NCBI GenBank assembly: GCA_902774275.1
Contig: CACYHN010000012.1
Coordinates: 1-41,124, forward strand
Reading direction: 5' to 3'
DNA from: an uncultured Bacteroidales bacterium
GTDB taxonomy: Bacteria > Bacteroidota > Bacteroidia > Bacteroidales > Bacteroidaceae
Length of the DNA: 41,124 bases
In this document: positions 1-41,124 of the stretch, piece after piece
Layout of the letters: each line of letters opens with the position of its first letter
Position numbering within the stretch: the first letter of the stretch is position 1
The notes under the pieces: model-generated
Seen by the model: only the letters and a program-made list of their open reading frames with translations
What the model was told of the DNA's origin: nothing
Database searches by the model: none
Translations under genes and position numbers: made by a program

Positions 1-624
1 CTGCTTGCCGTCAATCTGTGCTGAACGGCTCAGAATCCGGTCATCACGGTAAGGCAGGTTGTAACTGGCCTTGAACGAGAGGGCACCCTTGGCCGATGCG
101 GTAAGGCGCATCACGATAACCTGATCGGGGAACGATACGAAACTCTCACGGGTGTACTCCACACCATTGGCTTTGAAACGTGTCAGGGCTACGGCGCGGT
201 CTATGTCCAGCTCCCTGTAATAGTCGGTGAAATCGGTGATTCCGTCAAAATCAAGCATAAGTGAACCGGCTGTCTGATAAGGCATACCATGTGCGCTCTT
301 GGACGAAATGTACTCGTCGCAAAGAGCCTGGGCATCGGAACGGCGTCCTTCCCAAAGGGCTTGGCGTATCTGCTCCAGTCCATCCTTTGCGGCGTAGTTT
401 ACATTGTTATGAGGACCTCCGCCCCAAATGGTCTCCTCGTTGATTTGAATACGTTCCTGGGCCGGTGTACCGAACACCATGGCACCCAATCGTCCGTTAC
501 CGAGCGGGAGGGCATCGGTCCACTGTTGTGCGGGGGTGTTGTACCAAAGTTTAAGTTCATGATTTTGTGATGAACATGACAGTGAAAGCATGGTCACCAA
601 GGCAATAAGCAAAGTTTTCTTCAT
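1..624 (-). CDS. GH95 family glycosidase, N-terminal fragment (alpha-L-fucosidase/alpha-L-galactosidase type)
   Basis: Open to the left window edge, so only the first 208 residues are seen. Translation starts at the ATG at 622-624 and gives a lipoprotein-like signal (MKKTLLIALVTMLSLSC, Cys17). The mature start contains DALPLGNGRLGAMVFG followed by INEETIWGGGP, the hallmark of the N-terminal beta-sandwich domain of GH95. The catalytic (alpha/alpha)6 barrel would lie beyond the window. GH95 enzymes remove alpha-1,2-L-fucose from glycans; some Bacteroidetes members act as alpha-L-galactosidases on complex glucuronoarabinoxylan, which would fit the xylan-related neighbours, but this fragment cannot separate the two. 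It is divergent from xylB across a 329-bp spacer. Family call is firm, substrate is inference. Confidence 0.88.
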   Translation of the reverse strand, partial: MKKTLLIALVTMLSLSCSSQNHELKLWYNTPAQQWTDALPLGNGRLGAMVFGTPAQERIQINEETIWGGGPHNNVNYAAKDGLEQIRQALWEGRRSDAQALCDEYISSKSAHGMPYQTAGSLMLDFDGITDFTDYYRELDIDRAVALTRFKANGVEYTRESFVSFPDQVIVMRLTASAKGALSFKASYNLPYRDDRILSRSAQIDGKQ

Positions 625-660
625 AAGCGAATCTGGATAGTGACAATTATTAATAGGTGT

Positions 661-668
661 CAAAAGTA
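661..668 (-). promoter_or_regulatory. Putative -7 box of GH95 gene
   Basis: Read on the minus strand this is TACTTTTG, an exact match to the Bacteroidetes -7 consensus TAnnTTTG. It lies 37 bp upstream of the GH95 ATG, giving a short leader of about 30 nt. No clear TTTG-type -33 box is seen, so the call rests on one box and position. Confidence 0.45.
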
Positions 669-703
669 CTCATTTTTTCGTTACACTACACGCTTGGGCT
701 AGA

Positions 704-852
704 ATAATACGTTCGCACACGGGTTTCCGGTCGGAGCGTCCGCTGTTTACGCAGGTACGGACGTATTCTTGGACGCTTGGACTGTATGAATACGTTCGCA
801 CCTGCGTTTCCTGTCGGAACGTCCGCTCGTTAGCGTCGGAGCGTCCGCGCTC
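704..852. repeat. Alternating direct and inverted repeats in divergent intergenic region
   Basis: The spacer between the GH95 gene and xylB holds a roughly 39-bp imperfect direct repeat (706-744 and 789-826, both beginning AATACGTTCGCAC and ending CGTCCGCT) and a partial third copy near 833-848. The segment 751-768 (GCAGGTACGGACGTATTC) is the imperfect reverse complement of 788-805 (16 of 18 positions), so a long hairpin with a 19-nt loop can form. Ten bases of it, CGCACCTGCG (797-806), recur at 39292-39301. The pattern resembles REP-type extragenic palindromes rather than a classic operator, but a regulator site cannot be excluded. Confidence 0.7.
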
Positions 853-894
853 AAAAAGAACCGTGCCGATGGTGTTCTTTTCAGTTCTTTTCAC

Positions 895-902
895 TACCTT
901 TG
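895..902 (+). promoter_or_regulatory. Putative -7 box of xylB operon
   Basis: TACCTTTG matches the Bacteroidetes TAnnTTTG -7 consensus and lies 52 bp upstream of the xylB ATG, predicting a leader of roughly 45 nt. A T-rich stretch (GTTCTTTTC, about 874-882) sits near the expected -33 position but is not a clean TTTG box. The xylB start, like most here, has no Shine-Dalgarno sequence. Confidence 0.5.
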
Positions 903-953
903 TTTGCCCTAATTTAAATTGACGGAAATTACAATCAATTATAAGTAAAAAGT

Positions 954-2432
954 ATGTATCTGTTAGGTTATGACATAGGCAGCTCTTCAGTGAAGTGCAG
1001 TCTCGTAGATGCCCAGAACGGCAGTTGTGTAGCAACAGCGTTTGCTCCAAAAAGTGAAGCACCCATTAAAGCAGTCAACCCGGGATGGGCTGAGCAGAAC
1101 CCTGAAGACTGGTGGTCATACCTGAAAGAGGCCACAGCAGCTGTTCTCTCCCAAAGCAATGTTGATGTAAAGGATATCAAAGCCATAGGTATCTCTTACC
1201 AGATGCACGGACTGGTGTGCGTTGACAAGCATCAGAAAGTGCTGCGCCCCGCTATCATATGGTGTGACTCCCGCGCAGTAGGCATCGGTGAGACCGCTTT
1301 CCAGGATCTGGGCCGCTCACAGTGTCTTACCCACCTGCTCAACACTCCAGGTAACTTCACAGCCTCCAAGCTGGCCTGGGTAAAGCAGAACGAGCCTAAG
1401 ATTTTTGACAAGATTGACAAGATAATGCTCCCCGGTGATTATATAGCAATGCGTCTTACCGGTGAGATTGCCACCACCATATCAGGCCTTTCAGAGGGTA
1501 TGTTCTGGGATTTCCAGACAGGCGATGTAGCCGGATTCCTGCTTGACTACTACGGCATACCGCGCTCATTCATACCCAAGATTGTACCCACATTCGCAGA
1601 GCAGGGCAAGCTAACATCAGCTGCTGCTAAGGAACTGTGCCTGGCAGAGGGCACACCCGTAACCTACCGTGCCGGTGACCAGCCCAACAACGCACTTTCA
1701 CTCAACGTATTCGAGCCTGGTGAGATAGCATCCACCGCAGGTACATCAGGTGTAGTATATGGTGTGAACGGTGAGATAAGCTATGACCCCAAGTCAAGAG
1801 TGAACACCTTTGCCCACGTAAACCACAAGACCGGATTCAACCGTCTAGGTATTCTGCTCTGCATCAATGGCACAGGTATCCTTAATGCCTGGATGAAGCG
1901 CAACATCGTACCTGAGGGCATAGGTTATGCTGAGATGAATGACCTGGCAGCCCAGGCACCCATAGGTTCAGGCGGAGTATCAGTGCTGCCGTTCGGTAAC
2001 GGCGCAGAACGTGTGCTTGAGAACAAGGAGCGCGGCTGCAGCTTCAACGGAGTGAACTTCAACATCAACAACCGTTCACATCTGATCCGTGCCGCCCAGG
2101 AGGGTATAGTATTCTCATTCAAATACGGAATAGAGATAATGGAGGATATGGGCATGCCCGTGAACAAGATCCACGCCGGCAATGCCAACATGTTCCTGAG
2201 CCCCATCTTCCGTGACACCCTGGCCGGTGTTACAGGCGCCACCATTGAGCTTTACAACACAGACGGTTCAATAGGTGCTGCCAAGGGTGCAGGCATGGGA
2301 GCCCACATCTACAATGATCACAACGAGGCCTTCGCTTCACTACAGAAGATCCGCGTCATAGAGCCTAAGGCTTCCGATATGCCCGCATACGATGAGGCCT
2401 ACCAGCGCTGGAAATCATACGTACAACAATAG
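954..2432 (+). CDS. xylB: Xylulokinase (FGGY family)
   Basis: Cytoplasmic kinase that phosphorylates D-xylulose to xylulose 5-phosphate, the entry into the pentose phosphate pathway. At 492 aa it is close to the roughly 484 aa of E. coli XylB. The first FGGY domain opens with LGYDIGSSSVK (Asp7, metal/ATP contact) and carries the sugar-recognition motif QMHG at residues 83-86. Asp242 in RAGDQPNNA corresponds to the catalytic Asp of the family, and TAGTSG follows as the nucleotide-binding segment. The ATG at 954 precedes an immediately recognisable domain start. GH8 begins 17 bp downstream, so the two are very likely co-transcribed: oligoxylan is cut to xylose and xylulose is phosphorylated. 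No xylose isomerase gene is in this window. Confidence 0.95.
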   Translation: MYLLGYDIGSSSVKCSLVDAQNGSCVATAFAPKSEAPIKAVNPGWAEQNPEDWWSYLKEATAAVLSQSNVDVKDIKAIGISYQMHGLVCVDKHQKVLRPAIIWCDSRAVGIGETAFQDLGRSQCLTHLLNTPGNFTASKLAWVKQNEPKIFDKIDKIMLPGDYIAMRLTGEIATTISGLSEGMFWDFQTGDVAGFLLDYYGIPRSFIPKIVPTFAEQGKLTSAAAKELCLAEGTPVTYRAGDQPNNALSLNVFEPGEIASTAGTSGVVYGVNGEISYDPKSRVNTFAHVNHKTGFNRLGILLCINGTGILNAWMKRNIVPEGIGYAEMNDLAAQAPIGSGGVSVLPFGNGAERVLENKERGCSFNGVNFNINNRSHLIRAAQEGIVFSFKYGIEIMEDMGMPVNKIHAGNANMFLSPIFRDTLAGVTGATIELYNTDGSIGAAKGAGMGAHIYNDHNEAFASLQKIRVIEPKASDMPAYDEAYQRWKSYVQQ

Positions 2433-2449
2433 CCAATTAATTAACTAAA

Positions 2450-3742
2450 ATGAGAAAGAACAAGACAAAAGCCATTATTATGGCAGCTCTCTGCGCATTC
2501 CTGGCCATTGCCGCCTGCGCATCATCAGCAAAAGCAAAGAAACTTGAACCGGCCAAGAAAGGCTACATAGAGACAGGCAAGTACCGCAACTATCTCAAGG
2601 AAGCAGGCTTCAGCCAGGCTGAGATTGACGCCAAGATCAATGAGATCTATTCAATCATATTTGAGGGTGAGGATGCAGCTTACAAGGACGTTGACGTTGA
2701 GGTTGACGGCAAGACAGTAAAGATGGGTTACATATCAGACGTAAAGAACAATGACGTCCGTACTGAGGGTCAGTCATACGCCATGATGGTAGCCGTACAG
2801 ATGAACAAGCCTGAATTATTCAATAAGGTATGGCGCTGGTCAAAGCACTTTATGCGTCACAATGAGGATGGTGCCTCACACGGTCTGTTTGCATGGTCAT
2901 GCCGCACCGACGGCCGCCGCACCTCACAGGGTTCTGCCAGTGACGGTGAGCTCTACTACGTGACAGACCTGCTGCTGGCTTCACGCCGCTGGGGCAGCTA
3001 TGAGGAGTTTGACTACCTCAAGGAGGCTCAGGAGCTGCTTAATGACCTCTTCTCAAAGGACGGCACAGGCGGTGTTACCAACATCATCAACATGGACAAG
3101 AAGCTCATCAACTTCTGCCCCGATACCCGTTCAAACGAGTGGACCGATCCTTCATACCACCTGCCCGCTTTCTATGAGATCTGGGCCGAGACAGCCAAGG
3201 ACGGCCGTGAGGCTATCTACCGCGAGCTGGCTGACAGCGCACGTGCATACCTGCACCGCGCCTGCGACCCCGTTACCGGTATCAACCCCGACCAAAGCCA
3301 GTTTGACGGTACTCCCAACCGCGGCAGCGAGTTCCACTATGACTCATGGCGCGTACCCATGAACATTGCAATGGACTTCACATGGTACCACAAGGATGCA
3401 GAGTGGCAGACTGAGTATGCCAAGAAGTTCCAGAACGCCATCCTGGGCCGCTACGGTATAACCGAGTTCCCCGATCAGTTCGCCCTTAACGGTGACGCTC
3501 CCCGCTTCCTCATGGGCGGCGGCCGTTGGAGAGGCAACCTGCGCCACTCAATAGGTTTCGTAGGAACTATGGCCACCACAGCCCTCATGTGCAGCAGCGA
3601 TTATAACGAGGAGCTGATACGCCATATGTTCTCACTCAAGCACGAGCCATATGAGGACGGCTACTATGACATCTATTATGACGGACTTATCTACCTCTTC
3701 TCACTGCTCCACCTGAGCGGCAACTATCGCATGAACTGGTAA
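2450..3742 (+). CDS. GH8 reducing-end xylose-releasing exo-oligoxylanase-like lipoprotein
   Basis: 430-aa exported enzyme with a type II signal (lipobox IAAC, Cys23). The body matches the GH8 exo-oligoxylanase (Rex, EC 3.2.1.156) type. Likely general acid Glu106 lies in VRTEGQSYAMM, Asp165 in GSASDGELYY helps position substrate, and the likely base Asp298 lies in EFHYDSWRVP. The 192-residue spacing of Glu to Asp agrees with characterised Rex enzymes. Such enzymes remove xylose from the reducing end of xylo-oligosaccharides rather than cutting polymeric xylan. The lipid anchor suggests action in the periplasm or at the outer membrane. It is the last gene of the xylB transcript, followed by a strong terminator. 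Family certain; exo-specificity inferred from motif similarity. Confidence 0.9.
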   Translation: MRKNKTKAIIMAALCAFLAIAACASSAKAKKLEPAKKGYIETGKYRNYLKEAGFSQAEIDAKINEIYSIIFEGEDAAYKDVDVEVDGKTVKMGYISDVKNNDVRTEGQSYAMMVAVQMNKPELFNKVWRWSKHFMRHNEDGASHGLFAWSCRTDGRRTSQGSASDGELYYVTDLLLASRRWGSYEEFDYLKEAQELLNDLFSKDGTGGVTNIINMDKKLINFCPDTRSNEWTDPSYHLPAFYEIWAETAKDGREAIYRELADSARAYLHRACDPVTGINPDQSQFDGTPNRGSEFHYDSWRVPMNIAMDFTWYHKDAEWQTEYAKKFQNAILGRYGITEFPDQFALNGDAPRFLMGGGRWRGNLRHSIGFVGTMATTALMCSSDYNEELIRHMFSLKHEPYEDGYYDIYYDGLIYLFSLLHLSGNYRMNW

Positions 3743-3764
3743 GACCTCTGAATATACCGACCTT

Positions 3765-3807
3765 ATGCGTCCGGACCGTTACAAACATGGCCCGGACGCA
3801 TTTTTTA
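3765..3807 (+). terminator. Rho-independent terminator of xylB-GH8
   Basis: TGCGTCCGG (3766-3774) pairs perfectly with CCGGACGCA (3792-3800) across a 17-nt loop and is followed at once by six T. It sits 23 bp after the GH8 stop codon. Confidence 0.9.
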
Positions 3808-3850
3808 ATAAAAAAAGGTATAAAATAACCTTCATATCTGAAATTCTTAT

Positions 3851-3858
3851 TATCTTTA
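3851..3858 (+). promoter_or_regulatory. Possible -7 box upstream of fasciclin lipoprotein
   Basis: TATCTTTA is one base off the TAnnTTTG consensus. It lies after the GH8 terminator and 100 bp before the next ATG, so an independent promoter is expected hereabouts. No convincing -33 box is visible. Confidence 0.3.
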
Positions 3859-3958
3859 CGCGCTATAACTGCGCAATCCGTGCGGACTGTCCTTTGTCCA
3901 AACAGATGATAGTTATACTTAATAACCTGATAACTAAATAATTAATTAACCAAACAAT

Positions 3959-6214
3959 ATGAAAATCAACAAAAGATCAATCAGAAAGTCAGCGATTGCC
4001 GCAGTCGCAACAGTTCTGTTAGGTATTGCATCTTCATGTACAGACCTTTGGAGTGAGCAGCATCCCGGCACATACTACATCAGTGACGGTAAAACCATCG
4101 CCACATTCCTTGAGGATTATCGTGATCCGGAAACTGGAGAACAAATCTTCTCAGATTTCATCTGGATTCTCAAGTATGTCAACAAAAAAGGGGACAGCTA
4201 TTGGGGAGAACTTAAGACATATGGTGACCGAACCCTCTTTGCTCCTACAAATCAAGCTTTAAAAAACTATTTGGAGGAGAGAAAAAATCAGGAACCTGAC
4301 CCTGTAAAAAAAGAGCTTTACTTTAGCAGTGTCCAGAGCCTTCCTGATTCAATCATTGACTCTATAAGGAGAACTCACCTTTGTAAAGAGACCATGTTCC
4401 TTGATGATTTGAGAGATGCCAAGAATCGTACTCTTCCTTTCTCAAACATGTTGAACCGTTATCTTAGATTTGAAGTTTTTGACAAATATCCAGATCCCAA
4501 CGATTCATCTAATGTAAAAGTTGCATACAAAATTTTACCGACATCAACTATCATAGAACCTGATGATTCAACCGTTAATGGTGTAATTCATATTATCGAT
4601 GAAGTTATCAGACAAAGCACTGAGACACTTCCCGGTTATCTAAGGCTCAATAACATTAAAGCCAAAGACGCATTTAAGGCTACAATCTTCCTCAAGGCAT
4701 TGGAGGAAACCAGACTTTCTGTTCAACTTGAAAAAACCAAGGATCCAGATTATCCTGCACCTGCATATGATTCTACTTTAGCTTACATTGAGATGACAGG
4801 AGAATCAAAGTATTACTATGAAACCGGTAATGAAAATGTCGGTAATGGACAACAGCAGAGACAGATTTGGCCCGATGAGCGTCTGTTCAAATTTACATTG
4901 TTCGCTGTTACTGACTCTGTCCTTAAGAATGTTTATAACATAACAGATGCATTAGAAGATGGTATTGATGGAGGTATCAGTCTTAAAACCTACGCCAAGA
5001 GTGTTTACACAGACCATACTGATGACAATGATACTCTGAGCACCAGCCCGCTGTACAGACTTATGGCCTACCATATCCTCCCGTGCTGGCTGGAACGTCA
5101 TTTATTAAACTTTACAGATCCCAACATTATTGAAAACTACAAGAAAGCTTGCCCGGATTCAATAGACATGGAGGATTTCTATGAGACAATGCAACGTTCA
5201 ATTATACGTGTAAGCACACCATATGATAAAGGTTCAGGCTTTGACGGAAAATATGTCTTCATCAATCGCAAGGGAACTGTTTCTGCAGGCCTGGAGGAAC
5301 CAGGTATCAGAATTTGGAATAGTGATGAACTTCCGGACGGATTTGATACAGAAGGTGCTTTGAACGGTGGTTACTATTTCATAGACCGCCTGCTGTTATT
5401 TGATGAGAACACCAAAAAAGCACTTAATACAAGAATAAGAATCTCTGGTAACACACTTTCTCCGGATTTCATCAACAGTGGAGCCCGTGGCCGTATGAGA
5501 CAGACACTTGGGGATAAGCCTACCACATTCACTGTATATAACTACAAAGATGGTTATTGCACAAATGTAAGAGCTACTGAACAGACTACCTATGTTGTCA
5601 GGTATCAGGATAAGAACTGGGATATCATGAATAATGATGAGATGAATATTAAAGGTAATTTTGATATTGTATTCCGTCTGCCCCCCGTTCCGCGTTCAGA
5701 CACTTATGAGATAAGATTATTCATTAATTGCCAAAGTACTACTAATAAGAGTCTTAGAAACACTAGAGGTATTGTACACTTCTTAACCTATGCAGCAGAA
5801 CCAGGACTCGATATGAATTCATGGATGTCATGGGGTTGGGAACCTTGCGGAATTCCGGTTGACATGACCATGTCACCTACTATGGATCCTGAAATTGGTA
5901 GTGTTATGGATAAGAATGCAAAGGGAAGCACTCCTGAAGAAAAGGAGTTGTTTATTCAGGCAAATGACAAGGCAATGCATAACCGTGGTTTTATGAAGGC
6001 GCCTGCAGGATATAGTGTAGGAGGTGATGGCCGTCTGCGTCACCATGATATTTGTTTCCGTAAGATTGTAACTACTATGCCTATGGATCCAGACAAGGAT
6101 TATTACCTCCGTATGCGTCAGATTAAGGAAGATGGTGGTATTGCACCTATGAACATCGTGGAGATTGTTCCTAAGTCAATATATGCAGGTGGTGTTCCTG
6201 AGGACAGATATTAA
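3959..6214 (+). CDS. Fasciclin-domain lipoprotein (third copy, outside the SusCD operon)
   Basis: 751 aa with a clear lipobox (GIASSC, Cys27). Residues roughly 40-210 hold a fasciclin-like (FAS1) domain with the typical DRTLFAPTNQAL segment and a VNGVIHIIDEVI motif at its end. A second, more degenerate FAS1-like part follows (about 220-480, with HILPCWLERHLLNF and GGYYFIDRLLLF). The C-terminal third looks like a beta-sandwich (FDIVFRLPPVPRSDTYEIRLF). FAS1 domains mediate adhesion or glycan contact in other systems; Bacteroidetes PULs often encode such lipoproteins, with no settled role. It shares lipoprotein signal plus FAS1 plus C-terminal sandwich layout with the fasciclin proteins at 20844 and 27682. 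Transcribed alone, between terminators. Confidence 0.8.
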   Translation: MKINKRSIRKSAIAAVATVLLGIASSCTDLWSEQHPGTYYISDGKTIATFLEDYRDPETGEQIFSDFIWILKYVNKKGDSYWGELKTYGDRTLFAPTNQALKNYLEERKNQEPDPVKKELYFSSVQSLPDSIIDSIRRTHLCKETMFLDDLRDAKNRTLPFSNMLNRYLRFEVFDKYPDPNDSSNVKVAYKILPTSTIIEPDDSTVNGVIHIIDEVIRQSTETLPGYLRLNNIKAKDAFKATIFLKALEETRLSVQLEKTKDPDYPAPAYDSTLAYIEMTGESKYYYETGNENVGNGQQQRQIWPDERLFKFTLFAVTDSVLKNVYNITDALEDGIDGGISLKTYAKSVYTDHTDDNDTLSTSPLYRLMAYHILPCWLERHLLNFTDPNIIENYKKACPDSIDMEDFYETMQRSIIRVSTPYDKGSGFDGKYVFINRKGTVSAGLEEPGIRIWNSDELPDGFDTEGALNGGYYFIDRLLLFDENTKKALNTRIRISGNTLSPDFINSGARGRMRQTLGDKPTTFTVYNYKDGYCTNVRATEQTTYVVRYQDKNWDIMNNDEMNIKGNFDIVFRLPPVPRSDTYEIRLFINCQSTTNKSLRNTRGIVHFLTYAAEPGLDMNSWMSWGWEPCGIPVDMTMSPTMDPEIGSVMDKNAKGSTPEEKELFIQANDKAMHNRGFMKAPAGYSVGGDGRLRHHDICFRKIVTTMPMDPDKDYYLRMRQIKEDGGIAPMNIVEIVPKSIYAGGVPEDRY

Positions 6215-6230
6215 TAATTTCAGTGATAAT

Positions 6231-6264
6231 AAAAGAGGATGGCAGATTTGTCATCCTCTTTTAT
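6231..6264 (+). terminator. Terminator of the fasciclin lipoprotein gene
   Basis: AAAAGAGGATG (6231-6241) and CATCCTCTTTT (6252-6262) form an 11-bp stem with a 10-nt loop, ending in a T-rich run. It begins 17 bp after the stop codon. Confidence 0.9.
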
Positions 6265-6282
6265 TTTATATATAAAGTTGTA

Positions 6283-6318
6283 TATAAAAAAAGCGTGCCT
6301 GAATATAAGGCACGCTTT
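6283..6318 (-). terminator. Terminator of the minus-strand sigma-factor operon
   Basis: AAAGCGTGCCT (6290-6300) and AGGCACGCTTT (6308-6318) form a perfect 11-bp stem with a 7-nt loop. On the minus strand it is followed by a run of T (the A run at 6285-6290), so it ends transcription arriving from the gene at 6341-7135. Confidence 0.9.
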
Positions 6319-6340
6319 CATAAATCAGTACATTAGAAAC

Positions 6341-7135
6341 TTATCTGGATCTGTTTGTATTATTAAAACCAGGACCAAACTGAGGAGTGAACTGAGGGCC
6401 GTTATTCTGCTGCTGACCTCTCTGTGGAATACCCATCTGAGGTACTTGAGGAACAAATCCCCGACCAAACCCAGGGCCAAACTGCCCACCTGACTGAGGA
6501 CCGAACTGCTGCCTGCGCTGCTGCCATAAGCTGTCACGTTCACGGAAACGGCGGCGTGTCTCCTCCATACGGCGTATCATTGCCGTATCAGGCTCTCCCC
6601 AGTTACGCCAGTAGTTCTCCCACCACTGTTGCTGCTGTTCATCAGCCTGCTGCATTTCACGCTGACGGAAACGCTGGAAATCATACATGTGGGGCTGCAT
6701 CATGAACTGCGGGTTCATCTGGTTCCACTGCCCCATCATCTGGAACTGACGTTCTGATGTCTGACGGGTCTGCTCTGAACGCTGCCCCCAAACCTTCTGA
6801 CCAAGTTCCCACTGGGCCACACCTACCTTCTGACGGGTGGAGTCAGGCAGAGCCTTGTCAAGTTTCTGCATATAGCCGGAATTTATCTCCTGCCAACGCT
6901 TCATGTATTCACGTGACTCAGGTTGTAGTTCACGGTTCAACTTGGCAAGCTGCTCATTATACTCAATGTAAATCTTGGCAAACTTCTCGTACTCCTTCTT
7001 GGTGAGATTGGCATTCTCCTTGATAAAACGCAGGGAAGCATTGATCATCTGCTCATCCCTCTCCTGCGCCATCATGGAAGGTGAGGAAAGGAACAAGCCG
7101 GCAAGAATCAACAATGCTGTCCAGCGTTTCTTCAT
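6341..7135 (-). CDS. Exported Q/M/P-rich protein of unknown function
   Basis: 264 aa with a Sec signal peptide (cut likely after SMMAQ). Residues about 25-110 are a charged helical region (LTKKEYEKFAKIYIEYNEQLAKLNREL), somewhat like Spy/CpxP-type periplasmic stress proteins. The rest is low complexity: runs rich in Gln, Met, Trp and Arg, then Gly-Pro-Gln-Phe repeats (FGPQSGGQFGPGFGRG). It is the last gene of a three-gene unit after the sigma factor and a one-TM protein, 3 bp from the latter's stop. The context suggests an envelope-stress or sigma-target role, but I do not recognise the family. Confidence 0.75.
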   Translation of the reverse strand: MKKRWTALLILAGLFLSSPSMMAQERDEQMINASLRFIKENANLTKKEYEKFAKIYIEYNEQLAKLNRELQPESREYMKRWQEINSGYMQKLDKALPDSTRQKVGVAQWELGQKVWGQRSEQTRQTSERQFQMMGQWNQMNPQFMMQPHMYDFQRFRQREMQQADEQQQQWWENYWRNWGEPDTAMIRRMEETRRRFRERDSLWQQRRQQFGPQSGGQFGPGFGRGFVPQVPQMGIPQRGQQQNNGPQFTPQFGPGFNNTNRSR

Positions 7136-7138
7136 AAA

Positions 7139-7465
7139 TCAGTTGCCGTAGTAATTACTCATCATTGAATACAAGCTCAGCTCTTCTGCACTCATATCCT
7201 GTAACACCTCATCCACACTTGCGCACTGTGAGATGTTATCATAATCAGGAATATTCAGACTGCTTCCAAACGGATGCAGGAACAGCAGAGCAACTGCTGC
7301 AGCACTGGCAACGCTTGCAAACAAAGCATAAATCTTACGCTCCCTGTTCTGCTTGCGCTGCTTGCCAATCTGGGACACAACACGCTCTGTCATGTCATCA
7401 AGGAAATGCTCAGGCATCTTAAAAGGCATCTCCCTACTCAAACTTTCCAGATCAAACTCTTTCAT
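7139..7465 (-). CDS. Small single-TM protein, possible anti-sigma factor
   Basis: 108 aa, start ATG overlapping the sigma-factor stop by 4 nt (ATGA), implying translational coupling. Residues 1-45 are hydrophilic and basic toward the end (GKQRKQNRERK), residues about 46-64 form one TM helix (IYALFASVASAAAVALLFL), and the remainder is acidic and would be periplasmic. The arrangement fits an anti-sigma factor: cytosolic sigma-binding tail, TM helix, short periplasmic sensor. It lacks any zinc-binding ZAS motif and any FecR domain, so it is not of the SusCD trans-envelope type. The role is inferred from position and topology only. Confidence 0.7.
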   Translation of the reverse strand: MKEFDLESLSREMPFKMPEHFLDDMTERVVSQIGKQRKQNRERKIYALFASVASAAAVALLFLHPFGSSLNIPDYDNISQCASVDEVLQDMSAEELSLYSMMSNYYGN

Positions 7466-8052
7466 AACTGATGTTCTAATATATAATCCTTTATCTTTTG
7501 TACTGCGTAGTGATAGTTGGTTTTAAGCGTATTGACGCTATCTCCTACTATCTGGTGTATCTCCTCGTAACTCTTGTCATCATAGTAACGCAGGTTAAAC
7601 ACCATTTTCTGCTTGGCAGGCAGCAAGGCTATGGCCTCCTGCAGCAAAACCAGAGTCTCATCGGCATTGGGGCTTACCTCCTCACGAACGCTGTCCTTAA
7701 GTGAATCACCCAAGTCATCAACTGACATCGTGAAACCGGCCCTGTTCTTCAATAATTTAAGACTCTCATTCGTAGCTATCTTGTAGAGCCATGATGAAAG
7801 CGGGTACTCGTTAGAGTATGTGCTACGGTACTTGTACACGTTTATCATCGTCTCCTGCAAGCAATCCTCAGCATCGTCATGTGACACCACCATTCTGCGT
7901 ATGTGCCAGTATAACTGTTCACCATACTTCTTCATAATGAGGCGCACCGCTTGTTCTACATGATTATCATCACACAGCATACGGGCAATGGATTCATCGC
8001 TCACTGAAAGGGATCCTTGACTCTGCATACTGTCACTCAAATCACGCTTCAT
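7462..8052 (-). CDS. ECF-type RNA polymerase sigma factor
   Basis: About 196 aa with both core ECF regions. Sigma2 includes HDDAEDCLQETMINVYKY and SSWLYKIATNESLKLLKN. Sigma4 includes LLPAKQKMVFNLRYYDDKSYEEI with an HTH ending SVNTLKTNYHYAVQKIK. I chose the ATG at 8050-8052 (MKRDLSD). The longer frame to 8076 would begin with TTG and would overlap a likely -7 box (minus strand, 8074-8082), placing the transcript start downstream of it. The gene is coupled to the putative anti-sigma protein and lies 54 bp after the GH43 stop. Whether it controls the nearby glycan genes or only itself cannot be told from sequence. Confidence 0.9.
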   Translation of the reverse strand: MKRDLSDSMQSQGSLSVSDESIARMLCDDNHVEQAVRLIMKKYGEQLYWHIRRMVVSHDDAEDCLQETMINVYKYRSTYSNEYPLSSWLYKIATNESLKLLKNRAGFTMSVDDLGDSLKDSVREEVSPNADETLVLLQEAIALLPAKQKMVFNLRYYDDKSYEEIHQIVGDSVNTLKTNYHYAVQKIKDYILEHQL

Positions 8053-8073
8053 CTCTAATATATCACTACCTGG

Positions 8074-8104
8074 CAAAAGTTAAGTTATTATATTTTTTTA
8101 ACTT
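8074..8104. promoter_or_regulatory. AT-rich inverted repeat and possible promoter of the sigma operon
   Basis: AAAAGTTAA (8075-8083) and TTAACTTTT are arranged as an inverted repeat around an AT-rich centre, between the GH43 stop and the sigma-factor start. On the minus strand it includes TAACTTTTG, close to the TAnnTTTG -7 box. It may be a sigma-operon promoter with an operator-like palindrome, or a weak terminator of the GH43 pair. Confidence 0.4.
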
Positions 8105-8106
8105 TT

Positions 8107-9729
8107 TCAGTAAACCTCCTGATGGAAGTAATCAAAATCTGCATAACCGCCGGCACTCTCAGTAGCATAGCTGTAGAGTCCGGTACGGTAACCGGTAAAG
8201 TAATCCAGACTGAAACTCATCTGGAGCATAGCGTCCACATCAGTCCAGTTCTTACCATCAAGAGAGTAACTCATGAATGCCTGGTCAGCACGCTCACCAT
8301 CTTCTTGTGGAGTGAACACGTAACGTATCTTTAACCAAACCTTATCCTGGGCAAGCGGAATGCGCAGAGCCTCAGTATCGGGGCTGGGCTGCTGACCACC
8401 CTGCTGGCCCCAACGGCGTCCCTGAGCACGATGTGTCATGGCTACAAGACTCTTGGATCCATCCTGAGCCACCTCAACACCTATGGTGCAGTAATTGCTC
8501 TGGAAAGCCACGATTCCTGCCCTGTCGCCGGGTTTCATGCCGCTGGCATCCATACATACCTCACTATAGCAACGAGGGCCTACAGTGCGCTGTGTAAGCG
8601 TATTGCGGGCATTTGTAACATTAGTTGCTATCTGTCCAGTCTTGAGGCGGAGCCAGCCCTTACGCTCGGTTACACTCCAGGCGCTGTTATCAGGCTTATG
8701 ATTCCACTGCCATACAAGGTCCAGCTCATTCTTCTTATAGCTGAACTCGTCGCTGGCCCAAGTGCGGTTCTTGCCGCTCTCCGGAAGGTTTACGGTAAAC
8801 TGCTTGACAGGTTTGGTTTCATCGCCCAGAATAGGCCATCCGTCAACCCACTTCATAGGCTGCAGGGTAGGAATGCGCCCCACTGCGCCATGGTCCTGGA
8901 ACATGATTGAATACCAGTCACCGTTCTGGGTCTCGATGATAGCACCCTGGGCTACACCGTCACCACGACCGTCAAACGGTCCGCTCAGTATAGTCTTACT
9001 CTCATAGGGGCCAAATAGGTTCCTGGAGCGCCAGCAGGTCTCGGTACGTACACCGCCGCTTGGCCAGTCTATAACCAATATATAATAGTAATCACCTATG
9101 TGATATATATGGGCACCCTCGGCACGCAGGTTATAGCCCTGTCGCGGAGAATCAATTATTATCTGCTCCTCAGAGCCGGCCTTGATGGCAGAGCCGTCCG
9201 GCTCAAGTTCAATGATACGGATCTCACCGTTACCCCAAACCACATAAAGATGGCCATCCTCAAAGAGCATGCTGGCGTCATGGAACGGGCGGTTTATGAC
9301 CGAACGTTCCCAATTGCTCTTGGTGATATCCTTGGTATGGTAAATGTAGGTCTTGTTCTGGTCATTGGCTATGAACAATGCATAGAATGTACCGTTTTCA
9401 TAACGGAGTGATGTAGCCCACTGGCCCTTACCATAGGCGTTACGGCCGTTACGCAGGTTATATACATCATCATCCTCAAGACAGTCATATACATAGCTTA
9501 CCAGCTCCCAGTGTACCAGATCCTTGGAGTGCATGATGGGAGCACCTGGGCAGAAATACATGGTGGTACTTACCATATAGTAGTCATCACCCACGCGGAT
9601 CCAGTCATTATCCGGAATATCAGTATAGGTAAGCGGGTTTACGCACTCAGTGGTCTTGTCCTTAGCAGAACAACCTGACCATGCCAGAAGCATGGTCAGG
9701 GTTATAGATAAAATAGTTCTTGTTTTCAT
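8107..9729 (-). CDS. Exported GH43 glycosidase with C-terminal concanavalin-like domain
   Basis: 540 aa from the ATG at 9727-9729 (a GTG one codon upstream is less likely). The signal peptide ends near WSGC (Cys20), a weak lipobox. The five-bladed GH43 domain spans about 35-320. The likely base is Asp40 in DIPDNDWIRVGDDYY, the pKa-tuning residue Asp151 is in PFHDASMLFEDG, and the likely acid Glu204 is in RAEGAHIYHIGDYYY. Residues about 330-540 resemble the beta-xylosidase C-terminal lectin-like domain (FSYKKNELDLVWQWNH ... FTGYRTGLYSYA) seen in GH43 beta-xylosidases and alpha-L-arabinofuranosidases. It lies 21 bp after the second GH43 gene, so the two are one transcript. Exact activity is not assigned. 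Confidence 0.92.
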   Translation of the reverse strand: MKTRTILSITLTMLLAWSGCSAKDKTTECVNPLTYTDIPDNDWIRVGDDYYMVSTTMYFCPGAPIMHSKDLVHWELVSYVYDCLEDDDVYNLRNGRNAYGKGQWATSLRYENGTFYALFIANDQNKTYIYHTKDITKSNWERSVINRPFHDASMLFEDGHLYVVWGNGEIRIIELEPDGSAIKAGSEEQIIIDSPRQGYNLRAEGAHIYHIGDYYYILVIDWPSGGVRTETCWRSRNLFGPYESKTILSGPFDGRGDGVAQGAIIETQNGDWYSIMFQDHGAVGRIPTLQPMKWVDGWPILGDETKPVKQFTVNLPESGKNRTWASDEFSYKKNELDLVWQWNHKPDNSAWSVTERKGWLRLKTGQIATNVTNARNTLTQRTVGPRCYSEVCMDASGMKPGDRAGIVAFQSNYCTIGVEVAQDGSKSLVAMTHRAQGRRWGQQGGQQPSPDTEALRIPLAQDKVWLKIRYVFTPQEDGERADQAFMSYSLDGKNWTDVDAMLQMSFSLDYFTGYRTGLYSYATESAGGYADFDYFHQEVY

Positions 9730-9750
9730 CACATACGGTCAGTTACAGTA

Positions 9751-11106
9751 TCAATTGAATGTAAGCCAGTCAACCTGGATCTTACCATCAGTAATCATGC
9801 GGACCTTAAGGTTATGCACGCCCTTGGCTGCACCCTTGACCGGAGCATCTACAGTAACGAGCTGGCGGTCGGCAGGAATCTCAACGGTTGAGATAACCTT
9901 GTCACCCTGCAGAATCTCAAGTTTACCGGCCGAAGGAGCTACAACCTTGACGGTAACCTTCTTGGGAGCCTTCTTGAACTCAACGGTATTATACTTGGCC
10001 CAAGCACCCTTCTCATAGAATACGGTCTTCCAACCGGCAAAATAGTTACTGGGCTCTAAGTAAGCGATAGAGTCACCGCTTGCACTAAGTGCGGTGTAAC
10101 GGTCCAGCTGAATCTGAGTATTTGACTGAGTTACGCCGATACCGCGCAGAGTAGGCTTAACCATCTTGATCTCACCCTTCTCGTCATCAAAGAAGATACT
10201 GTCGGCACAAACTGAACGGTTCTTGTCAAACTCAGGTGAGAACTCATTGTGATGATAGAACAGATAGGTCTGACCCTTGAACTCGATGATAGAGTGGTGG
10301 TTGGTCCAGCACTTGTTGGCATGCTCCTCAAAGAATACGCCCTTGAACTCATACGGGCCAAAGATATTGTCTGCTACACAGTAAGCCAGCACCTCCTCTA
10401 CATCACGTGCCCATGGGAATGTCATATAGTACTTGCCGCCGTGCTTGTAAAGATACGGGCCCTCTACAAGACCCTTGGTGGGAATACCCTCTACACGATG
10501 ACGGTCAGCGGGATCAGTGGAGATGGACTTCCAGTCAGGATTAAGCTTGTAAATGGTAATGGTAGGCATAACAAGATAAGCCTGACCGTCATCATCTACA
10601 AAGATACACGGGTCTATTCCGTTAATACCCTCAATAGGAGTCTCCTCTGGGGTGTAGGGACCTTCCGGGTAATCAGATGTACATATACCTACACGGTTAC
10701 CACCAAAACCACGACGTCCGTTGGCGCTTGGCATGGGCTTGGAACCGGCAGGGAAGAAGAAATAGTACTTACCGTTATTGGGGTTCTGCTTGCAGTCCGG
10801 TGCCCACATTGAGTAACCCTTCTCATTTACCCAGGGAGCGCTCCACTGGTCAACAATCATACCGTGGTCTGTCCAATCGGTAAGATTAGCGGATGAGAAT
10901 ACATGATAATCGGCCATGCAGAACCAGTCCTTACGGGCATATTCTGCCGGGGCCTTGATGTCATGAGACGGGAACACATATACACGATCTCCCACTACAA
11001 GAGCTGAGGGATCAGCCGAGAACTGGTCACGGATAATAGGGTTCTGTGCCTGAGCGGCAATGCCGGCCATCATGAGAGCGGCCAGAAGTGTAAATCTTGC
11101 TTTCAT
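9751..11106 (-). CDS. Exported GH43 glycosidase with C-terminal CBM6-like domain
   Basis: 451 aa from the ATG at 11104-11106 (MKARFTLLAALMMAGIAAQAQ), a clean signal peptide; a longer frame to 11136 adds an implausible N-terminus. The GH43 triad in this numbering is Asp32 in FSADPSALVVGDRVYVF, Asp165 in GINGIDPCIFVDDDG, and Glu215 in LVEGPYLYKHGGKYY. Residues about 330-451 form a beta-sandwich like CBM6 (YFAGWKTVFYEKGAWAKYNTVEF ... VKGAAKGVHNLKVRM). This architecture fits arabinoxylan arabinofuranohydrolases or beta-xylosidases. It is first in a GH43-GH43 unit with its own promoter region after the terminator of the SusCD operon. Confidence 0.92.
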   Translation of the reverse strand: MKARFTLLAALMMAGIAAQAQNPIIRDQFSADPSALVVGDRVYVFPSHDIKAPAEYARKDWFCMADYHVFSSANLTDWTDHGMIVDQWSAPWVNEKGYSMWAPDCKQNPNNGKYYFFFPAGSKPMPSANGRRGFGGNRVGICTSDYPEGPYTPEETPIEGINGIDPCIFVDDDGQAYLVMPTITIYKLNPDWKSISTDPADRHRVEGIPTKGLVEGPYLYKHGGKYYMTFPWARDVEEVLAYCVADNIFGPYEFKGVFFEEHANKCWTNHHSIIEFKGQTYLFYHHNEFSPEFDKNRSVCADSIFFDDEKGEIKMVKPTLRGIGVTQSNTQIQLDRYTALSASGDSIAYLEPSNYFAGWKTVFYEKGAWAKYNTVEFKKAPKKVTVKVVAPSAGKLEILQGDKVISTVEIPADRQLVTVDAPVKGAAKGVHNLKVRMITDGKIQVDWLTFN

Positions 11107-11154
11107 CTTTATAATGATAATGTTAATAATTAGCACTCTTTCGGTTAGCGGATA

Positions 11155-11162
11155 TAAAGATA
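11155..11162 (-). promoter_or_regulatory. Putative -7 box of the GH43 pair
   Basis: The minus strand reads TATCTTTA, one base from the TAnnTTTG consensus, 49 bp upstream of the chosen GH43 ATG. It follows the operon terminator at 11215-11249, where a new promoter is needed. Confidence 0.4.
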
Positions 11163-11206
11163 CCTTGTTTTACTCAAATGACATAATAGACAGGCCTAAA
11201 AAGTGA

Positions 11207-11249
11207 TAAAAAGAGAATCGGCGGGAAGCCTTGCGCTCTCCGCCGATTC
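11207..11249 (-). terminator. Terminator of the 20.8-kb fasciclin/SusCD operon
   Basis: GAATCGGCGG (11215-11224) pairs perfectly with CCGCCGATTC (11240-11249). Read on the minus strand, the hairpin is followed by TCTCTTTTTATC. It lies 26 bp beyond the stop of the last operon gene. Confidence 0.9.
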
Positions 11250-11275
11250 ATTATAAAGGTTTTGTTATCTTAAGA

Positions 11276-14200
11276 TTACTTGAAAATAACCTTTTCAACA
11301 ACACTACCGTTCTTACGGAAGTAAACCTCATTCTTAACAGGATTCTCTACCTTGATCCAGTTCAGAGTGTAGTACTCATACTCAGCACCCTCAACCTCAG
11401 CAGAATCAACAACTGTCATGATGTTGTTGAACTCAGACTTGGCATTCTCAAGAAGTGCAGCATAATCAAAGAGATCATCTTTACCTGTAAATGTAAGTTT
11501 GAAGTTGTCAGCCGCTGACCAACCTTGACCTGATGTCAGGATGAAGTCAATGTCAATCTTACCGTCATATACCATGATGTCTTTAACCTCAGAAGAACTG
11601 CCCTCATAAAGTATATCAAGGGATGTGGCATTCAGAACAGTTCCTGAACCAGTGTTCTGATTCAAAGTTACGCTCAAGTCATATTTACCCAAAGGCAGAT
11701 CCTCTACAGTACCCTTGAGCTCAGCCTTACCACCCCAGTCCATAGCAAGTTGTGCATCAAAAAGAGGTACACCAGCACGCAGCTGCTTGTATTTATCATC
11801 CTGAGGCTCAAGAGTTACCATCCTGTTACCTTCAGTCTCAGCACGTACTGTCCATCCGGGATAGATGTCAGTGTAATCTTGCTTTTGAATCATAATCCAG
11901 ATAGGCTCCTTTCCATTGAGGTCACCATTATTCCATGTATGCTGTAAATGCTGCATATTGTAACCTTCAGCAGCCTCTGCAGCTTTGTTGTTATCAGCCT
12001 TAATGTCTGTACGCTCAATTACCTTAGGAGTAGCATACAGATTGAAGTTTCTGATGAATCCGGTGAGGTCAAGATTCTTGGGATCTGCATTATTATTTAC
12101 GATATTATCATAAATAGCAATCTTGATAGCGCTCTTCATTATCTGAGCAAGTTCTTCATCATCAAAATCAATCTTAGCTATGCGCTCGTTAATATCTTCA
12201 GCCGTTTCACCATAATCAGCATTTACACTATTAGCAAGAGCATCAAGAGCCTTGATACGTGCTGAGAGAGCTTCAGCGCCATTAATCTTGATTTCAAGAG
12301 CAGACTTAGCTTCGTTCAGTGCATTGGTCTGCTCAGTAACAACTGCATCATCAGAGTTAACTATAGTAGATTCAATGAAGCTCTCAGCATCAGCAATAGC
12401 TTTCTCCAAAGCATCATATTCAGTCACATATTTATCGGCACCTTCCATTTCTAAGAAAGGTTTAGCATTATCAATGGCATCCTGCAGTTTATCAACCAAT
12501 TCCTTGCGGGTATCAAGGACCTTGATGGCATCTTCCATCACCTTAACCTCAGCTGCATATTCAGAAGGTTTGTTAATCATAGAAGCCTTCTTTGCAGGAA
12601 TAAACGCCTTAGCGTCATCCTTGACAGTATTAAGAGCATTATAAGCAGTACCCTGATACTTGGTAGCAGAAGCATTTTCAAGCGCTGTCTCAACAGCAAC
12701 AATAGCATCATTAACCCTTGCTACGTTACCAAATGAGGTTGTAATCCAATAGTTACTTATAACAATACCCTGATAGTTTGTAGATGTTGTTGCAGTCCAC
12801 TCAAATACATAGTCACCGGCAGCAGGAACAAAGAAATCATAAGAAACGATTTCTACATCCTCTTTCCACTTGGTACTCAGGTTGAATGTACCACCCATGT
12901 CAACTTTAGGCTTCCTTCCCTCCTCAAGGACAGTCTTTGAGGCAGCCTCAAGAGTAGCAAAACCATTGGCATCGCCATTTGCAAGAGTACCTTCAGGTTT
13001 AGCATAGAAATAAAGAGCCATAGGACGGTCAGTACCTGACTGACCAGCTAACTTGAATGAGATGCTATAGGTACCTGCATTAAGGTTAACGATACTGTAG
13101 AGGTGACCTACGTTTTTGTCCTTTCTGTTAGACAGATAGAACACACCGTTATCAGGAATCTGGGTTCCGAGAACTGTAATAGTGTCATCAACAATAGGAT
13201 AGAAACCGCATTTTGCACCTGTATTCACACCAGTACCCTTGGCAAACGCAAATTGGTCTCCTGCAGTAGGACCTCCAATTTGCAGATAAGCTGAAGTAGG
13301 AAGAGGACGGTTAGTGTCATCGTAATTAGTGATGTCAGCTCTCCAGTTAGAGAAAGTAACAACACTTGAAGAAGCAGAAGTAGCATCATCTACAAATTCA
13401 CCGAAGTGATAGTGAAGAGCAACATCTTTACTATAATCTCCTGCAATATCAGGATTAGGCGTCTCCAAATGAGTTATCTTCTCAAATACAAGCTCATAAT
13501 CACCATCAAGAGGATCAGTTTCTGAAGCAGGACGCTCAATTATAGTCCAACCCTTGTTTTCCTTTTCATCATCATACTTATTTCTGATGGTCCAATATTC
13601 TTCATGACCACCTTTACGAAGAATTGCCTTGGTCTTTTTTGACTTAGCATTATATTCAGAACCAGTATCAAATGAAAGATTCTTTGAGAACTTCACTTCT
13701 ATCGATCTTGTAGCAGGATCAAGACCGAATACGTCATTTTCGCCATACGGTACTTCCTGTAATACAGGAGTCAACTCTGCAAGTGATCTGACAGCCTCTT
13801 TGGTAACAGGACTGGTAAGAATTGTAGGATTCTTATAACCTATTTCATTATGGAAATCAAAAACAATCCTCTTTTCTGGGTCAGCAATCCATTCCGGATC
13901 ACCACCATTCGGGAATCGGCTACCGGTATATTTCAGAGTCAATTCAGCAGAGTCTATAGGATTAGTGAATGATACCAAAACTGAATCATATGAATCAAAG
14001 ATACGGGGGCTATTGTCTTCCTCCCAAGGTTTTGACCACATATACATGAAACCGTCACCCTGATACTCGGCAGAATTGATAGGAACATTCTCCCAGAAAG
14101 GCTCAGATTCAGGATCTTCAGGATCTTTATATAAACCCCATACATCAAAGTATTCACCGGGAAGCTCTACAGAAGCAATCTTATTACGCTCCTTGGCTGC

Positions 14201-15439
14201 CTCTGCCAGTTTACCCAAATTGGTCTGATAACCAAAGTCCACACGAATCATAGTACCGGAATACTCAACACCTCCAATCGTTGACTTTGTGAGTGAAAGG
14301 TTGTCAACATCAAATATTGTGGAGTCTGAACGGAAAGAGAGACGGACAAAATACTTGTTCGGCTGCTGAATGAACTTAAAAGTAGTGGTGGTATCGCTGG
14401 TCAGATCAACCTCACCGGTCTCCGGGTTAAATGGAGCTACCCAATTCCAATCATCTGCCCAATAGTAACTGAGAAGATAAGGTGCGGCATTACCAATTGA
14501 ATCATTGGTATAATATGCCATAAGGGTAATTTTGTTCCACTGACCCTCATTAAGGTTTGTATAGTCGGTCTTGTCATTGAATGTATCATAAGTATTATCG
14601 TGTCCGGTGTTGTTTACAAGGAATGACTTCTCTGAATGGAAATGACCACGCATCAGCTCAAGTCCTACTCTGGGCGTAATGCCTTTCTGCAACTTAGCAT
14701 ATCTGGTAGGCTTAACAAAAACCGTTACACGATATGAAGCACTATCCTCAATAGGAAGGTTACGTACAAACAGGTTACGACGATACTCAGGAACATAATG
14801 ATCTTGAGTAGTAGATTTTTCATCGTGAGAAGGATTATAACCACCGGAACCGCCACCACGACCATTTACACCACGGCTTGTGGCTGAAGTATAACGGAAG
14901 AATTGAGCTCCGCCCTTTTCACCCCAGTTGGACTCCAGACCATAGTCTTTTCCGCCTATTCCATCACCTTCACGGCTTTCACCATCATGCGCAACAATGG
15001 AATAACTATCCCACTGCAGACATGAATCATCATCAAATCCGGCATCAGTTTTCATGACACCATCATACAAATACATAAGGGTATCCCTGACACCGGCTAT
15101 CTCCCACTGCTTATCACCGCTATAAATATTGGTCCCACCACTTGGATTACCGGTATTCTGTCCGTCATAAGCTCTCTTGTAATAGGTAACCTGCTCGATA
15201 GAATCAATAGGTGCACTCTGCCATGTGTAGAATTTACCATAAAAATCTTCATGATTCTTTTTAGGTTTATGGCTAAGTTTAACTGTTGTCCAGTTAATAG
15301 AACCCTCAAACCTCTGCTCGAAAATCACTTTTGCGTCATCCTTGTAGCGTGTGGGCTCTAGCACCTCATCTTCTTCTTGCGCAAAAGCAGACACACTGAA
15401 CAGGAATAAACCTGCAAGTAATAAGTCTCTTTTCTTCAT
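11276..15439 (-). CDS. Very large secreted PUL-associated protein, multi-domain, function unknown
   Basis: 1387 aa from the ATG at 15437-15439 (MKKRDLLLAGLFLFSVSAFAQ, a good signal peptide); a frame extension to 15517 adds a non-signal tail and is rejected. Much of the protein looks like beta-rich surface domains. Residues about 905-1085 switch to long amphipathic helices rich in Ala, Lys, Glu and Asp, resembling FIVAR-type helical bundles. Two segments resemble carbohydrate-binding sandwiches (YSISFKLAGQSGTDRPMALY and LGKYDLSVTLNQNTGSGT). The C-terminus ends VYFRKNGSVVEKVIFK, reminiscent of a short type-A sorting tail, though weakly. It is the last gene of the operon, where Bacteroidetes PULs often place surface glycan-binding proteins. 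No catalytic motif is seen. Confidence 0.8.
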   Translation of the reverse strand: MKKRDLLLAGLFLFSVSAFAQEEDEVLEPTRYKDDAKVIFEQRFEGSINWTTVKLSHKPKKNHEDFYGKFYTWQSAPIDSIEQVTYYKRAYDGQNTGNPSGGTNIYSGDKQWEIAGVRDTLMYLYDGVMKTDAGFDDDSCLQWDSYSIVAHDGESREGDGIGGKDYGLESNWGEKGGAQFFRYTSATSRGVNGRGGGSGGYNPSHDEKSTTQDHYVPEYRRNLFVRNLPIEDSASYRVTVFVKPTRYAKLQKGITPRVGLELMRGHFHSEKSFLVNNTGHDNTYDTFNDKTDYTNLNEGQWNKITLMAYYTNDSIGNAAPYLLSYYWADDWNWVAPFNPETGEVDLTSDTTTTFKFIQQPNKYFVRLSFRSDSTIFDVDNLSLTKSTIGGVEYSGTMIRVDFGYQTNLGKLAEAAKERNKIASVELPGEYFDVWGLYKDPEDPESEPFWENVPINSAEYQGDGFMYMWSKPWEEDNSPRIFDSYDSVLVSFTNPIDSAELTLKYTGSRFPNGGDPEWIADPEKRIVFDFHNEIGYKNPTILTSPVTKEAVRSLAELTPVLQEVPYGENDVFGLDPATRSIEVKFSKNLSFDTGSEYNAKSKKTKAILRKGGHEEYWTIRNKYDDEKENKGWTIIERPASETDPLDGDYELVFEKITHLETPNPDIAGDYSKDVALHYHFGEFVDDATSASSSVVTFSNWRADITNYDDTNRPLPTSAYLQIGGPTAGDQFAFAKGTGVNTGAKCGFYPIVDDTITVLGTQIPDNGVFYLSNRKDKNVGHLYSIVNLNAGTYSISFKLAGQSGTDRPMALYFYAKPEGTLANGDANGFATLEAASKTVLEEGRKPKVDMGGTFNLSTKWKEDVEIVSYDFFVPAAGDYVFEWTATTSTNYQGIVISNYWITTSFGNVARVNDAIVAVETALENASATKYQGTAYNALNTVKDDAKAFIPAKKASMINKPSEYAAEVKVMEDAIKVLDTRKELVDKLQDAIDNAKPFLEMEGADKYVTEYDALEKAIADAESFIESTIVNSDDAVVTEQTNALNEAKSALEIKINGAEALSARIKALDALANSVNADYGETAEDINERIAKIDFDDEELAQIMKSAIKIAIYDNIVNNNADPKNLDLTGFIRNFNLYATPKVIERTDIKADNNKAAEAAEGYNMQHLQHTWNNGDLNGKEPIWIMIQKQDYTDIYPGWTVRAETEGNRMVTLEPQDDKYKQLRAGVPLFDAQLAMDWGGKAELKGTVEDLPLGKYDLSVTLNQNTGSGTVLNATSLDILYEGSSSEVKDIMVYDGKIDIDFILTSGQGWSAADNFKLTFTGKDDLFDYAALLENAKSEFNNIMTVVDSAEVEGAEYEYYTLNWIKVENPVKNEVYFRKNGSVVEKVIFK

Positions 15440-15593
15440 AATAAAAATGTTTAGTGAATAATTAGGTAAAAAAACTCTTTTCTCTTTAAAGTTAAACAGT
15501 TGAATAATAACTCTCATATAAACTTATCCGCTTTCTCTTTCCTTTCCATCCGTCAGGATAAAAAGGAAAGAGAAAACAGGAACATTTATCATA

Positions 15594-17621
15594 TCATTCT
15601 CCAGTCAGAGGCAGGAACCAGTTCTTGCTGTCTTTAAGACGATTGTAAAGTGTCATATCCTTAGCTCCGAACGGATCATCCCTTGTTGCGGTGGAACGTG
15701 AGGCCACCCTCTCTGCCAAGAAAGCTTCATCATAGCCTTTTCCTGCTGCACGATGCTGAGCTATTCTCATCAAGTCACCGAAACGGTATCCTTCAAAACA
15801 GGTCTCAAGTGCCATCTCATCAATAATCATCTCCTCTACAGCCATGATAGAATCCTCTAAAGAAGCACTGGACTTACCCATATCAGCAAGCTTACGTCCT
15901 ATAGTATAGAGGGTATCAAAATCAGCATCACCGCATCCTCTGGAATGGATACCCATATTATTACCACTCTTAATGTTGGAGTTGGGACCAGGAACACTTA
16001 TATTATCTATATTTCTGGTTACACCCGCATAATCATTACCCATGCCGTTAGGAGTCTCAAGATCATAAGAAACAATATTGAAACCACCGCTACCATCCCT
16101 ACCTGTCATGCGTATCAAAAAGTTATGATCATAGTCATTTGTAGTGTAATCAATACCTATACTCTTTGCTCTCTTTAGCTCCTCATCACATATAGGATAG
16201 TCATCTGCTTCATAACCTATGACATGGCTTTCAATGACCGAATAGCAAAGACCTGATTTGAGTATTGAAAAAGCCAATTGAGGGCAACCTACTCTGTTCA
16301 AAGCCTCTGCAAGCCTCAAATATACTACATCATTTCTGTACAAACAAATTTTTTCCGGATTAATTTTTATTAACGTTTGTTCAACAGAACTAAGATTTAA
16401 AGAACTGTACTCATCCATGATTCTGCTCTTGGTAGTAAGTATTGACTGCAGACGCAGATCACCTTGACGAAGTTCAACATCCTGATCATCCTTATTTGGC
16501 ATATACATAGGATCAGACACGCCATCTGCAGTAGGAAGTTTACCGTTAATTCTGGCCTGAAGGTCAATATCATGATAACAGTAGTTCTGACGTGCGCTCA
16601 AACTGGTTAGAGCATTGGAACGCGTAAGTTGAAACCAATAGTTATTGTCCTCAACGGAATTGAAGATATTTGGCAGGTCACTGACTATACCGTTATACAC
16701 ATCTTTCTCCATAGGAATATAACATATGGCCTTCATGTTCTCACCAAAGTTTGATGTGTAATCACTTTGAGGATCCAAATATAACCACTCTTTACCAAAC
16801 CATGAGACGCGGGATTTACCAGTGGGAACAAGATTGTCTCTATCTTCTGAGAGATAATCATGATAATACTTGGCAGCCCTGCCATAATCCTCTGACCAAA
16901 GAGCCAAATCACCCATAATGAGCCTTACGGGAATGAAGAAATCATGTGATGTATGGGTTGTTGATTTCTCACCGCTACCAGTTGTTCCACTGGTCATTTC
17001 TCCGTAATTAGGAGTATCCTCATAAATAAAACGGTCTTCAAAATCATTGAGCAGTTTAGCAGCGATATCCTTTATATTAAGTTTCTGGAGTTTACTTTTA
17101 TCCGCCTGATTACCACTCAGGATAGGCTCAGTTGTAAAATAGACATCACCATATACCTGGGCCAACTGGAGATAAGTCCATGCCCTGAAACAGAGAACTG
17201 CAATATACTCTCTCAAGAACACATTCTTGCGGTTACGGGTATATGCGGTATCAGCATGAGCCAGGAAAAAATTGCAATTGTTGATAACAGCATAATAATC
17301 AGTAGGATTATTATAACGGTTTGACTTGCTCAGTTTCTGGAAATCAAAATCATAGAGTTCAGCAAGATCCTTATTGGCATGCTCAGAAGTGGTAACAAGA
17401 TCACCTCTCACCTCACCAAGTATAACAGAACGGTCTGCAATCTTCTGCATATTCTTGATAATTCCCAAGACTGAATAAACAGTATCCGTGGCCTTATCCA
17501 AAGTGTTCTCATAATCATACAGAACTACTTTTGAATCAACTTTAAACATATCCTCACATGAGGAAGCGGTAAGAACGGCAACTGCCATCAAAACCGCTGA
17601 TATGATATTTTTAACTTTCAT
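15594..17621 (-). CDS. SusD/RagB-family surface lipoprotein (second pair)
   Basis: 675 aa, larger than a typical SusD of about 500-600. The lipobox is TASSC (Cys22). The N-terminal TPR-like helical part includes YAVINNCNFFLAHADTAY and EYIAVLCFRAWTYLQLAQVYGDVYF. The C-terminal part has VVYLRLAEALNRVG and the family-typical LETCFEGYRFGDLMRIAQHR near the end. SusD proteins cap the SusC porin and capture oligosaccharides. It lies 13 bp downstream of its SusC partner. The next gene, encoding the 1387-aa protein, begins 154 bp later at the start I chose. Confidence 0.93.
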   Translation of the reverse strand: MKVKNIISAVLMAVAVLTASSCEDMFKVDSKVVLYDYENTLDKATDTVYSVLGIIKNMQKIADRSVILGEVRGDLVTTSEHANKDLAELYDFDFQKLSKSNRYNNPTDYYAVINNCNFFLAHADTAYTRNRKNVFLREYIAVLCFRAWTYLQLAQVYGDVYFTTEPILSGNQADKSKLQKLNIKDIAAKLLNDFEDRFIYEDTPNYGEMTSGTTGSGEKSTTHTSHDFFIPVRLIMGDLALWSEDYGRAAKYYHDYLSEDRDNLVPTGKSRVSWFGKEWLYLDPQSDYTSNFGENMKAICYIPMEKDVYNGIVSDLPNIFNSVEDNNYWFQLTRSNALTSLSARQNYCYHDIDLQARINGKLPTADGVSDPMYMPNKDDQDVELRQGDLRLQSILTTKSRIMDEYSSLNLSSVEQTLIKINPEKICLYRNDVVYLRLAEALNRVGCPQLAFSILKSGLCYSVIESHVIGYEADDYPICDEELKRAKSIGIDYTTNDYDHNFLIRMTGRDGSGGFNIVSYDLETPNGMGNDYAGVTRNIDNISVPGPNSNIKSGNNMGIHSRGCGDADFDTLYTIGRKLADMGKSSASLEDSIMAVEEMIIDEMALETCFEGYRFGDLMRIAQHRAAGKGYDEAFLAERVASRSTATRDDPFGAKDMTLYNRLKDSKNWFLPLTGE

Positions 17622-17634
17622 TTTTCTAAATCCG

Positions 17635-20600
17635 TTAGAGATTAATCTTAAGTCCTAATGAAAAGTTTGTAGATTGAGGAAGCAAACCACGATCTACTCC
17701 ACGCGTCAAAACATTGTTACTTACTGAGAACTCAGGATCTGAACCTAAGTATTTGGTAAGAGTAAACAGGTTGTTTGCAGAACCCCATACTGTGATTCCC
17801 TGCAAATAAGTGCTGGTAAAAGGAATTGAATAACTCAGCGTGATGTTCTTGAGACGAAGGTATGAACCATCCTCTATCCAACGGTCTGAGAAACGGTTGT
17901 TGCCGTGCGGATCACCGTATGAAGCTCTGGGGATATCTGTTTTCTGTCCCTCTGCTGTCCAGCGGTTAGTCATAGCAACTGTCTGATTCATGAAACGTGA
18001 TCCACTCTCAAGCAGCATACGTTGATAGTTATATAAGTCACCGCCCACAGAATAGGTGAAAGTAGCACTCAATGAAAGATTCTTAATGCCCACCCGGGTG
18101 AAGATACGACCATAGAAATCAGGATTGGGATCACCTATTACGGTCATGTCTTTCTCATCTATAATATTACCGGAATCGCCATCCAAATTGACGAACCTTA
18201 CATCACCTGCTACAAATGGAGTATTCAGACCTGTATCTGAAACCATGTGAAGTCCTGAGTTCTTGGCGTCAGCATCAGTGGAGAACACTCCATCTGTCTT
18301 ATAGCCATAAAAAACTCCCACAGGATTGCCGACTTCTGTCCTGATAGTGGCACCGCAGTATGAAAACTCAAGGGCATCACCAGGTAACTTGGTAACCTCA
18401 TTCTTATAGAGACCTATGCTTGCTCCGGCTTCCCACTTTACAAGCTGACTATTCAACAACTTGACATTAAATGAAGCATCAAATCCCTTATTGGACAGAG
18501 ATCCACCGTTGCTCCATGTGTTTGGAAGACCGGTGAGATATGAAAGGGAACTTATAGAAAGCAGATTGTCAGTAGTGCTGCTGAATACATTGGCAGCTAC
18601 ATTCAAACGGTTGTCAAACAAATTCATCTCTAACCCGGCCGTAAACTTACGGGTGGTCTCCCACTCAAGGGTATTGTTACCGATATTGGCAAGAGACATA
18701 CCGTTCACACCGAGAATCTTGACGGGTGAGAAATAACTCTTGGATGCAGAATCATCAAAACCGTCATTACCGGTTATATCAAAACCTGCATTTAACTTGA
18801 GATAATTGATAAAACCAACATTAAACCAAGGTTCAGAAGAGATCACCCATGCTCCTGACAACGATGGGAAGAATCCCCATGGCACACCAAACATTTTAGC
18901 ACCATTTGAAACACTGCCCCCGAAACGGGATGAAGCAGCGATACCCAAACTTGCAGAAACATAATATTTCTCCATATAGTTATAATCGCCTTGTGCCCAC
19001 CATGTCAAGGAAATATCCTTGGTATCAACACCATCAGTACTCTTATACTGGAGTGAATTGGTCATATTAGGAGTCTTGTCATTACCGGAGTTATAACCGT
19101 TCATGGATGTCTGGTAGAGTGAGTTGTTCACATAACGAACACCTCCACGTGCATCAACGACATGGGCGCCAAAACGTTTGTTATAAGTAACGTAAGTGTT
19201 ACTGCTGAATCCGTCCTGCTTGGCATTCATAGCAGACACCCTGTTATCTATGTCGGTACCAACACCATCAATATTGAATTTAGGCGTACCATACAGAGGG
19301 ATATAGTAGTTTTCATCTGCGTTAGCCAGTACGTATGAGAAGTGCTCATAGAGAGTAAATCTGCGACGCTTGCCAAACTGCCATTTTGGTGTAACGGAGA
19401 GTGTTATAAGACGGCTACCGAAATAGTTCTTGTTAATTCCTTCACCGTTTTCCAAAATGGAGAGAGGATTGGCAAGTGACGACTGTGAACCAAGAACCTC
19501 CTTAAGGTAGTCATCCTCCATGGACAAATAGTTTGTAAGCTCTCCATCATCGTTGTATGCGTACGGTGAAAGGAAAGGAGACTTAACCAATGCAAGAAAA
19601 CCGGGAGAATTAATCATGCTATTGTCAACATTGACAGGAGCACCGTCATCACGCATATCACGGGTTATGTCACTGTAATTGGCATCAAAACGGAGTGAGA
19701 GATGATCACCCAGTATGATGTCTGAGTTAAGACGCAGACTGAAACGTGAGAAGTCATTGTCAACAAGGGTGGCGTCACCCATGGCATAACCCACTGAAAG
19801 GTTATAATTGGCAATCTCATCACCACCCTGAACACCTACATTGTAGTTCTGGATGAAAGCATTCCTGTAAACATCTTTACCCCAATCAGTGTCATTGTGA
19901 TACATGTTGTAATAGTAGTAGCCGGGGTCATTCTGCAAGAACTTGAATACATTCATGTTTGTACCTGTAGAACCCAACAGCTCAGAAGTATATGATCTGT
20001 ACTGGCTGGCATCCATCATCTTAGGTAAACGCGGAAGAGTCTGAAAACTGCCTGTAAGATTAACGTCAATCTTGGTAGCCATGCTCTTGTTTCGCTTTGT
20101 GTTGATAAGAATGACGCCGTTGGAACCCTTGGCTCCGTAAATGCCATAACCGTTCTTAAGTATCTGCACAGACTCAATATCCTCAACCTGAATATTGGCA
20201 AGAAGATTGTTATAGAAACCGTCATGCATGGTGGTGCGATCATAACCCATATCCATAATAACACCATCCAGAACAATAAGAGGCTGGGTGTTGATATTAA
20301 GAGAATTGATACCGTCTATCTGTAAGGATGCACCTATTCCAATCTGACCTGAACGGATAACTGACAGTACACTGCCCTGGAGTGACTGCTGTATCTGATT
20401 GTCCACCTCAATGTCAGCGCCAAGATTGGCAACTTTGGCACTCTCAGAACTGGTGGCTACAGTATGTGTAGAATAAAACTCAGAAAATGCATCTGAATAC
20501 ATCTTTACATTGACGCCATCAGTCCTGCCGTTAAGGGCACAGACAACAGTATTGCAACCGTCAACAGAAAATGTCAAGGATGAAGCATACTCAGGTAACT

Positions 20601-20826
20601 TAATTGAATAAGAGCCATCACCCTTAGTCATAGTAGAATGGAGGGCATTGTTATAAGCCTGGACCTTGACACCCGCCATAGGGGTACCCAAAGCAGCATC
20701 CGTCACAATACCTGTTACTACAAAACTACTTTCAGCATCTGATGCCTGTGAATAAGCCGGGGCTGACATAATCAGAAGTAAGCCGGCCTGACACAAATGC
20801 AATAATTTCTTTTCAAATATATTCAT
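17635..20826 (-). CDS. SusC/RagA-type TonB-dependent transporter (second, divergent pair)
   Basis: 1063 aa from the ATG at 20824-20826 (MNIFEKKLLHLCQAG); the frame continues to a TTG at 20847 that overlaps the previous stop and is less likely. Order: signal peptide ending PAYSQ, carboxypeptidase-like beta-sandwich (VVTGIVTDAALGTPMAGVKV), plug (PLIVLDGVIMD ... VESVQILKNGYGIYGAKGSNGVILINTK), then the 22-strand barrel ending FSLGLKINL. It imports oligosaccharides with its SusD and TonB-ExbBD energy. The linker before the plug lacks the usual DEVVV-type TonB-box sequence and diverges from the SusC at 24310, suggesting an old split rather than a fresh duplication. Confidence 0.95.
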   Translation of the reverse strand: MNIFEKKLLHLCQAGLLLIMSAPAYSQASDAESSFVVTGIVTDAALGTPMAGVKVQAYNNALHSTMTKGDGSYSIKLPEYASSLTFSVDGCNTVVCALNGRTDGVNVKMYSDAFSEFYSTHTVATSSESAKVANLGADIEVDNQIQQSLQGSVLSVIRSGQIGIGASLQIDGINSLNINTQPLIVLDGVIMDMGYDRTTMHDGFYNNLLANIQVEDIESVQILKNGYGIYGAKGSNGVILINTKRNKSMATKIDVNLTGSFQTLPRLPKMMDASQYRSYTSELLGSTGTNMNVFKFLQNDPGYYYYNMYHNDTDWGKDVYRNAFIQNYNVGVQGGDEIANYNLSVGYAMGDATLVDNDFSRFSLRLNSDIILGDHLSLRFDANYSDITRDMRDDGAPVNVDNSMINSPGFLALVKSPFLSPYAYNDDGELTNYLSMEDDYLKEVLGSQSSLANPLSILENGEGINKNYFGSRLITLSVTPKWQFGKRRRFTLYEHFSYVLANADENYYIPLYGTPKFNIDGVGTDIDNRVSAMNAKQDGFSSNTYVTYNKRFGAHVVDARGGVRYVNNSLYQTSMNGYNSGNDKTPNMTNSLQYKSTDGVDTKDISLTWWAQGDYNYMEKYYVSASLGIAASSRFGGSVSNGAKMFGVPWGFFPSLSGAWVISSEPWFNVGFINYLKLNAGFDITGNDGFDDSASKSYFSPVKILGVNGMSLANIGNNTLEWETTRKFTAGLEMNLFDNRLNVAANVFSSTTDNLLSISSLSYLTGLPNTWSNGGSLSNKGFDASFNVKLLNSQLVKWEAGASIGLYKNEVTKLPGDALEFSYCGATIRTEVGNPVGVFYGYKTDGVFSTDADAKNSGLHMVSDTGLNTPFVAGDVRFVNLDGDSGNIIDEKDMTVIGDPNPDFYGRIFTRVGIKNLSLSATFTYSVGGDLYNYQRMLLESGSRFMNQTVAMTNRWTAEGQKTDIPRASYGDPHGNNRFSDRWIEDGSYLRLKNITLSYSIPFTSTYLQGITVWGSANNLFTLTKYLGSDPEFSVSNNVLTRGVDRGLLPQSTNFSLGLKINL

Positions 20827-20843
20827 ATTCCTTAGCTTTTTTA

Positions 20844-22532
20844 TCAATCAAAAACCGGTTCAAGCAAAATGCAGTCCAAACAAGCATGTAATTCATTGGC
20901 TTTAGTCGGACAAATCAAATTTATTCTGACCTTGCTGCTTCCACTTTCATAATTACCGCAACCGAAATCATAAACCTTATCATTGGTTTGACCTATAATA
21001 ACAGTATCAGCGTCTTTCAGGCCTACACTGTAACTTCTCTTTTTGGACGAACCTTTCTGATTTCCATTCCAAAGTTGCTTAGAGCCGGACCCCCATAGAA
21101 AATCCACAGAAAAATTAACATTCTGTGCAGTAGCCTGCTTATCAACCTTAAAGAAAACAGCCTTAATTCTGTACTTGCCACGCAGAGTATTCTTAACTGA
21201 GAAATTAAGCTCTAATTTAGTCTCTGTAGAGAAAAATTCAATTGCACGTGTTGTCCTTATGACACTGTCTTTATCATAATATCTTAAATTCTTTCTCTTT
21301 GTCTTAATTTTTTCTGTTGCAAATATTTCATCTTCAGCCTCAACCTTGATTGTGCGACGGAAAACAGAATCAGAATATGGCCATGAATCCTTTATGTAAA
21401 TTACGCCATTACTGCATTTTATGGAGTCAACGCAATCAAACAGGCCACCTTCAGCATACGGTTTCTGGAAAACATGATAAGGATATTTTTCTCTAAAACG
21501 TTCACTCTTAGAGAATTGAGTGGAAGTTACAGAATCCAGAATATGCTTCTGTGAGTTCTTGTTAAAGAAGATATCAGTAAGCATTGCATCATTTGTCCAG
21601 TATTTCTGTAAAGAATCTGCAACAGGCACTAACTTGATATCAGTAGCATCATAATCAAAATAATACTTCACAGCGTTATAGACAGAATCCCAAATCCTTT
21701 CTTCCGGGAGTACCACAATATAGCTACTGTCTTCAACATCAATGTAGCCAAACTTTTTCAAAACAGCGTTTGACCTGGTCATTACACTGTCAATATACTC
21801 AACTTCACCTGTCTCCTCATTAATATCACCCTTAATACTTCTCTCCTCATCAATCTCCTTCTTGGTAAATTGGGCAAGCCATTTTCCAATCTCACCGTTA
21901 CGTGACCTATAATTATAAACCTTTCCTTTAGCGCTCTTGATAGTTGAAGCGCCCGTAATATAGTCATAAAGATTAGGTCTATAGACAATACGTCCGGTAA
22001 GTGAGTGCAGAATACCATTGGTACAACGGATATTTTTATCCTTATAATTTATACCGTCAATAGTCTTATTGTCACCACGTGATTCATAAGTCTTATTGCT
22101 CATCATCTTGATACGTTTCTTGGTATCTCCCACAGGATGACTGAAACGGGCTATATGGTTAAGAATGAATTCCGTTCCTACTTTTTTATGATCCTTATCC
22201 TCATCTGTTGATGTGTATTCATCCCATTCTTCATCTGTAATGGAAGCGGGATCCGGCAACCATACGGTAAGGAACTGGTTGTCATTCAATAAATCCCAGT
22301 ATGTAAGTGACAACTGTTTGGTACCGTTAAACATATATGTACTCTTAAGGGCATCAACAAATTTTCCGGCCTCCGGAATACTTGCCAATGTCTGACCAAG
22401 TGAGGCTACAGCCTCATCCCCATCTGAATTGACGCTGTAATGGTCATTCCATGCGTCATTACATGACACCACTGAAATGAGTGAAACAAATGCCAGAACA
22501 GACTTGGTTATCAGTTTGAAATATTTATTCAT
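20844..22532 (-). CDS. Fasciclin-like lipoprotein preceding the second SusCD pair
   Basis: 562 aa, lipobox SVVSC (Cys24). Residues about 30-210 look like a FAS1 domain (LGQTLASIPEAGKFVDAL, then LTVWLPDP, ending IRCTNGILHSLTGRIVYRP). A second fasciclin-like stretch follows (about 210-400, with CSNGVIYIKDSWPY). The C-terminus is a predicted beta-sandwich (LELNFSVKNTLRGKYRIKAVFF). It lies 13 bp after the first SusD stop and ends 17 bp before the second SusC ATG, so it is embedded in the transport operon and is probably a surface partner of that SusC-SusD complex. Molecular role unknown. Confidence 0.8.
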   Translation of the reverse strand: MNKYFKLITKSVLAFVSLISVVSCNDAWNDHYSVNSDGDEAVASLGQTLASIPEAGKFVDALKSTYMFNGTKQLSLTYWDLLNDNQFLTVWLPDPASITDEEWDEYTSTDEDKDHKKVGTEFILNHIARFSHPVGDTKKRIKMMSNKTYESRGDNKTIDGINYKDKNIRCTNGILHSLTGRIVYRPNLYDYITGASTIKSAKGKVYNYRSRNGEIGKWLAQFTKKEIDEERSIKGDINEETGEVEYIDSVMTRSNAVLKKFGYIDVEDSSYIVVLPEERIWDSVYNAVKYYFDYDATDIKLVPVADSLQKYWTNDAMLTDIFFNKNSQKHILDSVTSTQFSKSERFREKYPYHVFQKPYAEGGLFDCVDSIKCSNGVIYIKDSWPYSDSVFRRTIKVEAEDEIFATEKIKTKRKNLRYYDKDSVIRTTRAIEFFSTETKLELNFSVKNTLRGKYRIKAVFFKVDKQATAQNVNFSVDFLWGSGSKQLWNGNQKGSSKKRSYSVGLKDADTVIIGQTNDKVYDFGCGNYESGSSKVRINLICPTKANELHACLDCILLEPVFD

Positions 22533-22545
22533 AACACTATTTTTT

Positions 22546-24291
22546 TTAGTTGGCTTTCTTTATAGCTTCATCACTTAGCTGGTAAGCCGAATTCTGAATA
22601 AGCTTGTCATTAATCTTTATCTCATCCTTGTTTATGGGGAGGAAAAGACCGTAAGGGTTAGAAAACTTAATTTCAACAGATTTAGTATTACCTGTATATT
22701 TACCCTTAACAGCAGTATAAACATCCTTGGGGCTGTTGTTACGCAAAGCCTGTCTTACCAAATCAAACCAGCGTTTACCCTCAAACAGAAGTTCACGTTG
22801 ACGTTCTTCAAATAAAAGTTTCTCAAGAACATCATCAGTACTGTAACTGTCAAAAGACAAAGCTTCCTGGGTAACATTATTTACACTTTTACAGATAGCC
22901 CTGTCATTAACAGCACAAATAAGATCAAAGGCCTCCTTAAGCAGGGTGTTCTTAACAGTATTAAGTGAATCTGATAGGCCCGTGCTTCCATATGATTTTG
23001 CTTTCATAATCTTAGCTTCTGCCTGCATAAGAAGCACTTCAGAGTAGCGATATACAATCCAGTTGGGAGATGCGCCATTCTGGCCACGCACAGCACCGGG
23101 ACGACCTTCATTCTGGGTACTTGTAACTTGAATATTACCAGTTTGTATTTTATATGACATTGTCTGATAAACATATTTCATTATGCCATAACCAGAACCG
23201 GAAGAGGACGATAACATATCCTCATAAAAACGGGTATCATATCCAGACTTGAATAAATTGTTAGAACCTATTTTTGCAATAGAGCTATATGCCTTGACTC
23301 TACCTACAGTAGGATTAGACCCATTATAATAGGTAGAAACAAAACTGCTGGATTTGTCTGTACCAAAAGGAAGCTCAAACAAAGACTCGAAAGAGTTTCC
23401 TTTTCCGAATATCTCATTATAAGCACGACCACACTGTCCATCATTATCCGCACCGTTTATAAGCGGATACTTATCAGCCATAAGTGTTATATTACAACTG
23501 ATTCCTTTCTCAGCATACAGAGTTTCATACTCCATTCTCTTGATACTGTCAACATATTCACAGCAATCAATACAATTGTCCCAGTCCCCTTTCCACAGAT
23601 ATAGGTCTGCAAGCATTGCATACAGAGCCTGACGTGTAAAACGTGACGAGTTTGACTGATTGTCCAGTTTAGGAGAATAATGAATAGGCGCATAATCCTT
23701 GATGCGGTCCAGATCATAAATAAGAGAATCCAAAACCTGATTAAAAGGAGTCTGTCCTATAAAGAAATCATGTGTATCATCAATAGAGGGGATAGTGGTA
23801 TAAGGTATATCCCTGAATGCACGCAAAAGATACCAATAAGCCAAGGTGCGAATGCCTATGGCTTCTGCCTCATGCGCCTTCTCCTGCGAACCACGATAAT
23901 TAGGGTCTTTTCTGTGAACCTCAGGTGCAAAATGCAGAACAGTATTGGCGTAGTTGATAGCTTTATAGAAACAGAGGTATGTGGTAAGCTCATTGTTGTC
24001 CTTTATGTTTTCATTAATGAACTTAGCAAGATCATCACTACTATCTGTATTATCGGAGCCTATCATAATATTATCTGAACGGAACTCACCCCATGCAGCC
24101 ATCCTCAGTATGCAATCAGATGTCTCAAGAGCAGCGTATGCTCCACGGAGCACACTCTCTACATCCTTGGAATCAGTCCAGAAGTTTTCCAGGACAACCT
24201 CATTAAGAGGCATAAGGGTAAGGAAATCCTCGCAAGATGTGACAGACAGCCCCATCATTGCTACAAGTATATATGATTTAATCTTTTTCAT
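22546..24291 (-). CDS. SusD/RagB-family surface lipoprotein (first pair)
   Basis: 581 aa, canonical size. The lipobox is SVTSC (Cys20), followed at once by EDFLTLMPLNEVVLENFWTD, the classic SusD opening. The TPR-like part has AHEAEAIGIRTLAYWYLLRAFRDIPY. The C-terminal family hallmark EERQRELLFEGKRWFDLVRQ and the closing PYGLFLPINKDEI are both present. It binds substrate on the lid of its SusC partner, 18 bp upstream in the transcript. Confidence 0.97.
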   Translation of the reverse strand: MKKIKSYILVAMMGLSVTSCEDFLTLMPLNEVVLENFWTDSKDVESVLRGAYAALETSDCILRMAAWGEFRSDNIMIGSDNTDSSDDLAKFINENIKDNNELTTYLCFYKAINYANTVLHFAPEVHRKDPNYRGSQEKAHEAEAIGIRTLAYWYLLRAFRDIPYTTIPSIDDTHDFFIGQTPFNQVLDSLIYDLDRIKDYAPIHYSPKLDNQSNSSRFTRQALYAMLADLYLWKGDWDNCIDCCEYVDSIKRMEYETLYAEKGISCNITLMADKYPLINGADNDGQCGRAYNEIFGKGNSFESLFELPFGTDKSSSFVSTYYNGSNPTVGRVKAYSSIAKIGSNNLFKSGYDTRFYEDMLSSSSGSGYGIMKYVYQTMSYKIQTGNIQVTSTQNEGRPGAVRGQNGASPNWIVYRYSEVLLMQAEAKIMKAKSYGSTGLSDSLNTVKNTLLKEAFDLICAVNDRAICKSVNNVTQEALSFDSYSTDDVLEKLLFEERQRELLFEGKRWFDLVRQALRNNSPKDVYTAVKGKYTGNTKSVEIKFSNPYGLFLPINKDEIKINDKLIQNSAYQLSDEAIKKAN

Positions 24292-24309
24292 ATTATCCTT
24301 TCTTTTAGA

Positions 24310-27300
24310 TTAGAACTGTACAGAAACACCTAATGAGAACGATTTGGAACGCGGAGTCTGTGAGTTATCCTTAGCTACGCTGCCACGGCCGCCGCTACCT
24401 GCACTCTCAGGATCAAGACCGGAATACTTGGTGAATGTCAACACATTGTTGAGGTTCATGTTAAAGCTTATACTGCTTACGTGAAGCTTCTTAGTAATCT
24501 TGGGATCCAATGAATAGTTCAATACGGTGTTGTTCCAACGCAGGAATGATCCGTCCTCAACATAACGGTCAGAACCAAGAGAGTTATAACCATACTGGTG
24601 GAGAGCACGTGGCATGATGGTATCATCACCTTCCACACGCCAGCGCCAGTTGATGGCTGCTGATGTATTATCTGTATTGTACATCATCTCAGCATTCTGA
24701 CGTGAACCGTTCACGATTCTGTTACCATAACGGAAGTTGAACTGGTTACTCCATCTCAGGCGTCCCCATGAAATGTTGAAACCGAATCCACCATTAAGTT
24801 TAGGAAGTGAACTACCCAGATAGACAATATCAAGTTCATTGATATTACCATCATAATTTATATCCTCATATATGGCATCACCTCCAACAAATTCATAATT
24901 TGTTCGTCCAACGCCATAGTCATACATCATGGGACGGGTATATTTGATACCATTCTTCTCAATTGCAATTACATTACCGTCAGCATCTCTTGCTACAGGG
25001 GCATTGAGACCGCCTGTCGAATTATAACCTTTATCACCGGGTTCGAGATATGTACTCCATTGATAAACGCCCAAACTCTTGAAACCATAAATTGAACCGA
25101 ATGCATTCTTAAGCGCTACATATGAAAGGTATGAACCATTTCTGTAGTCAAAATCATTTGACATCTTTTCAAGCATGGTAGGATTCATCTCAAGAAGCTG
25201 GTTAGTATTATCTGCAAAGTTGATATTTGCTCCTACATTGAAATCCTTGCCCCAAAGTCTGGTTGAGAAGATGCGGTTGGCATTGAGGCTCAACTCCCAA
25301 CCCTGGTTACGCATCTCACCACCATTAACAACTGACAGTGAAGAGAAACCTGAAGATGAAGGAATAGAGTAACCGGAGTTAAGCATATTGGTTGTATGAC
25401 GATCATAAACCTCAACACTGACATTGAGTTTATCACGGAAGAGACTTAAATCAAATCCCAAATTCCATGAGGTGGTCTCCTCCCACTGCATTGTACTAAG
25501 ACGAATGTTGCCAGGTACCATTGAAGAGCCATTCATATAAGAATCTCCAGGCTCGTACTTACTGTAGAACATGCCGTCACCACCGGGAGCATTACCCTGA
25601 AGACCCCAACTGAAACGTGCAGCCAACATGGTTAGAATACCTGACTGACGGATACGTTCCATGAACTTCTCATCAATTATGTTCCAACGGCCTGATGCAG
25701 CAGGGAATGTACCCCAGCGAGCGGCATCACCGAAACGGGTATTACCATCGGAACGCAACGTAAAGTCAAGAGAATACTTACTCTTGTAAGAGTAGTGAGC
25801 AGTACTGGAGATATTAATGCTTCGGCTACGGTTTGCACCGGTTGACATGCTGTTGATCTTGCCGGGCAAACCTGTTGAGTTGAACTTGGAAGGAAGTCCG
25901 GAAAGACCACTACTCTGATTCTTACTGTTGCTGGTATTCAACTGATATCTTACCATCATCATAAATGAATGGTTGGGATTATTCAGATGAGGAATAAAGG
26001 TCAGAGAATGAGTTGTTCCGATTGAAGAACTCTTGCTCGAATTAGCAGAAACAGAGTTTGCATTGCTGTCAGCCCAACCGTTACGTGACAAACTTGACGG
26101 AGTGTAGTTATCACCGTCACTGTTAGTTACACCGAATGTAACACGGGCATCATACGTGAGTTTGGTCTGATCGTTCTCAAGACCAAGCAGGTTATATACC
26201 AATGAGAACTCAGGGTTGACATTGAGTGAAGTGCTGTACTGCTCCTTCTCTGCTGCCTCAGCAATAGGGTTGGTATTGGTAGGCAGATTCTCATTAGCTG
26301 TTGGCAGCATGTGATAGAACTCATCTGTTACGATATCATCACCATTTGGATCAGGATTCTTATTCTCATAATAGATGGCCAGGTTAGGCATCATCTTCAT
26401 GGCCGTTCCGATAGCAGCTGAATTCTGCTTGTTCTTGGAGTAGGTCATCGAGAAATTTGTGACAATCTTGATGCGCTCAGAGATGAAATAGTCAAATGCC
26501 ACACGTGTGGTGAAACGGTTCATCTTCTGACCTATCACAGAACCTTGCTGAGTATCAAAACCGGCAGATATACGGAAATTGGCCTTATCACCACCGCCGG
26601 AAACATTGACATTATGTGAATGCTGCAAACCAACCTGCTTTACGGCAGCGACCCAATCGGTATTATTATTATACATGCGAAATTCCGAGAAATCTTCCAC
26701 ATAGTTGATTTCATCGATAGCATTTACAAGAGAAGCATCCATATTGGGATTGAAGAAGGATTCCTTGAGGAACATAGTGTATTGGTCACCATCAAGGAGT
26801 GTATAACCTATAGGCTGCCAAGTGGCATTCAAACGGTAAGAGTAACCCACACGGGTCTTACCACGTGAACCACGTTTGGTCTTTATCTCCATAACACCGT
26901 TAGCACCGCGGGAACCCCAAAGAGCAGTAGCTGCAGCATCTCTAAGAATGTTGATAGAAGCAATATCCTCAGGATTGATGTTAAGAAGCTCTGAAACCTT
27001 TTCTGTATTCTGTGACTCATTGGTGTAGTCAAAGTTGTTTCTGAGGTTACTCTCAATCTCCCAGATGTTACCGTCCACAACAATCAGCGGGTTGGCATCA
27101 CCCGTCATAGTGGTCACACCACGAAGGTGCATGGTGGAACGTGCACCAAGGTCACCTGAGTTGAACACGATATCAAGTCCAGGCACACGACCCTGAAGAG
27201 CCTCATCAACTGTAGTCATACCCAAACCTTCAAACTCTTCCATGTTGATGGTGGTAATGGCCGATGCAACCTCACGCAGAGGAATGGGCAGTCCGTTACC

Positions 27301-27669
27301 CTCAAGTACACGGTCAGCAACAATATCTACAGGAGGAAGATCAGACTGATCTTTCATCTTGATCTCAAAGTAAAGCTTATCGATAGGAATATCAACAGTT
27401 TCATAACCTACGTATGAAATCTGGAGTCTGTCCTTAGGATTTTTAAGCTGGAAAGAGAAGTTACCTTCAATATCTGTAATGGCATGAGCCACAATACGGT
27501 CAGCTGCATCTCTTTCAGTAACGTTAACCATCATCATAGGACCGTCATTGTCCTCAATGACACCGCTGATGATATCACCGGCTTTCTGGGCTAAAAGCAA
27601 ACTTGGCAGTGCAGCCATAGCCAGTACCAGAGTCCCTCTAAATAATCTGCTATTATATTTCATCTTCAT
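24310..27669 (-). CDS. SusC/RagA-type TonB-dependent transporter (first pair)
   Basis: 1119 aa. Signal peptide (cut near LLLAQ), carboxypeptidase-like regulatory domain (IISGVIEDNDGPMMMVNV ... LQISYVGYETVDI), then plug with VDEALQGRVPGLDIVFNSGD, RGVTTMTGDANPLIVVDGN and INILRDAAATALWGSRGANG, all standard SusC motifs. The barrel ends SFSLGVSVQF with a terminal aromatic residue as expected for BAM targeting. It lies 12 bp after the fasciclin gene at 27682. Three of the four boundaries in this part of the operon are under 20 bp, supporting one stoichiometric complex. Confidence 0.97.
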   Translation of the reverse strand: MKMKYNSRLFRGTLVLAMAALPSLLLAQKAGDIISGVIEDNDGPMMMVNVTERDAADRIVAHAITDIEGNFSFQLKNPKDRLQISYVGYETVDIPIDKLYFEIKMKDQSDLPPVDIVADRVLEGNGLPIPLREVASAITTINMEEFEGLGMTTVDEALQGRVPGLDIVFNSGDLGARSTMHLRGVTTMTGDANPLIVVDGNIWEIESNLRNNFDYTNESQNTEKVSELLNINPEDIASINILRDAAATALWGSRGANGVMEIKTKRGSRGKTRVGYSYRLNATWQPIGYTLLDGDQYTMFLKESFFNPNMDASLVNAIDEINYVEDFSEFRMYNNNTDWVAAVKQVGLQHSHNVNVSGGGDKANFRISAGFDTQQGSVIGQKMNRFTTRVAFDYFISERIKIVTNFSMTYSKNKQNSAAIGTAMKMMPNLAIYYENKNPDPNGDDIVTDEFYHMLPTANENLPTNTNPIAEAAEKEQYSTSLNVNPEFSLVYNLLGLENDQTKLTYDARVTFGVTNSDGDNYTPSSLSRNGWADSNANSVSANSSKSSSIGTTHSLTFIPHLNNPNHSFMMMVRYQLNTSNSKNQSSGLSGLPSKFNSTGLPGKINSMSTGANRSRSINISSTAHYSYKSKYSLDFTLRSDGNTRFGDAARWGTFPAASGRWNIIDEKFMERIRQSGILTMLAARFSWGLQGNAPGGDGMFYSKYEPGDSYMNGSSMVPGNIRLSTMQWEETTSWNLGFDLSLFRDKLNVSVEVYDRHTTNMLNSGYSIPSSSGFSSLSVVNGGEMRNQGWELSLNANRIFSTRLWGKDFNVGANINFADNTNQLLEMNPTMLEKMSNDFDYRNGSYLSYVALKNAFGSIYGFKSLGVYQWSTYLEPGDKGYNSTGGLNAPVARDADGNVIAIEKNGIKYTRPMMYDYGVGRTNYEFVGGDAIYEDINYDGNINELDIVYLGSSLPKLNGGFGFNISWGRLRWSNQFNFRYGNRIVNGSRQNAEMMYNTDNTSAAINWRWRVEGDDTIMPRALHQYGYNSLGSDRYVEDGSFLRWNNTVLNYSLDPKITKKLHVSSISFNMNLNNVLTFTKYSGLDPESAGSGGRGSVAKDNSQTPRSKSFSLGVSVQF

Positions 27670-27681
27670 TTTATTTACAGA

Positions 27682-30600
27682 TTAAAAAATAACTTCGCCG
27701 TTACACAATGCTCCATCAATAAGATGAATTACAGCATATGATGTTGTCTCAAGTTTAGTTGTCTGAACATCATTTACATCATCGGCAGTAGCCTCAGAAT
27801 AACTTGAGTTATATCTCTTGAACACATATTCACGACACATTATGTTCCAATATGCCACACCGTTTTTGTATTTCTTCTCAACATTACGCGTATGACCGAC
27901 TTCATCTACTATAGAAATATTTTCATCTACAGTTACATAAAGCTTGGCATATTGTTTTTTCTCGTTCAGATAAGCTGTTGCATATTGTGCATTGCCTCTG
28001 TTGAACTCAGCATTAGTATAGACTGAATTGTCCTGAATATGATACTTAAGGAAGTTAACAAGCTGATTACGCTTGACATTTATGAATTGTTCCTTGAATG
28101 TCTTGTACGGGAGATCATATTCAATATAATCAGAATAATCTGCCTTATTATATACAGTGTACTTTAGAAGGACGCTGTCGGCAGTTGTCATGATATCTTT
28201 ATGATAATAATCCGTGTAGAACTTCTTAATGCTATCTTTCCACGCAGCATCACAAACATCAGGGCTTTCATAATATTCATCTTGAAGTTTAGTCCAAATA
28301 TTCATGTATGTGGTATCCCAATCTTCAAGAAGGTTAGGATCATAAATGATATTCTTTTTCAAAAGAGCCTTGATAGAATCATTGGATGGCACATAAATCG
28401 TATAGTTATATGTGTTAAATTCTGTAACACACTTTTTGGAACCTATACTCATGTCATCATAAACATCATCAAAGAGTCTCTTGTTATCACTGTCTCTTGC
28501 ATCATCCATCAACTTGAAGAACTCCTCAAACTCAGGATAGGTTAAGGTGTCAGAGAGGATATCATAAACAGATTTCCTTGAAGTCTGGATAGGTCTGTCA
28601 ATAACGTAAGCTATACCGTTACCATCAACATCTCTCATATTGAAACGTTTAACCATATTTACAGACTGCCCTTTCTCAATCTGCCATCCACCGGCCACTT
28701 TCAACTGGCTGAGATCCGGATTGTCTTCTGCACTGAAAGAACCATAGTTGAAACGGACTACACCGCCACCCTTGGTGCGGAAATATGCATTCCCGTTTAC
28801 ATCTGGAGTAACATGTAGTTTCTTTGGATCACCTCCTTCCATAGCACTATAGTTCTTGTCACTAAGCAGTATGATATGGTAATCCAGGATATCTTTCATA
28901 CGGTTACGCAGGTAGTCAAGATTTGTAATGGATCCACTAGTATTGATCAAAGCGCCAATCGTATCTGCAGCTGCATCATACTCATAAACGTCGGCTTTGA
29001 TAGTTTCTGCGTCATCATCATAATAAAATGCCAACGCTACAAGATCATTTTCATTAGTATAATCAGCTGATTCATCTGAATCTTCTTCCGATCCCAGTTT
29101 ATTGAGAGCGAATGATGCAGGATCTACCCAAACAAGCTTATCAAAAAGTTTTCCATTCGGATTAGCATCTGTTAGATTGACCTCAGGAAGGAAAAGAGCG
29201 TAAGCTGTTGCCATTGAGTTAAGGTAATATGAGAATTGCATCGTCTTATCCTCAATAGCCCAGTTCATAACCTTAAGCTTGCTGTTAACAAGTGCGGGAT
29301 AAGATACAGCTTTGTATGAGGTAGGCACAAATACCTGATTAGAAAAGAATATGGCACCGTTACAACACATAACAACCTTTTCGAATAAATCTACTGCCGT
29401 ACCCGGATCTGTGAAGAACCTGTCTTGAGCATCATTGAGAACATTACTGAACTTGCTGGGCACCGTGTTGCATAATGAAACGAACATACTGTTGTTCACA
29501 AGTTTGACAATCACATTCAGATCAATATTACTCATATCCTTGACAACGGAATCAACAGTCCAGGTTGTTGGATCAGATGTAAGAATACCATACCTGCTTC
29601 TCATCTCCTGACCCTGGGCATTGTTGATCCACCAATCCATAATGGCGGCATCTGTAGGAACAAACATTGCTGCCATATCTTCCTGCAGAGCGATGTCGTT
29701 ACCTGAAGTGGAAGATACAAAATATGAATTCCATCCCGGATCAAACTTAAGGACAGAAGAACTCTCTATTTTTCTACCTTTGGGATTTGTAAGAAGGCTA
29801 TCCACACCCTGACTATTGTATGCAGACTGGAAACGGCCTGAAAAATACAACTTTGTAAAAACTGAATCCCTACCTGATGCGCCAAGGGCATTTTCTATAG
29901 CAATCCCTGCAGAACCATAATAGTCATCATCTACAAGTTGTCTGATTTTCAAAGTATTTGCAGTTCCTGTGTGATCATTATCACAAGCCTGATTGTTCTT
30001 AAGATAGAACGGAGCAGAAAAACGCTCTAATATTGAACTATATATTTTGGATTCAGAATTGCCGTTTTCATCAACCTGAGCAAGATACTCAGCCATACTG
30101 GGAAGCTCATAAACGACATCCTCCATTACATGAATGAAACCATTAAAGCACTTCTTGTTCTGAATCACTATTTTTACACCGTTCACACTGGCATCATTAG
30201 GAGCACGTCCATCTTTATTAACACCACCGCGACTGAATTTGCCAATATTAAACAGGAAATTATAATCATCATCTTCTATTTTTCTGTTCTTCAGGAATTC
30301 CGGAGCAAAGAAAATCATAGGCTTCTTGGTACCATCCTCCATGATGATTATACCTTTTCCCTGTCGCTTGGGATTATTCCTTAAATAATTCCAATGTGAG
30401 TTTTTAGGCATATCCTCAGGAAGGAGAACACGCACAGAGTCATATTCACTAACTGTGGCTACCCTGCGCATACAGTCACCTAACCTGACTCCGTTTTCCG
30501 TAGAAGTACTGGACAATGAAGCAACCTGGTATACGTTGTTCAACATTGAACCCTTAAGGATCATCTTAAGCTGAGCCTTACTCAAGTCTTCAAACCTGAT

Positions 30601-30927
30601 AGCTTTATTGCCTGCAAGAGGACACTTGTCCAGAAATCTCTGGAAAGCCTCATCATCAGCCACAAAAAGTGTTCTACTACCAGTCTTGGAAAGAATGCTC
30701 TTCTGATTATCAAGAGCATCAATAAGCCTTACAAAATACTTGAAAGTACGCCCGTCAAAACCCTCATCAAGGGTTTCATAGATGCTGGTACCGAGCCATT
30801 CCGGGAACCTTTTATCCAGGTCAAAGTCCGGTCTGCAGGACGAGAAGCCAAACATGATGGCCATAAATGCCAATGCAGATCCAAACAGCCCTGAACGGCC
30901 TGTAAGAGATTTGTTTCTTTTCATCAT
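27682..30927 (-). CDS. Large fasciclin-domain lipoprotein preceding the first SusCD pair
   Basis: 1081 aa, lipobox GFSSC (Cys31). The first FAS1 domain spans about 45-275: FKYFVRLIDALDNQKSIL, SRTLFVADDEAFQRFLDK, and closing NGFIHVMEDVVYELP. At least two further FAS1-like repeats can be seen, one with MAAMFVPTDAAIMDWWI near the middle and one with YTIYVPSNDSIKALLKKN near residue 850, ending VIHLIDGALCNG. It is therefore a multi-FAS1 surface protein, unusually long for the type. Position directly before SusC, repeated for the second pair, suggests a dedicated partner of the transporter. Whether it binds glycan or protein is unknown. Confidence 0.85.
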   Translation of the reverse strand: MMKRNKSLTGRSGLFGSALAFMAIMFGFSSCRPDFDLDKRFPEWLGTSIYETLDEGFDGRTFKYFVRLIDALDNQKSILSKTGSRTLFVADDEAFQRFLDKCPLAGNKAIRFEDLSKAQLKMILKGSMLNNVYQVASLSSTSTENGVRLGDCMRRVATVSEYDSVRVLLPEDMPKNSHWNYLRNNPKRQGKGIIIMEDGTKKPMIFFAPEFLKNRKIEDDDYNFLFNIGKFSRGGVNKDGRAPNDASVNGVKIVIQNKKCFNGFIHVMEDVVYELPSMAEYLAQVDENGNSESKIYSSILERFSAPFYLKNNQACDNDHTGTANTLKIRQLVDDDYYGSAGIAIENALGASGRDSVFTKLYFSGRFQSAYNSQGVDSLLTNPKGRKIESSSVLKFDPGWNSYFVSSTSGNDIALQEDMAAMFVPTDAAIMDWWINNAQGQEMRSRYGILTSDPTTWTVDSVVKDMSNIDLNVIVKLVNNSMFVSLCNTVPSKFSNVLNDAQDRFFTDPGTAVDLFEKVVMCCNGAIFFSNQVFVPTSYKAVSYPALVNSKLKVMNWAIEDKTMQFSYYLNSMATAYALFLPEVNLTDANPNGKLFDKLVWVDPASFALNKLGSEEDSDESADYTNENDLVALAFYYDDDAETIKADVYEYDAAADTIGALINTSGSITNLDYLRNRMKDILDYHIILLSDKNYSAMEGGDPKKLHVTPDVNGNAYFRTKGGGVVRFNYGSFSAEDNPDLSQLKVAGGWQIEKGQSVNMVKRFNMRDVDGNGIAYVIDRPIQTSRKSVYDILSDTLTYPEFEEFFKLMDDARDSDNKRLFDDVYDDMSIGSKKCVTEFNTYNYTIYVPSNDSIKALLKKNIIYDPNLLEDWDTTYMNIWTKLQDEYYESPDVCDAAWKDSIKKFYTDYYHKDIMTTADSVLLKYTVYNKADYSDYIEYDLPYKTFKEQFINVKRNQLVNFLKYHIQDNSVYTNAEFNRGNAQYATAYLNEKKQYAKLYVTVDENISIVDEVGHTRNVEKKYKNGVAYWNIMCREYVFKRYNSSYSEATADDVNDVQTTKLETTSYAVIHLIDGALCNGEVIF

Positions 30928-30952
30928 ATATATAAATTTAATATTATACTAA

Positions 30953-31987
30953 TTATACCTTATCTATTCCCTCAATGGTCTTGATGTGGCCATCGGCATC
31001 ATACTCAAGCTCACAAACCTTGAGACTGCGGAGCCATGACTTGCCGCCAGAGGGTACACTGTCATGATGGAACAGATACCACTTGCCCTTATATTCAATA
31101 ATGGAGTGGTGGGTTGTCCAGCCCACTACAGGAGTAAGGATTACACCCTGATAAGTGAATGGGCCGTAAGGATTGTCACCGGTTGCATAGCACAGGAAGT
31201 GGGTGTCACCGGTTGAATATGAGAAGTAATATTTGCCTTTGTATTTGTGCATCCATGAAGCCTCGAAGAAGCGGTGAGGATCATCAGCCTTAAGAGGATT
31301 ACCCTTTTCATCAACCACCAGGATGGGACGCGGAGCCTCTGCAAAGTTCAGGCCGTCTTTGGTAAGACGTACGCAACGGCTGGGCAGGGCATCCTCCTTA
31401 CCTTCCGGAAGATACGGGGTCTCCAGATGGATATTGTCTTTATAGCGCTGAAGCTGGCCGCCCCAAAGGCCTCCGAAATACACGTAAACCTCACCGTCAG
31501 CATCATCGCGGAAAGCGCACATATCGATGCTGTAACTGCCGGCTACAGGTGCGGGGTTGGGGATAAACGGACCCTCAGGACGCTGTGCTATGGCTGTACC
31601 CCAATGGAACACATCGTTGCGGTCCTTCATGGGGAAGTACATGATGTAACGCTTAACTTTCTTGCTGAATCCCATACCTTGGGACTGCTCCTCAGCATTG
31701 GTGGGAACTTCAATCTCATACTCCTGGACATCACAGTCCCAAAGCTGGCGACCTGCCCATGGAATATCTTCAAGGCCTATAACCTTGCCGTGGTCAATAA
31801 CCTGACCGTTCATGATGTCATCTGTGGAAAGGACGTGATAATCCTTCATCACATACTGGTCACCGTTGTCATTCTCAACGTTTTCACACTCCCAGTCATG
31901 AGAAGGATAGATGTAAACCCTGCCGTTAAACACATGTACAGAGGGATCTGCCATGTAATCCGCGGGGAAAAGATAACGCTTCTTCAT
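30953..31987 (-). CDS. GH43 glycosidase without signal peptide, first gene of the operon
   Basis: 344 aa, single GH43 domain. Predicted triad: Asp14 in YMADPSVHVFNGRVYIY, Asp155 in SIDMCAFRDDADG, Glu242 in RFFEASWMHKYKGKYY; TTHHSIIEYKGKWYLFHH follows near the end, as in alpha-L-arabinofuranosidase/beta-xylosidase members. The ATG at 31985-31987 is followed almost at once by the catalytic blade, leaving no room for a signal peptide, and no in-frame upstream ATG is seen. It should act in the cytoplasm on imported short oligosaccharides. It is promoter-proximal, 25 bp before the large fasciclin gene. Confidence 0.92.
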   Translation of the reverse strand: MKKRYLFPADYMADPSVHVFNGRVYIYPSHDWECENVENDNGDQYVMKDYHVLSTDDIMNGQVIDHGKVIGLEDIPWAGRQLWDCDVQEYEIEVPTNAEEQSQGMGFSKKVKRYIMYFPMKDRNDVFHWGTAIAQRPEGPFIPNPAPVAGSYSIDMCAFRDDADGEVYVYFGGLWGGQLQRYKDNIHLETPYLPEGKEDALPSRCVRLTKDGLNFAEAPRPILVVDEKGNPLKADDPHRFFEASWMHKYKGKYYFSYSTGDTHFLCYATGDNPYGPFTYQGVILTPVVGWTTHHSIIEYKGKWYLFHHDSVPSGGKSWLRSLKVCELEYDADGHIKTIEGIDKV

Positions 31988-32033
31988 AAGTTTTTTGGTT
32001 AATATTTTATTATTTAAAAATTCAGTTAGCGGC

Positions 32034-32061
32034 CAAAGTTAACTCTTTTTTTGCTTTCAAA
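32034..32061 (-). promoter_or_regulatory. Promoter of the fasciclin/SusCD operon
   Basis: On the minus strand a TTTG (-33, 32058-32061) is followed by 16 bp and TAACTTTG (-7, 32034-32041), a full match to the Bacteroidetes promoter pattern. The start would lie near 32027, giving a leader of about 40 nt before the GH43 ATG. The tract between is A-rich. Confidence 0.65.
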
Positions 32062-32202
32062 ACACCTTTGCCGTGTTTTTTTTCAAAAAAACAGGAAAAA
32101 ATCCTCCTGAGACATTTGGTTCCCGCTTTTCAAGCTCTGTTGAAATGTTAAAATTTAAGTTAGGCGGAGTGTTAAAATTAAGATTGAAATTAAGATTCTG
32201 AC

Positions 32203-32232
32203 ACAAAAAAAGGCCGCTTGAAAACGCGGCCG
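32203..32232 (-). terminator. Rho-independent terminator
   Basis: GGCCGC (32212-32217) pairs with GCGGCC (32226-32231) over an 8-nt loop. On the minus strand seven T follow. Five T on the other side make it usable in both directions, but no plus-strand gene needs it. Confidence 0.85.
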
Positions 32233-32318
32233 TTTTTCTCAGTCTTCTGTCTCATCTTCTCAGACCGGCAGAGACCTAACGAAAGTCAATTACTAACCAA
32301 ATATGTGCATGAAAACTT
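32204..32318 (-). ncRNA. Candidate small RNA of about 115 nt between the operon and tRNA-Gln
   Basis: A minus-strand -7 box TATCTTTG (32325-32332) followed by GCCGCG, and a strong terminator 32203-32231 on the same strand, frame a segment with no convincing ORF. A transcript starting near 32318 would be about 115 nt and could fold through GTCTC/GAGAC (around 32245-32275). It ends 160 bp upstream of the operon promoter. I know no matching RNA family; prediction rests on promoter plus terminator only. Confidence 0.35.
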
Positions 32319-32365
32319 ACGCGGCAAAGATAATGCCCGTTTTCCAAACAGATGGCCTCTGTGTG

Positions 32366-32455
32366 TATCAATGGGATTAACATTTGTTCCATACATCCCA
32401 AATTGATACCAGCACACGCCTGCATTTGTTCCAAATTGGTTAGAAATTGTTCCAG
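32366..32455. repeat. Inverted and direct short repeats in a non-coding spacer
   Basis: GTATCAATGGGAT (32366-32378) and ATCCCAAATTGATAC (32396-32410) form an inverted repeat. The word CATTTGTTCCA occurs at 32382-32392 and 32424-32434, with AAATTGTTCCA at 32445-32455. An open frame on the minus strand (32286-32501) crosses this, but its sequence does not look like a real protein. Origin unknown; possibly a decayed element or protein-binding sites. Confidence 0.5.
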
Positions 32456-32479
32456 AAAACCCTCTCCTGGATATACAGA

Positions 32480-32506
32480 AACAGGGTGAGACTTTTCTCA
32501 CCCTGC
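32480..32506 (-). terminator. Terminator after tRNA-Gln
   Basis: CAGGGTGAG (32482-32490) and CTCACCCTG form a perfect 9-bp stem over a 6-nt loop, followed on the minus strand by TTTCTG. It begins 4 bp beyond the tRNA 3' end. Confidence 0.8.
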
Positions 32507-32509
32507 CAG

Positions 32510-32580
32510 CTGTCGTACCCGGATTCGAACCAGGACAAACAGAACCAAAACCTGTTGTGCTACCATTACACCATACGACA
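32510..32580 (-). tRNA. tRNA-Gln (TTG)
   Basis: Seven-base acceptor arms TGTCGTA and TACGACA pair perfectly. The T arm contains GGTTCGAATCC, and the D arm contains GGTGTAATGGTAGCAC. The anticodon loop is TTTTGGT with anticodon TTG (reads CAA, Gln), on a stem with one G-T pair. The discriminator is G, as usual for tRNA-Gln, and CCA is not encoded. It lies 48 bp after the tyrS stop and may be processed from that transcript. Confidence 0.95.
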
Positions 32581-32628
32581 ATCGCCTTATAGCGCTAAGC
32601 GCATGCAAAGATACTCAAATATCCCGAA

Positions 32629-33927
32629 TTAATCAGCAATGAGCAAATAATAGTTCTTTTTGCCACGCTGCAGGATGATATAGCGGTTATCTATCAGATC
32701 AGCTTCAGTGAAAACACGTGAATGGTCATAAGTCTTCTCCTTGTTGATGGAAACGCCACCTCCCTGCATCATCTTGCGGGCCTCACTCTTGGAGAAGAAC
32801 ACCGGACATATGTCTGTCAGGAAATCTGAGGCCTTGACATTCTCATTCAACACCTGACGGTTGAAACGGAACTGCGGAACACCGTCAAACATTGAGAGCA
32901 GCATATCCTCATCAATGCTCTTCAACTCATCGGATGAAGCATTACCTCCGAACAGTATGTCTGAAGCGCCTGCTGCAGCCTCATAATCAGCTTCACTGTG
33001 AACCATGCAGGTGACATCCTTGGCCAGGCGCTTCTGGAGCAGACGCAGATGCGGAGCGGCATCATGCTCGGCAATAAGAGCCTCACACTCATCCTTCTCT
33101 ATGTTTGTGAAAATCTTAATGTATCGTTTGGCATCCTCATCACTTACGTTCAGCCAGAACTGGTAGAACTTGTAGGGTGAAGTGTATTCTGGATTCAACC
33201 ATACATTGCCTCCCTCTGTCTTGCCAAACTTGGTGCCGTCTGACTTGGTGATGAGGGGGCAGGTCAAAGCAAAGCACTCAGTGCCGTTGATGCGGCGGAT
33301 AAGCTCTGCACCGGTAGTGATATTTCCCCACTGATCGGCACCGCCCATCTGAAGCTTGCAGTTCTTGTGCTCATTCAGATAGAGAAAATCATAACCTTGA
33401 AGCAACTGGTAGGTAAATTCCGTGAATGAAAGACCGTCACGAGCCTCACCGTTAAGACGCTTCTTCACGGAATCCTTGGCCATCATGTAATTTACAGTGA
33501 TATGTTTGCCTATGTCACGAGAGAAATCAAGGAAAGTTACATCCTTGAGCCAGTCATAATTATTTACAAGTTCAGCCTTGTTGGGGGCATCGCTGTCAAA
33601 GTCCAGAAACTTTCCCAACTGCTTACGGATGCACTCCACATTATGCTTGAGCGTCTCCTCATTCAGGAGGTTGCGCTCCTGTGATTTTCCACTGGGGTCA
33701 CCTATCATTCCTGTGGCTCCGCCTATCAGTGCCAGGGGCTTGTGGCCGCAACGCTGGAAGTGACGGAGTATCATGATGCTGCACAGATGTCCTATATGGA
33801 GGGAATCTGCGGTGGGATCAAAACCAACATACGCTGTAACCTGTTCCTTGCTCAGAAGTTCATCAGTACCGGGCATCATCTGGTGAATCATGCCTCTCCA
33901 GGTAAGTTCTTCAACAAAATTAGTCAT
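32629..33927 (-). CDS. tyrS: Tyrosyl-tRNA synthetase
   Basis: 432 aa class I synthetase that charges tRNA-Tyr. The HIGH motif is [11 protein letters not shown] and the KMSKS equivalent is KFGKT in [16 protein letters not shown], the variant typical of bacterial TyrRS. Tyrosine-binding residues appear in [10 protein letters not shown] and [13 protein letters not shown]. An S4-like RNA-binding domain closes the protein ([14 protein letters not shown]). I use the ATG at 33925-33927; the frame runs to 33963 but begins there with TTG and overlaps the likely promoter. Downstream is tRNA-Gln. Confidence 0.98.
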
Positions 33928-33960
33928 ACTAGTGTTCTTAGATTTTGTACAAAAAGCCCG

Positions 33961-33991
33961 CAAATATACAATTCTTTAATTAAAAGCACAA
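33961..33991 (-). promoter_or_regulatory. Promoter of tyrS
   Basis: On the minus strand TTG (33989-33991), 20 bp spacer, then TATATTTG (33961-33968), matching TAnnTTTG. The predicted leader is about 27 nt. This supports the ATG at 33927 and shows tyrS can be transcribed apart from tatD. Confidence 0.6.
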
Positions 33992-34025
33992 CAGGTGCAG
34001 CGTCTTTTGTTTGCGCATCCGGCCA

Positions 34026-34155
34026 TACTTGCAGTTGTGCGGCTCGTGGGGCATATTTTTTGCAAGTACGGCAACGAAATCAGCTGTTTTGGGCATTTTT
34101 GGAGCCGTACTTGCAGGAGTACGGCTTGTGGAGCTTGTTTTATGCAAGTACGGCA
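34026..34155. repeat. Pair of 48-bp direct repeats with palindromic ends
   Basis: Copies at 34026-34073 and 34108-34155 agree at 40 of 48 positions. Each starts TACTTGCAG and ends TGCAAGTACGGCA, so each copy is itself an inverted repeat of TACTTGCA/TGCAAGTA, and the four arms alternate in orientation. TGCAAGTACGGC (34061-34072) and GCCGTACTTGCA (34105-34116) are perfect complements. The second copy abuts the tatD stop codon. This is the layout of REP/BIME-type extragenic elements. Confidence 0.85.
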
Positions 34156-34794
34156 CTATCTGGGAGATAGCAGGAGAGTGGAGTTTTGCGTGATTTGATA
34201 TTGTATTGCTTGGGGCGAGGTTGCGCGGAGGGTCGCAGCCAAAGAAATGGTTTGCACGATTGTGGCTTTGCCGTCGGTTTCAAGGAAGAGGCGGGTGGAT
34301 GGAACCTGTCTGAGTGCTTCGAGGTTGTGTTTTAGGCCAAATGAGACCAGGATGCCGTTGGCGTAGAGTTGGTTCATTTGTTCGGGGCCTCCGCGGAATC
34401 CGTGGATTAGCCAGGCCTGGGTGGGCTTGAGATTTTTGCGTAAGCGGATTATGCTGTCAAAATCACGGACCACATGCAGGATCATGGGCTTTTTGAAACG
34501 CTCGGAAAGTTCAACCTGGCGGATAAAGGCTTGCTCCTGCAATTCATGTGAGGGACCTTTCAGCGTGTCGAATCCACACTCTCCCACAGCAAGCACCTGC
34601 GGCAGCTCAAGCAGTTTTCCAAGATTACGCAGTGCCTCATCATCATGTCCGGTCACATCCCACGGATGCAGCCCGGCGCTGAACAGGTGTCCCTGTTCCA
34701 CAGCACCATCCGGAATCGGTCCGCATCCTATGCACACCAGCGCCGTCCCCGGCTCCTCCGGCAGACTATGAGTATGTATATCCTTAATTTTCAT
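34156..34794 (-). CDS. TatD-family metal-dependent hydrolase
   Basis: 212 aa, a short member of the TatD (DNase-like) amidohydrolase family of about 250 aa. Metal ligands visible: IHTHS near the start, Glu in AVGECGFD, His in MILHVVRD, His in WLIHGFRGG, and Asp in LFLETDGK. I chose the ATG at 34792-34794 (MKIKDIHTHS); an ATG six codons earlier adds MERSDI from what looks like repeat sequence. Family members are exo-DNases or quality-control nucleases; cellular role here not defined. It lies between yidD and tyrS. Confidence 0.88.
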   Translation of the reverse strand: MKIKDIHTHSLPEEPGTALVCIGCGPIPDGAVEQGHLFSAGLHPWDVTGHDDEALRNLGKLLELPQVLAVGECGFDTLKGPSHELQEQAFIRQVELSERFKKPMILHVVRDFDSIIRLRKNLKPTQAWLIHGFRGGPEQMNQLYANGILVSFGLKHNLEALRQVPSTRLFLETDGKATIVQTISLAATLRATSPQAIQYQITQNSTLLLSPR

Positions 34795-34841
34795 TATGTC
34801 ACTTCGTTCCATGTTTTTTGTCGCGAAAGGCTACGGGTAGG

Positions 34842-34854
34842 CGAGCTTTGCTCG
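34842..34854. repeat. Short palindrome between yidD and tatD
   Basis: CGAGC, TTT, GCTCG forms a tight hairpin inside the 117-bp spacer. There is no T run, so it is not a classic terminator. Confidence 0.4.
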
Positions 34855-34911
34855 GGAATCTCGGACAAACAAGCAAGCTTGATGGCTCTCACTGCTCCAA
34901 AAATGCTCAAT

Positions 34912-35154
34912 TTACGGGACCGGATCATACCCCGACCCACCCCCCGGCCGACAGCGCAGGACCCGCTTCAAGGCAAGCCAACTCCCTTTAAACGGGCCAT
35001 GCTTTGTAATAGCCTCTATAGCATACTGGGAGCAGGTGGGGACAAATCGGCAGGATGGCGGAGTAAAAGGTGATATGAACCTGCGGTAAAACCTGATGGG
35101 AAGCATCAGCAACCACCCTAAGGATTTGGTAAAAATATTCAACAATTGCCTCAT
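34912..35154 (-). CDS. yidD: Membrane protein insertion efficiency factor YidD
   Basis: 80 aa. Carries the full family signature: [18 protein letters not shown], then [19 protein letters not shown], then [17 protein letters not shown] at the C-terminus. The ATG at 35152-35154 overlaps the rnpA stop by one base (TGATG), so translation is coupled. YidD helps YidC-dependent insertion of inner membrane proteins through an amphipathic N-terminal helix. The rnpA-yidD order is conserved across bacteria. Confidence 0.97.
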
Positions 35155-35579
35155 CACTCAACACTCTTTCCCAACCCGTTTTCAGGGATTTGTCCGGACA
35201 CTGCCTCCACAAGTCTGTCCATGGCCGCCTGAAGGCGCGGAATAAGCTTGCAGGTATCCCACAACTTGTTGTCATTGAAGAGGAAAGCCAGAACCAGTCC
35301 CTTGCTTTGGGCTGATACAGCCTCCTTAAGCGGAGCGGATGATGTGCGGTAGAACTCCCTTATCTGCCGTTTGATGCGGTTGCGGTCAACAGCATGATGG
35401 AAGTTACGTTTGGGTGCGCTGATAAGTATCTGCACACCTTCTATATCATCGGACAGAAGCCATACCAATCTGATGGGAAAAGCCGAAATCTGGCGGTTTC
35501 CCTCACTGAAGAGCCTGTCTATAAGCTTGCTGCTACACAGGCGTTCCTCTTTTGAGAATGTATTTGCTCCTGTCGTCAT
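35154..35579 (-). CDS. rnpA: Ribonuclease P protein component
   Basis: 141 aa, a little longer than the usual 115-130. The basic RNR signature is [18 protein letters not shown], preceded by [16 protein letters not shown]. It pairs with RNase P RNA in 5' maturation of tRNAs. The start ATG lies directly after a hairpin and T-rich run (35581-35635), unlike the usual rpmH-rnpA arrangement; here hemD precedes it, an order known from Bacteroidetes. Confidence 0.97.
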
Positions 35580-35580
35580 A

Positions 35581-35635
35581 AAAAGAAAGACGGGTTCCGC
35601 ATCAGGCCAAAATGCCCGTATGGGAGGAACCCGTC
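35581..35635 (-). terminator. Hairpin with T-rich tail between hemD and rnpA
   Basis: GACGGGTTCC (35589-35598) and GGAACCCGTC (35626-35635) form a perfect 10-bp stem. An inner GCAT/ATGC stem can also form. On the minus strand the stem is followed by TTTCTTTTT, which runs directly into the rnpA ATG. It can act as a terminator of hemD transcripts or as an attenuator limiting read-through into rnpA. Confidence 0.75.
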
Positions 35636-35650
35636 AGTATAATGTGTATT

Positions 35651-36400
35651 TTACTTCTTCTGGTTGGCAGCGAACCAGGCATCAATGGCGGCTGACATGG
35701 AGGTGATGCCGGGTACCGGTGCCTCAATGTCAAGACGCAGGCCTGCGTCACGGATGGCCTTGGCGGTAGTGCCACCAAAACAGCCTATTATCTTTTCACC
35801 CTGTACAAAGTCTGGTGCATTCTGCTTGAGAGACTCAATGCCGGCAGGGCTGAAGAATACCAGCATATCATAATCATCAAGTTCACCGGCTGCAAATTCA
35901 TTGCTGACGGTACGATACATGATAGCCTCGGTATGGGCAATCTTGTTGGCATCGAGCAACTCCTTGAGCTCACCGGTATGCACGTTTGACATCGGGATGA
36001 AATATCTCTCTGTCTTGTGCTTGAGTATAGGAGCCATGAGGCTATCTACCTTACCGGTATTACCAAAGAACACCTTACGCTTACGGTACTGGACATACTT
36101 CTGGATATACAGTGATACTGTCTCTGTAATGCAGAAATACTTCATATCCTCCGGGATGACAACTCTCATCTCAGCGCAGAGCTGGAAGAAGTGATCTACC
36201 GCATGACGGGAAGTGAATACCACAGCGGTGTGATCAAGTATATTGACATGCTGCTGTCTGAACTCCTTGGCAGTGAGCGGTTCAACACGGATAAAAGGTT
36301 TGAACACGAACTCTGCGCCATATTTCTCAGCCAGGTCAAAATAGGGTGACTTGCCTGTTGTAGGCTGCGGCTGGGATATGAGAACCTTCTTAACTTTCAA
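35651..36400 (-). CDS. hemD: Uroporphyrinogen-III synthase
   Basis: 249 aa, closes the linear tetrapyrrole to uroporphyrinogen III in heme biosynthesis. Two-lobed layout is visible: the N-terminal lobe starts VKKVLISQPQPTTGKSPYFDLAEKYG, the second includes VFFSPAGIESLKQN and IIGCFGGTTAKAIRDAGL. The start codon is TTG (36398-36400): family proteins open with MKxKKVLxSQP and no ATG exists before the conserved part, so TTG is required. It begins 11 bp after the DUF4271 gene. Confidence 0.9.
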   Translation of the reverse strand: MKVKKVLISQPQPTTGKSPYFDLAEKYGAEFVFKPFIRVEPLTAKEFRQQHVNILDHTAVVFTSRHAVDHFFQLCAEMRVVIPEDMKYFCITETVSLYIQKYVQYRKRKVFFGNTGKVDSLMAPILKHKTERYFIPMSNVHTGELKELLDANKIAHTEAIMYRTVSNEFAAGELDDYDMLVFFSPAGIESLKQNAPDFVQGEKIIGCFGGTTAKAIRDAGLRLDIEAPVPGITSMSAAIDAWFAANQKK

Positions 36401-36411
36401 GGCTGTAAAGT

Positions 36412-37095
36412 TTAAATTAGACCAATGTATTCGTTCAGAAATCCTAACTCAATTATCACAGGTACAATTTCGAACGCACAAAGGTACAAAATAAATCCTG
36501 AATTGGAACTCCTGTTCTTAAATAAGGAGGTTTTTATCTTGAAAATTCTTCCTGAAATGATCAGAATGCGTACTAAATAGGACAAAACAAGCAGCAAAAA
36601 AAGTGGCAAACTGAAAAAATGGACAATAAAAGCCAACATAAGAATGACAAAGCCCCCGACAGAAAAACTCATCACCACGAAGCAGTTCCATCTGAGCGGT
36701 TTAAGATTTATGGCCTGTGACTTGTAAAGCAAATTGTTTACTATTGTGTAAAGCAAAAGTTTTGTCACAAAACATAATACAATTACAGTAGATACTGAAA
36801 AAAGCGTCAGGAGAGGCTCTGCACCCTCAACAGATACATCCTGTGAATATAAGACAAGTGCTATAGCTATGCCGATACATGAAAGCACAAACACTGTTAC
36901 AAAACCCAGGGTAGAGAAAAGAGGGTATTCCACATCACCGTCCGGCGTGCTGAACTTGTACATTGACCTTATTGAGGTCTTATAAGACTTCCAGTATGGG
37001 CCCATTATCAATATCATTAATACCATTGACACTATCATGACCAGCAGGAACCAGTCATTTATGCTCACAGGGGTATTAATTGATGATAAGAGCAT
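36412..37095 (-). CDS. DUF4271 family integral membrane protein
   Basis: 227 aa with about six predicted TM segments (for example WFLLVMIVSMVLMILIM, FVTVFVLSCIGIAIALVL, LFLLLVLSYLVRILIISG). The ending FILYLCAFEIVPVIIELGFL is the typical closing segment of DUF4271 proteins, which sit upstream of hemD in many Bacteroidetes. Function is not known. It starts 5 bp after the LOG gene. Confidence 0.85.
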   Translation of the reverse strand: MLLSSINTPVSINDWFLLVMIVSMVLMILIMGPYWKSYKTSIRSMYKFSTPDGDVEYPLFSTLGFVTVFVLSCIGIAIALVLYSQDVSVEGAEPLLTLFSVSTVIVLCFVTKLLLYTIVNNLLYKSQAINLKPLRWNCFVVMSFSVGGFVILMLAFIVHFFSLPLFLLLVLSYLVRILIISGRIFKIKTSLFKNRSSNSGFILYLCAFEIVPVIIELGFLNEYIGLI

Positions 37096-37100
37096 AGTAT

Positions 37101-37688
37101 TTATCGGTCTAAACGGACCTTACTTGTCATATCATCCCAATCAGGCAGTGAATCCACCAGTTGCAAAGCATCCTCAGGGGTATCGGCCACTGCCCAAAGT
37201 TTTCTGAAGACAGGGTTCATGAAATGGCGGTCAGCTGTACGTTCCAACATCTCCAGAAGCGGATCATAATAATGGTCCGTGTTCAGGATGATGATAGGCT
37301 TTACAAACAATCCCAACATTTTCCAGGTGATGATTTCAAACAGTTCCTCAAAGGTTCCCGTACCCCCGGGGAGTGCAATGACAGCATCGGCCATCTTGGC
37401 CATACGGTTCTTACGGTCATGCATATTAGGAGTGATTATTGTCTCGGTAAGCCCCTCATGAAGCCAACCGTTATCTACCATAAACTGTGGAATTATGCCG
37501 ATGGATACGCCTCCGGCATCAAGAGCGCCATCCTCAACAGCCGCCATCAGACCGGTACTGCCGGCACCAGACACCAGCCTCTTGCCTGCTTTCGCAATAA
37601 GCCCGCCCAGCCTGTAAGCCGCATCCACAAACACCTTCTCCGCATCTGCACTCGATGCTCCATATACTACTACAGTCTTTCTTTCCAT
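37101..37688 (-). CDS. LOG family protein (cytokinin riboside 5'-monophosphate phosphoribohydrolase type)
   Basis: 195 aa from the ATG at 37686-37688 (MERKTVVVYGASS); a frame extension to 37757 runs into REP sequence. Contains the family motif PGGTGTFEELFE and GGLIAKAGKRLVSGAGSTGLM. LOG proteins split nucleoside 5'-monophosphates into base and ribose 5-phosphate; older annotation as lysine decarboxylase is not supported. First of an apparent LOG-DUF4271-hemD unit. A REP palindrome ends 8 bp before the ATG. Confidence 0.92.
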   Translation of the reverse strand: MERKTVVVYGASSADAEKVFVDAAYRLGGLIAKAGKRLVSGAGSTGLMAAVEDGALDAGGVSIGIIPQFMVDNGWLHEGLTETIITPNMHDRKNRMAKMADAVIALPGGTGTFEELFEIITWKMLGLFVKPIIILNTDHYYDPLLEMLERTADRHFMNPVFRKLWAVADTPEDALQLVDSLPDWDDMTSKVRLDR

Positions 37689-37695
37689 TTGCACA

Positions 37696-37772
37696 GGGGA
37701 CTGTCCCCTTTTGTCACCTGATAAAATTAGAATTAGCCACTTCTTTATCCCGTGCAAAAGGGGACTGTCCCC
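37696..37772. repeat. Inverted pair of REP-like elements (GGGGACTGTCCCC)
   Basis: The 13-base palindrome GGGGACTGTCCCC occurs at 37696-37708 and 37760-37772. Flanks are opposed: CCCCTTTTGTCAC follows the first, GTGCAAAAGGGG precedes the second, so the pair is an inverted unit filling the 99-bp space between ahcY and the LOG gene. A degenerate third copy is at 39310-39322. Confidence 0.85.
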
Positions 37773-37787
37773 AATTGCGCGAAAAAA

Positions 37788-39203
37788 TCAATACCTATAA
37801 TGCTCCGCCTTATAAGGTCCCTCCACCGGAACCCCAATATAATCAGCCTGAGCCTGAGAAAGCTTAGAAAGATGTACGCCGATGCGCTCCAAGTGCAGGC
37901 GAGCCACCTCCTCATCAAGATGCTTGGGCAGGCGATATACATCAACCGGATACTGCTTGTTGAAGAGTTCAATCTGGGCCAATGTCTGGTTGGTAAAGCT
38001 ATTACTCATTACAAAACTGGGATGACCTGTGGCGCAACCCAGGTTAACCAGACGGCCATCGGCCAGAAGGATTATGCTATGACCGTCAGGGAAGAAGTAA
38101 CGATCCACCTGAGGTTTTACATTCTGACACTTGATGCCGGGTATTTTCTTGAGTTTGTCAACCTGAATCTCACTATCAAAGTGACCGATGTTGCATACGA
38201 TAGCCTGATCCGGCATAACCTTGAGGTGATCTGTTGTGATTACATCTATGTTACCGGTGGTGGTTACGAATATGTTTCCAAGCGGTGCGGCCTCCTCCAT
38301 GGTTACTACTTCATAACCCTCCATGGCAGCCTGCAGGGCGCAGATGGGGTCAATCTCCGTCACAAGTACGCGGGCACCGTATGAGCGCATGCTCTGTGCA
38401 CAGCCCTTACCTACCTCACCGTAACCGGCCACCACGCAAACCTTACCTGCAATCATGACATCGGTAGCACGCTTGATACCATCGGCCAATGACTCGCGGC
38501 AACCATACAGGTTATCGAACTTGCTCTTGGTTACTGAGTCGTTCACATTGAAGGCAGGGAACAGAAGTTCACCGTTCTGCTGCATGCGATACAGACGATG
38601 TACACCTGTGGTGGTCTCCTCACTTACACCCTTTATGTTCTTGGCAATATTCTGCCAGTAACTGTTACCCTTAACCTTGGATACCTCCTTGAGAGCATTC
38701 AAGAGTTCACGTTCATCGGCTGATTCAGCATTATAATCCAGAGCCTTGGGGTCTTTCTCACCCTTTACACCCAGATGTATCATAAGTGTGGCATCGCCAC
38801 CGTCATCAACAATCATATTGGGACCTCCCTCCGGGAAATTCAGAGCCTGAAGTGTGCACCACCAGTACTCCTGGGCAGTCTCACCCTTCCAGGCAAAGAC
38901 GGCGGCACTGCCGGCAGCGGCAATTGCGGCGGCAGCATGATCCTGTGTAGAATAAATATTACATGAGCACCAGCGTATCTCTGCGCCCAGTTCATGCAGG
39001 GTCTCTATGAGGACTGCAGTCTGTATGGTCATATGCAATGATCCCATAATGCGGGCCCCCTTAAGGGGTTTGGAATCACGGTACTTGTCACGGAGAGCCA
39101 TAAGACCGGGCATCTCCTTCTCAGCCATCTCTATCTCCTTGCGGCCAAAATCGGCCAGATTGATGTCTGCCACCTTGTAGGGCAGGGTAGAATATAAATC
39201 CAT
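37788..39203 (-). CDS. ahcY: S-adenosylhomocysteine hydrolase
   Basis: 471 aa, full length. Converts S-adenosylhomocysteine to homocysteine and adenosine, relieving inhibition of methyltransferases. Visible: substrate motif [16 protein letters not shown], cysteine-containing [18 protein letters not shown], Rossmann NAD motif [19 protein letters not shown], and the C-terminal KAEHYRY tail that reaches the cofactor of the neighbouring subunit. Long insert [21 protein letters not shown] is normal for the long bacterial type. Confidence 0.98.
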
Positions 39204-39237
39204 AGTTAAATAAATGTACTAGTGTCTAATTGGAGTA

Positions 39238-39245
39238 CAAAGATA
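39238..39245 (-). promoter_or_regulatory. -7 box of ahcY
   Basis: The minus strand reads TATCTTTG, an exact TAnnTTTG match, 35 bp upstream of the ahcY ATG. Leader about 28 nt. The -33 region overlaps the 7-bp tandem repeats. Confidence 0.6.
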
Positions 39246-39251
39246 CTTTAT

Positions 39252-39283
39252 AATTGAGAATTGAAAATTGAAAATTGAAAATT
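39252..39283. repeat. Tandem 7-bp repeat upstream of ahcY
   Basis: AATTGAG then three AATTGAA units and a partial AATT, just upstream of the ahcY -7 box. Length variation here could alter promoter spacing. Confidence 0.8.
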
Positions 39284-39291
39284 AATACATA

Positions 39292-39334
39292 CGCACCTGC
39301 GGTGAAAAAGGAGACTGTACCCATTTGTACAATT
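39292..39334. repeat. Degenerate REP-like element beside the IS insertion
   Basis: GGAGACTGTACCC (39310-39322) is a two-mismatch version of the palindrome GGGGACTGTCCCC, with matching flanks (AAAAA before, ATTTG after). CGCACCTGCG (39292-39301) is shared with 797-806. The element sits about 35 bp left of the likely IS left boundary. Confidence 0.65.
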
Positions 39335-39384
39335 CGCGACCGGAGGTTGCCTCCGTTTGCGGAGCAAACTAGTACTTATGTTTG

Positions 39385-39403
39385 AAATCCAAATAAAATT
39401 GGA
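39385..39403. repeat. Left subterminal inverted repeat of the IS
   Basis: 19-bp perfect inverted partner of 40892-40910. Followed immediately by a GAGCCC/GGGCTC hairpin (39405-39420). Confidence 0.85.
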
Positions 39404-39462
39404 AGAGCCCTATCGGGCTCAAGGTGGTTTGTGTTTTTCATGGTATTAAGTTGAAAAAAAGA

Positions 39463-39528
39463 AAGCTACTAAGTTTTTGGTTATTTTTATATCACCACAA
39501 TATTCAAAAACCTAAAACAAAGTAGCTT
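39463..39528 (+). promoter_or_regulatory. Hairpin occluding the transposase start
   Basis: AAGCTACT (39463-39470) pairs with AGTAGCTT (39521-39528), which touches the transposase ATG. TTTTTG (39474-39479) and CAAAAA (39505-39510) extend the stem. Such a hairpin can hide the ribosome entry site on transcripts that read in from outside. Confidence 0.55.
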
Positions 39529-40599
39529 ATGACAGGACAAAGAAAAGAATTAAATTTTGAAGGTCAAAACATTTACATCGGATTGGATGTACATAAGAAA
39601 AGTTGGTCCGTAACAATTCTGTCCGATGTGTTGGTGTTGAAAAAATACAGCCAGGATCCCTCACCGGATGTGTTATATGCCCATCTCGTTAGGAACTATC
39701 CTGGAGCGACATACTACTCGGTATATGAGGCAGGTTTCTGTGGATTCTGGATTCACTATCGTCTGACGGAACTGGGGATACATAACATTGTTGTAAATCC
39801 GGCCGATGTACCGACAACGGCTGGAGAAAAGATAAGGAAAACAGATGCGATTGACAGCAACAAGCTGGCACGCAGTCTGAGATCCGGTGATCTTAAAGCA
39901 ATATACGTTCCTGACAACGTATCGCTTGAAATACGTTCTTTGATAAGACTGAAAGACTCTATGACAAAAGACCAGATTCGACAAAAGAATCGTATCAGGT
40001 CATTTTTATTCCTCCACGGTATTGAAGAGCCTACCTTCTCAACATCTCATTGGAGCAGTAGGTTTATCACATGGCTCAAAGAAGTTAGTATGAAGACTAC
40101 CTGTGGAAGAGAGGCGTTGGATATAATGATCAACCAGCTCGAGACACTTAGGAAACAGCGTCTGGAACTTTTGGCTAGACTTCGAACTCTGTACAAATCA
40201 GACCGATTTGCTGAACCGTTAAGATTGATAATGAGTGTTCCTGGCATCGGTCAACTTACAGGTATGGCATTAATAGCTGAAATTGATGATATAAAGCGTT
40301 TTAAGAGTGCCGATAACCTTGCCTCATATATCGGCATGATCCCCATGTGTCATGCCAGTGGTGATCACGAAGGTATAGGCGACATCACGATCAGGAAGCA
40401 TAGTAAATTAAGGCCTCTACTAATCGAAGCTGCTTGGACTGCTGCCAGACAGGATCCAGCAATGCAGTTTGCCTATGCTGCATACTGTAAACGAATGAAA
40501 CCACAAATGGCTATAGTAAAAGTAGCGCGTAAATTGGTCAACCGAATATATTATGTAATGAAGCATGAACAGGAATATGTCAACAGCATTGTTGCATAA
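39529..40599 (+). CDS. IS110-family DEDD transposase/recombinase
   Basis: 356 aa, full length and uninterrupted. The N-terminal RuvC-like DEDD domain shows Asp20 in YIGLDVHKKSWSV, Glu67 in SVYEAGFCG, and Asp106 and Asp109 in KTDAIDSNKLARSL. A coiled-coil linker follows (about 195-225). The C-terminal Tnp_20 domain has MSVPGIGQLTGMALIAEI and CHASGDHEGIGDI, where Ser277 is the likely nucleophile. IS110 recombinases use a bridge RNA from the element's own end to pair donor and target DNA. Downstream non-coding space to the right repeat is about 290 bp. Confidence 0.95.
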   Translation: MTGQRKELNFEGQNIYIGLDVHKKSWSVTILSDVLVLKKYSQDPSPDVLYAHLVRNYPGATYYSVYEAGFCGFWIHYRLTELGIHNIVVNPADVPTTAGEKIRKTDAIDSNKLARSLRSGDLKAIYVPDNVSLEIRSLIRLKDSMTKDQIRQKNRIRSFLFLHGIEEPTFSTSHWSSRFITWLKEVSMKTTCGREALDIMINQLETLRKQRLELLARLRTLYKSDRFAEPLRLIMSVPGIGQLTGMALIAEIDDIKRFKSADNLASYIGMIPMCHASGDHEGIGDITIRKHSKLRPLLIEAAWTAARQDPAMQFAYAAYCKRMKPQMAIVKVARKLVNRIYYVMKHEQEYVNSIVA

Positions 40600-40605
40600 C
40601 AAAAT

Positions 40606-40767
40606 ATCCTTTCGGATAAACAGACTTTTCATGGGAAGAATCCTACCTTTTTTTTGCGGCTTTGGAGTCCGCTGTAACTAGATTGCCCTTCCCACCTTTG
40701 TAAACTAATCAAAATACTTGCGGCGCCATCAGGATGTCCGCTATGGAAAGTCTGTTTACCGAAGGAT
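40606..40767 (+). ncRNA. Candidate bridge RNA/seekRNA of the IS110-family element
   Basis: A 162-nt region starting 6 bp after the transposase stop folds on paper into a closed structure. The outer stem is AAACAGACTTT (40618-40628) with AAAGTCTGTTT (40747-40757), extended by ATCCTTTCGG with CCGAAGGAT at the base (one bulge) and CAT/ATG on top. Inside are two lobes: GGGAAG/CTTCCC (40633-40638 with 40688-40693) enclosing a GCGG/CCGC hairpin (40656-40671), and a second GCGG/CCGC hairpin (40720-40741). Two internal-loop lobes are the bridge-RNA design. Not computed, drawn by eye. Confidence 0.6.
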
Positions 40768-40782
40768 TTATTACTACAACAA

Positions 40783-40808
40783 AAACGACCTTCTGACGAA
40801 GGCCGTTT
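40783..40808 (+). terminator. Hairpin after the candidate bridge RNA
   Basis: AAACG-CCTTC and GAAGG-CGTTT form a stem with one A/C mismatch and a TGAC loop. The T run is short (three), so it may be a weak terminator or a 3' stabilising stem of the RNA. Confidence 0.45.
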
Positions 40809-40891
40809 AAGGAGTATGTTTTAATCCGAATTTGATGTAAAAGATATTTATCTGTGTATCAATAGAATAGAAAAATAATCAAAAATTTCAA

Positions 40892-40910
40892 TCCAATTTT
40901 ATTTGGATTT
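40892..40910. repeat. Right subterminal inverted repeat of the IS
   Basis: Perfect reverse complement of 39385-39403. It ends 3 bp before the proposed CT core. Confidence 0.85.
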
Positions 40911-40933
40911 TAACTGGAAAAAAAAAGGTTCCG

Positions 40934-41000
40934 TAAGGCTAGGGATGAAAAAAGTAGGGTTGGCCACTGGTCAACCCTACTTTTTTCATTTCTAGCCTTA
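40934..41000 (-). terminator. Exceptionally long terminator hairpin of rpsO
   Basis: Outer arms TAAGGCTAG (40934-40942) and CTAGCCTTA (40992-41000), then inner arms of 18 bp (ATGAAAAAAGTAGGGTTG, 40945-40962, with 40972-40989) and a 9-nt loop. The outer arm contains the rpsO stop codon. The inner stem supplies the T run on either strand. Confidence 0.9.
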
Positions 41001-41124
41001 CTTACGCAGACCGAGAGCCTTAACGATGGCGCGGTAGCGCTCAATGTCTCTCTCCTTGAGGTAGTTGAGCAGTCTACGACGCTTACCTACCAGCTGGGTC
41101 AGTGCCCTTTCAGTGCTATAATCC
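40998..41124 (-). CDS. rpsO: 30S ribosomal protein S15, C-terminal part
   Basis: Open to the right window edge; the last 41 residues are visible: [15 protein letters not shown], then [19 protein letters not shown] and a TAA stop. This is the conserved C-terminal helix-loop-helix of S15, which binds 16S rRNA in the platform of the small subunit. S15 is about 89 aa, so roughly half is seen. The IS lies downstream of its terminator, leaving it intact. Confidence 0.97.

What the first reader, a model, noticed from the sequence alone, without database searches (positions are those of the whole stretch)
40606..40767. Two-lobed structured RNA downstream of an IS110-family transposase: likely bridge RNA/seekRNA
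Seen: long outer stem (11 perfect bp plus extensions) enclosing two internal loops, each capped by a GCGG/CCGC hairpin, between transposase stop and right inverted repeat. Known: IS110-family recombinases use an RNA with donor- and target-binding loops; IS1111-like members carry it downstream of the gene. Inference: this is that RNA for a Bacteroidales element.
Basis: partly seen in the sequence, partly recalled or inferred. Interest (0 to 1): 0.75.

Follow-up and report, generated by a model that had tools for sequence, protein, structure and literature searches.

The report
Guide RNA of a jumping gene
A mobile DNA element in a gut Bacteroidales genome carries, just after its transposase gene, a two-lobed RNA whose loops match both the place where the element sits and the element's own ends, so it is very probably the guide that tells the element where to insert: a well supported new example of a recently discovered, already known kind.

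Summary
At 40606-40767, between the stop of an IS110-family DEDD transposase (39529-40599) and the right inverted repeat, lies a strong two-lobed fold (z -4.8). (1) In 24 relatives 35 of 43 pairs show changes on both sides; 87% of cells pair, against 38-47% in slid controls. (2) The 5' strand of lobe 1 is an 11-nt perfect complement of the right flank, its 3' strand repeats 6 nt of the left flank. Over 27 element types per side, guides fit their own flanks better than exchanged ones (0 of 20,000 permutations). (3) Lobe 2 matches the element's own ends (donor guide). (4) An empty site in a relative gives the boundaries. A copy identical but for one base sits elsewhere in another genome and diverges right after the guide match. 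(5) The joined ends resemble a Bacteroides promoter (17 of 26 junctions), with its TTTG half missing at all 32 integrated left junctions. Layout is IS1111-like; transposase phylogeny leaves the group open. New member of a known kind. Side discovery: many relatives carry another conserved structured module, shared with IS256-type elements, absent from the window.

The parts
39373..40919 (+). the whole insertion element, core dinucleotide not counted (boundaries +/- 2 nt)
   Evidence: empty site in L065 (same genus): GCAAACTAAAAAAAGGTACC against window AACTAG|TACTTATG...TGGAA|AA|AAAAAGGT; L006 copy identical over 39367-40929 but for one base and diverging at 40930
39367..39372 (+). left target flank AACTAG (last two bases = core AG at this junction)
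   Evidence: repeated by RNA 40676-40681
40919..40929 (+). right junction AAAAAAAAGGT: last A of the right end, core AA, then target AAAAAGGT
   Evidence: perfect complement of RNA 40645-40655, inverted repeat I13; L065 has seven A's, as this model predicts
39382..39403 (+). left sub-terminal inverted repeat
   Evidence: I3 (22 nt, 95%)
40892..40913 (+). right sub-terminal inverted repeat
   Evidence: I3
39377..39384 (+). left-end TATGTTTG, fits the Bacteroidetes -7 promoter box TAnnTTTG
   Evidence: consensus from PMC7366714 (passages and section 8 seen)
40902..40905 (+). right-end TTTG, would be the -33 box when the ends are joined in the circle (spacer 19)
39529..40599 (+). DEDD transposase/recombinase, 356 aa; D20, E67, D106, D109 and the GMIPMCHASG motif
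   Evidence: Pfam PF01548 + PF02371; NCBIfam NF033542 210.9 bits, cut-off 140; PDB ISCro4 and IS621; residues, motif
40606..40767 (+). bridge RNA / seekRNA, full two-lobed structure
40617..40632 (+). outer stem, 5' arm
   Evidence: I6
40743..40758 (+). outer stem, 3' arm
   Evidence: I6
40645..40655 (+). target guide 1 (ACCUUUUUUUU), pairs with the top strand at the right junction
40656..40672 (+). hairpin capping lobe 1 (GCGG..CCGC)
   Evidence: helix 5
40676..40681 (+). target guide 2 (AACUAG), same as the left flank, so pairs with its bottom strand
   Evidence: weak on its own (1283 of 20000 shuffled flanks do as well), strong over the family
40712..40718 (+). donor guide 1 (AAAUACU), pairs with left end AGTACTT at 39371-39377 but for one A.C mismatch
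   Evidence: family test
40720..40741 (+). hairpin capping lobe 2
   Evidence: helix 6
40744..40750 (+). donor guide 2 (UGGAAAG), same as right end TGGAAA at 40915-40920 but for its last base
   Evidence: family test
40783..40808 (+). hairpin after the RNA, terminator-like position; function not tested
   Evidence: fold

Best explanation
The feature is the bridge RNA (seekRNA) of an autonomous IS110-superfamily insertion element of a Bacteroidales bacterium. Shown here: the RNA fold is conserved through compensatory changes; [quoted passage not shown] lobe 2 carries two guides for the element's own left and right ends; guides and DNA change together between elements. Inferred from the known mechanism: the element excises as a circle; joining its ends makes a promoter of the Bacteroides type that transcribes transposase and RNA; the RNA binds the recombinase and holds target (lobe 1) and circle junction (lobe 2) together; the enzyme exchanges strands across a shared dinucleotide (AG), inserting the element in one orientation. 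In this host the target is AACT-AA-AAAAAGG at the foot of a repeated palindrome.
For: Fold z -4.8. Model R1, built from the window and seven relatives, finds the RNA beside the transposase stop (-9 to +32 nt) in 17 relatives of only 43-51% protein identity. Covariation: 35 of 43 pairs with double changes; cells paired 87.4% against 38.5-47.4% for six slid controls. Guides against flanks: right 8.84 own against 5.23 permuted (z 14), left 6.75 against 4.71 (z 9.9), 0 of 20,000 each; donor guides z 5.7 and 5.4; eight mismatched controls z -1.2 to 1.9. In genome G740 five copies share one RNA: the five right flanks hold 6-10 nt of match to the guide, three of four readable left flanks 7-10 nt and the fourth (L094) a partial match; sister genome G749 (3 copies, another right guide) has other right flanks that fit its guide. 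Sites without the element: L065 for the window, L110 for L094. D20, D106, D109 in 28 of 28 proteins, E67 in 27 of 28.
Against: No transcript or protein-RNA binding is shown. The window's left guide match (6 nt) alone is within reach of chance. One core base differs: guide and left junction have AG, the empty-site relative has AA. Some copies do not fit: L087's right flank (rank 26 of 27), L023's right flank (rank 11), L036's left flank (rank 19). The own flank ranks first in only 15 of 27 (right) and 7 of 27 (left) types. The left-side test falls to z 2.5 (171 of 20,000) when the near-constant AGT is cut off, and two of the eight controls reach z 1.9. The donor tests are partly carried by the split into two subfamilies.
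Confidence: 0.95

Rival explanations
1. The structure is a transcription terminator or a 3' UTR fold that stabilises the transposase mRNA, without any guide function.
For: It lies directly after the stop codon and is very stable; a further hairpin follows it.
Against: A terminator would not need loop letters that change with the insertion site; guide tests 0 of 20,000. A 160-nt covarying two-lobed fold is far larger than a usual terminator.
Confidence: 0.02
2. The matches between RNA and flanks are by-products of the palindromic or A/T-rich DNA around the element, not base pairing.
For: The window's own match is largely a run of A/T; several flanks are A/T-rich; two of eight wrong pairings reach z 1.9.
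Against: The same guides do not match other elements' flanks, the opposite flank or the opposite sense to any like degree (eight controls, z -1.2 to 1.9, against z 14 and 9.9). Less A/T-rich guides match as well, e.g. L013, L018, L047, L016. Random 20-mers of the window reach the window's score in 15 of 20,000 draws.
Confidence: 0.02
3. The copy in the window is a fossil: the RNA once guided insertion but this element no longer moves.
For: One core base of the target differs from the guide; the search of the draft genome shows one copy of this type.
Against: Transposase frame and ends intact; a copy identical but for one base sits at another site in another genome of the genus, so movement or transfer is recent.
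Confidence: 0.1

Closest known systems
IS1111-group elements with seekRNA (ISEc11, ISPa11, ISKpn4; Siddiquee et al. 2024, PMC11187229; abstract and the sections Introduction, features, co-purified RNA, target, many targets and Discussion seen)
   Same: DEDD transposase with PF02371, sub-terminal inverted repeats, structured RNA downstream of the gene, top-strand complement lying 5' of the bottom-strand match, insertion at a repeated palindrome (as ISPa11 in REP sequences).
   Different: Repeats are longer (22 nt against usually 11-13) and the outer extensions about 9 and 6 nt rather than 7 and 3; transposase 356 aa against 330-350; in my 28-protein tree it lies apart from the IS1111-like attC-site element (support 88/77); junction promoter of Bacteroides type.
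IS621 bridge RNA system (Durrant et al. 2024, PMC11208160; section 12 and passages seen)
   Same: Two programmable loops, one for target and one for donor, each with a left and a right guide, overlapping at a core dinucleotide; promoter formed by the joined ends; circle intermediate.
   Different: In IS621 the RNA lies upstream of the gene, the core is CT, and the transposase is only distantly related (E 6.9e-7).
ISSso6 / ISEc45 type IS110 elements
   Same: Nearest named transposases in the tree, about 28-31% identity; ISSso6 also has long complementary arms right after its gene (read by eye).
   Different: From E. coli plasmids; no match to model R1 downstream of either gene.

Membership tests
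IS110 superfamily (DEDD transposase) | N-terminal DEDD/RuvC domain and C-terminal PF02371 domain | tested here: met
   Pfam; NCBIfam NF033542 above cut-off; D20, E67, D106, D109 conserved
Bridge RNA / seekRNA | Structured RNA in a non-coding end with compensatory changes | tested here: met
   35 of 43 pairs with double changes in 24 relatives; alignment fitted to the model, slid controls far lower
Bridge RNA / seekRNA | Loop segments complementary to both strands of the target | tested here: met
   z 14 and 9.9 over 27 element types per side, 0 of 20,000 permutations
Bridge RNA / seekRNA | Second loop complementary to the donor (element ends) | tested here: met
   z 5.7 and 5.4; in part explained by two subfamilies
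Bridge RNA / seekRNA | RNA is made and binds the recombinase | not testable with these tools
   needs small-RNA sequencing and pull-down
IS1111 group | Sub-terminal inverted repeats of sufficient length | tested here: met
   22 nt, 95%
IS1111 group | Long non-coding region with the RNA downstream of the gene | tested here: met
   RNA at 40606-40767; in 26 relatives' copies measured the model hit starts -9 to +32 nt from the stop
IS1111 group | Terminal extensions of 7 bp left and 3 bp right | tested here: not met
   about 9 and 6 nt by the empty site and the conserved ends; the count depends on where the repeat is taken to begin
IS1111 group | Transposase clusters with IS1111 members | tested here: inconclusive
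   only one IS1111-like element, identified by its place between qacEdelta1 and aadA (recalled criterion), was available; the window clade joins ISSso6/ISEc45 instead, support 88/77
Rfam families | Match at gathering score | tested here: not met
   only a tRNA in the window; none in ten relatives

The most novel reading that the evidence does not exclude
These Bacteroidales elements form a branch of bridge-RNA elements of their own, neither classical IS1111 nor classical IS110: RNA downstream, long inverted repeats, AG core, donor ends that double as the two halves of a sigma-ABfr promoter (so guide and transposase are made only from the excised circle), and in many members an exchangeable structured 3' module shared with unrelated IS256-type elements.
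Probability: 0.45. Interest if true: 0.55.

Novelty: new member of a known kind. Interest (0 to 1): 0.38.

Why it matters
RNA-guided recombinases are being developed for inserting DNA at chosen sites. This clade gives 28 natural guide types from Bacteroidales, 26 of them with both flanks readable, with natural reprogramming visible between sister genomes (G740 against G749) and sites seen without the element. It shows which letters act as guides and which belong to the ends, and suggests that expression in this phylum runs from a Bacteroides-type junction promoter.

Tried and rejected
Internal inverted repeat as the element end: a second pair (39471-39492 / 40867-40888, I5), with a similar pair in several relatives, first looked like the end, because DNA similarity to the second element of the genome starts there. 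Flank comparison of relatives and the empty site put the ends outside it.

Rfam: no family for the RNA. The loose list has ten matches, none overlapping 40606-40767; one is a sub-threshold FopS match at 39431-39490 (30.2 bits, gathering 56).

Viral contigs: no relative. Plasmids: only distant relatives, all under 60% identity. Class-wide search with model R1: only the own genome of 395 at E 1e-4, with the tool's stricter filters; family of G605: 6 of 101. So close kin are patchy.

Start-codon idea: 9 of 36 copies have an ATG opening 60 or more codons within 27 nt of the right end, against 501 of 4585 random positions. This rests mostly on one related group and was not pursued.

Empty site for L006: no clean one. 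The own genome has none. In L077 and L079 the matching place lacks the element and has a palindrome followed by AACTAAAAAAAGG, but 18 nt between this and the shared flank are missing in L006. For the L091 site only one relative matched, far from the junction. Of eleven relatives fetched for the window's own site (L062-L072) only L065 matched on both sides up to the junction.

Misfits of the guide reading are listed under evidence against.

Copies left out before the counts: one search covered 39 sources; L022 (cut by the contig end) and L055 (no model hit) were dropped, leaving 37 copies in 28 guide types, 27 usable per side and 26 on both. Near duplicates or repeats of the same site (L009, L011, L045, L082-L084, L095, L096) and truncated or masked loci (L019, L037, L044, L053, L088, and fragments such as L025-L034, L042) were never entered; L039, L041, L051, L056, L057, L058 were also left out (outlying or without a clear end), although L039, L041 and L057 match model R1 at 21-27 bits and L056 at 15. 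Structure count A3 (24 rows) leaves out window, L008 and L012, because a reverse-strand match would have entered the alignment, L043 (reverse match at E 0.73), and duplicates.

Full report
What is there. The + strand of the window end carries an insertion element: inverted repeats at 39382-39403 and 40892-40913 (22 nt, 95%), a 356-aa DEDD transposase at 39529-40599 (Pfam PF01548 and PF02371; NCBIfam 'IS110 family RNA-guided transposase', 210.9 bits against a cut-off of 140; distant sequence matches to the solved ISCro4 and IS621 transposases), and after it the feature of the finding. D20, D106 and D109 are the same in 28 of 28 aligned transposases and E67 in 27 of 28.

The fold. 40606-40767 folds at -54.0 kcal/mol, z -4.77 against 200 shuffles, with an outer stem of 16 nt at 94% complementarity and two lobes each capped by a GCGG/CCGC hairpin. 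The window and seven relatives (transposase identity 55-67%) align over the region; RNAalifold finds 44 pairs, 13 with a change on both sides. A covariance model of these eight finds the RNA beside the transposase stop (start -9 to +32 nt from it) in 17 relatives of only 43-51% identity. On 24 sequences aligned to that model (window not among them) 35 of 43 pairs have double changes, 209 cells against 25-43 for six slid structures, and 87.4% of cells pair against 38.5-47.4%. That alignment leans to the model, and four of its rows were also in the model.

The target guides. In the window the 5' strand of lobe 1, ACCUUUUUUUU (40645-40655), is a perfect 11-nt complement of the right junction (40919-40929), and the 3' strand, AACUAG (40676-40681), repeats the left flank 39367-39372. 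A shuffled right flank does as well in 49 of 20,000 cases, a shuffled left flank in 1,283 of 20,000, so the left match alone proves nothing. Across the family the picture is clear: 37 copies in 28 guide types were read, and for 27 types per side each guide was scored against its own and all other flanks. Right side 8.84 against 5.23 (sd 0.25), left side 6.75 against 4.71 (sd 0.21), 0 of 20,000 permutations each. The own flank ranks first in 15 of 27 (right) and 7 of 27 (left), and in the top three in 23 and 17 of 27. Eight wrong pairings (other lobe, other flank, other sense, element ends) give z -1.2 to 1.9, two of them 1.9. With the near-constant AGT cut off, the left side falls to z 2.5 (171 of 20,000). 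Misfits: right flanks of L087 and L023, left flank of L036.

Natural copies. Genome G740 holds five copies with one identical RNA region: the five right flanks hold 6-10 nt of match to the guide; of the four readable left flanks three match over 7-10 nt and L094 in part. G749 holds three copies whose right guide differs from that of G740, and whose right flanks fit it over 7-10 nt.

The donor guides. Lobe 2 has AAAUACU, pairing with the left end AGTACTT but for one mismatch, and UGGAAAG, the same as the right end TGGAAA and one base more. Across 27 types: z 5.7 (left end) and 5.4 (right end), 0 of 20,000. Two subfamilies with different ends (TGGAAA, ATAGAAG) carry part of this signal, but single cases also fit, such as L013/L014 with AUAGGAGG in the RNA and ATAGGAGG at the end of L014 (ATAGGGGG in L013).

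Empty sites and boundaries. In a genome of the same genus (L065) the same place between ahcY and the rpsO-side terminator reads GCAAACTAAAAAAAGGTACC without the element (ahcY, rpsO from my own reading of the sequence). The seven A's there equal core AA plus five, which leaves TGGAA as the right end. L006, from another genome of the genus (its contig equals one of G703), is identical over 39367-40929 but for one base (40837) and diverges from 40930 on, exactly after the guide match. Its left side is cut by the contig end. The matching place in L077 and L079 lacks the element and has a palindrome with AACTAAAAAAAGG, but 18 nt beyond it are missing in L006, so this is no clean empty site. For copy L094 the relative L110 (76% identical beyond the junction) has a single G where both junctions of L094 have G, which agrees with an AG core. 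The 13-letter target AACTAAAAAAAGG occurs 24 times in the 2.1-Mb draft genome, its reversed control 0 times; in the ten loci looked at it stands at the foot of differing palindromes of the form GTT...AAC. So the element targets a repeated palindrome of its host, as ISPa11 does with REP sequences (PMC1525189, abstract seen).

Expression. In 17 of 26 distinct joined ends a TTTG stands 19 or 20 nt before TAnnTTTG, and in 19 of 26 if the last base may be A; the joining takes two bases of the right flank as core. This is the sigma-ABfr arrangement (boxes centred at -7 and -33; PMC7366714, introduction passage and section 8 seen). TTTG at that spacing was found in 0 of 32 integrated left junctions, and before 12 of 247 TAnnTTTG sites of all loci then held. 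This is inference from sequence; for IS621 the junction promoter is sigma-70-like (PMC11208160, passages seen).

Class. Layout (long inverted repeats, downstream RNA, order of the target guides) is IS1111-like; the outer extensions are longer than 7 and 3. In a 28-protein tree the Bacteroidales clade joins a cyanobacterial element and ISSso6/ISEc45 rather than the attC-site P. aeruginosa element (fork support 88/77, long branches present). I therefore call it an IS110-superfamily bridge-RNA element with IS1111-like layout and leave the group open.

Novelty. Bridge RNAs were predicted in 93% of ISfinder IS1111 elements (PMC11208160, section 12 seen), so this is a new member of a known kind. The searches 'bridge RNA + IS110 + IS1111 + Bacteroid' (0 papers), 'bridge RNA + IS1111' (4 papers), 'IS110 + Bacteroid + insertion sequence + transposase' (41 papers, 15 listed) and a wider one on bridge recombinases (60 papers, 25 listed), of which I saw titles and abstract beginnings, showed no description of such RNAs in Bacteroidales; most subscription papers and all preprints of bioRxiv are outside the library.

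Side discovery. Between RNA and right end many relatives (13 distinct sequences) carry a further conserved module of about 155 nt, absent from the window (no match). Its two helices covary: 12 of 19 pairs with double changes in 11 sequences; in 30 sequences 13 of 19, 90.7% of cells paired against 25.6-46.1% slid, though 53 of 500 shuffles reach 13 pairs. No Rfam family matched in the ten loci scanned, at least five of which hold it. It occurs in 54 of 393 Bacteroidales genomes at E 0.001, while the transposase was found in 15 of 393 at E 1e-40. Of 28 loci examined, four have the IS110-type gene before it, and in six it begins at or over the stop of a quite different gene (a seventh, L141, has it 20 nt before); the two frames tested match 'IS256 family transposase, variant Zn-binding type'. 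What it does is unknown.

Check. Mended: the junction count (17, not 19, with the strict box), the L006 empty site (not clean), the identity range of the far relatives, and the wording on model members.

Noticed in passing
L010:3742-3898, L013:3755-3916, L036:2785-2942, L121:1501-1648 and others: A conserved, covarying structured module of about 155 nt downstream of the bridge RNA in many relatives and directly after IS256-Zn-type transposases; 54 of 393 Bacteroidales genomes; no Rfam match in the loci scanned; function unknown.
   Followed up: partly
L047, L054, L060 (right ends): A different conserved hairpin-rich stretch (GCCAAG...GACGGCGAAG...GGGCATTGAGCCCGG...GTATTGCCCGAA and alike) occupies the same place in another group of relatives.
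   Followed up: no
genome G000, 24 places; window 39335-39371 nearby: AACTAAAAAAAGG is repeated 24 times in the draft genome, in the ten loci looked at each time at the foot of differing palindromes GTT..AAC; a REP-like repeat family.
   Followed up: partly
L038, L040, L085, L086, L090, L092, L020: In these copies the right target guide contains the complement of ATG (ATTATGA and alike), and the element sits a few bases before an ATG that opens a long frame.
   Followed up: partly
window 39463-39528 and 40867-40888: A second, internal inverted repeat between left and right end, plus a hairpin just before the transposase start; the repeat sequence varies between elements but pairing seems kept.
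   Followed up: no
G000:C2:60871-61935 (L043): The same genome holds a second, related element (61% identical transposase) with its own RNA and different guides that fit its own flanks (rank 2 of 27 on both sides).
   Followed up: partly
window 39431-39490: Sub-threshold match to the Bacteroidetes sRNA family FopS (RF04319, 30.2 bits, gathering 56) in the element's left end.
   Followed up: no
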